64,000 bases of DNA from assembly GCA_023053545.1 (NCBI GenBank), contig JAKZAN010000004.1, positions 5,766,001-5,830,000 on the forward strand. Reading direction: 5' to 3'. Below the pieces are notes generated by a model. It saw only the letters and a list, made by a program, of their open reading frames with translations, had not been told where the DNA came from and did no database searches. Shown piece by piece: positions 1 through 64,000 of the stretch (positions are counted from its first letter, which is position 1; every line of letters starts with the position of its first letter). This DNA comes from Lepidurus packardi. Its lineage: Eukaryota; Arthropoda; Branchiopoda; Notostraca; Triopsidae. The position numbers were made by a program, and so were the translations under genes.

Positions 1-105
1 GCTTGACAATTTATGCGCGATTATATAACCCCATGCGAAGCACTGCACGCCATCTCGTAGTAGCTTGGGTGTAACAAGCTACGCTATACAGGGAATTTTA
101 GTTTT
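1..105 (+). repeat. dispersed repeat family B, copy 1
   Basis: An AT-rich element of about 110 bp containing a TTATGCGC block, a CACTGCACGCCATCTCG block and a GTAGCTTGGGTGTAACAAGC block. Related sequence recurs near 6488, 8336 and 48484 (same strand) and near 33530 and 37295 (opposite strand). Here it lies in the intron after the last visible urocanase exon. I see no coding capacity and cannot place it in a named family. Confidence 0.6.
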
Positions 106-116
106 ATGCACATTAC

Positions 117-3100
117 CTGCGTGCAACGCCGTTGGATACGTCCCAGTTGAGCATGGATTCAGCTCGTACTGCTGCTTCATCACTGCCATCCAAGACCAAG
201 CCAAATCCTCCGTTCATCACTTCGCCCCATCCCACACCTCCTCCATTATGCAACGCCACCCAAGTTGCTCCGCGAAATGCATCTCCAATGCAGTTTTGCA
301 CTGCCATGTCTGTAAACAAAGAATGTTATCGCGGTTTAAAATCTTCCTTTCCCAAAAAGTTCCCCTATTTGGCTATTGGAAAATCGCTCGATTATTTGAA
401 ATGGAGAAAACTTGTTCTATACCTGCCGTTAACGCGGATCCGTCGTAAATATTGGAAGTTTCACGGAATGGACTGTCCGTTCCACTAACATCATGGTGAT
501 CACGACTCAGGACAATAGGTTTTCGCAATTTGCCATCCCGGAGAGCTTGATTGAAAGCCAAGGCTAAAGCCACACGTGCTCGTTGGTCAGCGTATAAAAT
601 CCGGGCTTGAGACCCCACGACTAAACGATTTTTCCCGGCTTCGCGAATCCAATGAATGTTGTCCCTATACTGCAATTCCACATTGGTTTCCAAGGAATTC
701 TCTTTTTGAATCTGTTCGAGGACTTCCAAGGTGATGGCGTCCGTTGTAGCTAAATCCTGTTCTAAACCGGACGTGCAGATCCAGCGAAAGGGTCCGAACC
801 CCAATGAGAAAATATCCCTGAAAAAAGCGAGTGAAAATGTGAAAGAGGTTTCTCCTGGTTTTTCTCTTTTTTTTAATAAGAAATAGGAAAGGTTTTCTAT
901 ACCCCATGATGTCTTGGACGTAGGATGGATATCGAAATCTTAATCCGTCTCCGTTCCCTGGCAGATCTACTGGAGCTCCAGCACGTCGAGCTTCCAAGAG
1001 GAATGCATTTCCATAATCCCAGAAAAAGAGTCCCTTTTCAGCTAAGAAATTGATGGCGAGCACTTGACGGCGAAGACTCTCTTGAACTAACGATTGAAAT
1101 TCGACTGGATCGGTGGCCAGCATCTGTAATAAGTTTTTGCAAAAAAAGACTGTATAGTACTAGTGTCCAAAAAACGGGTATACGGAAACTTCAGTGGTAT
1201 TCCTCTAGGATTCATTAAAGCTTGCTCATTTCGACCTGTTCTCTAAACCGAACGAACTAAGAGTAGTATCCGTCTTTATTCTAAAGTGGGTTCATTTGCT
1301 GTGTACCTGAGATCAGAGTAAAAACGGATTAAACTTTTTAAAAGGTTTAGGTTTGGTTTTAGACAGGCCTTCAAAATGGTTCAAATTGAGCAGTCTTTAA
1401 TTAATCCCACAGGTAAGGGTTAAGTTAGGATAATTGAAATTTCCCTACATCCGTTTCTTTCTACTTGATAGTATATATAGGTACCTTCTGAGCTTCATCA
1501 TACGTCAATTGGACCGGATAATAACCTCCCGAGTAAGGGTCATGGCAAGAGGTTTGATCCGAGCCCAAATCCACTAACAGTTCACCTGTTTTCTGGAATT
1601 CCTCCACGAGTCTTTCCCATATGGATACTACATTGCCATGAAACCCAATACTAGTCACCTAAAACAGAAATTACAGTAGCAAGTTATACTTTGCAGACTT
1701 GGATTTGAAAATAACTTACTTGTTTCTGTGCTCGAGCTTCGCGGATTCTTTGCATCAGCCAATCCAAGTCATCTGTCATTTCCAGAACCCAGCCTTGCAA
1801 CTGTCGTTTCTTTAAGGCCTCCAAACTTACCTAAGAGTAAAAAGAAAATTTTAATAAAACAAATGTTTTAGAAGGAAATTAGAGGAAGCGGAAGTATTTG
1901 GAGCACCTCTGCAATGACTCCTACGCAACCGCAAATAGTTGCAGCTTTGGCTTGCGCGCCACTCATGCCACCTAATCCCGCGCTCAGGAAAACTTTTCCG
2001 GACAAGTCGTTTAAGCCCAAGTACTTCCTTCCGGCATTGAGGACTGTCAACTAAATAAAATACAAGAACATGTGGGGTTAAGCAATTTGTCACCTCTAAC
2101 TTCTTTCTGAAACCGGAACTTACAACTGTGCCATGAACGATTCCTTGTGGCCCAATATAGCAATAACTTCCAGCTGTCATTTGCCCGTACCTTTAAAAAA
2201 AGAAGTGAGTAAAGTAAATACTAGGAAACTTTTGAATTGAAGGGAAACGTTACATAGTCGTGCCCAAGGCAAACAATCGATCGTAATTCGCGCGCGAAGA
2301 GTAATTGGGAACCATCATTCCATTAGTTATGACTACTCGGGGTCCAAATTTGGGGCTTGGAAACAAACCAAGTGGATGACCGGAATACATAACCAACGTT
2401 TGTTCGTCGTCCATTTGTACCAAGTACTGCATCACCAGCCAAAACTTTGGTAACAATTTAGGAATAATTATGCAAAAGTTTGAAGATTTTGTGGTAAAGG
2501 TTTGTATACTTGAGCCCAATTACTGAAGACTTGGCCATTCCCGCCGTACGTGACAAGCTCTTCTGGGTACTGCGCCACGGCCGGATCCAAGTTATTCATT
2601 ATCATTAGCATAATCGCCGCCCCTGTTTGGGTTTTGGCTGAATATTCGTCAATAGGGTACGCTCTGTTTAAACAAAATTAGCACAAATTTACTTTATTTT
2701 TACTTCTACATTAACAAAAGGAAATTTATATTTTAGAACGCCATTTTCAAACTTCCTCCTCTCTTGAACAGAGCAATTTTCGCTCTAAAGTAGGTATTTA
2801 CGTTTATCAGGGTCCGTTGAGATATTTTTAACTTACTTAACGTGAAAAGACGGGAGAAATCGATACATGTACATGTGCCCGTATTCGCGTAACTCTTGCG
2901 CAAATTCCGGGGCCAGTTCCTCGTGGGTTTGAGGGGGGAAATAGCGGAGCGCATTACGGACAGCAAGCTGTGAGACCAAGAAACACAAAAAGAATGAGCA
3001 AGGTTGCGTATTCCGACTGGACTTGGAACATGAAACAAGTGCGAGCATGTTAATCCATCGTTTGTTTTTCTTTTTCGGCCTTGGCAACAAGATCTCGAAT

Positions 3101-3391
3101 GATCAACAAGAAACAGGGAACTACAGAAGCTGCATCGCAAATGCTCCTTTACTACTTTCTATAGATTTTAGCATTTCTGGCGCTGCGTTCCAAACTCAGT
3201 CTTAGAATCATGACGTTATATTGTGGATTTAAGCCAAAAAACAATATTCACTAGTTGCGGCTTACTTTCTGCTCTTCTTTTGACAAGTGAGGCGTCCTAA
3301 CAGGCGCGTGAGCAATCTGAGGATTGCGACGTTTAGGTGGCGGCAATGGATTTACTGGCAACCCGTCACAAAGGCTTTTCAGAGTGGACAT
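117..3391 (-). CDS. UROC1: urocanate hydratase (urocanase), 3' end outside window
   Basis: Second enzyme of histidine breakdown: hydrates urocanate to imidazolone propionate using tightly bound NAD+, in the cytosol. Eleven exons read in phase: 3391-3266, 2967-2837, 2663-2510, 2426-2254, 2190-2124, 2050-1907, 1830-1720, 1658-1485, 1123-903, 817-423 and 309-117, about 629 codons. The start ATG opens MSTLKSLCDGLP, like animal urocanases. The NAD-binding loop GLGGMSGAQ lies near residue 242, VGSQARILYADQ and SRDHHDVSGTDSPFRETSN near 515-545, and GATWVALHNGGGVGWGE near 580-600. The last visible exon ends DVSNGVARR at a GTAATG donor; some 45 C-terminal residues must lie left of the window. All introns are short. 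Family assignment is secure; exon ends are by eye. Confidence 0.95.
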
Positions 3392-4396
3392 ATTGCTGCT
3401 ATTCAGATAAATAAAAGATTAAACCAAGAAATATATGGCAATTTTGGCCCCACTGCGCACTACACAGTCTTCTCTTCAGCTCAAAACAAGAGAAAAAGAA
3501 ACAGGACCTGTAGTCGAGCCCTTTCCACGATCAATGACCGAGTCCAGGAATGGTCAAGTGGTCGAGCTCCTTGAGCCTGATTAATATCTGCCCTCAGGTG
3601 GTGAACCTTCGATTTGGCACTGTTGCACTTGCACCACCAAAACAAACTGAAACAGAGCTGTAAACACATAATTTATAACACAAGAAAGTCCAAAACGCAA
3701 GGAAATTAAAAAAAGAAATAATTACAAATGTGTAATGAGAATTCTTTCCTGTTTATGTAACAATGAACGCTGGCCGACCCATAGCACTTTTACAAAAGTT
3801 ACAGACAATTAGCAATATAAAAATGCATTTTGAGGGATGGAGCACGTTTTTAGTGAGGGTGAAGAGAGCCGTAAAACAAACTTACTTGTGGTCTTAACCC
3901 TTGGCGGATGGGGGGAGGGAAATGGTGGCAATGGAAATTGGCACCGAAGAATAGCAAGCAGAAAGGTTTGCTCGTATTCGTTCACATCATCATGGAAACA
4001 TCACACTTCGGGACCCTAACCCAGACCACATGCACAGTCATAAGGTTGCAATCCATTCGATCTGTCGTCTTCGTACTGACATCTATCGTTGGCATAGGTT
4101 CCCCTTCGTTATGCTCCAGAGATTTGATGTTCCTTTGGGATTTCAGAGGAGGAAGAGGGGCAAATCAATTGATCGAAAGCTGTAAAAGGCAGTTGTGTGG
4201 TTATCAGGGGACAATGAATCTACGAGGGATGAATGTGCGTATGGATGTATACAGTACTGATGAATTTCGCAGCTGTCGGGCAGTTTCGGGGGGTGTTTAG
4301 AATGAATGAGTATAGGTTGCCAACAAGAGAGTGTGGGGGAGTCCAGAAGTTGCGTATCTGCAATGGGGTAAGAGGCAAAGCGAAATAAAGTGGTTT
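3392..4396. other. intergenic stretch between urocanase and Ly6-like gene
   Basis: This stretch carries the 5' flank of urocanase and the 3' flank of the Ly6-like gene, both on the minus strand. Short open frames on the plus strand lack splice logic, domains or codon character. I see no RNA gene or repeat here. Confidence 0.5.
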
Positions 4397-5182
4397 TCAT
4401 GAATACGTCCTCTGAATTAGGACGCCTAGTAAGATCAATAGCGAGAAGCTAAGGCGTCCGGCTCTGAGCTGGTCGCCGAAAAATTGGGCTGAATTGCAGC
4501 CGTCGTAATTACACGTGAGCACGCAGCCTCTTAAGGTGGTTTCTTCGAATCGGAAAACACCGCACTGCGATTCCATGTTTTCTAAAATACACGTCCGGAT
4601 AACCAAAGTTTCTCCGGTGTAGTCTGTTCAAAGACAGAAAAACTAATTAGAAAAACTGTTGCGTTTTTTGCAATTAAATTATAATGGAGATCAATTAAAA
4701 ACTTACAGGACTCGCCAATTACTTTGACGCAAAAATTGGCAGGAAATTTCCCGATGTGTCCCTCCTTGGGAACCATACATTCTTCAGTGTAGGTAGACAT
4801 GGCTGGATGGTAGGGATCTTCGCAATTAATGTCAGTTCCGTTCCTCGAAGAGCATGTGTAACAGTTGATCGTAGCTGACGCTGACGTGCAGAAGGAGCGA
4901 AATGAAACGGAATTACAGTTAACGGCTTATTTTATGGATCAACGACAAGCGAGAAACAACTTCCTGAGCTATTTTGGTCTTTTTTCGAAGTTAAGCAATA
5001 ACAAGATCGCGTGTCGACGTCGACTGTTGAGTCGTGTCCTTCAAGATGCCTTGCTGCTAAGAAGGACCCCAACAGAACTACACGAGCTTCCGTGTTTAGA
5101 AATATAACAAGTAATAGCAAAGGGCAAAATTACCTGCGTGCGCCAATATAATAACGGCAATAGCGTGACGTAGAAGTATTTC
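4397..5182 (-). CDS. Ly6/quiver-like GPI-anchored small secreted protein
   Basis: A small three-finger (Ly6/uPAR) protein, probably tethered outside the cell by GPI. Two exons are clear: 4874-4707 begins TINCYTCSSRNGTD, and 4623-4397 contains TLRGCVLTCNYDGCNSAQ, the closing Cys pattern of the arthropod quiver/sleepless group, then a hydrophobic tail SFSLLILLGVLI and stop, as in GPI signals. A candidate upstream exon 5182-5134 encodes EILLRHAIAVIILAHA, a signal-peptide core, and joins in phase at A|TINCY. The start codon is not resolved: the ATGGCA near 5316 with a GTAACC donor does not join in phase. Known relatives tune potassium channels and nicotinic receptors or shape septate junctions; the role of this one cannot be read from sequence. 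Confidence 0.75.
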
Positions 5183-6033
5183 CTACCAAACACCAAAAAA
5201 ACGTTAAGAATTTTGCCAAGTTAGGCCGAAGTCGAAAGCTTTCTCTTAATTTTATTGTATTATTTTTCAAAGCGCATGTTTGCTCAAGCGTGAGTTAAAA
5301 TTTGGTTACTTGCCATATTGATCGAGCTGAAGTGATGTGGTTAACTTGTTGGATCGAAATCACAGGAGGTACAAAACTTTGAGCTACACAATTAAAGCTT
5401 TTAGTTTTGAGTAAGCGGCCGTGTATTCTGTCGAAATATGAAGCTTATAATCCTAAGTTGCACAGCAAGAAACCGGGAAGCTCTAGTTGTGACTCTTATG
5501 GCGAATATTTCGAACACAAACAGAGTAAGCAACACCAGAGAAGTCGCAGACGTCGCTCTCACTGTACTGCTTGTGCTGAGATGCAAAAGGTACCGGCGAA
5601 GCTGGCTATGACGTCACGAAGCCGCAATGGTGGCTGCTATTGGTTCGCGCTAAGTCGCTCGATAACTTCCGTTTGCTCTGTTCTTCCTCTTCCTCTATCT
5701 CTTGCTCCCTCTCGCTTTTAGACCTTCCATCCTTACGAACCCTGCTTTGGAGGATAGTCATGAAGAAAATATAAACAGTAATGCGATGAGCTTCTGTGTT
5801 CTTATTCTTCAAAAGGTAGAATTGTTCAGGAAGCCCTATAAGAAGACTTTTTTCTGTGTCGTGAACTTCCTGTCGTTTCTAAGAATACCTGCTTTATTTA
5901 AAGAATGCATCAGTTGACGATGAAGCACTGATATCTTTCTTCTGCACCGTTTACATTAGTAATATATTTCGTACTTTCTACGATTATTCATTAACCCTTT
6001 GAACAAAATCAAGAAATACACGTAAAATTCGCG
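5183..6033. other. upstream region of Ly6-like gene; non-coding
   Basis: This is the flank upstream of the Ly6-like gene up to the IR pseudogene. It contains one CRE octamer (listed separately) and a pyrimidine-rich run near 5685-5715. Open frames here look like chance. Confidence 0.4.
5609..5616. promoter_or_regulatory. CRE/ATF octamer TGACGTCA
   Basis: Perfect palindromic CREB/ATF site followed by CGAAGCCGC, about 430 bp upstream of the first recognisable Ly6-like exon. The same octamer core occurs in the LAPTM4/CSPP1-like divergent promoter at 25,209-25,216. Function is inferred only. Confidence 0.35.
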
Positions 6034-6840
6034 CCAGTACATTCTTACAAATACGTAAGTACGTAGGTACTTCTCAATGCAGATAAGTTTATTTCTGCCG
6101 ACAGTAATCTATATTTTTACTATGACGAGCAAAAATAATGACTAATACCAATGGCTACCGGAATTTTATCAACTAGTTCTTAGGTTTAATTGATAATTCA
6201 AATACGAAAGCTATTAGAGCGAATCCGTATCCAATTACCAAAATAAGAAACGCTGTCATTATTGCGTCGTTGGTGAGAACCGGACCTTCTCGTTATGACA
6301 AGTTCGAGCGGCTTACATGGGCTATGAGGAACGTGGGATATGAGTCGACCATACATTTATACGATATTATTGTTGTTTTTAATACCTCCATGAGGTCACT
6401 ATCACCATTTAAAACTCGCTTTCCTCTGTCGTATTAATCGGCATAATAGCTCGAAATGGACAGCGTGGTTATAAAGTTATCTTGGTTGCCGTTTTATGCG
6501 CGGAATTAGTGTGCGTTCAAATGGGCCCGTGCAGAACACTGCACGACACCTCGCGGTAGCTTGGGGTGTAAGGAGCTATAAGCTATAGGGTAGCTTGCGG
6601 TAATTAGCTAAGCCAGTGCGTTTTACACTTTTTGGTCCGCGGCTTCCCTGAGACAAGCATGACACCCACCGCACATCCCTCAGATAGATAATGCTATGTA
6701 ATCCCAAATAGCCAGCCGCTTTTACCAAAGACCCGGGGCTCCCTTAGCCTAAGATCGGGGCTCACAGTTTGACAAACACTGAGCTAAGCTATAGGGGGTC
6801 CATAACTATTAAATACATACTTCAAACCAATGTAGTGGAC
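6034..6840 (-). pseudogene. ionotropic receptor pseudogene, copy of the neighbouring IR 3' half
   Basis: A degenerate copy of the 3' half of the adjacent IR gene. Its last exon still reads VLTNDAIMTAFLILVIGYGF and ends in TAG at 6173-6175, matching the final membrane segment of the intact gene. Near 6331 the sequence jumps from the last exon directly into the segment matching 7868-7990, deleting the intervening exon and introns (about 270 bp in the intact gene). Matches continue through the intron copy of repeat family B to near 6835, which corresponds to 8470. A 5' half is absent. It lies directly downstream of the functional gene, so it arose by tandem duplication followed by deletion. Confidence 0.8.
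6488..6600 (+). repeat. dispersed repeat family B, copy 2
   Basis: Contains the TTTTATGCGC, CACTGCACGACACCTCGCGG and TAGCTTGGGGTGTAAGGAGC blocks of family B. It is the pseudogene counterpart of the copy in the intact IR intron at 8336-8440, so the insertion predates the IR duplication. Confidence 0.6.
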
Positions 6841-6892
6841 CTGACCAAGTGGACAGATCAGTGGACCTGACCAAGTATACTTTTTAAGGCCT

Positions 6893-7240
6893 TTTTGAAA
6901 AAGATGGCGAATCATGTGCCCTCAGGCATTTTCCAAATAGTTCGGCAAGTCCTAAACTGTTCAAACTTTTCCGTCGCTTCGGCCAAGTGTGTCTTTGTCA
7001 GCCTACTATTACGCTTAGGTAGGGAAATACTTTCTTAAATTAATAGGTCATTTAATTTGAATGACCTGCTCCGTTAACTGACCGAGGAGTTTAGAAGGGA
7101 TATCATGCTAAGAACCCTACGTAAGCGTAGCAGTAGGCTAGAATGACAGAGTTGGTCGAAGCGACTGAAAAGCGATGTCATTGGTCAATTTGCAAAGTTC
7201 GTACAGCGATCACTAGTTTGCTTACACAATAGTGCAGAAG
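6893..7240. mobile_element. fold-back (long inverted repeat) element, family A copy 1
   Basis: A non-coding inverted-repeat element. The left arm has CGTCGCTTCGGCCAAG, then CAGCCTACTATTACGCTTAGG-type sequence. The right arm returns as CCCTACGTAAGCGTAGCAG, TAGGCT, then TTGGTCGAAGCGACTG. Arms of at least 75 bp flank a core with its own GGTCATTTAA/GAATGACC inverted repeat. Related copies lie near 16500, 21128 and 35428. It sits between the IR pseudogene and the intact IR. Confidence 0.75.
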
Positions 7241-7441
7241 GAGCAATTTTAAGTCGACCTATACTTGAGACAAAACGGCTTATATAGGCGACATACGATA
7301 TTGGCCAGTACATTCATACAAGTGCGTATATTTACTTCTCAATACAGAAAAGATTGCTTTTGCCGGCAGTAATCGATACTTTTAACATAACAAGCGAAAC
7401 TGTAAGCTTTAATGGCTAATACACTACCGTAGTATTTTGAA

Positions 7442-10170
7442 TTAGTTTTTAGTTTTAATTGATAATTCAAGTAAGAAAGCTATTAGAGCGAATCCATATC
7501 CTATTCCCAGAATAAAAAAAGCAGTCATCATTGCCTCGTTACTGAGAACCGGGCTTTCCGCTATGACAACTTCGAGCGGTTTACATGGGCTATGAGGAAC
7601 ATACATTGCATCCCAAAAACTACGCAGACCAAAATCCAGTGTCCTTATCATTCTATACGAAAAAAGTCAATGTAAACTGCTCTGAATGAATAGTTTTACT
7701 TACATAGTATTGAACAGTTTGATGTACGGAAAATCATCTCTGAAGCCAATACTGGTAACGTAAGGGCTAAACCCTTTCTGGGCAATCATAGTACGGCATT
7801 TTCGAGTGGCAGTGAAGTCTAAAGCTTCGAGGTAATCCAAGGCTTCTTTACGCTAAAATTAAGAGTGGGATTATTACGAGTCGACCATATATTTATACGA
7901 TATTATTGTTATTTTTAGTACCTCCATGAAGCCACTATGCCCATTTAAAACTCGCTTCCCTCCGTCATATAAATCCTTAGCATAATAGCTTGGGTTTTCG
8001 GTAAAAATTTTTTGCAATGTTTTGAATATACTCGGCTTTGGGTCTAGAGCTGCTTCCTGCATGTAATATTCAAGCAGGTTACAAAATTATAATTTATAAT
8101 GTTAAAACATCCGAATAGTTTAACTCTTTATGCCACGATAGCATGAGGAAGGAAGTTTAAGGTAAAAAGTACGCTAGAAATTTCTTGAATTTTGTTGTTA
8201 AATTATATAGGTCATACCAGTGCGAAGGAGAATGCACTTTTACTTTATGTATTTTTACTACTTTTAAAAAGAGCACATTTATTTTTCACCTACGCGGTAA
8301 AAAGAAAAATGGTTATATATGTGCTTATACAGTTATCTTGGTTGCCGTTTTATGTGCAGAATCAATGCGCGTTCAAATATGCCCATGCACTGTTCGTCAC
8401 CTCGCGGTAGTTCGTGGTAATGAGCTAATCTATAGAGGGTCAATAACTACAAATACGTACTTCTAACCAAAATGTTAACAAGGTGTTATTCGATGTCGTT
8501 GGTTTGAGATTAGTGTCTGTTGCAAGGTCTTCCAAACTATTGATAAGTGGTGCAGGAATAGGCACCGTTATCATGGAGATTAAAAGCGATGAATATGTGT
8601 TAACTAGGACCACCAAAGCTAAACACCATCCAGCTATCACCATTTGGGTCGAAATTTGGCTCGAATAAGTACCACCTTAGGTTTAGATAAATAAAAGTAC
8701 GTTACTATTAACTCGTACAGTAGGACGTGTTTACCTTGGTTCAATCCCGTTCCCAGCACATTCAGCAAGGATTTCCCGTACGATGAATAGTTCTGTGGCT
8801 TGGGTGATAATTTCCAAATGACAAGAGCTACTAGCATCATGCCTCCAATAAGGGCAATCCAAAGCTGATCAAAACAATATTTGTTTTCAAATTCATTGCA
8901 GTATTTTTAGTTTTCGTTTTACCTCATGTCGAAAAGGTTTAGCACTGGATAAAATATTATGTTCTCCGCGGGGTGGTGGAATTAGGATCCCAAATTCTCC
9001 AAAATACAAGCCACTTGGTGCGTACTTTGGTTGACCTTTAGTTCCCATGAAAACCAGCAACAGCAACATATCCAATTCCTAAAAGCGAAAAACATGGGTA
9101 AAACGTGCTATATAGTCAATGCATTTCCTATATTACCCCTTGCCTAGACATTTGAATGAGTCTACCGGTCCCCCTTCCCGATGGCGGATACTTTATAGTG
9201 TATCTACAAGTGTATATAATGTAATAGAAAAAATCTTAAACAAAAGAACATGACGTGTTACGTAAAATTCAGATGTCGCACATAGACGTGTAAAAGCTCG
9301 AGTAATGGCCCGTAAAAGGAGAGACTTCCATTACTATGCTCCCTTTTAAACATAACTGGTGGATGCTAGCATAAAAACAAAAATTATATTATTTTCAAAA
9401 ATTTCCTTCTCAAGTTACATAAACCGTGCCGATATTAAGATGCTTGCCGTTCAGGTACACCTTTCCGGCTTCTTCAGGGGAAAGAAAAACGCTAATCTCT
9501 TCAAAGTTTTCACAAGTATTGCCTTGTAGTTTTGTTTGTTTATCTCCTGTTCCGTATTGCCATTCTTGAACCCACCCTTCCAGCGCAGAAGAGAAGCACC
9601 AAGGTGTCTCCTAAAATCATAATGGGGCAGCTATATAGGATGTGATTTACAAGTGCACTGATACTAACTATGGCCCATCGGAGGGGAATCCTACTTAACG
9701 GGTTTAGCAACGAACAGGGCTCCAAATCTACGATTAGTGGCTTCCAATTTTCAAACCACTCGCGAGGCCAAGTTAGCATCGTCTTGCACCGTGCAATTAC
9801 TATGGTAGAGCCTGGCCTTTGACCATTAAGATACGCAGCAATATCTGAAAATAGACATTTCAGTGTCGTCCGTATACCTTACCGTAATCGTATTTATACT
9901 TTTTCGCTTAGAGTGTAAGGGTGTAAGAATTACGTTTGGGAAACGTTGTCGTATGTTTCGCAATGTGGCCTGTAGTGTAGCCTGCCATTGTTCCCCAATT
10001 TCAGTAATCGCGTCGTCGTGCAGAATTATAAGTTTTCCAGGATGCATTTCTTTAGAAAACCTGTTAATTGGGGAACACCTATGAGTCCCTGCTGACGTAC
10101 TCCTTTGAAGGGTACATCCGAGCGAAACCGAAATTAATAGAGTTATAAAATAGATTGACCACATTAACAT
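7442..10170 (-). CDS. divergent ionotropic receptor (IR)
   Basis: Ligand-gated chemosensory channel of the variant ionotropic glutamate receptor family, in sensory neuron membrane. Eleven exons join in phase (about 601 aa): 10170-9900, 9844-9669, 9610-9419, 9365-9262, 9203-9137, 9078-8923, 8864-8735, 8675-8461, 8056-7922, 7852-7704, 7652-7442. A signal peptide (MLMWSIYFITLLISVSLGCT) starts the protein. The ligand-binding half carries HPPVMF, LNFTYTIKYPPSG, RQGELDM and FGILIPPPRGEHNI. Membrane segments are LWIALIGGMMLVALVIW (~325-342), AGWCLALVVLVNTYSSLLIS (~378-400) and TAFFILGIGYGFALIAFLLE near the end. Exon 1's donor at 9899 (GTATAA) was chosen by phase, over a stronger-looking site at 9882 that would break the frame. 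It belongs to the divergent, non-antennal IR type; the ligand is unknown. Confidence 0.9.
8336..8440 (+). repeat. dispersed repeat family B, copy 3 (in IR intron)
   Basis: Carries GCCGTTTTATGTGCAGAATC, ATGCGCGTTCA and CACCTCGCGGTAG blocks of family B inside the 404 bp IR intron 8057-8460, the longest intron of that gene. The insertion explains the intron's length. Confidence 0.6.
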
Positions 10171-10213
10171 TGTTTTCTGACACACAGGGGACCTTATTAA
10201 ACGTTTGAAAACT

Positions 10214-10241
10214 AACTGAGGTTTTCGAAAGCTCTTATATA
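10214..10241 (-). promoter_or_regulatory. core promoter of the IR gene: TATA box and initiator
   Basis: On the minus strand CTATATAAG (TATA box, about 10,234-10,241) is followed some 24 bp later by TCAGTT, matching the arthropod initiator TCAGT. The predicted start of transcription is about 47 nt before the IR ATG at 10,170. The spacing is slightly short but plausible. Confidence 0.5.
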
Positions 10242-10625
10242 GAAAGGAAAAAACGTACTAATCATGCGTGTAGCTACGTCTGCCCAGGTTAGTTGTCGTA
10301 TAGGAAATAGTGAACACGCAGCTTACAATTTTAATCCACGGAATTTGGGTTTATAGTGTGGGTTCAACTAGAAAATCTTCCTTGGATACTTACTCGAACT
10401 GCATTTTTCCACTGCAAGATTGTATTCTTACTTAGGTTTATTAGAAAGAATATGGCTCTCTTTTTGTGACAAAGATAAAATGCACAATGCAGAAAGTCAG
10501 ACTTGCACAATTTATGTTTGCCATAATGTATGAGGTTGGCTAAGAAGCAAATAGTGGTCGTATCAAGGAAACCACGCTACTTTTTCATGTATTTTAATCA
10601 TATTGCTTTCCTTGTGAGCTTGGAA

Positions 10626-11597
10626 AATGTTTGAAACCTAGCTTAGCTGAATTAATTAGATAATTCTAGAGAAGCCATTAAATTGTTCTCATGTGTATGT
10701 TGTGAATGTTATCGATAATGTTTTTTGTGGTGGACATTGTTTTCTCGAACTTGGGTGAATAATTATCATGCAGTCTCAGATAGCCCAAAAGGTATTCCTT
10801 TACGTTTGTGCATTATGACATTAGCATTGAGCCCTTAGCATCGGATATTCCTTTTTTTCTCTCTTCTTTATGTGTATGGTCAGTATAGGTTGAATTCCCT
10901 TAATTTATAAGTACGTTGCCATGGAAATCGTGATTAATCTCGAGAAGTAGGATATTTTTGCTTCGGTGAAAATCTAATTTACTTTTTGAAATTCATTAAA
11001 GTATTTTGTTTTTGTTTTTAAAAAAATAAATGCTCTGCCGTGAAATTGATTACAGCATCATTACCGTTAAGGAATTATTTTAAGAATCTTCCGGACTTTT
11101 TGCGCAAGAGTGTTTCTCCATTCCTCGTGCCATTTGTATAAAGGTAGTAGAATACATCGGTGCTTTAAAGTAAAGTAAGTGTGCGAGCCTAGTCACATCG
11201 GTTACTTCGCGAGAGCTTCGAGCCTTCGGCTTTGACCGCAGACGCCATCTCGCATTTTTATTAAAGTTTTGGAATGGAATGGAAAGAACCGCAAGTTAAA
11301 AGACAACCAGATAGATTAAACTTAATTTATTCTCACCTTATAATTCTGAGCAAACAATGTGTTTCCCTGCCACAATTGAGTAAGGCTAGTGGATTATTGA
11401 TTTGCTCGGAATGTTTTCCTTCTACCTGGATACTACAGTTCAAATCTTCGTTGACTCGTCGCTTTTTTTTTCTTACTAAAAAACTTTAACGTACAGTCTA
11501 GTTAGATTCAGTATTCTCATATTCTAGCGAGCTAATAATTATTTTCGCTATCCACATCCTACACAAAATTATTCTTCACAGTCTGATATTAGTATAA
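10626..11597. repeat. segmental duplication block, copy 1 (GR cluster flank)
   Basis: About 970 bp of non-coding DNA nearly matching 17,463-18,432 in the same orientation, from GAAACCTAGCTTAGCTGAAT through a TTACTTCGCGAGAGCTTCGA segment to the start of the GR-fragment repeat unit. Differences are scattered substitutions and small indels. A short open frame near 11,274 exists in both copies but has no recognisable features. Confidence 0.85.
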
Positions 11598-12111
11598 GGC
11601 TGACCAAGTGCCACAGTCCTTGTGCGGGCAAAGTCAGGCGGCTACTTCATTCAGACGGTCTTCGAACCAAACCACTGCCGACGCAATCCCGCATTTTTTC
11701 AAATTATGGCAATATTTTTTTTTGGAACCGCGACTTGACTTTCGACAAAATGACCTCAATTTCATTCACATTTGTCTAATATTAAAGCCTAAATTTTTTT
11801 TTTATCGTTTAATAAGACTATTGATTAGATTCCAGGTGTTTATTTCCACTATGAGATCCGAGTTCGAACCTCGCGATATGTTTTTCTTATGCAAATAGAA
11901 GTGGCTTTTTTTATACAAGATTCAAGCCCTTTAGATTGTAAAGGCGCTTACTTACCGGCATGAGATAAGATATTATAGAGCTCATTAAGAGGTTTAACAT
12001 ATTACATTCCGAATTGGAAAACCATCAATTTAACGCTGGTTACGATATCGGATTGATGTAATTTTAACGAACGGCTTCATAATTAACTTTGCGTCTAGAA
12101 TTGTTTTATGG

Positions 12112-12234
12112 AGCAAGACAATAATGTAAGTGACAATTAGATCCGTCATGGAGAGCAAAGTGCTCGTATTTATCGTAAACAAATTCAGAGCCGAAGCTGT
12201 CCATCCAATGCTGCGTACGTGATTCAAAAATGGT
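12112..12234 (-). pseudogene. gustatory receptor C-terminal fragment, array unit 1
   Basis: The minus strand reads FLNHVRSIGWTASALNLFTI, then LIVTYIIVLL, the last membrane helix of the two intact GRs nearby. The receptor's own stop is lost, so the frame runs on to about 12,030. Upstream the frame crosses the array junction and has no ATG, so it cannot be translated as a receptor. Confidence 0.8.
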
Positions 12235-12753
12235 ATTAAAGGCTGACCGAGTGCCACAGTCCTTGTGCGGGCAAAGTCAGGCGGCTACTTCATTCAAACG
12301 GTCTTTGAACCAAACCACCGCCGACGCAATCCCGCATTTTTTCAAATTATAGCAATATTTTTTTTTGGAACCGCGACTTGACTTTCGACAAAATGACCTC
12401 AATTTCATTCACATTTGTCTAATATTAAAGCCTAAAATTATTTTTTTATCGTTTAATAAAACTATTGATTAGATTCCAGGTGTTTATTTGCACTATGAGA
12501 TCCGAGTTCGAACCTCGCGATATGTTTTTCTTATGCAAATAGAAGTGGCTTTTTTATACAAGATTCAAGCCCTTTAGATTGTAAAGGCGCTTACTTACCG
12601 GCATGAGATAAGATATTATAGAGCTCATTAAGAGGTTTAACATATTATATTCCGACTTGGAAAACCATCAATTTAACGCTGGTTACGATATCGGATTGAT
12701 GTAATTTTAACGAACGGCTTCATAATTAACTTTGCGTCTAGAATTGTTTTATG

Positions 12754-12884
12754 GAGCAAGACAATAATGTAAGTGACAATTAGATCCGTCATGGAGAGCA
12801 AAGTGCTCGTATTTATCGTAAACAAATTCAGAGCCGAAGCTGTCCATCCAATGCTGCGTACGTGATTCAAAAATGGTATTAAAG
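12754..12884 (-). pseudogene. gustatory receptor C-terminal fragment, array unit 2
   Basis: Same ~40 codons as in unit 1, with virtually the same predicted peptide, ending through LIVTYIIVLLHKT without the normal stop. No upstream ATG. Confidence 0.8.
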
Positions 12885-13396
12885 GCTGACCGATTGCCAC
12901 AGTCCTTGTGCGGGCAAAGTCAGGCGGCTACTTCATGCAAACGGTCTTTGAACCAAACCACCGCCGACGCAATCCCGCATTTTTTCAAATTATAGCAATA
13001 TTTTTATTTGGAACTGCGACTTGACTTCCGACAAAATTACCTCAATTTCATTCACATTTGTCTAATATTAAAGCCTGAAATTATTTTTTTATCGTTTAAT
13101 AAGAGTATTGATTAGATTCCAGGTGTATATTTGCACTATGAGATCCGAGTTCGAACCTCGCGATATGTTTTTTTTATGAAACTAGAAGTGGCTTTTTTAT
13201 ACAAGATTCAATCCCTTTAGATTATAAAGGCACTTACTTACCAGCGTCAGTTACGTTATTATAGAGCTAATTTTAACATATTATATTAAAACTTGGAAAA
13301 CCATCAATAAAATCAATTTAACGCTGGTTACAATATCGGATTGATGTAATTTTAACGAATGGCTTCATATATAACTTTGCGTCTAGAATTTTTTTG

Positions 13397-13520
13397 GAGC
13401 AAAACAATAATGTAAGTGACAATTAGCTCCGTCATGGAGAGCAAAGTGCTCGTATTTATCGTAAACAAATTCAGAGCCGAAGCTGTCCATCCAATGCTGC
13501 GTACGTGATTCAAAAATGGT
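13397..13520 (-). pseudogene. gustatory receptor C-terminal fragment, array unit 3
   Basis: Reads LIVTYIIVLLQKN after the conserved NLFTINTSTLLSM stretch. It keeps the Gln that closes the GR signature (TY plus five hydrophobics plus Q), which units 1 and 2 have as His. No start codon. Confidence 0.8.
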
Positions 13521-14029
13521 ATTAAAGGCTGACCGAGTGCCACAGTCCTTGTGCGGGCAAAGTCAGGCGGCTACTTCATGCAAACGGTCTTTGAACCAAA
13601 CCACCGCCGACGCAATCCCGCATTTTTTCAAATTATAGCAATATTTTTATTTGGAACTGCGACTTGACTTCCGACAAAATTACCTCAATTTCATTCACAT
13701 TTGTCTAATATTAAAGCCTGAAATTATTTTTTTATCGTTTAATAAGAGTATTGATTAGATTCCAGGTGTATATTTGCACTATGAGATCCGAGTTCGAACC
13801 TCGCGATATGTTTTTTTTATGAAACTAGAAGTGGCTTTTTTATACAAGATTCAATCCCTTTAGATTATAAAGGCACTTACTTACCAGCGTCAGTTACGTT
13901 ATTATAGAGCTAATTTTAACATATTATATTAAAACTTGGAAAACCATCAATAAAATCAATTTAACGCTGGTTACAATATCGGATTGATGTAATTTTAACG
14001 AATGGCTTCATATATAACTTTGCGTCTAG

Positions 14030-14244
14030 AATTTTTTTGGAGCAAAACAATAATGTAAGTGACAATTAGCTCCGTCATGGAGAGCAAAGTGCTCGTATTT
14101 ATCGTAAACAAATTCAGAGGCGAAGCTGTTCGTTCAGTGCGGCGTACGTGAGGCAAAAATGGTATTAACGCAAAAGTTCCGTTAGCCCTTTTACATAATG
14201 AACCGAGGTGGCACCTCAAAGATATGACGTACTCTTGAGTCGCC
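14030..14244 (-). pseudogene. gustatory receptor with internal deletion and lost start codon, array unit 4
   Basis: This fragment preserves the origin of the array. On the minus strand the GR amino end (ATQEYVI, then CHLGSLCKRANGTFALIP) is fused directly to the carboxyl end (FLPHVRRTERTASPLNLFTI ... LIVTYIIVLLQ), deleting roughly 350 codons. The start ATG is also gone. Intact GR copy 2 has GAGTCGCC-AT-GAGTCGCC over the start on the plus strand, whereas here only one GAGTCGCC remains, the pattern of a direct-repeat slippage deletion. It is certainly non-functional as a seven-helix receptor. Confidence 0.88.
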
Positions 14245-14802
14245 TTTTTCGTTTATACGGAGGAATTATATAAATATGTACTCTTTCACATGTATCATTA
14301 CATTGTTCTTTCAACTCTTTTGCTGTACAATAAGTCGTATTTGAGCTGAAGAGATCCTGCGTACTGATCTTCATATATAGACTAACAGCAGAAAACAGTG
14401 ACCTAATTAGTCATGCATTTGGTTCAAGATGCGGAAGCAGAAGTACGTGTTTATGATAGCGCCCTAAGAGCCAACACACGAAAAAATGTTTATAGTATTT
14501 TTAAGATGCGTCAACAATTGTATTCCACAAAGTTATTAGACAATACCCCACGAAAGAACATTAGGAAATTACTAGGGTGGATTTGGAACAGAATTTACAT
14601 TACTATGACTTAGTTCTACTGCATTACACAGAAGGGGCAGCCTTTTCTTCCTATGTAGGATGTTTGGCGTGCAAATATAAACGCAATAACACAAGTGGTA
14701 TGTCTTCCTTTTCTCAACGTGTAATAGATAATCATCACTATAGGCGTGGTATTAGAACAAGTAAAGGGTAGCCCAGTGAAAAGGAAAACTTTCAAATGCT
14801 TA
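14245..14802. other. 3' flank of GR-A, duplicated at GR-B
   Basis: Non-coding sequence downstream of GR-A. From about 14,340 it matches 19,060-19,516 (shared TTTGGTTCAAGATGCGG and TTCCACAAAGTT blocks), so the duplication unit includes the GR and about 450 bp of its 3' flank. No gene seen. Confidence 0.6.
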
Positions 14803-16092
14803 TCAGCAGTGGGTTTCGAGCAAAACAATAATGTAAGTGACAATAAGACCGGCCATAGAAAGTAAAGTGCTACTATTTATCGTAAACAAACCCAAAGGAG
14901 AAGCTGCCCATTTCGTACTGCGTACATGATGTAAAAACGCTTGTAAAGTATAGATGTCATTCAGAGTAAGCTGGTTCCAACATCTTTTCATGGTGTTATG
15001 TACACTATTTTCGAAATCGGTTATTTGGATGGGTAACTGACTGAAAACGAAATTTCCCATAATGCGAGCAATAAACGTTTCGCCACTGGAAGAGTAACCG
15101 AGGTTGTCCGATTGACGCAGGGAAAGGAGGATGACGTACGTCAAACTGCAATTGCAAACAAAGCAACCAGCGTAACTGACAAAAAGTACTGCCCCAAAAT
15201 GTACGTCAGCTTGTTTTACGAGTTGACCCAAGCTCTGATAACGTTTCCACATGGTATCAATGGCGTCCTCGTAAGAAAACAATGATTTCTTCAGATCACA
15301 ATTTCGAGCTTTGCTTAACTTTGAAAACTCTTCCCAAGCCAGCTTATTCTCTCTGAAACGAAAAGGGTAGGCCAACTCCGTAGTACTGCCACAGTAATGG
15401 TTTACAATATGGTCTTTCTGAAATAGATCGTCGACGTCTTTTTCGAAGGCGTACTCTATTTTCAATAAAACGCAGGCTAAATTACGGTAGACGAAGCTCG
15501 ACACGATGTCCGCCATGTAGTTTAGTAATATGGAGTAGTAAAAAGCTAGTAATTCAACCATATAAACGAAGTAGGAGGCCGGTAGCAAGTCTTGTAAAGC
15601 TTTGTGATTAAGTGGAAAATGCGTACCATTTACCCATTTGGAGTATGCAACAAAGGCAGCGATAACGAAGATTACAACTAAGCTGAAAGCGTTGACTGTT
15701 TTGTAGTAGCGAAGAGTGACTTTTTGGTTCCTGATGTAATTATCGAGAGGCTCTTCCAATTCTTTCCATTGCTGCAAGAATTGGTGCAAAGACTTCCGTT
15801 TTCTCATTAAGGTGACGAAGAAAATGACAGCTAGAGGGTAGAGCATATACCGGTTTACCGTCTCTATTAATATTTCGATGGGCCTAGCGGAAATGATCTC
15901 GACGAACAGCAAGTAGAATCCAAGTGCTGTTGAGCTGCACAGAATGATTCCGCTGATAAGAACCAGGGCGTAGCCTAAGTATGAGAAGTTGGCTTCGTAA
16001 TCCCAAGGCATTAGTGCAAAAGTTGCAGTAGCCACTTTATTTATTGGACCGATGTGGCGTCTCAAAGGTATAACGTACTCTTGAGTTGCCAT
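14803..16092 (-). CDS. gustatory receptor GR-A (seven-helix chemoreceptor)
   Basis: Single-exon 429-aa member of the arthropod gustatory receptor family, a ligand-gated ion channel with inverted seven-helix topology in chemosensory neurons. Starts MATQEYVIPLRRHIG. Hydrophobic helices are spread along the protein (for example YALVLISGIILCSSTALGFY, VVIFVIAAFVAYS and FVSYAGCFVCNCSLTYVILL), and it ends AGLIVTYIIVLLETHC, the GR signature helix with Glu in place of the usual Gln. Its paralogue GR-B at 19,517-20,839 is very similar, and nearly identical over the region encoding the later helices. GR-A lacks 11 residues (33 bp) that GR-B has before SQLPIQITDF. A TATA-like box lies about 90 bp upstream. 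Length and intactness suggest function; the ligand is unknown. Confidence 0.92.
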   Translation of the reverse strand: MATQEYVIPLRRHIGPINKVATATFALMPWDYEANFSYLGYALVLISGIILCSSTALGFYLLFVEIISARPIEILIETVNRYMLYPLAVIFFVTLMRKRKSLHQFLQQWKELEEPLDNYIRNQKVTLRYYKTVNAFSLVVIFVIAAFVAYSKWVNGTHFPLNHKALQDLLPASYFVYMVELLAFYYSILLNYMADIVSSFVYRNLACVLLKIEYAFEKDVDDLFQKDHIVNHYCGSTTELAYPFRFRENKLAWEEFSKLSKARNCDLKKSLFSYEDAIDTMWKRYQSLGQLVKQADVHFGAVLFVSYAGCFVCNCSLTYVILLSLRQSDNLGYSSSGETFIARIMGNFVFSQLPIQITDFENSVHNTMKRCWNQLTLNDIYTLQAFLHHVRSTKWAASPLGLFTINSSTLLSMAGLIVTYIIVLLETHC

Positions 16093-16180
16093 GAGTCGCC
16101 TTTTTATTTAATGTTTTGTTCAAAGAAATTCTAACATCGACTGCTGTCGATTTGTCACTTCGCTTGACTATCCCATGTTT

Positions 16181-16190
16181 AGCTATATAG
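16181..16190 (-). promoter_or_regulatory. TATA-like box upstream of GR-A
   Basis: CTATATAGCT on the minus strand, about 90 bp before the GR-A ATG, within upstream sequence that is well conserved with GR-B (equivalent box at 20,931-20,940). Confidence 0.4.
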
Positions 16191-16499
16191 CCTGAAATAT
16201 GGGCTGAATGGAGCATGCGTTCAACAGTGAACGTAAGATCAAAAGTAGATACATTTTGTGTTGTACTTTTAGGTTGTACTTCTAGTTGCACTTCTTCGAA
16301 TGTTCTAAGTATTGCTTCTATTGTGCATTTGACAAAGAGTAAACCGTGTTTTATGTAGAAAAGTATTCCATACCAGTCTTCATCTATGTTAAGGTTCATT
16401 TTGAGAATTAAATGCCAATATTCTTTAACACATTAGCGTTTACCGTAACAATTAAAGAATAACTGACCACAGTATAGGTTTTCCTTTATATTGGAATCC

Positions 16500-16712
16500 G
16501 TAATCTTGAAAAAGATGGCGGATCATATGCCTCCAGGCACTTTCTAAATCGTTCGGCAAGTCCTAAATTGTTCGAACTTTTCCGTAGTTTCGACCAGTCC
16601 TGTCTTTTTCAAACGACCACTTCGCTTAGGTAGGGAAATTTTCTTAAATAGGTGGGTCATTTAAGTGAGTGACCTGCTCCATTAATTGACTTGGGAGTTT
16701 AGAAGTTTAATA
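16500..16712. mobile_element. fold-back element family A, copy 2 (truncated)
   Basis: Left arm and core of the element (CTTCGCTTAGGTAGGGAAAT, GGTCATTTAAGTGAGTGACC, GGGAGTTTAGAAG). The right arm is replaced by a GAGTTAATAG minisatellite. It lies upstream of GR-A, as copy 3 lies upstream of GR-B, so it travelled with the GR duplication. Confidence 0.7.
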
Positions 16713-16832
16713 GAGTTAATAATTAGAATAAGTAGAGTTAATAGTAGAGTAAGTAGAGTTAATAGAGTAGATAAGAGTAGAATGGAGTTAACAATGATAA
16801 GAGTAGAATGGAGTTAACAAGTAGAGTTAATA
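16706..16832. repeat. AGTAGAGTTAATAG minisatellite
   Basis: Irregular tandem repeat of units such as AGTAGAGTTAAT and AAGAGTAGAATGGAGTTAAC, about 125 bp. It fills the gap between the truncated fold-back element and the IR exon fragment. No gene. Confidence 0.7.
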
Positions 16833-17285
16833 GTTTTACTTACATAGTATTGAAAAGTTTGATCTACGGAAAATCATCTCTGAAGCCAGTACTGGTAATG
16901 TAAGGGCTAAGAAACGTTGCCATTATGGCCTCGTTACTGAGAACAGGGCTTTCTGCTATAACAACTTCGAGCGGTCTACGTGGGCTATGGGGAACATTCA
17001 TTGTAGCCGAAAAACTACAGAGGCCAAAATCCAGTGTCCTCATCGTTCCGTATAAAAAAGTCAGTGTAATTTGCCCTGTAAGATGCTATGAATTAATAGT
17101 TTTACTTACATAGTATTGAAAAATTTGATGTACGGAAAATCATCTCTGAAGCCACTGGTAATATTAGGGCTAAATCCTTTCTAGGCAATCATGGTACGGC
17201 ATTTTCGAGTGGCAGTGATGTCTAAAGCTTCAAGATACACCAAGGCTTCTTTGCGCCAAAATTCAGAGTGAGATTATCACGATTC
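16831..17285 (-). pseudogene. scrambled ionotropic receptor exon fragments inside the GR cluster
   Basis: Order along the plus strand: part of the penultimate IR exon (matching 7704-7790), then part of the last exon (matching about 7520-7650), then the penultimate exon again nearly entire (matching 7690-7860). The splice donor context TTTTACTTACATAGTATTG appears twice. Indels break the frame. This is IR sequence carried about 9 kb away and inserted between the two GR duplicons. Confidence 0.8.
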
Positions 17286-17462
17286 GAAGTAATCTTTTGG
17301 GGGAACCGCGACTTGACTTACAACAAATTGTCCTCAGTTTCATTCACATTTGTCTAATATTTTAGCCTAAAATAATCTGCTTTGGATATTATCTTTTATT
17401 CGAAGAATACAGGTCAAAGCTTCGTTGACTTGAAGCTTTTTTCTTTTATTACAGTTTTATAA

Positions 17463-18935
17463 AATGTTAGAAACCTAGCTTAGCTGAATTAATTAGAGAA
17501 TTATAGAGAAGCCATTAAATTGTTCTCATGTATGTGTTGTGAATGTTATCGATAATGTTTTTGGTGGTGGGCATTGATATCTCGAACTTGAATGACTAAT
17601 TATCAAGCAGCTTCCGATAGCCCAAAAGGTATTCCTTTACGTTTGTGCATTATGACATTAGCATGGAGCCCTTAGCATCGGATATTCCTTTTTTTTCCTC
17701 TGTTCTTTATGTGTATGGTCAGTATAGGTTGAATTCCCTTAATTTATAAGTACGTTGCCATGGGAATCGTGAGTAATCTCGAGAAGTAGGATATTTTTTC
17801 TTTGGTGAAAATCTAATTTACTTTTTTCAAATTCATTAAAGTATTTTGTTTTTTAAAAAAGTAAGTGCTCTGCCGTGAAATTGATTACAGTATCATTACC
17901 GTTAAGGAATTTTTGTAAGAATCTTCTGGACTTTTTGTGCAAGAGTGTTTCTCCATTTCTCGTGCCATTTATATAAAGCTAGTAAAATACATCGGTGCTT
18001 TAAAGTAAAGTAAGTGTGCGAGCCTAGTCACATCGGTTACTTCGCGAGAGCTTCGAGCCTTCGGCTTTGACCGCAGACGCCATCTCGCATTTTTGTTAAA
18101 GTTTTGGAATGGAATGGAAAGAACCGCATGTTAAAAGACAACAAGATAGATTAAACTTAATTTATTCTCACCTTATAATTCTGAGCAAACAATGTTTTTC
18201 CATGCCACAATTGAGTAAGGCTAGTGGATTATTGATTTGCTCGGAATATTTTCCTTTTACCTGGAGACTACAGTTCAAACCTTCGTTGACTCGTCGCTTT
18301 TTTTTTCTTTCTAAAAAACTTTAACGTACAGTCTAGTTAGATTCAGTATTCTCATATTCCTGCGAGCTAATAATTATTTTCGCTATCCACATCCTACCCA
18401 AATTATTTCTCACAGTCTGATGTTAATATAAGGCTGACCAAGTGCCACAGTCCTTGTGCGGGCAAAGTCAGGCGGCTACTTCATTGAAACGGTCTTTGAT
18501 ACCAAACCACCGCCGACGCAATCCCGCATTTTTTAAAATTATAGTAATATTTTTTTTGGAACCGCGACTTGACTTCCGACAAAATGACTTCTATTTCATT
18601 CAGATTTGTCTAATATTAAAGCCTAAAATTATTTTTTTGGCTTTTTAGGTGTAGCCTATGTTTCCGCCATGAAATCCGAGTTCGAACCTAGCAATGGGCA
18701 ACATTCTTTTGTGAAAATACACTTAGCTCTTTTAAACAAGATTCAAGCCCTTTAATTTGTAAAGGCACTTATAAGCGTGATTAATTATTATAGAGCTCAT
18801 TCAGAGATTTAATATATTGGATTCCGACTTGGAAAGCCAATTAAAATCAATTTAACGCTGCTGGTTATAATATGGGATTGGTGTAATTTTAATGGATGGC
18901 TTCTTTTCTAACTTTTCATCTAGAATCAAGCTTCT
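17463..18935. repeat. segmental duplication block, copy 2
   Basis: Matches 10,626-11,597 and continues into one partial copy of the GR-fragment array unit (18,433-18,935), ending near TCTAGAATCAAG. A piece of the same unit (GGAACCGCGACTTGACTT) also lies just before it, at 17,295-17,380. No intact gene inside. Confidence 0.85.
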
Positions 18936-19516
18936 TGTATATTCACGGTGTTATTTTAACTAAAAAGTTTAACTAAAAAACAATTAATAAGCCTAACCTA
19001 TCTTCACATATTAGTTTACGCGCACAGCTGATATCCCCAGAATTAAGCATCAGACAAATACGTTCTGATGTTCATATAAACTAAAAGCAGAAAAACAGTT
19101 ACCTAATTATTCATTTGGTTCAAGATGCGGGAGCAGAAGCGGAAATAACTGTTGAAGTACGTGTACGTATTTATGATAGCTCCCGAAGTGCCAGCGTATG
19201 AAGAATGTGTGTAGTATTTATTAGATGCATCCACAACTGTATTCCACAAAGTTCTTAGACATACACCACTAAAGAACATTAAAAAATTGCTAGGATGGAT
19301 TTGGAACTGAATAAAATTTACAATGACTTGCTATAGTATTCGACAGAAAGGGACAGGCTTTTCGCCCCACGTTGGACATGTTTGGCGTGCAAATACAAAC
19401 GCAAGAATACAAGTGTTATTTCTCCGTTTGTCCAATGCATAATGGATAATCATCACTAGGCGGCATTAGATCAACTAAAAGGTAGCTCAGTGCTACGAAA
19501 AACTTTCAATTGCTTA
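18936..19516. other. 3' flank of GR-B, duplicated at GR-A
   Basis: From about 19,060 it matches the 3' flank of GR-A near 14,340-14,802, with more indels. No gene or other element recognised. Confidence 0.5.
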
Positions 19517-20839
19517 TCAGCAGTGGGTTTGAAGCAAAACAATAATGTAAGTGACAATAAGACCGGCCATAGAAAGTAAAGTGCTACTATTTATCGTAAA
19601 CAAACCCAAAGGCGAAGCTGCCCATTTCGTATTGCGTACATGTTGTAAAAAGGCTTGTAAAGTAGAGATGTCATCCAGAGTAAGCTGGTTCCAGCATCTC
19701 TTCATGGTGTTATGTACACTATTTTCGAAATCGGTTATTTGGATGGGTAACTGACTGCACATGCTATTTACAAACATAATTTTAATCATGAAAACGAAAT
19801 TTCCCATAATGCGAGCAATAAACGTTTCGCCACTGGAAGAGTAACCGAGGTTGTCCGATTGACGCAGGGAAAGGAGGATGACGTACGTCAAACTGCAATT
19901 GCAAACAAAGCAACCAGCGTAACTGACAAAAAGTACTGCCCCAAAATGTACGTCGGCTTGTTTTACGAGTTGACCCAAGCTCTGGTAACGTTTCCACATC
20001 GCATCAATGGCGTCCTTGTAAGAAAATATTGCTTTCTTCACACCGCAACTTTGAGCTCTGTTTAACTTTGATATCTCTTCCCATGCCAGCTTATTCTCTC
20101 TGAAAATAAAAAGGTCTGCCAACTCGGTAGTACTGCCACAGTTATGGTTTCCAATACGGTCTTTCTGCAATAGATCGTCGACATCTTTTTCGAAGGCGTA
20201 ATCTATTTTCAGTAAAACGCAGGCTAAATTACGGTAGACGAAGCCTGCCACGATGTCCGCCATGTAGTTTAGTATTATGGAGTAGTAAAAAGCCATTATT
20301 TCAAGAATATAAACGAAATAGGAGGCCGGTAGCGAGTCTTGTACAGCTTTGTAATTCAGTGGAGATTTCGGATGTTTTGCCCAGTTGGAGTACGCAAAAA
20401 ACGCAGAGATAAAGAAGACGCTAATTAAGCAGAAGACATTAACTATTCTGTAGTAATGAAGAGTGACTTTCTTGTTCCTGGTGTAATTATCGAGCGGTTC
20501 TTCCAATTCTTTCCATTGCTGCAAGAATTGGTGCAAAGACTTCCGTTTTCTTATCAAGGTGACGAAGAAAATGACAGCTAGAGGGTAGGGCATAAACCGA
20601 TTTACCGTCTCTGTTAATTCTTCGATGGGCCTAGAGGAAATAATCTCGACGGAGAGCACGTAGTATCCAAAAGCTGTTGAGCTGCACAGAATAATTCCGC
20701 TGAAAACAACCATGGCGTAACGTAAGCATGAGAAATTGGCTTCGTAATCCCAAGGCATTAAGGCGAAAGTTCCAGTAGCCAGTTTATTTATTGGGCCGAG
20801 GTGGCGTCTCAAAGGTATAACGTACTCTTGAGTCGCCAT
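19517..20839 (-). CDS. gustatory receptor GR-B (seven-helix chemoreceptor)
   Basis: Single-exon 440-aa gustatory receptor starting MATQEYVIPLRRHLG and ending AGLIVTYIIVLLQTHC, with the full GR signature (TY, five hydrophobic residues, Q). Helices occur throughout, as in GR-A. Relative to GR-A it carries 11 extra residues (MIKIMFVNSMC) after GNFVF, at about residue 352, in the loop before the last helices. The predicted loop between helices 4 and 5 (CGSTTELADLFIFRENKLAW) differs most. It is the best candidate for the ancestral, fully functional copy because it keeps the signature Gln. Confidence 0.92.
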   Translation of the reverse strand: MATQEYVIPLRRHLGPINKLATGTFALMPWDYEANFSCLRYAMVVFSGIILCSSTAFGYYVLSVEIISSRPIEELTETVNRFMPYPLAVIFFVTLIRKRKSLHQFLQQWKELEEPLDNYTRNKKVTLHYYRIVNVFCLISVFFISAFFAYSNWAKHPKSPLNYKAVQDSLPASYFVYILEIMAFYYSIILNYMADIVAGFVYRNLACVLLKIDYAFEKDVDDLLQKDRIGNHNCGSTTELADLFIFRENKLAWEEISKLNRAQSCGVKKAIFSYKDAIDAMWKRYQSLGQLVKQADVHFGAVLFVSYAGCFVCNCSLTYVILLSLRQSDNLGYSSSGETFIARIMGNFVFMIKIMFVNSMCSQLPIQITDFENSVHNTMKRCWNQLTLDDISTLQAFLQHVRNTKWAASPLGLFTINSSTLLSMAGLIVTYIIVLLQTHC

Positions 20840-20930
20840 GAGTCGCCTTTTTATTTAACGTTTTTTTCAAATAAACTCGACAAACATCGACTGCTGTCGA
20901 TTTGTCACTTCGCTTGACTATCCCACGTTT

Positions 20931-20940
20931 AGCTATATAA
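20931..20940 (-). promoter_or_regulatory. TATA-like box upstream of GR-B
   Basis: TTATATAGCT on the minus strand, about 95 bp before the GR-B start. It aligns with the box of GR-A within a shared upstream block of roughly 180 bp. Confidence 0.4.
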
Positions 20941-21127
20941 CCTGACATATGGGCTGAATGGAGCATGCGTACAACAGTGATCATAGGATCAAACGTAGAT
21001 ACAATGTTACTTGTCACTTCAAGGTTCGGATGTTCAAGTTATTACTTGTATTTTGCGTTCGGCAAAAAGTTAACCATATTTTGCGTAGAAAACTAATCCA
21101 AAGTAATCCACATCAGTCTTCATCAAA

Positions 21128-21500
21128 CGGCCTTCTTAAAAAAGATGGGCGTTTGTGGGGAGTTGTGTGCCCTCGGGCACTTTCTAAATCTTTCGTCACG
21201 TCCTAAGTCGTTCGAACCTTTCCGTCGCTTCGACCAATCCTGTCTTTTTCCAGCCTACTACTACGCTTAGGTAGGGAAATACTTCCTAAACGCTTTCTTA
21301 AATGAGTAGGTCATTTACTTTGGTTGACCTGCTATTTAATTGACTGGTGAGTTTAGAAGGGATATCTTGTTGAAACTATACGTAAGCGTAGTAGTTTGCT
21401 GAAAATGACAGCATAGGTCAGCCGACTGAAAAGCAATGTCATTGGTCAATTTGCGAAGTCCGTATAGCGATCAGTACTTTATTTACTGTACGTAATAATG
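21128..21500. mobile_element. fold-back element family A, copy 3
   Basis: Near-complete element: CAGCCTACTACTACGCTTAG on the left and TACGTAAGCGTAGTAG on the right, with AAAGCAATGTCATTGGTCAA beyond the right arm, the segment also present (inverted) at the left end of copy 4. Confidence 0.75.
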
Positions 21501-21534
21501 CAGAACGAGGCGAGGCTAAGTCTAAACCTGGGCA

Positions 21535-21730
21535 TATGGGTGCATGCTAGACTTGACTTGACACCAAAACTATAAGTTGACTTTCCAAATCTACGTCGCC
21601 TAGCCAAATCAAACGCTTCCAAGCCCGAAGTTTATCCGTCTCGAACGCTTATACGCTCAAGTCTTGGGGTAGACTTTCAATTCGACTTAAACTTAGGACA
21701 AAACGAACGCGGTTTCTATAGACGGCTCTC
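21535..21730 (-). repeat. dispersed repeat family C, copy 1
   Basis: On the minus strand it reads AAGTTTAAGTCGA, CAAGACTTGAGCGTATAAGC, GTTCGAGACGG, TTATAGTTTTGGTGTCAAGT. It aligns end to end with copies near 44,160 and 50,370 on the plus strand. It ends about 160 bp before the COPS5 start codon, inside or next to its promoter. Confidence 0.65.
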
Positions 21731-21890
21731 GGCGCTTTCTAAGGCGCCTTGATAGTTCGTCCAAGTTCGCAGTTCGCCATTTATTGCCGCTTTGGTCAGC
21801 TTAACTAATGAGGTAACATTAGTCGCTGTGCTTTTGGTGTGTTTGTGCTTTGTGGATGAAAGTGCAGTATAGTAAAATTAAGAAAAGAAA

Positions 21891-23189
21891 ATGAGCCAAG
21901 AACACGCGGCAAGTCAACCATCCTCTTCTGGCAGCCAAGCTAGCATCGCTCAGCGAAACTGGGAAATGGCCAACAACATAGAGTCAATCAGTTCTGTTGA
22001 TGAAATTTACCGATATGACAAAAAGCAACAGAACGACATCCTTACAGCCAAGCCATGGGAAAAAGAGTAAGAGTAATCTAAAGCTTACAATAACTCAAAG
22101 AAAGATCTTTAATGTAAATTTTAAATCTCTTTTAGCCCACACTTCTTTAAAGATATCAAAATATCAGCTCTTGCTCTTCTGAAAATGGTCATGCATGCCC
22201 GTTCTGGTGGCACTTTGGAAGTTATGGGCCTTTTACTAGGGAAAGTTGATGCCAATACGATGATGGTCATGGACTCCTTTGCTTTGCCAGTGGAGGGCAC
22301 AGAAACGCGAGTGAACGCCCAAGCGCAGGCTTATGAATATATGACAGCTTACATTGAATCCGCTAAGCAGGTAATGCTTTATAATTAAATAAAATACATC
22401 TGAAATCGAAAGCTTTAATCTGTAAGTTAAAAAAACAATCCAGGTAAATCGTCTGGAAAACGCAATTGGCTGGTATCACTCTCACCCAGGTTATGGTTGT
22501 TGGTTGTCAGGAATCGACGTTTCTACTCAAATGCTGAACCAAAATTTCCAAGAGCCTTTTGTTGCCATTGTGGTGGACCCCGTTCGTACTATTTCGGCCG
22601 GCAAAGTCTGCTTGGGTGCGTTTAGGACATATCCAAAGGTATAAACGAAGGAAACAAATTTTTATTGTGGATTGTATTGGTTGATTATGATTCAATTTAG
22701 GGTTATAAACCACCTAATGAAGAGCCTTCTGAGTACCAGACGATTCCCTTGAATAAGATCGAGGATTTTGGTGTCCATTGTAAGCAGTACTACTCGTTAG
22801 ACGTGACCTATTTCAAATCTGCATTGGATCGTCGGCTGTTGGATTCCTTGTGGAATAAGTACTGGGTTAACACCTTGAGCTCATCCAGTCTTATCACAGT
22901 AACCAAGCTTGATCTTTTAAGGCTCGCGTTTGCTGATTTTCTCGTCTTTTAGAACGCAGAGTACGCTACAGGGCAGATTTTGGACTTGTCGGACAAGTTG
23001 GAGCAATCCGAATCAGCTCTGGGAAGGATGGGCTTTGTAATGAGTTCTGATGACCGGAAAACTGAGGATAAGTTAGCCAAAGCTACGCGCGATGCTTCGA
23101 AAACTACCCTGGAAGCGTTGCATGGTTTGATGGCGCAGGTAATTAAAGACAAATTGTTTAACCAGGTGCGCTGTCAAAACCAAACCTAA
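21891..23189 (+). CDS. COPS5: COP9 signalosome subunit 5 (CSN5/JAB1), deneddylase
   Basis: Catalytic zinc metalloprotease of the COP9 signalosome. It removes NEDD8 from cullins and so resets cullin-RING ubiquitin ligases in cytosol and nucleus. Five exons join in phase: 21891-22066, 22136-22370, 22444-22638, 22701-22898, 22953-23189, giving 346 aa (human about 334). The JAMM site is intact: Glu87 in EVMGLLLGK, then [18 protein letters not shown] with His149, His151 and Asp162, an offset of 11 from the human numbering. The N-terminus ([20 protein letters not shown]) and the C-terminal helices ([12 protein letters not shown]) are typical. Introns are 62-73 bp. It converges on the LAPTM4 gene. 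Confidence 0.98.
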
Positions 23190-23719
23190 AATACTGTTAA
23201 CTTACTTCCTAACGATTTTGCTTACCGTGGGGTTTTTGTCATGAAATAAATCATCTCCACAAACGTCACACCAAAAGACTTGTATTGGGTATATGTATAG
23301 CTACAAGAAGACCAAAGATATATGTAGCTACAAAAGTTAAAAAGAGCTACACATCACGTCCAGTGACTAATAGTAAATTGGCGACATCATCGTCTGGAGT
23401 TTTACAATGTCCATTGAAAAGTGACGTTTTTTTCCAGCCCGAAAAACCTTTGAATTTTAGAGTGCGGTATATCATAAGAGAAAAAACTCGTCCTAAACTA
23501 TTCTGCTTCACACACGTATTTTTGACGCACAAACGCTAGGTTAATTGGAACAAGTCTGGACGCTGATCGTCAAGTTAGCAAAGGATGCACAACTTTTGTA
23601 AAGACGGAATCAACAAAAATCCGAAAATTCATTCACTAAAGTCACACGTTACGTTGACGAATGACCCAAACTTAAAAAATAATAATAATAGAGAATAAAG
23701 GAGAAGAAGTCTCGGTTTT
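23190..23719. other. 3' region between convergent COPS5 and LAPTM4 genes
   Basis: Untranslated and intergenic sequence where the two genes meet tail to tail. Apart from the AATAAA at 23,245 (listed) and an ATAATAATAATA run near 23,680, I see nothing in it. Confidence 0.5.
23245..23250 (+). terminator. poly(A) signal AATAAA of COPS5
   Basis: Canonical AATAAA 56 nt after the COPS5 stop codon. Confidence 0.55.
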
Positions 23720-25045
23720 TTAGATCTTGCCCTCTTCTTTTTGCGTTTCCATAACCTCGGCACTTGCAGCAGAAGCTTGTGCGGTCGGATTTGGCTGACT
23801 TTCCTGTTCGGGAGGCAGATCGACTACAACGGCAGCATAAGGAGGAGGGGGAGTTGGGTACAGTGGTTTTTTGCTAAAGCGAGGATCGTTCATGGCAGTA
23901 ACGTAATCAGGCAAATCAGTGGTCGAGTTTCCGCAAGGAACACTGACGCCCAAATTGTTCTCTTGGAGCAAAGTCTGACCGTCCATGTCAATATGCAAAA
24001 CAGGTCGTGGCAATGCCAGAGCTGAACGAAGTACCAAGTACTTGTAGCAACCCCACACAATGCTGATTAAGTACGCCTTTCGAAAGGAAAGAAAAATTAA
24101 TTAATTTACATAATTTTTCCCTTTTATTATAAAAGCCAACACTTACCTTGCCAATCATGGTGAAAAAGACCAAGGAGAGTACAATTAAACTTAGGCATTG
24201 AGGGTCCATTGCCAAAAGTTCTTTGCGCATAGGAATGTTAGGATTCGCGAGTAAAGCTGTCCTAATATCGGGTACATAGGACAAGTATCCGATGACCGAC
24301 AGGCTAAAAAGAAAGAAATCGGCACTTAAAAAAACAGGACACTTTGAGAACCGTATCTGTTTTTCACCTGCTCACACAAAAGTCAAACACTTGGAGGCAG
24401 AAAAAGGGCATCAGGAACGTGTGCTTGCCTCTAACTGCTCCATAAAGCATTAATAAAGTAATAGCCAAGGTGCAGAAGGTGACACCAACGCCAACGTTGA
24501 GGTCCTCTACAAGAAATTTGCGTCAATTTGTAATAATTTATGTAATTATCAGTAGTACGATAGGTAGGGCGGCGATCTCCAAACCAATCCGTGTAGACAA
24601 AAGATCCATACAGGACGCGAGAATCTGGGGTTTCTTGGTGCGGCAAGGACCGAGGCTCACCTTTGGAATTGGCTTCATGTAGGAAAGCGAATTCATCTTT
24701 GATTTCACTTAAAGGAGTAGGCAAGGGGGCTAACTCGTCATCATTTATGTTTTTACCGGGATAGATAATGCCGTTTCCGTCTTTGCGTTCCATAACCTCT
24801 GGGTGGAGCACGACAACCGCAATGACAGCCAAAGCCAGAATGTTCAATCCCTACAAAACAATACTTATTGTAAATTCTAGGTATTTTGGATCTAATTTTC
24901 AGCTTACTAGGTGCCAAATGCCAAGGAAAATCGTTCCAGTTCTGACATGACAGCATAAGCAACATCGCCAACGACGGTCATCTCTCTGCATTTCTTCTGA
25001 AGTTGAAGCGTCGGACCCACCAAAGGGACCAAACTTGATTCTCAT
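23720..25045 (-). CDS. LAPTM4-type lysosomal transmembrane protein
   Basis: Four-helix endosome/lysosome membrane protein of the LAPTM4 family, which bind Nedd4-type ligases through PY motifs and affect lysosomal transport and membrane trafficking. Exons in phase: 25045-24908, 24850-24559, 24506-24368, 24303-24147, 24076-23720, about 360 aa. The N-terminus carries [20 protein letters not shown], the family hallmark just before helix 1; [20 protein letters not shown] precedes the last helix; LPDY and PTPPPPYAA (PPPY ends near residue 322) are PY motifs in the cytosolic tail. The first luminal loop (about 65-143) and the tail are longer than in vertebrate LAPTM4A (about 233 aa). It shares a divergent promoter of about 540 bp with the CSPP1-like gene. 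Confidence 0.9.
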
Positions 25046-25204
25046 TGCAGTTACCGTTTACCAAGGAATAACTAGAGTCTTACGCTTACTGAAAAACTCA
25101 CTAAGTGTTCAACAATAACAGTGGGGCTTCTGCAACTTATTTTCGCAGCTGACAACAGACAAGCCAGTGAACACTTGGTGCTTCGACAACAAAAGTGGGC
25201 GGAC

Positions 25205-25220
25205 CTCGTGACGTCACGAG
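25205..25220. promoter_or_regulatory. 16-bp perfect palindrome with CRE core in divergent promoter
   Basis: CTCGTGACGTCACGAG is a perfect inverted repeat with the CREB/ATF octamer TGACGTCA at its centre. It lies 160 bp upstream of the LAPTM4 start and 370 bp upstream of the CSPP1-like start, so it could serve both genes. Confidence 0.5.
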
Positions 25221-25589
25221 CCGTCCGTTTCTGACGCATTAAGCGTACGTTATGTTTCTGTATCTTATCACATCTCTTACAATTTCAGTGGGGAGTAATA
25301 TAAGCAACGTGGTAAGTACCCATTATAAACATATGCGATTCTCCAAAGAAAGCTCTCTTTTCTTAGTAAATTACGTATTGAAGATGAAAATCATTTCCAT
25401 TTCTGTATCGATATGAAATATCCAGACTCGATTTTTATGAATGTCGATACTCAGTTATGTTGAACACCCGCCTTTTTTCTTTCAATATTCCGTTCTCTCA
25501 AAAGTCATGTGAAGTGTTGGAGAGAAGGATGTGAGCATTCCTTTTTTATTTAATGTTTTAAGTGTTTCTGAACTTTAAAGTGTTCCGGT

Positions 25590-28500
25590 ATGCCAAGTGA
25601 TAACGTAAATGATCTCTTGTCGAGTTTGCAACATAGACTGCAAGCTGAGAAACAAGCTCTCGAGTTGGACAAAAAGGTAAATAATGCTAGAAGCAGAACA
25701 GGTTTAGGTCGTTGAAGTTATTTGACCTTAAGTTCCTTCTACGCGTTTCGTTAGGTCTCTTGTTCTGAATTCTAAGTACGTGGATCCGGGGAAATACAAA
25801 TACCCTACACTTTTTCACTCTTTCGCAGTAATTTAGCTCTTCGAAATATTTCAGAATATAATCAAGAATAAATATTTATTTCTACAATAATTTGAAAGGG
25901 TGACACGTGCATGTAATATTAAACTATATTGATTTCGTTCGGTACGAAGAAAGACGAAATATATATTTTGGGATTCAAAGCAATTGCTTTATAAATTGTA
26001 TAGTTTTCATTTAAAGTTCATTGTTTTATTAATATACCTGGCAGGTTTTTTTCTCCAAACAAAGACCAGCGTAGGCTCTCGACTATGGCTGGTACCTTAT
26101 TCATGTCACATGTTATTAACTGGCAGTTAACTGGCCAGGTCTTAAAGCGAAAAATGTGTAAAATTAAAACTATAGTAAATATTTATTTTTACTAGAATTC
26201 AAAAGGGTGACACCTATATGTAATGTTAAACTGTATTGATTGCGGTATCGATAAAAAACAAAATAAGTGCCGTGGCTTGGAAAGAAACGGGCAGGTCTTA
26301 AAGCGAAAAACAAAAAATTAAAACCGATGCTTGCGGTCCAAGTCTGACAGCGTGTCGAGTACCAGTTGAGGTTAATTAATGTACATTGGTGGTCTGGATC
26401 GTTTTCTTGGCTTTGAGGGATAGATTCCAGGCTTTTCGTCCACGTCGCGCTGACCACTCTATTGATTTTCTATATGCTAAAGCTAGTAATATGACAACAG
26501 TACCGCACTACCTTGAGTTTTGTTGTAGCACCGAGTTAGTTAGAGCTCCATAGCATAAGTTCTGTACTAAGCAGCACATACCTGTGCCAACCGCCCTCTT
26601 AAAACGTTTAAGTTCTTGGTTCGCCACCCATATTCCAGGAATTGCGTGAATTGAGTTCCCAAACGGTGCTAAGAACGCGGCCTTTCACATCGAATGATGG
26701 TGTTTGCAGTTCCAGAGATCACTCTAGCTCTAACAGTTCCCCTTCCGTCTCTGAATTACCCTCTTCCCGGAGCCCGAGATTGACAAGTCTGCATGTCAAC
26801 ACTCACCCCACAAGTAGTAGTAGTAGTTCTGAGAAGAGTCTCCTAGATACTTTAGGTGAAAACCACCAACGAATCCGCGAAAAGTATTTAGCCCAGCCTC
26901 GCGCGCAGTATTCCCATGGTCGTCCAGAATCAGCTCCCGCACGTGTGTCAGACTTTTGTGAACCTGAGCAGCCTAATCCAATTTTAACTCGCACTTCGGA
27001 ACGTGATCTAAGCCTCACAGGAGTCCCAATTAAAGATCCATGGGGGAAAGACTATGAACGAATCAAACAACGCTATGGTTACGGACGATCTCAATTCCCA
27101 CAACAGCCACAACTACAAGAGCACTCAACGCGTGAGTCAAATCTAGAGATCTCCCCGCACTCAACAGAGCTATTGAAAGCAGATCAAGAAAATATGGTCG
27201 GAAAAGGGAAATATTCGTTACGAAATGCCCAAACTTCCACTACGAATGCCCAACAAGGAGCAAACCAGTCATGGTGGACTCAGGCAGAACCTTCTTATGA
27301 ACCTAACAACTATGGCTACCGCAATGAAGCGACGTATGCTCAACATGCGAGGGTAAGGTCTAAAAGCTGAACAAAAAGTCAAGAAAATAAATCAAGAAAT
27401 TTGCTAATTGCACCCTCTGTATTCAAACTCTGTCGTTCATAAAGAGCTTAAGTCTTGTCCGGCAATTTCAGAATGCAGCAGCTTCAGCTGTCGCGTATCC
27501 CATCAGTCAACACCAGTACTATCAGCAACGTCCGAGCACCCCTCCGATCCATTACGAACCGCTGCCCATCAACCTTTTACCCTCTGTGACTAGCCATGGG
27601 TTCTCTAGGGCGAGTTCGGCGCCTTCGTCCAACCTCAACCTGGGGAACCAAGTTGCTGAACTTGGCGATCTTGTAAGCCTCTAAGCAATAGGGAAACTTT
27701 GAGCCATTTTTCTTTTTTTCTACTCTTTTTTGTTAAAAAAAATAAGAAAAAATCTAAGACGTTTGTTTAATTATATTTTCTTTGTTTTTCTCGGGGTTGG
27801 GTAACTCGATAAAGCTGTCAAAGTTGCAGAGGCACGTCTCTTTGTTAGATGAAGACGAAGACTTGACGAACCTGCAGTTAGGTTTAGCACGTCCCATTAC
27901 TGGCGCGGTTATAGGCCCTGGGTACGTCAATAACCCCACGGATTACCGTCCCCGGCCTTCCGAGGCTGCAGTTCCGACATGGACTGGTCGATCTAATTAC
28001 CAACAAGATGCTCCGTATGGTAATAATCGAGCTCCGCTTACTCGCACGAGCACCGTAGTTCCAAATTTGCGTCCTCGGAAAGCTGCACTAGAAGCAAACG
28101 CGGTTTGGGGTAAAATAGAAAACCATCCATGTACTTTTGCTATACCCTCCTTTCAAAGTACCGAAACCATTTAACACTCTTAATCCTAATTTAACCCCCC
28201 AAAAACTCTAAAATCTTGAATTTTCGAACCCCCAACTGTTTTTGTTTTGTGCAAATTAGGATTCAACAGCGCACCCTCGAGTGACGAGACTCGAAGAGGA
28301 GCTGAGGACGAGAAGTTTCAAAGACAAGAAGCGTACCGGCGAGCTCTGCAAGTTCAAGTGGAAGAACAAGCCGAGAGAAAACGCCGCGAAGCCGACGATC
28401 TCAAACGAGCGCGGATGATTGATGACTCCCGCGACGAAACTCAGCCTCACAATACTGGTGCTGCTTCGTTTACACCTGCTCCTCAAACATTTTCCAATTT

Positions 28501-28711
28501 CCCCCTCAGCCGCAGTGCTAAACAAGCCCGAGAAACCAACACTAATTGGGCGCAAGACGATTGGAATGATTTCAGGCCCCAAACGAGCGCCCAAGGTGCG
28601 TTGAATCGTCCGCGGACGACCAAAACGCCTCATTCGGAACGCATGATTGGGATGGGCTATGCTCCTAGTTTCTATGAATCTAGTCCTAAGAAACGTCTCT
28701 CCTCTCTCTAA
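25590..28711 (+). CDS. CSPP1-like centrosome/cilium coiled-coil protein (tentative)
   Basis: About 577 aa from five exons in phase: 25590-25676, 26639-27352, 27472-27672, 27830-28109, 28260-28711. The N-terminus (LLSSLQHRLQAEKQALELDK) is an amphipathic coil; two stretches, GENHQRIREKYL and KDPWGKDYERIKQRYG, resemble the G-x-x-YERxK repeats of CSPP1. The middle is Ser/Gln/Pro-rich and looks disordered; EDEKFQRQEAYRRALQVQVE starts a charged coiled coil rich in Arg and Glu. CSPP1 proteins act at spindle poles and ciliary axonemes. The match is from motif style only, so another centrosomal coiled-coil protein is possible. The first intron (962 bp) is the only long one. It ends KKRLSSL then TAA unless spliced to the exon at 28,842. 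Confidence 0.6.
25868..26255. repeat. duplicated ~80 bp segment in CSPP1-like intron 1
   Basis: AAATATTTATTT...AAAGGGTGACAC...TGTAAT(A/G)TTAAACT(A/G)TATTGATT occurs at about 25,868-25,950 and again at 26,177-26,255 in the same orientation. This accounts for part of the unusual length of the intron. Confidence 0.65.
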
Positions 28712-28841
28712 CAACTTAACATCTCTTATCGTTTTCTTTCGGAGGTAAAACGTGTGACTTACCCTTTCTAATCAAAGGTTTTCCTTCCAAATCGATTTCA
28801 AAAGAGTTTTCTTAATATTTTTTAATACTTGTGTTACAGAG

Positions 28842-29120
28842 ATGTTGGACTCGCGACCTATTATTCGCTCGTTTTCCCCTCCCATTCAGAGTCATTACTG
28901 TCTGGAGGGATCTTCCCTTCCATTGGCAAGATCTACTCAAGCTAGGACTTGCTCGATGGAGCGTGAGCTTGAATTGGAGCAGGAGCCGAAGCAGCAGCAG
29001 CTAACCTTGCCATGGAATGTCCCTCGGAATGATTATTTGAGGAATTTAAGTGAAATGCGACAAGCGTTGAACCGAGCACAAAACATTTACGACGACTTAA
29101 CCAGAAACGTGCCTTCGTGA
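28842..29120 (+). CDS. probable alternative 3' exon of the CSPP1-like gene
   Basis: After TTGTGTTACAG an open frame of about 92 codons runs MLDSRPIIRSFSPPIQS ... MERELELEQEPKQQQLTLPW ... LNRAQNIYDDLTRNVPS, then TGA. Its Glu/Gln/Arg-rich heptad character matches the upstream gene. Phase-1 donors such as AAAC|GTCTCT near 28,698 or A|GTCCTA near 28,682 would join it in frame but are weak. A good donor GAG|GTAAAA near 28,745 lies after the TAA. So it is either an alternative C-terminus or a 3' UTR exon with chance coding character. Confidence 0.45.
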   Translation: MLDSRPIIRSFSPPIQSHYCLEGSSLPLARSTQARTCSMERELELEQEPKQQQLTLPWNVPRNDYLRNLSEMRQALNRAQNIYDDLTRNVPS

Positions 29121-30343
29121 TGTACCTAAACAGCCCACCAAGTCTCAGCACTATTATAGAAAAACCTTTGTATAACCAAAGTCTCGTAACCCCGGCAATA
29201 TACCAAAATCGTTTGCTAAAATCGTATAGTCTGTATAGTATACACTGGCAAGTCTCGGCTTTAGCTCCCGTAAGCTTTTTCAGCGGACCGCGAAAAGTGT
29301 ACAGCGTAGAAATTGAGAAGAAAAGCTGTAGCCAGGTAACTCAACTAAACGAAAGCTTCAATAAATCCCAATCTGGTGTGTTATAACCAGAATCAAGTGT
29401 ATGAAAGGCCATAACCAAGGCAACATGCTCTAATTCAATAATCTTTCCTTGGTTTTTGACGTCTCCCGGTAACAATTCTCAAATACAGCAACTGGCCCGC
29501 AATGTAATCCATGCAAATAAAAATGTACTCTTAGTTTCGGGGTTATGCATAGTTGAATCGAGTCGAACTTTCCTCGAAAACTCGTACGTAATTCTTGGAA
29601 ATAAACACGTTTTCCTGTGAAAAAGTTTGGTGCGTGGGGGAACAAATGCAACTTGAACTTGGCCGTTTACTTCCACTGGTCTCCCAGCTTGAGCAAAACT
29701 TGGCAAAATTTGCTTCTTGGGAGTTGTTTCAGCTCAAATTTACCTTCGTTGGCCTTTTCTGGTTTCAAAGTACTTTCTTGCCAACCTGGAATACCCTTCC
29801 TGATGCATTAGTTTCACGTTCCTAGCCGTCGATTTCGCTCCCAAAACTTCCTCCAGCATGCAAGATTGCCTGTATCGTAACGTTTCTACTCTACTGTCTC
29901 CCCTTGTAGAATTGTTGCAAATTTCTTGTAGGGAAGGATATAACCCTACCTGTTATGGGCGTTTGTATTTCCTTTTTGCATTCATACATTGTTTGAGCGT
30001 TTTTTTTGTTTGTTTTTTGTAAGCATTGGAATGTGAAGGTCGCGGGGAAGTTTCTAAATGAAAATTTAGACAAAATAGAGCGAAAACGATGTGTGACTGC
30101 ATAACGACGGATTTTATGCGCTTCGTTTCTTGATAACACTCGGAATGTGGTGGAAGAATAGGAAGTACATGTACTAGTACAAATGAGCCCTCTTAGTATT
30201 ATTGCGTTTATATAAGGACGTATATAACGGAGACTGGGAATGTGGTGTAAAGATCTTTTTTACATTTGCAGCAAAACAAAGCTGGCTTTAGTTACCAGAA
30301 TTGTCACTATAAGGTTACACGGGATTCACATTTGGGAGGAAGG
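29121..30343. other. 3' flanks of CSPP1-like and pickpocket genes
   Basis: Convergent 3' regions. Contains the AATAAA at 29,360 on the plus strand. The open frames on both strands at 29,430-29,825 overlap one another and have no domain or splice support; I read them as chance. Confidence 0.4.
29360..29365 (+). terminator. poly(A) signal AATAAA of CSPP1-like gene
   Basis: AATAAA followed within 15 nt by the GT-rich ATCTGGTGTGTTATAA, a normal cleavage context. It lies 240 nt after the stop of the 28,842 exon, which supports that exon being part of the transcript. Confidence 0.5.
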
Positions 30344-33300
30344 CTAATTGTTGGCGGTCTTCCGTGTGTTGTGTGTTGGCGAGTCAGGCACAGCGAGCCA
30401 GTTTTGGAGTTGCACACTGCTAAATGATGCGGCCTGATTGTCGAGCCCTGTCGCTTCTTTGTTGTTGGTATCAGAAGTATTAGGAGCATTAGTTGGATGC
30501 TTTCCAAGCCACCAACGTATGAAGAAAAAGTAGATAATTTCGACCGCACTAATGAAACTGAAGCCAAAGCCGAGACCTAATAATCCTCCCATGGCAGCTG
30601 TAAAAAATAGCAAAATGTGAAAAGTTTTCATTTAGAAAATTATTGAAATTCCAAAAGGAGGAACTCTAGGACTCGCTTACAAATGAAGTCTTCTATGCCG
30701 TAACGAATATCGCGTCGATAGCGAGTGCAAGTTCTGCCTTTGAAGTAAACGTTCAGCATAGCTACGTTAGATCTATTTGCAAAGAAAAGTACATTATTAG
30801 AGGGAGAGAGATAGCCCCAACATTTTGGCAAATAAAGTCAGGCTTACTTCATATACGGGATTAAAGTGTCCTTGGTCATGCCTTTACGTTTTGCAAAACG
30901 CTCCGCTTTACGCGACAAGGTAAAGCCCATACCCGGAAATGCTGCTGCAGTGACTTCGGTATGGAACCATGCATCATTGCATGTAGGAGGACAATGACAA
31001 GTGTTTTCCGTATTTCTCATGCGAACTAAAATAGAATAAAAATGGATAGATAAGTGACGCTATAGATGTCATATTGTCCTTGTTTTGTTTCCCGAAACTT
31101 ACGCCATTCGGTTGCTAGGCATTCATATCGTGACAGGTCGCAGCTCTCGAACTCGCCACGCACTATTTTCAAGCAAATGTAAGGTAATGAGACAGTATAC
31201 TAGGGAGTTAGTTTAAGGGTATGATAAATGAAGTATAGTCCAAAATGGCAAGACCTATATAGTGTACTACAGTTTCATACGGTAGAGTAAGAACTTACAA
31301 AAGTGTAGGACTTGATTAGACTTTTCAAAAATTTAGATTGGATTTTGCTTTGCGAAGACTTCATTAGATTTGATAGGACTTGGAAACTATTTAAATAGCT
31401 AGCAAATCTTATTAGCGTTTGATTTAAAAGACGTCGACTTAATTCTGTCAAAAGTTCTCAACTGTCAATTTCTTCAAACATTACTTATACTGTGCTAAGA
31501 ATCCACCAAACCAAATCTTCACTACATTAATTACTAATAAGCTTAAATTTAGTAATTACTATATAAACCAGATTCATTATAGGTTTAATTACTACAGTAA
31601 TCACCACAGTATAAAGGCTTACATAGTATAGAATACAATGTAAGGATGTAGGAAATAGGATAGGATGAATATACTCTTTGGACCGAGAAAGTCGGTCTAG
31701 AACCATTACATTGGAAGGTACAATTTGTTATCCTACTGTGGAATCCTTTGTACTGTGTTAATCACTAAAGTCTAATCACTATGGTTAACATTTGGTTGTT
31801 GTTAATTAACAGTTGTCTTTTGAAGATCCCAATCTATTGCTCACTCTTGTAGTTCTAGATATAGCTCAAGTACTGTTGTGCTGTATACAGATCTTCTTAT
31901 TTTGCATATGCAGTAGTTAATGTATAGTATAGGATGAATGTACTGCAGGTATGGAATGGAATCTATAGTTTTTACGTGGAAAGTAGAATGGCACGCAGCC
32001 ACAAGCTTTGATCATGGCCCTGCTCATACAGTCAATGTAGCAGTTGGAGGGACTGTAAGCATCAAAGTATTGGAGCTTGGTCTCAAAGTCTAATAAGCAT
32101 TTCCGTTTGGCAAAGGATAGAGCATCAGCTTCAGGTGTGGAGTACACAGTTGCTCCTTCCATGGCTGCGCTCACTTCTAATCCAGTACCCAGGAAAAATC
32201 CCCGTTCACTGACATCTGGGAATTCGTGAGCGTTATGGACAAGCACCTGTTGATCCATACTATACCGATTTTCATGTTTTATCCACTTTTGTTATACCTT
32301 GAACCCGTCGAAGCGATTGCTAGGAGATCCGTAGTCATCGATTAAGGTATCCAACATGACCGTTAGACCATTGCGGACGCCGGCCCTGGACACTTTGAAG
32401 GGATAGGGCATAGTGTGACTTTTAACGTTTGAAGTGGATCGGAAATCGAAGGAAAAATCTTAAGTACTCTGCACTTTTGCCTAAAGAGTTGTGCAAACTT
32501 TACACTTACTTCTCTGCTAATAGATCGATGGGGAGCAAAGTAGTTGTACTAAAAGCGGTACAAAAAACGAGACTTAACATGGATTTTTAGTCAAGCGAGT
32601 TTTTATTTTTTTTAAATATGAGAATTTGGAAAAGATTTGTTGATTTTTTGTTTACTCAGAAAGTGCCAAGTCGCTCGTCTCCCAACCTGTTGGCATACTA
32701 TTGAAAGAGCAGCACAACCCTTCATCGGACGTCCGCAGCTGGAAGATTTTGCTGCAGTCAATAGGCACGTTGAGCAACACGCAATCAACGACCATGCTCT
32801 CACAAGTTGGCGAAGCCTAAAATCCACACAAGCTTGCATCAGTAAAGTAACTTTCGGAACAGGTTGAAAACAGGTTGGGACCCACATACTCTTTGCATTA
32901 ACTCTAGTAATCGCTTCAGCCCGATCTTGGAATCTGTTAGCTTCTGAGACACGTTACGTATTTCTTCGAAACGACCCAAAGCCGCATCTAACCGGTTCAT
33001 CGTTTTCATGATTAGTTGCATATCATCAGAGGTAATTCCACTGTTTTCACATAAAAAACGAACACATTTCGACCATTAGTTGGAAATTTAAAGGTAAAAA
33101 ACAGAGTTTTAAAGAAAATCACTCAAGTTGAAGCAGCATGTCGTTGAGCTGCTTTTTGGATATCTTGTTGGTGTTGCAAATGGTAATGGATGGGAAGTTT
33201 AAATTGGCTAGAGGGTACTCGGTAGTCTCTACGGACATAAGGACAGGCGCTTCGTCGTATTTTTTCCACATCAAGAGGCACAGATAAGCCGAGAACAGCA

Positions 33301-34118
33301 CTCCGAAACAAAAGACGAAAACCCAGAATATCCTGCGTCAATTTGCATGTCGTTGAGTGAAAACCTTTTTCCGTTTTTTAATAACTAGTTAGGTTTTTTA
33401 TCATCGTAATAGCCCCATGCTAGCCTGCACCTTAATTGTCATGCGGGTGTGGTGACTGCTTGATTAGTTTCGAACGAGGGGATAGGGACGAAATCTTTAT
33501 TAACCTTTTACTACCATAGCCTGATTAAGGCTTCCGTATAAGCTTAGCTTGTACGGAAGGTACACCGTAGGTACCGCAAGGCGGCGCGCAGTGCTCTGCA
33601 TGGTTTTATATGAACGCGCATTGCCTCTGCGCGTAAAAAACGGCAAGCAAAATGACTTTGTAGCCACCTGCTCAATTTGCATTTTGTTAAAAAAAAAAAA
33701 ATACACTAAAATAATGTATAGGGCTTGGCACTTTCCAAAATGGCAATTTAACTTTTGGTTGCAAAGGGGAAAAATTAATCTGCATTTATCAAATTAGTGA
33801 ATGTAAAAATTATAACGGTAAGACTGTCCTGTCCTCTCAATAATATCACCTGCAATACTGTCAAGAATTTTTGCCAAATCTCGTGCATTTTTAACATAAA
33901 CTGCTTCTGCGTTCTCCGCACTATCGTGACCTGGAGAGCTAAGCGCTACGGGAGCCTTAAGAATATTTTTAAAAATGGAAGAAAAAAATAGCCGCAAAAA
34001 CTCACCTTTCTATAACTCGTCTGCCGTCTTCGGTTATGTACTTAAGTCCATGCATAGACGTGGAGGCGAAAAAATCCTTTACCACGTATGTAAATGGGAC
34101 AAACTTTCTGGTTTCCAT
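30344..34118 (-). CDS. pickpocket-type DEG/ENaC sodium channel subunit
   Basis: Amiloride-sensitive type cation channel subunit of the arthropod pickpocket family (mechano-, chemo- or water-sensing), plasma membrane, trimeric. Ten exons join in phase, about 562 aa: 34118-34006, 33332-33123, 33040-32890, 32816-32687, 32458-32298, 32246-31944, 31199-31103, 31025-30848, 30772-30681, 30597-30344. In order: FFASTSMHGLKYI before helix 1; helix 1 VFVFCFGVLFSAYLCLLMW; YPLANLNFPSITICNTNKIS; DCSKIFQLRTSDEGLCCSFN; FKVSRAGVRNGLTVML; GFKVLVHNAHEFPDV; CYIDCMSRAMIKACGCVPFY; CHCPPTC; helix 2 GLLGLGFGFSFISAVEIIYF with the GFS selectivity filter. Exon 4 uses a weak GTTGGG donor, the only one found that keeps phase. 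Intron 1 (673 bp) holds a family B repeat. Confidence 0.93.
33530..33645 (-). repeat. dispersed repeat family B, copy 4 (pickpocket intron 1)
   Basis: On the minus strand: GCCGTTTTTTACGCGCAGAG, CAATGCGCGTTCATA, CACTGCGCGCCGCCTTGCGG and ACAAGCTAAGC, in the family B order. A 12-13 bp A run follows at about 33,690. Confidence 0.6.
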
Positions 34119-35427
34119 CTTAACCGTGGTCTACTTCTTTGTCTGATTTCTTATTTTTCTTTGTCAAAAAACTTCTTTAACAAACCACTTAACTTAAATC
34201 TGTGAGCAAGTCACCTTCTAAACTAAAACGCCGTACAAACACAAATTTCTGCACTTTTTTAGGGTACTGGGGTTAGCCAGTATAAACAGTTGTGTCTGCC
34301 AGTAACAATGGTGCGTGCCTAATTAAAAGCAAAGCTGGAGCGTTGCGAAGCAACTCCTGATTGCTTGGACGGTGGAGCGCAAGCAGATTGGGATTCTTCA
34401 CAGGTTTATCGCAGGTTGTCGCCTTTTTCCGTCTTAGCGAGGATAAACCTGTTCTCCTTCTTTCGCTGTGTATTATGTGGGTTAAAATAGGTCGCCGTTC
34501 AAATTTAGCTAACAGGCATACCGTATGCAATCCCAGGTATCTACCAAGGTCTTTCCTATTGTGCAAGTTTCGGTTCGCTCTTTTTCCGCTTATTATAAGA
34601 AGGAGGAAAATAGCGGTGATCACGATCTACCTACACTTTAGAGTATCCGGGAATAACCTTTTACTTTCAAGGTTTGCACAAAACGTGTTGGCGTCGTGAC
34701 TTCGCTGCTTCTGCCACCCACCAACATGACATTTGCAAATTCGAGGAAGTCAAGTTGCAATCAGGCAGTTCTTGCTAAAAGGTAACAGGGAACTGTTGCG
34801 GGTATGTAGTACTAATTTAGGGAGCACAAGGAGTTACAAGAGGAAGAAAAAGGATGAGTAGCTGTTGTCAGCACAGGTGTACTGATGTCGCTCCACACTT
34901 GTGTGTGTATGTGTCGGGTACATACATGCTGTATGTTTTTCGTTCCTGTCCAGGACATGACGCTCAATGGGATGGGTGGGTTCGTCGCTCCATTTCCCGT
35001 CCCCCTTTCCTGATATTCTCAGCTCAACTCGATGTATCTTTATGTTTGCGTGTAGTTTTTCTATTTATTATATTACCTGCATGTAGATGTAATGGAACCT
35101 ATACGGTCTAGTTTGCGAACGAGTGTTCAAGACACATTTATGCCACTAGTCATGTCGTGAGTAAAGAAAAAAGACCGCCAAACGCCACGTTTTATTATTT
35201 TTTTGGCGAAAAGATACACCTAGATGCAATATATAGCATGCGTTTTCTGGCAAAAGACGCTTTCATGCATGTTTTCTAAACAAATGTTAAAGGACCATTT
35301 CAAACTGATAAAATGCATAGTATTTTAATCGGTTATTAGAATCACGCTTTCGGATATTAGAATCAATTTTAAAAGAATCTTCACAAGTACAGTAACGAAA
35401 CTACAGTAGTTATTGCTACATGGACTT
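34119..35427. other. upstream region of the pickpocket gene
   Basis: No coding, RNA or repeat feature recognised. Open frames at 34,273-34,699 on opposite strands mirror each other and lack support. Confidence 0.4.
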
Positions 35428-35634
35428 TGCAGATTGACCAATGACATTGCTTTTACCACGTTTTGACCAAACCTGTCGTTTTCAGCCTACTACTACGCTT
35501 AGGGGAAATCCCGTCTAAACTCCTCAGTCAAACAAGTGAGCCGGTTATTCAATTGAATGACCAGTTCCTTTAATTGACTGGGAAAATTAGAAAGGATTTC
35601 GTGTTGAGAACCCTACCTAAGCGTAGGAGTAGGC
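35428..35634. mobile_element. fold-back element family A, copy 4
   Basis: Left end GATTGACCAATGACATTGCT, then CAGCCTACTACTACGCTTAG. The right end is CCCTACCTAAGCGTAGGAG, AGGCT, giving a clear terminal inverted repeat of about 20 bp over a total of 160 bp, plus an extended left arm. It abuts a transposase remnant. Confidence 0.75.
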
Positions 35635-35683
35635 TTCAAAGGCGCACTGTTAGTTGTATTTTAGGCGTGTGTGTATGTAAAAA

Positions 35684-35920
35684 TGTCGACAAACAAGAAA
35701 AGACTTGATCTACATGTCAAAGAGAAGTTGCGGCTCATAGAAACTTATGACAAGTTAATTTTAAAAGATTTACCACAAAAGAGAAGCGGCCGTTAAATTA
35801 GGAATCCCTCAATCATCTCTATCAAAACAGTTGAAAAATCGTTACGAAATGAACAATAGTGGGTGTAGTGAATCTACAAAAAGGAAACTTGTGGGAAAGT
35901 GTCAAAAAGTAGACAGATGC
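35684..35920 (+). pseudogene. remnant of pogo/Tigger-like transposase N-terminus (CENP-B HTH)
   Basis: Reads MSTNKKRLDLHVKEKLRLIE in one frame and, after a frameshift near 35,780, REAAVKLGIPQSSLSKQLKN in another. This is the CENP-B-type N-terminal helix-turn-helix of pogo/Tigger transposases (basic start, KL-x-LIE, then a recognition helix of the S-x-LSKQ-x-KNR kind). Nothing of the second HTH or the DDE domain follows, so it is a dead fragment. It begins 50 bp after the end of fold-back copy 4. Confidence 0.65.
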
Positions 35921-36965
35921 TTTGTTTCTTCGGTATAAGCAAGCCAGTTCGTTTCACGCGCCGATTAATCAGCATTCTATTGCATATTTCCGATTTTCGG
36001 TTATGGGAATCTCCGCTTAATAGAATCAATATTCACCTGACAAACGTAATCACACTAAGCGGCATCTACCCTATTTGCTTAGCTATTTAGCTACTCTTGG
36101 GCTACTCCGTGCGGCATGACTTGCTAAAAAGTAGACATACCTCCAATTTGATAGCCGTAAATTTGACAGCCAGGAAAAGCTCATTCAACATATGCGTTGA
36201 TTAAGACACAATAAAGTACGTGGAGTCCTAACCCTACGCAGTAAGATCCATGGTAAGTTTGTTTATTTTTTTTCGTACGCTCTGTTGTGGTGCGTCGTCT
36301 GTAATTACTGCTTCTTTTTTATCCGTATTCTAAATGTTAACAATGTTTTTTTTGGTTGCCTCACCTTTCTGAGTTGCCAGGAGTCTCAATTATTCAACTT
36401 TACGTGTTGGACTCAGCATGCTCCTGTCGTATGACGGCGAATACTGCGTTACTCATTAGGAATGAAGTATTGAAAAGTTCGATTAACCCATCTCATCGTT
36501 CATCGCCTCTTCCTTTATATACCCGTAGCTTTTCGGCTGACAAACAGGGAACGTTATTTCGCAGACATTTTTCTCCATGCGTATCTCTTTAAGCGGCTTT
36601 GTAACTCTCCGTGTGATGGGTCGCGGGGAAAAAAGGACATGGAGAGAGACCTTATCACGAATGTATGCCGAGAACGAGAAAGAGGGGGGTGCTCACGATA
36701 TGTCAAGATTCCCTTGCGCCTTGTCTTACCTCTTGTGTCTTTTTTTATTTTCTTTATTATTTATTTGTTCTTTTGGTGGGAGAAAAGAATGTCGGGAGAA
36801 GATGACGTAATAAAGACGGAACTGAAAAAACTTGAGCCAAAGCCAGATACGCAACGTTTTGCTAGGTTCTCGTGTATAGTACAGGGGTCACACGTCGAGG
36901 CGGGGAATGTAAATGCCGCCGAAAGTTGTGTATTAAAGTTATCACTCATGCTTATAAACACGAGG

Positions 36966-37069
36966 CACTATTCTAACACATCCGATACTATTCTAGCACT
37001 ACTTCCCGGACACTATTCTAACACATCCGATACTATTATAACACTACTTCCCGAACACTATTCTAAAGG
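36966..37069. repeat. 45-bp minisatellite, about 2.3 units
   Basis: CACTATTCTAACACATCCGA starts at 36,966 and 37,011, and CACTATTCTA again at 37,056, giving a 45-bp period. No gene associated. Confidence 0.8.
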
Positions 37070-37294
37070 ACGTCATTATGTTCTAAGGAACGATGCATTT
37101 GTCTTCGCAAGTTTATGAAGTATCGTTCAGGCGTATTTGAGGTGCAAAGTTTTGTTTGTGACGTAGCTATGTGACATGGCGTGCCTTCTACGAAGCTTGA
37201 GGCTTCTTACCATGAAATAAGTCAAAAGCATCCAATTTCCAGACAAAACTCACTTGGAAAACGACTTACATTCCTATCTAATCTGACCTAACTT

Positions 37295-37600
37295 ATGCCT
37301 TCCGTAGAGCTTAGCTTGTTATGGCAACGCGGCACAAGGACGACTCAACGATAGGACTACTAAGGACTGCATGACTAGGTTAGGTTAGGTTAGGTTAGTT
37401 AGTGGTTTATAGTCCCAAGTCGGGGTTTGTAATCCTTAAGTCACGATTCGTAGTCTTTAAGTCGGATACACCGTAGTCCTGTCCTCGGGTCGTCATTGTG
37501 TCTACGTCCCCTTGTTACACCTTAGCTACCGCAAGGGTGCGAACGTGTTCGCATGGATGTGTATGAACGCGCATTACTTCTGAGCATAAATTGGCATGCA
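37295..37600 (-). repeat. dispersed repeat family B, copy 5, split by an insertion
   Basis: The outer pieces match family B on the minus strand: AACAAGCTAAGCTCTACGG (about 37,305-37,323) and TTATGCTCAGAAG...ATGCGCGTTCATA...TTGCGGTAGCTAAGGTGTAA (about 37,510-37,590). About 190 bp between them are foreign and include the TTAGG tract. Confidence 0.55.
37376..37398 (+). repeat. interstitial TTAGG telomere-like tract
   Basis: About four and a half GGTTA/TTAGG units in a row, the arthropod telomere sequence, inside the insertion that splits a family B repeat. Confidence 0.75.
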
Positions 37601-40379
37601 CGATAACTATATAACTACAAACTCAGTTAGAACACTTAAAAAAAATATAATAATATCTAGTGGAAGATTAGGGTTCGATTTTGCAGTGATTTTCGTGGAT
37701 GTGAAACATCAATTTGCTTTTTCGAAAATCAGTAAGGTAAAATGGAAAAAAATGAAAGTGTTGCCTTCTGTACCTACATTACCTACATTAATATCAGGAA
37801 TTTTTTTTTTTTGCATTTTACCTAAGAAAGTTCCAGCGTTCCTCATGTTATAGCGCCGTAGAAACCTAACCTGACTAATCTAATCTATCACGTACAATCA
37901 CCTCTGTTACGTCACGACCGCCACGTTTAACCCTAGTTTTTTAATTTCTATGTTTAATAGCTTGAAGATAGCCTTATTTAATTGATGAAAACACTTCTTC
38001 AGAAAGAAGTTTTCTTGAAAATATAGAGCAAGTTTTATTTTTATTTTTGTGGCTATTGATCTTATAAATGTTCCTCCGTACCTTTTTAACATTCCTTGAA
38101 TGCGTATGGCACACACAAATGTTGCACCTTCTCCGCCAAAAAACAAAATCTGCGGAGCGCAAAGGCGAAGGCTTATACTTTTTCTTCTTTTCTTTTCCCT
38201 TTTCCACAGCTGTCTGTATAAACGAGAAGAATCCTTGGACACTCTCCTGGAGCCTGAAATGGCATTTCATCCATCCTATATAGGTTAGAGCATGGGGCAA
38301 TAAAAGAAAAAAATACCTAGCTATCTAGCCCCATGATGCCTCGTCGGAATAAGGGTGGGGGCCAACAATTGTATCTCCACACAGAGTTTTCCGAGTCGAG
38401 GTTTACGTATATGATCTCCATCATTACTGCCGGAATAAAACTTAGACTCCTTACGAATAACCCCAGAAGCGAAGGACGGCATAGGCCAATCACTTTGATG
38501 TGATCTCTCCTGATGACGAACGCCTTTTACGATCTCTTGCTGGCATCAAAAACTTGGCGACCAAAGGCTCAAAAAACGAGGGCCAAGAAGAAGAAGAAAG
38601 GAAAGAGAAGGATCTTTGTCCGACTGGAAAGATTGGTTATATATTTCTATTTCTAATATTTCTATACAAATATATATCAGATAGCGAGACAAGTCATCAG
38701 ATGCGATGTGGGTCTAATCTGGCTAGAACAAGGAATGGTACACAAAGCAAGCCCATTCAAGAAAAGGGAAGAATTATACATATCAACCTAGTGATCTTTA
38801 AGGGGAAGACTAGGAAGCTATTATGCAATAAATAGTGAAAATAATACCTTTCTTTACGAAAGGTTCGGATTCGTTTCTTGGACCCAATTCAATATGATTA
38901 ATGTGATCGGATCTTTTATTTTAGGGCGTATGTATGATGACAGTACCGATAATTTCTTTCGCTTATTTCTGCCCCAATCGTATTTTTCTAATGCTCTGCT
39001 TTCCCCCCCCCCATGATCTAGCATAGTACGTAAGTGTGCTTCCTATGATTGCGATTACGTTTGGGGACCTGTCATCTGGAGAAAGAAAAATGGCCGAGAT
39101 AGCAATATAAGCATCGCATTTATAGTTCCGTATGGAGTATATAAATGCACAAAAAAGCTTCGTATGCTGCCACCCAAAACCCATTCCACATAAGTTAAGA
39201 AGCTCCTCTTTTGTCGTTTTAATGACGTTGTTTACCTCACAGAATAGTATGTTTACCCTGTCTGTCAATGCATTGGAGGGGGCGGGGATGTGCGTTAGGA
39301 GCATTCGGTGAAGAATGTATGTACCTTTCATATGTTAAGAGTCCTCTTCTACACGTTAGCTTGGGAGTTAGAGGCTTATAGGAAGCTGCAAAGCCTCCTG
39401 ACATAAGGCATCGAATCCATAATTCTTCGCTTCAGAGAAATTCACCCTAAAAGTGCCAGGCAGAGCAGCTTGGGGCTTTGTATGCCTTGATTTGAAAGCG
39501 TTATGTTCGATTTGCTGTGTGCGGTGCGATAAGTTGTTTTTTTCTTTGCTGGACGCCTTTTTCTTATTTTCTTTTCGTTTTTTAGACGCGAAGACTCCTT
39601 GAGCTTGCCTTGAGCATCCCCAACCTTCTCCAAAAAAATTACGAAGCAACGTAGGCTACTGCATCAAGCACGGAAAAGTAAAAAAATTGGAAAAAGAAAT
39701 TACGTTAAATTAACTGCATTGCTGTCAAGACAGTTGAGTTGTTCCATCGTCTTGAATGGTTCGGTTTTTCCCTTGCTTTTTATCCCAGGCGTGAGATGGC
39801 GCACTCGTCAGCGCGGGAACGAACTTTTCCTGCGTGAGTTCCTTCTTCTTTCCTATGCGGCAATGATATATTCTGCGGCGAATGAAAACATTAACTAACT
39901 TGCACGAAACGTCTGTTTTTCTAGCCAACAAAGAACCGAACAAACGGATACCCGTGGAATCCATTAACAGTCATTTGTAGTGCTGGCATCCATGCAACAA
40001 GGTAAAAGATTTTGTTTCGTTCTTAAACGCGCTTTCACCGCAAAAACAAAGCTAAGACATTCCTTTGATTGGGATCGCATTCACCAAGACAGACGCCGCC
40101 AAAACTAGCTTTCCAGGCTCGGCAAGTTGCACGGAAGAACTTCAACCGTCGCCATGTTTAAGTTGACGGAACAAAAGCGCTTCTATTACCTCTCTCTGCG
40201 TTTATAATGGGGCTCACTTTGGGAAGAAATTAGCCCAAGATTATCTCACAGCTTCTGAAAGGAGAAAAAGAACAAAATGGAGATACGGTTTCCTTTGAGA
40301 TCTCTCTGGATCTGTCTCTCAGCAAACATTTGACTCGCGGTATGGGAAGAAAAGAGCCGAACAGAGCACAAGCTTTCCA
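37601..40379. other. non-coding stretch
   Basis: No supported gene. Contains a 10-C run at 39,003-39,012. Open frames on both strands are mutually antisense and low in complexity. Confidence 0.4.
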
Positions 40380-40660
40380 CGCAAGAATCTTCGCTTGCTC
40401 TTAGGTCTCTTTGCCAGATTGCTCACCCTCCTCTTTCTCTCCCGCCTCTCGTCTTCGCTCGGGTTCGCTCTCACAGCATCTGCCCCTCAGTCTCTACTCT
40501 TCTGGGGGAACTCTTCTCAGTTTCTCCAGTCTTGATCAGTCCTCCGTCGTGGGTACACACCGTTTGGGTTTGGTTTCGCTGTCGGTATTCTACGTGTTCT
40601 ATAGTCTACGTCTGGGCTGGGAGTTGTTGGAGTCGTTCTTGTTGCTTACTTTTCTTATCT
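40380..40660 (+). promoter_or_regulatory. pyrimidine-rich candidate promoter/5' UTR
   Basis: Dense CTC/TCT sequence with many CpG (TCTCTTTGCCAGATTGCTCA onward) some 430-700 bp before the signal-peptide exon at 41,093. Its composition differs from the AT-rich surroundings. A likely transcription start region, but no TATA or clear initiator can be fixed. Confidence 0.3.
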
Positions 40661-41092
40661 TGGGGGCCCTCAAAATGTGCTGCTGCTGTCCCTTGTCTCG
40701 TATTTACAGCAAAATTGGACTCAACACACCAGCATCGTAAATCCTTTGTTGGAAGTATAACTAAAACTTGCCTGGCTGCATTTTGCATTGCTGAGGCTTC
40801 CATTAACGTGGGATCTGCTATATAAACTTCCAGTAAAGCTCCGACATACATGCATTTGGATGGCGTCACCATAGCTCTCTAGTGTTTTGACGGTGTTTTT
40901 CCGAATCCCTTGCTTCAGATTTTTGTCCCAAAAATGCTTACAAAGTTCGGTGTTGTCCACTTTACGTCTAAATAACAACCCAGTGGTGTGGCTAGGTTAA
41001 CTATGAAGGCCTTTGCTGCCGAAAACGAGTTAAAATAATAATTCAGAAAAATAATTAGAAAAAATCAGAGTAACAAGAAAAAAATAATAAGC

Positions 41093-41180
41093 ATGGAAAT
41101 TCAAAAGGAGCTGGGAAGACTAGCGAGAACGTGCTGGCTTTGGATATTTTTATGCCTTCTCCCTATTTTGGCTGACGCAG
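41093..41180 (+). CDS. first coding exon of an unidentified secreted or membrane protein
   Basis: ATG with A at -3 and G at +4 opens MEIQKELGRLARTCWLWIFL, then CLLPILADA|G: charged start, hydrophobic core and an A-x-A cleavage site, a textbook signal peptide. The exon ends in GACGCAG|GTAAGG, a strong donor, in phase 1. No convincing acceptor exon follows before 64,000, so the intron exceeds 22.8 kb. Large first introns are typical of neuronal adhesion and developmental genes; the family cannot be named from 29 residues. Confidence 0.6.
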
Positions 41181-44159
41181 GTAAGGGTTATATAACTTTG
41201 TTAATCTCACGCTTTTTTTCCGAGATTTTTTTTTATTTTAAATACGGAAACTCTGTTTCAAAGTTAAAACTTTCTGGCGGATATAAATCGCCATCTCTGA
41301 AGAAATTATTACATACGAAAGTGTTAATATTGTTCCTTTTTTTACGCTGCTTTTTATACAAAATAAGAATTAATCCCATGCAAAAAAAAAAAGAGGTTAA
41401 GTTTGGGTTTTTTACGTTCAATGCAACTTGCAAATCCTTTGTGGTTTTTGTTATTGATGGGGGTGGCAAAGTGGAAGAGTGAAAAGATGAAAAGAAATTC
41501 TTAATTACCTTAAATTTATGTTTAGTGCTTAACTAGAGGCATAACACACTTTAAGTTATTCATAAAACCCTCGCCAAGGAAAATAAAAAGGTCGTGGGAA
41601 CTCCTTCTAACAGGATTTTTTTAACGTGAAGATGTTAGTGGTGTTTCCCATGCATGCTATTATATCTGTTTGGCAGACGCAATTGGTTCAAGAGGAAATA
41701 AGCCAGCTCGGCATTTTGTCCGAAGAGGTAGTAGAACTCATCGTTTTTCTTTTTCTTTTGGTCGAGAAGACGAAAACGGAAAAGGACAACCAGGAAGATG
41801 CGCATTTCTGTTTTTACTTTTGACTTCTCTTCGCTTTCTTGGTACGCTCTCTTACTCTGAGACCATCTCTTGTAGCTCCAGTCGTTTGTTGGGCGTCCAA
41901 GTAGGGCGTCTGGCCAAAGCTTAAAACCCCTTTCCGTTTTTCCTTCTCTTTCCCTACTTTTTTTTCTTTGGCTCTTAAAAGGGCGCCTCTTTTTTGGCCT
42001 TTTAGCGTGTGCCGGGCGTGTCATCCTAGCATCTCCGCATGCCCCACAGCCTCCACAAACCGGCAAACCATCTTTCCCGTGGAAGGGAAAACCTGGGGAC
42101 GTTCTTTCTTTTAGATCTTTGTGCGCTCAAAAGATGAACACCTTCCCCCCTCTTCTTTCACATTTTTCTCACGCCGTACAGTACAGAGCACACGCGAGGC
42201 CTTATTGTAGGTATCTCCTTGGTATAGGTGTCTTCTTGCCGTGCCGAAAGAAAGTAAAATAAATCTACAAAGGGTTGAGGGTGGTTGATGGCAAAGTAAA
42301 GAAAATGAATCTATTCAAGCGAACGAAATTTCCCTTCTTTAAGCCTTATATGCATAGTTAGTACTTGCTACTCTGATAGCGCCCATAGTAAAGGTATGCT
42401 CTTCAAGCCCCAACTGGCTTGGCTTGACTTGACTTGGAACAAGCTTGGAAGAGAGGGTAGGGTATTGAGGAGAGGTTAAAAGTGAAAGAAGGGTCTTTTC
42501 ATTTGCATTGACGTCTCCTAGCCACACACACATCCCAGAATGCATTTCAAGTCATCAGTCTCCCCCCTTTCCCCTTCTTTTTAAAGGTTTCGCCCTGAGA
42601 AACTGTTCGTCGTGTTCACTTGACACCTCGTATAGTACCATATGTGGAAAGTTAATTTTTATTTTCTCTTTTCGAACCAGCGCCATTAAACCGTCAAAAC
42701 AGTCTTGAAAGGCGTGGATTTCTTCCTCGGAAGTTTGAAAAGTAGTAAGTGCGACAGACGCCTTTGATCTCAAATTTTCTCCCCCAAAAATTTTTTTAAG
42801 CCTTCGAATGCTACGTATTTTAAATGGAAACGGTGTGTACGAAGTATAGGACTAATTAAGGGGAAATTAAACATGACTTTCTCGTTGGTAGTAATGGCTT
42901 TGTCTTGTCTTGTTCTTGGCATGGGTTTCTTATTAGTAAGGATTGCAGGGACTCTGTGTAGAGTGTAGTTGTTTCAATTAAACATTTCGTTTCGAAGTTA
43001 GGGATTTTTTATTGTGATTTTCTTAAGTTGGTGGCTTCTGTCGGTTTCTCTTACAAATAATATAGCAGCGGGTAAATCTTGAAGTGGCTTGGCGTATGGA
43101 GAATTATTAGTAAGATTGTAGGGATACTGTATAGGGTGTAACAGTTTCAGTTAAAAGTTTCCATTAAAAGTTAATGATTATTATTGTGTATCAATTTTTT
43201 TAAGCTGGTGGCTTCTGTTGGTTTCTGTTACAAGTAAACTAGCAATGGGTAAATCGTGCAGGGGGGACTTGGCGTACGGGTAAGTTTCCCCAAGTTCGTG
43301 TGTTCTTCATCCGTCGAAATTTTCTAGGATCATGGTTCCGCTTGCATTTTAAGCCCATCAATGACCATGCAAGTGCAGCTGTGCCACTTCCGGACCTTGA
43401 ACACTAACACGCCCAGCATTTCTCCTATACGTTCTCATATGTTATTCTCTTTCTTTTTTTTAAAGACAGAAAAGTCTGGCAGCTCTAAGTTTGGGTGCTA
43501 GCAGTTTTTCATTTTCTCTTTTTCTTACCCATTGAAAGAGGAATGAGCTCGACTTTTTTGGGATATTTTTTTCTTTACTTTTGTCTGCCTTACGTTGGCA
43601 AAAGCGAGGCAGAAGTCAGGGCCTTTGGACCTTTCCGAAAGAGGCTCGCGACACGAGATTTAATTTTCCTCAAATAAAACAGCAACACTTGCAGACACAA
43701 GAACAAAACGAGGAAGCCAAAAGCGAGCCGAAATGTGGCCCCGGCTTTTCGGCTAATGAATAAGCCTGTAATGTGAGGAGGGAGCATCAGCACATGCAGA
43801 TCAGGCCCCTTTTTCACCCCGCAAAGCTTCCAAACTTCCGTTACTGCTCCTGTGGGGTTAAAAATATTCGGGATCTCAGTAACACCAAAGCTTAGCATTA
43901 GAGTACGTGATACCTCGTTAAAACATGGTTCGGTTTGCCCATTTTCTTTTCATTGTTGCCAATTTTGTTTCATGATTGTCTCCGCCTTTTTAATTTCAAT
44001 TTAATTGTTACATTTTCTTTCTTCGTTGCTATGTGCGTTTATTTCATTGTTGCCTCTACCCGTTTCGCCTATTGGGGTTTCTTTTTTACCTCTTATTTAA
44101 TTTTGTATTTTTTTTTTCATTATTGCCTTTCTCCTGTTTCATAAGCCGCGTTTGTTTTG
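41181..44159. other. presumed intron, first part
   Basis: AT-rich, with homopolymer T and A runs. Apart from the tandem duplication at 42,931 I see no feature. Open frames are low-complexity. Confidence 0.35.
42931..43280. repeat. diverged tandem duplication, ~174 bp period
   Basis: TATTAGTAAG(G)ATTG(C/T)AGGGA...GGTGGCTTCTGT(C/T)GGTTTCT...GGGTAAATC occurs at 42,931 and again at 43,105, two head-to-tail copies with many substitutions. Confidence 0.7.
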
Positions 44160-44345
44160 ACGAAAGTTTAAGTCGACCCAAGACTTCGAGATGGGTAAAC
44201 TTAAACGGGTTTATAAGCGTTTTCTTTATCTAGTCAACTTAGACTTTCAAGTAGACTTTTAGCTTTGCTCTCAAGTCAGGCAAGTCTATAACGAGTACTC
44301 GTGTGCCCAGACTTAAACTTAACCCCGCCCCCTTGTTTATTTATT
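44160..44345 (+). repeat. dispersed repeat family C, copy 2
   Basis: Opens AAGTTTAAGTCGACCCAAGA and ends CAGACTTAAACTTAACCCC, with TTATAAGCGTTTTC and GCTCTCAAGTCAGGCAAGT inside, matching the copy at 50,370 nearly throughout. A related fragment (GACTTTCAAAGTATAGACT, CTTATAATCTTAAG) lies at 44,700-44,810 and may be the far end of one larger element of about 650 bp. Confidence 0.65.
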
Positions 44346-47300
44346 TCCTTTGTTTATTACGCACATACCGAGAGACTGCGTGCTTTTTAAGAATACGCTA
44401 CTTTTAGTGTATTTTAATAGGCTTTTATTTATTTTGATTGGCAATTAACGATTTTTTCCTCGAAGTATTGAATATTGGGCCAAGAAGCTCGAGCGTAAGA
44501 TGGAAACAATCAGTGGGAGACAATTATCCCGTCAACATCTTCATCAGCCACATGTTCAATTGTCCGGATAATTACAACTGATTCAAGAACAGAAGAAATT
44601 AACTGTCCCAGAGAACAAAACAATAACTTGCTATTGAAATCCACACTCGAAAGCGAACAATTGGCGTGTTGTTTATTGTCGACAAGCACCGCCCCATGGG
44701 TGGAGCAAATGTAAACTTATGCTTATAACTGTTCGTTTTGAACTCAAGACTTTCCAATTCGACTTTCAAAGTATAGACTAAAGCGAATGCTTATAATCTT
44801 AAGTTAAGGAAGTTTGGCTGGTCTAAGTTGAACGTACTATACAAAACGAATGCGGCAATGGTATGCCTCAGTACGCCTTCTGAGTTGAGCCCGGAGGAAA
44901 GCGACTTAACCCGGCCAGAGCTTATTGACAACGCTGGTAGTTTGTTTCCCGCTGACAGTCTGCAGTACAGTACGATTTTCTGCAAAAAAAACTAGAACAC
45001 AATAAGCGAAAGCTCTTGGCTAGAACGAATTGACAAGTTGATTCAGGTTCAAAGGCTTACCCTGGCTTACTTTTTGTCCCGATTGGACAAAATGACTTAT
45101 CGCAAAAAATAACCGGGTTACCTCTGCCAAGACAAGGCAGGGTCAGTGGCCATAGTCGATATATAGCTTCTTTTAGAATTCCCATAATACGTTGCCTGAT
45201 TTTGAAAAATCCGAGCAAATAAACCTTTGTGTTGCCATGACGGATTTCGAACAACTGCTCAGCTTTCTCGCCGTGCTATTCTCCACTCCCTTAGTATATA
45301 GGGTACTGGCCCCCCTTTTCTCCCAACTTTGGAGTGACGTGACTCTGCACAAAGTTAACACTCATGCCCCAACAGTTTTCGCTCCTACCGGTACATGTAA
45401 ATGGTGGCGGAAGTTGTATTAGAGGAGCGGCTAAAACTAACACTTGAAAATGAAAAGGGAAAACGCCCTAGCTCGCCGTACACATATACAAGGCTTTAGC
45501 GTCGAACAAGCATTTTGTACACTATACTGTACGATCAACAGTCTCTACTTGCGAAATCACGGCCGTGTTCCTTTTTGGCTGCTTCAACAACCTCAATCTA
45601 GAACCGACCTAGAAACTAGAAGCTAGAAGTGCATTAACATTGCTTAACATTAGTGCCTTGTCCGAATAAGCTTTTAGCCTAGCGGAAGTTGGCGAACTGC
45701 ACAACACTTCCTGGGTCCATGGATGTTCGCTTCTGTAACAAAGATAAATTGCTCTTTGGTATAGAAAGGGCCCTGTCTGGATTGCAAAATATAGAGAAAT
45801 TTTTTTAGTCCGTCTTTGTCCTTTCCTTTTTTTCTTTTCTTTTTTGAAGATATAGGAGTAAAAAGTTAAAGTTAAGCATGGATCAGGTTTCATGTGATGG
45901 AGATTAGGACCGAAGCGGCATAAGGTTTTGGGTAGTGTAAGCTTACACCGTGTAGTACAGCGCATAGGATCCATTCTGGTGATATTGACGCTTTTAAACC
46001 CTTTAGCTTTTCGTAACGGGCACACAAGTTACGTGTGTTAGTAAAGTTATGTGCCAGCTCTTTGAGCCCCTGCTTTTTGACCGTGTGTTGTGCTTGCAAA
46101 TCTTGTGAGAAAAGCTTGAAATGGCGTGCGAGCGCGCGAGAGCAGGAAAGAAGAACCCTTTTCTGGCATTTTGTTTATTTGCATGTTTGCCGTTAGGACC
46201 TTTGACCGGAATGGTGCTGCTTCTTCGACAAACAACATCCCGAGTTTAGTTCGGAAAGCAAATGCCATGTCATGCTAAGCATAGTTATTGCATTGTCGCC
46301 ATGTGGTTCCACAGCATCCTCTCTGGGCCATATTTGGAGACTAAAATGCAGCCTATAACCCAAACCTAGAGGAAAGCCAAACAGCGGTTTGGTGTTTGGT
46401 TTAGGGGAAAAAAAGCCCCAAGCACCTCACACGCCACGCCACACATAATTTTCTAGATCTTCATTCTTTGCCTTTCGCTTTGTGCTGCCTTTTTTTTTCT
46501 TGTGGCAAAATAAATAAATTAAAAAAAGGCACCATGGAGATTTACAAGAACGGTATCTGTATCAAGGGGTGGATTATGGAGAGCACGAGTTAAGAAAAAG
46601 AAACAAGAAAAACGCTTGACAAGTCATGAAATATTTATTTCGAGCAGTATAAGGTGGTGTGTGTTATGTATATATGCGATAACTCTTGGAAAGTTTTGCA
46701 GACAAAAAAAGTTGTCTCTCTCTCCCTGTAGGCCAGGACAGCACTTAACGGAATACCAAAACATAAATTTGGACAAAAACTTGGACGAGTTTATGATTAT
46801 GAGCTTCCGTAGATCCCATATCACCTAGAAGATTATAACGTCAAAATAAAAATTCCTAAAATTGACGCCGAGTCAAGATATGTTATGGAAAAGGGGAAGG
46901 TCGTAAAGTATTTAGCCCAAAAAATATGTCCAATAAAGTACGATTAGCATTTACAGAGTTTCTGGCACGTTAGAATAACGTTAAAAATGTCTCAATTGCA
47001 CTCTTTTCTGGGTCCCGTTTCGCCAATTGTAACACTAACGTCGTTTTAGAAAATTTCCCTGTGTTCCACGGCCCTTGTTAAAAATAAAAATAAAAAGGGA
47101 AGTAATTAGGTTATTGGAGTTGGTATTTTCTTCTCGAACAAGGATCAGGGAACGGGAGAATCCAATAAGTTGGCCATGCGAGAATTTCTTGCCTCTCACA
47201 CGACCCTTTTCTCTTTGCCCTCTGATTACTTATGCAGCATTCCGCGAGATTAAAGGGTCTCAAGGCAGCGAACAGTAGGGATCTTTTATATAAAAAGCGC

Positions 47301-47880
47301 CAGTGTTTGCAGTGACTATATACTCAGCCCAGGCTGCTATAAGCCTGCCTAAAGGTAAACTATCATTAGCCAAGCCAACAAACGAAATTCAATCAAGACG
47401 GAAGAGTGACAGACAACACAAGAAAGTCTTTATTTATTGTGAAAAAGAGGCTTGATTTTCCTCGAGCTAAGAGGGGAAGTATAAGCAGCACAGAATGCCT
47501 TCCACAGAGAAGGTAAAGTAGCCTCGTTATATGCAAAAGTTGTCTGTCAACGTTGGAAATCTTTTCAGGACTGCTCTGCGTCACATGTCTCATCATCAAG
47601 CAAAAAAAGGAAAGAAAAGTCCCGGGGACTAAAGGATTTATATTTCTTGTCCTGCTTCTTACATCCCTTTTACCCGCGATTCTTCCCCAGAAAAGCCCCG
47701 TGTATGACATTGGTAATGGTGAACGTTGCTAGCACAGCAATTTTGCTTTCCAGTCCTTAGTGTGAAAAGGAAATAATGATCTGCTCCTCCCTCAGCGATT
47801 TGGTCCATGAACGTCGAAGCAAGTAGGATCATGCTGCCTCAGTCCAAACTTTCCGTGTGTTATCCTACTACTTTCTTTCT
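44346..47880. other. presumed intron, second part
   Basis: No supported gene or RNA. Contains the family C-related fragment at 44,700-44,810. Confidence 0.35.
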
Positions 47881-47898
47881 CCCCCCCCCCCCCCCCCC
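47881..47898. repeat. poly-C tract, 18 bp
   Basis: Uninterrupted C run after a TTTCTTTCT stretch; one of several long C/G runs in the right half (also at 51,426, 62,429 and 63,169). Confidence 0.9.
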
Positions 47899-48483
47899 AA
47901 TTTTTTCCCGAGGGTTGATTTTCCAAATCGAGTTGCTGACGCTGACTTTAACCAATCATAGCCATACGTCAATGCCCTCTACAATTTATTGTCCAAGGAA
48001 GTTGCCGATATTAAAGGGATTTGCCAAAAGCGAGTCGTGCCAAAACTGCCGACTGACTAACGTTCACAAGGTTTCCTTATATAAACGTATTTTGGTGAAT
48101 GATGGTCCTCATTAAGGCTAAGGGCACAGTATGATTCTATACCACCATAGCACGGGAAGCGCAGAAACATTCTTAGGTAAAAAGTTAACACACTTTCACG
48201 CAAAGAACATTTTGCAAAATTTCTTGACAGAAATGTAGCAAATAGGAAACCGCAGGGTATGACAATTTAGATTTTCTTGCTTTCACCTTCACTAATTTGC
48301 AAATTGTATTTAGTCATTCTCTTTTCAATCATTAAAATAAATCATCTGTTTCAACAAATATTTTTTTAAAGAATTTAAAAAAGGTAAAGTCGCAAACTTA
48401 GGGACGTTCATCTCCTAGATATGTGATTTTCATATTTTAGAAAAAAATTCAACAAATTGAGCACGTCGTTGTAAAGTTAAACC

Positions 48484-48600
48484 TGCACGTGGTTTTATGC
48501 GCAGAAGCAATGCGCGTTCATACGTATCCGTACAAAGTACTTGGCGCCATCTTGTGGTAGCTTGGGTGTAACAAGCTATGCTATAAGGGAAGTTTGAAAG
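48484..48600 (+). repeat. dispersed repeat family B, copy 6
   Basis: The best-preserved copy: GGTTTTATGCGCAGAAGC, AATGCGCGTTCATACG, TTGGCGCCATCTTGTGG, TAGCTTGGGTGTAACAAGC, TATGCTATAAGGGAAG. Confidence 0.65.
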
Positions 48601-50049
48601 TACCCTTCGTGAGTTCGGGGATTGAAATAGCCTTTTCATTACTTTTCTCTAAATTTATCCTCCACCCCTTTTGAGTCACGCCCTTTTGCCGGAAAGTTCA
48701 GACTTTCGGTTCACCTGTTTCCTATGCTAGTGGGAGAGGGTTTGGTAGAAGAATCGCGATTGCATTTCGTGCGTTTTATGATTTCCATCCACGTCGCCGA
48801 GTTAAAGGAATGTGTGGTTTTTCAAAAGAGAGGGTTGAAAGGCGAAACAGGGGTAAAGTGTATCTACTTTGGAAAGTCGAAAGTCGGAAAAGGGATGCTG
48901 GTACTAAAAGCGTCGATTCCGGTACGACTTTGGCGGGAATTTATCCTTTTACCCCCTTCTTCTTTTTTCATTTTTTTTCCTTTGAATATATCCGTTAGCT
49001 ATTTCGCGCTATCTCCCAGCTTGCTCCCAGCATGCTATGTGTACACTCCCTGCTGCTAACTCGTTTCCATTTGAAAGTAATATTAGCACTAGATTTTTCT
49101 GCCCCTACCTTTTTTACCTTCTTTGTTTGCGTCTTTTTATTGCGAATGGCTTTTTTGTGGCTTTGCCTTTGCCCATAGTTTTTTGAGAGAAGAAGAGAGT
49201 TGTGAAGTGACTTGTTAATGAAAGCTTGGAGCATTTTCGCCATAAAAGCCGAGGGAAAAGGCAACGGGGTGAATGTGGGGGGTTGGGTGTAGCCCATCGT
49301 GGTCCAGGATCAAAGGCAAGTTGTTATTAGCCAAGGGATTACAGCCGGAAAATTAGCAATTTGGAATGAGATGGCAGACGGGCAGCAGAGCAAAGACGCT
49401 ATACACGGACTTAAGAGAGGTTTTGCTTCCGTTTCCACGTGAGATTGTGTCCGGGTTTTCCTCCAGATTATAAGAAATGGAAGTTGCGACAGTAGTAAAA
49501 GCGAAAATGAAGCAGGAAAAGAAGAGCAAATGTGTGTGAATGCGTGCGTGCTGTATGTATAATAACTTGCTGCCAAGATTCTTAAAATAGAACTTGTGTT
49601 CCACAGTTCCACATGCTGAGTTCGGGTTTTCACAACATGGGCCCAGTACTGTCTCGAAAAACTTCTTCCCCTCTCGTCCTTTCGAGTATCAAACGTGACG
49701 AAAAAGTGGGTGTCTTAAGACGTCAGCTGCAGCAATATACACTAAAAAAATAACATAAATATAAAGAAGACTGGCTAATACTGATGAGTTTGCGGAGCCA
49801 AACGAGGCCGATATCATCTGTTTTTCCCGTTGCTCTCATTGATGCATCCATTCAGGGCTTGCTGCGTGATATGCCTGGTAACATCTTGTTACACAATGCA
49901 TTGTGTATTGTCCCTCACAATATCAGCAAGCAGCAACCCTAAACCACTCAATTCAAAAGCTAAAAGAGTAAAATTTGCGTAATCTAGGGGTTACACTGTA
50001 CGGTTGAGGAGGGAAGTTGACGCAATGACGGCTCGTCAAAAGGACTCTG
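48601..50049. other. presumed intron, third part
   Basis: No supported gene. Contains an 18-bp perfect palindrome at 49,890-49,907 (see findings). Confidence 0.35.
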
Positions 50050-50915
50050 TATACCCGACAGGGGGACGCCGGGACCCGACAGAAGGACGCCAGGTCCATA
50101 ATCTTTTAAGCGACAAATAGAATTTCCAGTTTTCAAAGTCTCTGCTCATTGTTTAAGCGCCAGCGAGATTTGCAAGTGCTTGAGCCATATTAAAGAAATG
50201 CTTCACAAGGACTCCGGACCCAGAGAGAAGGACGCCTAACCTAATCTAGCCTACCCTAACCTAACCTGCTGACGTATTTTTGACGCCACAAGTACTCCGG
50301 ACTCCGACAGAAGGACGCCTAACCTAGCCTAATCTAGCCTACCCTAACAAACCTAACCTAAGCTGCGTTCCTTTTGACCAAAGTTTAAGCCGACTTAAAA
50401 TCTACCCAAGAAATCGCGCTTATAAGCGTTCGAGATAGGTAGACTTCGCTGTACTTTGGGCTTATAAGCGTTTTCGTTAGCTAGTCGACTTAAGCATTAG
50501 AAGTCGACTTTTAGTTTTGGTCTCAAGTCAGGCAAGTTTATAGCGAGTACTCGTGTCCCCAGACTTAAACTTAACCCCACCCCTTGTTTATTTATCTCCT
50601 TTGTCGACAAAAATTCATATATTGCTTTTTTATACCCCGTTAGAAAGACGCCTAACCTAATCTAGCCTACGTAACCTAACCTAACGCTGTGGTGTACTTT
50701 TTTAATACGGCTTACGTACTTTCTAATATCCTTGGCGCTTAACCAGTTAACAGAGCCTTTTTAAACTCGAAATCCTATTGGTCCCTGACAAGATTATAGA
50801 TTTGGCATCCTTCTGTCGGAGCCGGGCGTCCTTGCCTCGGGTACGGGCGTCCTTGTGTCGGGTACACGGATTCCTTTTGTCTAGTTGTCCTTATGTCGCG
50901 TTGCCGGTTGAGGGG
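50050..50915. repeat. cluster of GACAGAAGGACGCC / CCTAACC repeats in opposite orientations
   Basis: CCGACAG(A/G)(A/G)GGACGCC-like units recur at about 50,054, 50,075, 50,225 and 50,306, and more loosely at 50,640, three of them followed by degenerate telomere-like CCTAACCTAATCTAGCCTA strings. After 50,795 the same motif returns inverted (GGCATCCTTCTGTCGG, GGGCGTCCTTGCCTCGG, GGGCGTCCTTGTGTCGG). A family C element sits between them. Confidence 0.7.
50365..50610 (+). repeat. dispersed repeat family C, copy 3
   Basis: AAGTTTAAGCCGACTTAAAA, two CTTATAAGCGTT blocks, GTCTCAAGTCAGGCAAGT, CAGACTTAAACTTAACCCC. It is nested in the telomere-like repeat cluster. Confidence 0.65.
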
Positions 50916-51425
50916 GGTATTGCGGAGAAGTCCTTTTCCTACGTTTACTAGGATTCCGTAGTAAAAATGCCTTAAACAATTGCAGAAAAACCTATGGGGG
51001 GACTCTTCTTTAATTGGCTCTTGAATCAAACGTCCGTCCTGGCATTTAGAGAAATCCTGGAATGAGCCATTTTTTGTTACAAATGGGAAAAAACGAAACG
51101 AGCTCTATAAGGCGTTAAGTCTACTGTCAGATTGCAAAGGAGGCAGTAAAAGATATGGCTAATGAGCTCTTGGGTTGCCAATTAGGCTCTTATTCTGCGG
51201 CAATCACGCGAGTATATACGCGTCTTAAGCTCTTTGATGGTCTTTGACAAAAGTTGGATTATTTCTCACATGCTCTTCTTAGTTCTCACGTTTTAGGATT
51301 TTACTAACGATTCCGGGATAGGAAAGTTGCAAGGAACCCCCCGTACCCCATACGCTTTTAAGAGTCATGCAATTTGTCTACTGTGTATCTCCTTAACAGA
51401 GTGGTGGACATGTTAATCAAAAGGA

Positions 51426-51439
51426 GGGGGGGGGGGGGG
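51426..51439. repeat. poly-G tract, 14 bp
   Basis: Uninterrupted G run after AAAAGGA. Confidence 0.9.
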
Positions 51440-54400
51440 TTAAAAAGTGATGAGAGTGCACTTCCGTCCAAGCTAGTTTCCTAGTTTGAATTCCAATTTC
51501 TGGGAATTGCTGGGATTTCTTGTCCTATCTCTGTCATCTTGCTTAGCCATAGTGCTTAGCCTGACGTCTTCATCCTTAACTCACAAACCCCAAAAGCTCC
51601 CTTTTCCTTATAAACAGTTAAAGGGGAAGGTGGTTAATTTCGCACCCTCCCTTATCCCTTGTGTTTTGTTTTGACGTCCAAGGATGACTGAAGATTCCGG
51701 TTCTCCGACGACGTGTGCTTCCACTTGCCCCGGTATAGAAGGAAAATGGAATCTAATGGGTTTCGCCCTTTGCCCTAGCTTAATTCGGGAAAGCTTGATG
51801 AACTAAGTTGCTCGGAGGGTTTTGATGAAGTGTTGTCAAATCCTTATTTTAAGATGGACTTTCGCCGTGTTCCAGTTTACGGTTACACTACTATTCATAA
51901 TAAGTCTCGGGATCTTTTACCTCCCAATTAGATGAGCTGGATTTCTGCTGCAGCACTATTATAAGGGTCGCTTCCTTCTAGACACAACTCGTTAGTATGC
52001 ATAATAGGAATGGATGAGACGGCTCAACCCGTTTAGACGTGGTTGAGAAAATTCTTGTTCAAATCAAGAATTCTGCTCGCCGTATGCCACGTGTTTAGGA
52101 GGAGGAGGGGTGGGAGAAAAAAAAACCTTGAATTGGACAACATGAACCTTGTGTTGGAGTGGTCCGCGGAAGATAAAAGTGCCGTTGGATCGGAGGTGGT
52201 GCAGATTTTATTTCTTCTAATTTCTGTATTAGCCAAAATAGGGGATAAACAGTACACGCAGTACAGATTTGGGGCATTTTTTTGTAATTTTATGTATTTG
52301 AACCCTTAGTATTGTTTTCTCATACCCTCACTTTTCTGGTTTTGCATAGAAAAAACGCGTGGTTATACCTGAAACCGTATACTTCGACTGATCATTGCCT
52401 CAAATCCTGCGCTTCGTCACTTTTGATAATAGCGTCTGTATAGTTCATACGAGACTAACAGGCCCAATTTTAAACGTAAAGCAAGTTTGGTTCATATTCC
52501 TTGATTTTCATAACTTCTTATTTCACTGAAGTTAAGTTTTATTGAGGGCATTTGGTTTGATTTTCTTTTAAAATCACAATAATGCTTCGTGTTGTGGCAT
52601 TTTTCGTGTTTATTTAGGGCAGTTTTAAATATTAGTACTCTTGGTTCCTGGATTTTAAGAAGTGGTCTGGTATCCGATTCCGTAAGTCATTTTATTAGCC
52701 CCTCCCCCCAAATAAAAGTAATAATAATAAATAAGTCGTAATTCCCTCCGTATATGAAATGTTTTAAAATTTATGGAATGAGTAGTTTTTAAGAAAATAC
52801 GTACTAAAATGTATTGGACTACTACAATAATATTAAATGTATTGGAATTCTATTCAGTATAAAATATGGTCTAGAATTTCTGCTTTAATGTGTGCTGGCA
52901 TTAGCGTAATTTATGCATGAATATGTTTACTCTTAGGAAATAAAGTATGGTTAACTTTGTAAGAAATCTGGATTCAAACATCGTTTACAATTCATTAAAA
53001 ATAATTTCCATTTTTGGCTCGATCACATAACTCTTGGATCACGATTTAAATTCATCATTCACCACATTAGCAAGGTTTATTATTTTATTTTCAATTCCTT
53101 TTTTATAAGCTGAAATGCATAACAGCTCTCTAATTTAATTAATAATTTATCATGGGGTGGCAACGTATTAAATGGATTCCTGCGCAATTAAACGTGTAGT
53201 TTCAGCAACAATGAAAAGTAATACGGCCGGTTCGGGCGTTCCTATAAGAATGCCAGAACTCGTTTTCATTGTTGCTAAAAATACAATGTTGCATAGACTT
53301 TTGCTGGTTACGACCAAGAAAACTAAGACGTTTAAAAAAAAATTTACAATACAAATCCGAAATTACGTTGTAATCTTCTAATGGTAAGGCCCTTAACATA
53401 TTTCACTTGTAGCTATTACATATTTGAACAATGAACACACCTTTCATAGTCTATTTTTAATATTATAATTTTATCCTAATTTTACCAATTTTTCAGTGGC
53501 ATAGAAGGTACCGTACTGGCCAAAGTACGGTTATGTTTTAGAGACAAAATTCGCTCTCTTCAGGAGCGACAATCTACGTCTGCTCTAAGAAAACAGCAAT
53601 TTTCGCTCTAAGATGCAAATGCTACTTTTATCTGCGCAGGTACCAGCCGTTTTTTATTATTTTTTTCTTCATTTTTTTTTGTAATGCGCTGCATAGGTAG
53701 AACTTGGGTACATTAGGGTTTCAAGGTTCAAGGATTCTGTTCTGGAAATAACCTATTGATTAACGTCTGTCAGTGGTTTGATGGAAAGTATATGCAACCG
53801 AGACTCCCCTTCAAACTTAAACAAAGTTTACTTACACAGAGTCTGGCTCCGTGTCTAACTCTGCTGCACCGCTCGTCTCTCTGTCTTTTCTTGCAGAGAA
53901 ACTTTACGACAGTCAAAACATTCCGAACCCGATAGCCGTGTCTTGTCAATTCGATGTGTCTGACTGTTTTCTTCGCAAAGGTGACTGAGCTCAATTACGT
54001 GCGCATAAGTTCCAATTATGTTTCGCAATGTGGAAACTCTCTTTGCCCACTTTTGTCAAAAGTTGGCCGTGTTCCAGTAGTATTTCCCCCGTTTCCTGCA
54101 CAATTTGAGTTTACTCCTACAAAGCCAGAGAAGAGGGACAATTTGCACGTATAGACAGAGCAACGCCGTTCTCGCCTTCGATTCCAGCAATAGTTAGAAG
54201 TTTTGGGGTGCTATATAGGTTAGAAAGTTTGCCCAAATGTGGTTGTTGATCGAATCGGTGATGAATCTCTGCAGCAATAGGTCCTTTTGACTACTTACTA
54301 TGCACATTATTTTCTCACGAGTTCCACCATTCTTTAATTTGTCATCGTCCTGGGAATAGCGAGAGAGACATGTCTTCACTTTTTGGCTTCCCTTTTTCTT

Positions 54401-57400
54401 GTCTGTGCTTGGCCTCCCAAACAAATCAATATGTGTTAATAGTGCAACGATGTTTGTGCCTGATGCTTTTGCTTTTTGCTGCAGTGTACACTAACGGTTA
54501 TTTCTGCTTATTGGAAACTAGATCTCTCGGGTCTAATTCTTTTTGCCAACTCACCCTACGCTTCATATCATTCCAGCATATTTTCGGCTCTCTATGTAAG
54601 ATACACACAAACACGATTTCGATCAAAGATATATCATATTGAGTTTGGAGAATGAGATTCCTGTATCCTTGGTTTGCTCTCACAAAGTCTCCTAGACTCC
54701 TCTCTTCTCATGTTCTTTCTTAGATAGATAGTATCCTAGCCAAAATAATCGGCAAAAGTATCAGTGCCTCGACAGCAATTTCTTTTCGACAGCCGAGCGG
54801 ATTTCTGTTTTTCGTGGAATTTTTTTGCTCCTTCCTATATACAGATAGAAAGTCTAAGTTGTCGGTCTCTTGAATAGTTGACGAGGCTGAATCTTTTATA
54901 TTTTCACGCTCACACTCTCTAAAGCTGTATATGATCGGCCGTTTCAGTTAAGCTTCAGTAAATAATTAATTGATCACAAACTGTTAGAAAAAGTTTTATT
55001 TTTTTCGACTCAACACTTATTGAATGGAAAATAATTCAGCGTCTGCAGTAACATCATCTAATTGTACTTTCAAGTTTAGTAAAAAGTACTTTTTAATCGT
55101 AAATGTACTATTTCACATTGTAAATTTACTATTGTAAGTTTAATATGAAATAATTGTTGGGTCAAAAAACAGATTTGAAATTGTAAAATCATAAAAAATA
55201 TAACAGTGTAATAAGCTGCTAAGTTAAGCTGCTAAACGAAAAGCGGAACTGGTAATGGAATACAAGGTTTGCCTGTCTGTTTTAAGAGGATTTCTTCTAA
55301 AGAGGCCTTCGTGGTGTGTTCTAGATCGTATTCTTATATAGATCGTTGTATATCTTGCATGCCCTCCAGCATGCAGCGTTAATTAAATTGGTGGTTCTTT
55401 TATTTGGACTGCGGCCAGTGTAGTTAGTAGAGCCTGCAATTAGTTCAAGATGACTTGACCTGTAGGGGGAGGGAGAGTGACCCCTTGACTTCTTTCTTTT
55501 TCTTTTCTATTTATTTTTTATACTGCACCCAAATTGGACGCGGGGACTAGGCGATGACTGTAATATATCGTAAACCGGATTCCCTGCCACACCCTCTAAT
55601 TACGGAGAAACTGTATAGTCTCGTGACTCTAATGGAAACACAAGGGCACCGGAGGCCTAGAAATCGGGGCTTTTATGTATATTATCGAATGCTTTACCCT
55701 CTCGTTTTGGCGTGGCCTGTGTGTGTTTGTACGTGGGAGAAGGGTTAGGACTAGGAAGGGGAGGGAGAGGGTGAGGGGGCAACAAGTTGCCTTAATTTGG
55801 AAGTGAAAGAGAATAATTAGATTGTCTGTAAGCGTATTAGAGAAGGGAAAACGCCCATTTTACATGCTAATACCTCGGTCAAGTATTCGTTTTCGCGTTT
55901 TCACGTATTCGCTTAACATATGCTCCGTATTTAGTGTAAAGTGTTCGTGAAGGACCAGTTAATAAGCAAAAGCTCTGGAAATGCGGAAAAGAAAGTGCGT
56001 CATTCCCAAAGTGCTCTTTCAATCATTAGCAAATGGTTCGAAACGGGAACATAGGAACACTCGCGTATGTCTACAAGGATTCGCTATGTCGTGTGTACGT
56101 TGTTAGTTACTGATGCTTTGCAGTGCTGTTTCACTTTTTTTGTTTCTCACGTACCGTTTTGTTCCGTTCACACTAATGGAACCCAATGGGCCTTTCCTTC
56201 TTTTTTTCTTTTTGATGTTGCCAGCAATTTGGCCTCCATAACTTGTTACAAAGAAAAGAGTACAAAGTAATTTTAGGGCTTTCGTCGTCTAAGGTCTCTT
56301 CAGGGCGTTTAATTTTTTTTCTTTCTCGGTCTCTCTCTTTCTCGCTTCATTTTGCAATAATAATGGCAAAGCAGCTGCTGATGAGCATCTCCCATGACAA
56401 GTAATTTTTCACAGTTTCTCACCTATTTCTTTCCATCGATTCGCGAGAATCGTCTCTAGTTAGGTTTTCATTACTGTTATTGCGCCCTGGAAAAGCACGT
56501 ACCCATTATGCGCCTTGTTTCCTAATCATCAAACGAAAAAGGAGAGTGTTCATAAAGCTTGTTCTTCTTCTAGTTCGTTGTTTTTTTCGTTTTTTTAAAA
56601 TGGAGAAAGCAAAGATACTCAAGGCACTTCTGGCAGAATCAGAAATGGATCGAAAATAAAAGGGAATACCTTTCCTAATCTTCTTCTCGTGTCCCCACTT
56701 CAAAAGTCAATATGTAAACTTATATCATGAAAAGACATGTAAGACTGTACCAAGACACACTGACTGACCCACTGTATTTTTTGCGCATTTGCTGAGCTTC
56801 CTTTTACCAAATGAACACCAAAAAAACACTCGGAAAACGTATTTAGAGTTTCCAAATCAAAGCCCCATGGTGCTGCTCAGTTTACAATTGGTTTTGAGAC
56901 TTGCTGACCCTTTTTTAGTTGATCTCAGTTTGCCGTTCGAAGGCGAGGTTAGAACCAAAAGAAAGCGTCTACATAAAAAAGCTAAGCTACTGATCCTATC
57001 TTGGGACGCCTGGGGCGCAAAGACCCGTTGCAGTTGCAGTTTGGTTGTATTAGCTGGAATTCTGTGAGACAGCCGATTCACAATATTTTGTTTAAATTAA
57101 AAGTTGGAGTATGGAAGAAGCGGGAAAAAATACACAAAAAAAAGCAGTGCTCAGATGGCTGCAAAGTTTTTATCTCATTTTGCTTGTAAGGACCCCAAGA
57201 CAACAAGTTTAAATCCAGAGTGAAAAAAATTATCCTTTTCATTTATGCATAAAAGAAGTTTCGCCCTTGATATACCCCAGCGTCGGCGTTCTTGCCTTCT
57301 TACTGGTATTTCCCCGAGACTTTATAATAATAATCTTTCGCGCGAGGTCCAGATTGGATGGTTTCATACGTTGGTTCTGCTACGGCGTTATATCGAGCTT

Positions 57401-57512
57401 GTTTCTAGTTTCTTGGAAGATTTTGGAAGACTTCGACATCTAATTCCAAGAAAGCTGTGAAACTTCTTGTGGTTCAAAGTTGAAAGTATACTTTGGTGCG
57501 ATATTGGGGCAC
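51440..57512. other. presumed intron, fourth part
   Basis: About 6 kb in which I can support no gene, RNA or repeat family. AT-rich with short homopolymers. All open frames are short, and most have antisense partners. Confidence 0.35.
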
Positions 57513-57864
57513 TTGTACACTTTTCCCCCACATTCTAAACACTAATCCACGATTCTAGAGTATAAATGCCATTCATAGTGCAGAGGGTTTTCTTGGGTGA
57601 CTGTTTAGAATGCATATTGTAGAGGGTTAGGTGGGATAGTGTTGAAGTGACTTATTTTAATTGTTTCGTAAAAATGGAACTGTTATTTTAGTTTTTTCTC
57701 ATCACGCCATGAGTGGTTTGGATGCTATGAGCGATGATTAACTCACGAAACCCTCTACAATATGCATTCTAAATAATCATCCACGAAACCCTCTGCACTA
57801 TGAATTGCATTCCTACTGGAAATTTGTGGACTAGTGTTTAGAATGTGGGAGAAACAGTGTACAA
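57513..57864. mobile_element. non-coding inverted-repeat (fold-back) element, distinct from family A
   Basis: Arms 57,513-57,626 and 57,751-57,864 are inverted copies (TTGTACACTTTTCCCCCACA against TTGTACACTGTTTCTCCCAC on the other strand; shared CACATTCTAAACACTA, CATAGTGCAGAGGGTTT and GAATGCATATTGTAGAGGG), with about 124 bp between them. Size and structure fit a MITE-like fold-back element. Single copy in this window. Confidence 0.75.
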
Positions 57865-58125
57865 GTACCAAATTGAGGAACGGATTCTGACGAGATGGCA
57901 TTGTGCACTTTGCTTGGTTCCTAATTCTAAAGTCATTTAGCTTTTCATATACTCGAGAAGCTGGATAATTTAAGTTCATTGTTCAGCTCATGCCTTCCCA
58001 GGAATTTCCTTTGTTGAACGCCGTTACTGCTATATAAACCTGCTCATATTCTGTTCTACTTTTGGAAAAGTGTGCAGGTAGAACTATTTCAACTTGAAAA
58101 TACCACCGGGTCGTAAAAAAGTTCA

Positions 58126-58185
58126 AAACCTCGAGTACATGTATATGTATGCATATATATATATAAATAGATGTACTCGGGGTTT
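58126..58185 (+). other. RNA-hairpin-forming inverted repeat
   Basis: AAACCTCGAGTACAT pairs with ATGTACTCGGGGTTT (15 bp, one G-U pair) around a 30-nt TATA-rich loop region. Could be an AT-microsatellite hairpin or a small structured RNA. No match to a microRNA I recognise. Confidence 0.3.
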
Positions 58186-61100
58186 GATAGGGGTGGAAGT
58201 AAAAACTCATTGTTGTGCCTGGCAGGTGGCGAAGGGCGTCAAGGAGTTTTACCGTTTTACCGCAAATTGAATTTTTTTTTCTTGTGAATTCCCCACACTT
58301 TCATTTTGAATTGAAGGTGCATACGATGCGCGTATAGGTGAGGCTTGGTAAAAAAACAAAAAGATCGTTTATTTAGGTATTGGAAAATTTCGGTTCGACT
58401 CTGTTGGGTCGCAAGCGTTGTTATACTGCTAGATATCCGTTAACTTCAAGCTATGTATTCCGGGGCTCCGGTACCCAACGCTGGTTGGGGACTTTTATGT
58501 GAGAAGAAACAGCATTATATGGCAGACCAATAACCCTAGCAAGATCCCTATTGTTGTGTCGTACTTACTCTCTTTTTCTCTCTCCGCACTATCTCTTTCT
58601 ACTCCCCCAAAAAACGTGGGAGGGTGCTATGCACGTAGCACCTTTATGGGGCAAAATCTCTGCCTCTTATGTTTTATTATTATTATTTTCTCTCGGCGTC
58701 GACGGCTCTCCTCTCTTGTTTGGGGTTTTTCTTCGCGTTGACACCTTCCTTGTATCCCTGTGTTGTGTGTGTGCCTACTTTTATACAGGAAAGGATGAAT
58801 GGCACATCAATTTTCGCCCCCCTTACCCCACACACCTTCGTTGTACCTTTGTTGAGCTCAGACCATTCGAGCAAAAGAGACGAAATACAGGTTTTCGTCT
58901 TCTCAACAAGATTTTTTTCTGATATTTTTATACGTTTGATATAGTCATATATGCTTTAAAATAGTCATAAGGAACAAGATCGTTTGTGAAAGGCATAAGT
59001 GCAGCTCAGCTACACATTAGATCCCTTTTGTCTTCGTCTTTTGCGTTTGTAGCGCTTTTAGTACCCGACTTGTGAACTGTGCAGAGATTTCAGTATCCGA
59101 CATGGCTTTAAAGTCGCCTGGGTTAGCCTGGTAATTGCTTCATTAAGCAATCCATTCATTGTCTGATTGCCTGAAACTGTCACTTGCCCGTCTATTTCGT
59201 CTGTTTTATTATTTTTATTTTTTGGTGGAGTAACGCTGCTGTGACTTGTGTAGGGAGGAAAAGGTCCTCTTTGTTGTGTTAGCGCTTCGCTGAAGCTCAC
59301 CAGAAAGGCGCCTTTTATTGACTTGATTTGGCTGCGGGTTAGTCGGTCTTTCTATGTTTGGAATTTTGATAGCGGTCACGGAATAATAGAGAATTCCTTG
59401 TGTTAACGTTAACAAGACTCCTCTCTCTCTGTCTTTCCCCTGAAAAAAGACATCACCGAATTTTTGCAATAGCAATAAAGCATGCTTGACTTGCTGACCT
59501 TTTTTATGGGGCTTGAGGAGAAAAAAAGAAAAAATAAGGAAGTGGATATCAATAAAAAAAAAGTTATTGGCGGACATGTCTATACGGTATATAGCTGGCA
59601 AGATGGGATTTGATTCAAGCCTTTCCAACATTCAAGAAAAACCTTTCGATGGGGAATATGTTCACTGCATACTACTATGTGGCAGCATAGCTCTATGGGC
59701 TCGACCACGAAACCCCTCGAAATATTCGTGCAAAAAATATTTCTGCCTAGGAGCCTAGAGAGAGGAAATAAAAAATGGAATGCAATGTATAGGATTTGGA
59801 ATTCAAGACTCAGCTTGAGCTATACGGGTATAATGTTTAATGACCCCATCCCAAATTATCTCCTCATAAATATAGGCAAGATGTATTATTGCTTCGGAGC
59901 GATTCCTTTTTGTCTCGTAAGTTTTTTTGCCCTCTGACACATGGGAACATGGAATGCGTAAAAACGGGTTAGTTTTGCCCTAACGAATATGCAACCACCG
60001 TAGGTACTAAATCTCTCTTTTACAAGCTTGCGTAGCCAAGTTTGCAAAGTAAAGAGCAAAAAATGGTTTAAAGAAATGGTAAAAAATGGGCCTTGTTCTT
60101 GTGTTTGATCAAAGATGCAAAGGGGTGTAAAGAAATGCCCTGGAGCGTTACAATAATAGCAAACGCATAACAGAAAATCGGAGCTTTTCTTTGGGGCTTC
60201 AAACGGTAAAGGGTCTATATATCCTTTCTACCAAACGAAAAGGGACCATTACAGGCCGTCGTTTTCAAGTTGCTTCCACCCCCATCCCCCACTTTGAAAG
60301 GTACTGTACGGTTAGAGGGAAATGCTTTCCGGTGCTGATATATTCCTGCAGTAATAGCAGTTAGTGTAATCGCGGTTTCTTTGCTACCGAGTAACGCACG
60401 GCGGATATGTGTGTGCGGTACTAGGGTACAAGGCTATAGAGGTACAAGGACTATAAAAAGCGAAGGATTTTTGGAATTGGTAGGTTGTACAATGGGAATT
60501 TTCTTGGAAGAAAAAAAAACTCAGAAAAACGAAAAAGCGTCTACGAGGAAAGGGGAAACCCCCTTATAAGCCTCATCTTTGCTTCTGTTACTTTTCTTTT
60601 GCAACGATCTTGCTCTAGCTGCTGCCTGTGAGCTCAGCTTTACGAGAGGTTTTGCTTCCATTAAAGACCCATGTATAAAGCGCTCGTTTTACGATAAGTG
60701 GCTCCGGAATAACCCTTACTTGGGCGCTAGCTGCTGTACTCCTCAAGATATGCCCCCCTTTATCCTTTTTTTAACCCCAAAACAGCTTGCAAGCTCTAGC
60801 TGTTTGAGATCGCGTGAATTTTCAATCGTTGAACCCGCGGTTCAGGATCTTAAAAAGAAAAGAAAAAAGACCGCGGTTTCACTTATAGCTTATGCGTACT
60901 GCATTGTACTACTCTACTGTAATGTACTATTTTAGAAAATAGGTAGACCCAAGACTTGTGCTACGATGTTACATCTTAGAGATTCCAGGTTAGTTTAAGA
61001 ATCCGGTCAGGCGAGAAGGTTTCAATTCGCAGAAATATCTTTACAGTCAAAGCGCAGTAGAGCCACCAAACAACAACACTTTTTGATAAAATAAGGGGAC

Positions 61101-62428
61101 AAACCTAATTTTGTCGTGATACGTTTCTTTCGTCACGCACGAAGTATTTAGTAAGTTGTTATAGGGAGACATTTTGAAAAATAGGGTCCCGTGGTTAGTG
61201 ACGTCTGCGTCATATACCGTATACATAGCTACCCGATAAGCTTCTTGTTTACTGCATTAAGGCTGGAAATAGGCGGTAACCATGGTAACAAGCGTCCATA
61301 GTAATACTAAGCCACGCCATGACGCGTCTGTGACGTAATGACCAAAACTTTGCATGCCAATAACTCGTGAACGGCTTATTCCAAAAAAATCGAAAAAAAA
61401 AATCTTAGAGTAATGAAAACTACAAGTAGCCCATCAATATCCCACCACGTTCATTCTGGTACCTCATTGTCCTTTGAAAGGATGCAGGCACCTTTTGGGT
61501 TTCGGGTAGGCGTCGTGTGTAAGAAAAGGTCGGTACTTTTTGGAAAAGTCTAATTGATGGAAACAGTGGTGATAGGAGTTCTGGCAAGGGAACTGCCAAC
61601 TTCCCAACCAAGAAGTGACGAAGTGTTGCTTTTTGTTTTTTGTCTGGTTCCGTTCGCGTGTGTTAAGCCTTATTTTTAGGGGATGGCGCGGACTACTCTG
61701 ATGACACTGCCATTGCAATATATTTTTTTTTCTTTTGTCTGCTCTTAACGGACATAATTCTGGTTCCAACATGTAGGAAGGACGTTGATGGGACCATGGT
61801 TTTGCTCGCTTCTGGTCTCTGGAGGCCCACTCTTCTTCCAGGCCTCAGAAATAAGAAGTAAAAAGTGTGAGATATGTTAAAAAAAACACCCCCAAAAAAT
61901 GAAGAAAAAAACGTAATAGGGACGAGACCGTGTACATGGTCACAGTTATAAAGATAAGCGACGAGAACTTGAAGAAAGGAGCGTGGCCTGGCACCAAGTA
62001 ATTCTCCACTGGAGCCGCTCAGCAATTTTTCTTCTGCGGCAGAGGCAGGCTCACAAAAGAAATTTTCCTTGTGATCTATACACAGTCTTTCTTGTCAGGT
62101 CTTTCAATCTAGATCGGTTTTGATAGACAGTCAGTAACAACGAAAAAATACTGGGGAGAGGCCAAGTTAAATGGATTCGTCTTTTGGAGTTATAGCGTCC
62201 AATTTTTAAACTTCAGGCTGTTATAGGCAATGAATGTTTTCCAAGTTGTCTTCCTAGAAACTTTTCTTGCCTTCATCCCAGCACCAACACGTGAGTTCCT
62301 TGTGAATTGGCGCGTTTTCCGACTCGTTGACTTTCCTGAGCATCCCGGATAAGGAAGCTACATCTTCCAAAAACAGCTCCTTTTTGTCCCGCCAAGCATT
62401 AGGAGGGGCGTAAGCAGCGCCTCCCACT

Positions 62429-62458
62429 CCCCCCCCCCCCCCCCCAAAAAAAAAAAAA
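62429..62458. repeat. 17-C run followed by 13-A run
   Basis: Abrupt poly-C/poly-A junction in otherwise mixed sequence. Confidence 0.9.
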
Positions 62459-63168
62459 GAAAATACGAACTGGGAATAAATAAGGTTAAAAAAATATGAA
62501 AGAATAACAAAGCTGGTCTTTAATTTGTGCTGATGGATTGGCACTCGGACGGATTTTTTTTTTTTTTTACAGGGGTGGGTACCTTTCTTTTGGATGTCTG
62601 ACCCATTTAGCGCTTGGGCTTCTGTGCATTTTGTGCATCGTGCAAGCTTCGATGGACACATGCACTATAGCCCGATAGTTTTTGTAATCAGTAAAACAAC
62701 GCGTAAAAAATAAATAAAGAAGTGTGCGTAGTTGAAGGAGGACGAACAAAAACATTGCAAACGCAAAAGCCAAGGGAAAGAGGAAGAGCTTTTTTGCTCA
62801 ACACTTAAGACATAGGACTAAGCATTCATCATGGTACAAGCCGTTGCCGTTGCTTTAAGGGACTTGCTTTTCTCTTAATTATTATTTTTATGTTATCACG
62901 GTATGGATTTTTTGTATGCTTTTTGGGCTGCAAAACTTGTGCATAAGGCAAGCATAAGGTCGCCTTTATGCTTATCTGACCCCAAACGGAAGATTTGTAG
63001 AGACGGCGAAGACTTTTGTGTTCGGTTGCTTAATGCTGTAGTCAACGAATTTGGCATGTGTGATTGGGCTTTCTTGGGCAAGCCATGCATGCGACACCAA
63101 GCTATCAACCAAAGTAGTAAGCGAAAGAAGAAGAAAAAACACACTATTATTTGTTTCTTGCTTGGTAA

Positions 63169-63184
63169 CCCCCCCCCCCCCCCC
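63169..63184. repeat. poly-C tract, 16 bp
   Basis: Uninterrupted C run, the fourth long C/G run in the window. Confidence 0.9.
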
Positions 63185-64000
63185 ACCCGAAAAGCTGACA
63201 GATCCAAGGCGACCGAAACTTTTCGTTCTTAATGGATGTTGCTTTAAAAGCTGTGCGCAGCTCTGGGGGGCTGAACTCAAACAAAACATTTTTTTTTTGT
63301 GAAAGGGTAGTGAAGAACTTTGACTGGGTTTCCGCCATTTCTTCCACATGAAAACAACGTAGCTTGCCTTGTCTTTTGTCCTCGTCCAGCAGCACGAATT
63401 AATTTCTGACGCCTGATCATGACAGGGCGGCGACGTTTTTCATTTCCCTTTCTCTCGTGCGCCCCTGTGTATAACACTTTCCTTTTTGTGTGTATTTGGT
63501 CTCGATTTTTGCTGGCAACTAGGAAAACAAAACGCTGGGGGAAACCAAACGAAATCTGGGAACTTTTAGCTGTGGCTTTGATACCCAGGAGGACGGTTTC
63601 TTCTCTGGCAGTGTATAATATCGATATCTGTGTTAGTTTTTTTAAAAACAAAAAAATAACTTTTTCCTTCCACGTCTCTGGACATGTAGCGTGTTCTGTA
63701 AGAGAAAGAAAAGAGAGAGAGAGAGAAAGAAAAGCGTGTTACGTCCATTCATTGTTGCCGCTTCATTCAGTTCATATTGGAATGCCTTAGAGCAGCGAAA
63801 GAAGTAAATAGACCCACAGACACTTGATTTGGTTTTGAAACTTTAGGAACACTGGCAGCTGCCACTTGCTGTGTCAAAGAAATTGAAATCTTGTCAGTCC
63901 CTTTTCAATTTTTTTAAAATAATATTTGTGTTGTGAAAGAGAAGCTTTTTGGTTCCTTGCAAAGTTAATGTCTCATCAAAACCCAGATGGGTTAAGTGGA

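Follow-up and report, generated by a model that had tools for sequence, protein, structure and literature searches.

The tandem array of four units found in the window (the whole stretch of 64,000 nucleotides analysed here, from contig JAKZAN010000004.1 of Lepidurus packardi) is likely to have arisen by amplification of a vault RNA (vtRNA) gene, in which the tail of an internally deleted gustatory receptor (GR) pseudogene was carried along as a passenger. Seven vault RNA-like elements are present at the locus, all on the plus strand, 78–79 nt in length and ending in T5 or T6; one of type b is found in each unit, one of type b in block B, and two of type a in blocks A and B (Table 1). Four of these seven RNA genes were most likely produced by tandem duplication, and the novelty, judged from sequence, is most likely a vault RNA family member in an unexpected lineage, an arthropod.

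Table 1 Features of the array and of its surroundings. Positions are those of the window; Vault, Rfam RF00006.
Feature	Position	Strand	Basis or remark
Tandem array of four units	11598-14168	+	BLAST of unit 1, unit alignments
Vault RNA-like, type a, block A	11181-11259	+	79 nt, T5; Rfam Vault 31.1 bits, cut-off 34
Vault RNA-like, type b, unit 1	11622-11699	+	T6; Vault 31.2 bits, under cut-off
Vault RNA-like, type b, unit 2	12265-12342	+	Vault 35.7 bits, over cut-off 34
Vault RNA-like, type b, unit 3	12908-12985	+	Vault 35.1 bits, over cut-off
Vault RNA-like, type b, unit 4	13551-13628	+	Vault 35.1 bits, over cut-off
Vault RNA-like, type a, block B	18016-18094	+	Vault 31.1 bits; 0/79 differences vs 11181-11259
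Vault RNA-like, type b, block B, single copy	18456-18534	+	Vault 35.3 bits, over cut-off (match 18456-18533)
TATA-like word TATAAGG, at -29 of unit 1 RNA	11593-11599	+	Putative motif
TATTAAA at unit junctions	12234-12240, 12877-12883, 13520-13526	+	Putative motif
B-box consensus GTTCGAACC, 162-163 bp past unit RNAs	11862-11870; also 12506, 13149, 13792	+	Putative role
B-box consensus GTTCGAACC, past block B b-type RNA	18680	+	Putative role
B-box consensus GTTCAAATC/GTTCAAACC, past a-type RNAs	11438, 18273	+	Putative role
GR tail remnant, unit 1	12111-12230	-	BLAST and translation
GR tail remnants, units 2-4	~12754-12873, ~13397-13516, ~14040-14159	-	BLAST and translation
Decayed GR N-terminal stub joined to unit 4 tail	14161-14244	-	Similar to 16007-16090 and 20754-20837; in-frame join
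Uninterrupted GR ORF, block A	14803-16107	-	Pfam 7tm_7 3.7e-16
Uninterrupted GR ORF, block B	19517-20854	-	Pfam 7tm_7 1.1e-22
Block B, copy of block A (10624-16370); a and b RNA genes present once each	17461-21100		BLAST in window

Array and duplicated blocks

A BLAST search of the window with unit 1 returned four head-to-tail units of 643, 643, 643, and 642 bp (11598-12240, 12241-12883, 12884-13526, and 13527-14168), in agreement with the original prediction of four such units of about 640 bp. Identity to unit 1 is 100, 98.1, 90.8, and 89.7% for units 1–4, respectively. Units 3 and 4 differ in 10 aligned columns, one of which is a terminal gap, and 8 of the 10 lie within the last 43 columns; the two pairs (units 1 and 2 vs. 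units 3 and 4) are diverged by ~9–10%. The recent expansion read earlier from the near-identity of units 3 and 4 holds in part. The array was not among the repeats given by Tandem Repeats Finder for the window (longest period, 500). Because it sits within a 12.87-Mb contig and the pairs are ~9–10% apart, the entire array is unlikely to be a plain assembly duplication; for units 3 and 4 by themselves this could be the case.

Blocks A and B are segmental duplicates of each other by BLAST within the window. Related repeats occur around the GR cluster (6915-7243, 16506-16705, 21166-21509, 35399-35635), some of them inverted, and possibly represent a mobile element.

Vault RNA-like elements and their signals

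The Vault family of Rfam is a 99-position model with a curated gathering cut-off of 34 bits. It was matched from model position 1 to 99 in all seven elements, four of which reach the cut-off (35.1–35.7 bits), the other three scoring 31.1–31.2 bits. In the first Rfam scan (15 kb, 4227 families) Vault ranked first, with an E of 0.0018 for both a-type elements and an E of 0.46 for the next family; matches to families other than Vault were all far under their cut-offs. Scores for type b were obtained from slices of ~106 bp given to cmscan. The b-type copies were missed in Rfam scans of longer stretches (5/5, 4/4, and 1/1), presumably because of filtering. Control slices from elsewhere in unit 1 gave no Vault match (0/2). 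Scaled by us to the whole genome for RF00006 alone, E would be ~0.003 for type a and ~0.0002 for the b-type element of block B. The sequence just within each unit also aligns with the a-type elements outside the array. The flank in the units had been described as non-coding; instead, each holds a plus-strand, RNA-gene-like element with a Vault match.

Over the length of the model, 33–36 central positions are replaced by 5–7 nt in these 78–79-nt elements. When the seven elements are made into a covariance model of their own, it recovers all seven, which are its training set (69.5 bits for the a-type element of block A), the next best match in the window scoring 12.1 bits. A resemblance to the microRNA mir-210 was considered; no mir-210 was present among the cmscan matches listed, and this identity was set aside.

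Types a and b fold alike: the outer stem is of 7 bp, and inside it follow the GUC/GAC and then the CGG/CCG stems. In the terminal 7-bp stem 100% of cells are paired in the five distinct rows, with one two-sided A-U to G-C exchange. Covariation is weak, since it concerns this one pair, shuffles match it in 97/500 cases, and two inner b-type pairs are unformed in type a. Folding z-scores of five plus-strand copies range from -1.3 to -3.7 (the remaining two have repeated sequence), with -0.6 for a longer slice of unit 1; the fold by itself is not proof. Between the blocks, the left arm shows 93 differences in 1176 aligned columns (7.9%) and the a-type element none. Identity is unbroken over at most 109 columns (11151-11259), made up of 30 bp upstream plus the a-type element and stopping exactly with the final terminator T; with differences placed randomly, P is 0.0096 for such a longest run and 0.0012 for one given clean window of 79 columns.

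A TATA-like word lies upstream of all five b-type elements, TATAAGG being found also 29 bp upstream of the b-type RNA of block B, and a terminator-like T5–T6 closes all seven elements. The TATTAAA at the junctions arises at the joint between GR remnant and RNA gene, so that in units 2–4 the RNA genes have the remnant as their 5' flank. A box A-like sequence is found in all elements, weakly in type b. For the internal box B, read by eye, 8 of 9 consensus letters are kept in type a and in unit 1, and 7 of 9 in units 2–4 and in the b-type element of block B, where the core C is changed.

These signals bear on a neutral reading, by which unequal crossing-over in the GR cluster would have spread b copies that are no more than inert vtRNA pseudogenes. 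Unit 1 has drifted (31.2 bits, one G-C turned G-U), the core of box B is altered in units 2–4, and the b element, with 6/80 columns differing between blocks, is no better kept than the flank (7.9% overall); but units 2–4 and block B retain the stem, the TATA-like word, T6, and scores over the cut-off, and we hold inertness of the copies to be unlikely. It is more improbable still that these Pol III genes belong to another or a new small-RNA family, resembling vault RNA only through a tRNA-like box A and a terminal stem. The match is best in the box A region GCGGYUACUUC with the 3' stem and poor in both the central loop and box B, and the elements show little covariation; against this, Vault scored above every other family, no tRNA or Y RNA was among the matches listed, ARAGORN found no tRNA in the window, the curated cut-off was passed by 4/7 elements, and a gene for major vault protein (MVP) is present in the genome.

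Within 250 bp past the terminator, exactly one same-strand GWTCRANNC is found for each of the seven elements, at 145–179 bp; the whole window holds 18 plus-strand matches, counting those seven. This is mild evidence, because the duplications leave two independent cases. In Saccharomyces cerevisiae, SNR6 (U6) has an extragenic B box downstream of the gene. The present elements resemble it in having a TATA-like box and, beyond the terminator (here at 145–179 bp), a B-box consensus; the RNA is a different one, and the role of the box here is putative; by analogy, an extragenic B box possibly serves these RNA genes. The fuller scenario, in which a vault RNA cluster kept in arthropods was recently expanded in a GR locus, is transcribed by Pol III via a TATA box together with an extragenic B box, beyond the terminator, that replaces the decayed internal box B, and has gained a GR pseudogene as 5' flank with each new copy while a TATA-like word was retained at the duplication junction, is put forward tentatively, and we lean against it as a whole.

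DNA searches of the 108.6-Mb genome with unit 1 and a-type queries reported copies of the element at this locus only (counts are lower bounds); the remaining matches of unit 1 concern its GR-tail part or a stretch at 17302. A dispersed SINE would require many scattered copies, and with those reported confined to one locus the element is not an abundant one. A genome-wide search with RF00006 gave no matches and is uninformative, since the known copies were missed too (49 of 6871 candidates scored); in control genomes, 7/14 gave RF00006 matches, with E up to 10 and none over the cut-off. The stretch 17302-17376, ~75 bp and lone, is 85–90% identical to unit positions 127-196, just past the RNA, and is without an adjoining element. 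Many COX1 fragments with TGA codons were seen on contigs C1, C2, C4, C5, C6, C21, and C38, which are likely nuclear mitochondrial DNA insertions; stop-free COX1 on contigs C52, C214, and C43 may be bacterial.

Gustatory receptor remnant

On its minus strand each unit carries the final ~41 GR codons, at unit positions ~514-633 (~120 of 643 bp), 79–80% identical by BLAST to the 3' ends of the two uninterrupted GR ORFs; that each unit holds solely a 3' fragment of a receptor had thus been seen correctly. The frame across TYIIVLL is open in 4/4 units, also as predicted and without a start, but this GR part lies antisense to the strand as drawn, the native stop is lost as well, and the frame reads on. 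An intact GR has a full 7tm_7 ORF with start and stop, and the units have ~41 codons with neither native start nor native stop; openness is expected of so short a frame, copied recently. The stub past unit 4 is in frame with the tail of that unit and has lost its start Met, and tail and stub together are, by their sequence, an internally deleted GR pseudogene. In the intact GR of block B, an insertion of 11 codons (MIKIMFVNSMC) relative to the first GR could be genuine or could reflect a tiny intron that was mis-read.

Compared with the intact GRs, the unit 1 and unit 4 tails have a dN/dS of 0.23–0.27, and the two intact GRs compared with each other across the same 41 codons have one of 0.20; the low values of the tails fit divergence at a time when the parent gene was still coding. 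Changes between the tails of units 3 and 4 amount to 7.5 nonsynonymous vs. 0.5 synonymous. The tail is the least diverged part among units 1, 2, and 3 (3/133 for units 1 and 3, 0/133 for units 1 and 2); units 1 and 2 show four differences around the RNA element, and units 3 and 4 differ mostly in the GR tail. The RNA elements of units 3 and 4 are identical to each other, and single-base differences set those of units 1 and 2 apart from them. We read the pattern of divergence as exchange between units, and it does not favour the RNA.

The original prediction held the receptor tail itself to be what was amplified, and amplification of the tail for its own sake is not upheld: the tail is ~120 of 643 bp, its stop is lost, and the same unit carries a vault RNA-like gene. 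That the tail is nevertheless a cargo, as a source of antisense or small RNA against the intact GRs or of a short peptide, is highly improbable, for although its frame is open in every unit, its divergence is lowest among units 1–3, and its identity to the intact GRs is ~79–80%, it is without native start or stop, the stub past unit 4 is without start Met, the changes between units 3 and 4 are mostly nonsynonymous, and the RNA gene of the unit reaches the Rfam cut-off in 3/4 units.

For the expansion of a vault RNA gene with the receptor tail as passenger, we infer an order of events as follows. An ancestral block would have held two plus-strand vtRNA-like genes (a and b) beside a minus-strand GR, and its duplication would have given blocks A and B. 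In block A, a GR adjoining gene b would then have lost its middle, and the segment from the TATA-like box of b through the pseudogene tail would have been copied to four units. The duplication junctions would lie at similar TATAA/TATTAA words, by which every extra copy would have retained a TATA-like word ~30 bp ahead of its RNA. Transcription by RNA polymerase III would yield RNAs of ~79 nt ending at T5–T6, and these would join vault particles of two MVP proteins, probably via a TEP1/TROVE protein.

Vault proteins and known vault RNA systems

Vaults are huge, widespread particles. Of nine reported matches to PF01505, eight were over the cut-off, all at C4:4955005-4959723, and the ninth was below it and elsewhere. 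This stretch, read by eye, holds two tandem copies of MVP; domain matches (Vault, Vault_3, Vault_4, and MVP_shoulder) were obtained for six pieces, and one piece matches a major vault protein in the PDB with an E of 6e-74. A LEA-like repeat protein is apparently located beside the tandem MVP genes (C4:4952000-4961900, by eye). A TROVE gene (C2:11383532-11384584, with only weak PDB matches) and the sole reported DUF4062 match (C2:11362443-11362760, its frame crossing four stops) lie ~21 kb apart on the same strand. TEP1_N was not found and no NACHT match was reported on C2; the arrangement of TROVE and DUF4062 is as expected for TEP1, and the two matches may tentatively be taken together as this gene. 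TEP1 is a vault RNA binding protein, according to an excerpt of PMC12547018. The best TROVE match, on the small contig C225, contains nine stops and is possibly foreign to this animal; it was set aside. Elsewhere, 20 of 59 reported NACHT matches crowd near one contig end (C1:2772-581027) and, many of them lying in ~600-aa frames, appear to form an expanded NLR-like family.

With RF00006, which has the human VTRNA1 cluster as type, the elements share both model ends, the terminal stem, the GCGGYUACUUC box A region, and the T-run. Like VTRNA1, they form a small cluster beside a tandem protein-gene family, proto-cadherins there (excerpt of PMC7904556) and GRs here. They differ from it in their length of 78–79 nt, the shorter central loop, the weak internal box B, the neighbourhood, and the inclusion of a GR pseudogene tail in the array unit; the vault RNA promoter is given in the same excerpt as an internal Pol III type 2 promoter with box A and box B. 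Tandem GR arrays are known in arthropods, and intact GRs with adjoining GR pseudogene debris are found here likewise, but the repeated unit contains no GR gene.

Vault RNAs were known in 2009 from deuterostomes and two lophotrochozoan lineages (excerpt of PMC2770079, which is also our source for the scope of Stadler et al. 2009); they are called highly conserved across eukaryotes in an excerpt of PMC13404743 and are reported in trypanosomes in that of PMC12547018. MVP was formerly reported absent from arthropods; the 2024 survey, as excerpted from PMC11219742, gives MVP in many ecdysozoans but none in the groups of crustaceans to which Daphnia and Artemia belong; no vault RNA could be identified there in the salmon louse, a crustacean with MVP. 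None of the papers listed in literature searches described an arthropod vault RNA in its listing or excerpts, and priority is not established. As vault RNAs are known as distantly as trypanosomes, an arthropod vault RNA would fill a gap and overturn nothing.

The locus provides an example of a passenger gene fragment that can be mistaken for the amplified feature. With vtRNA candidates and tandem MVP in one genome, a seed sequence becomes available for vtRNA searches in other arthropods, and the candidate cluster lets one ask whether vault RNA and MVP are retained or lost jointly.
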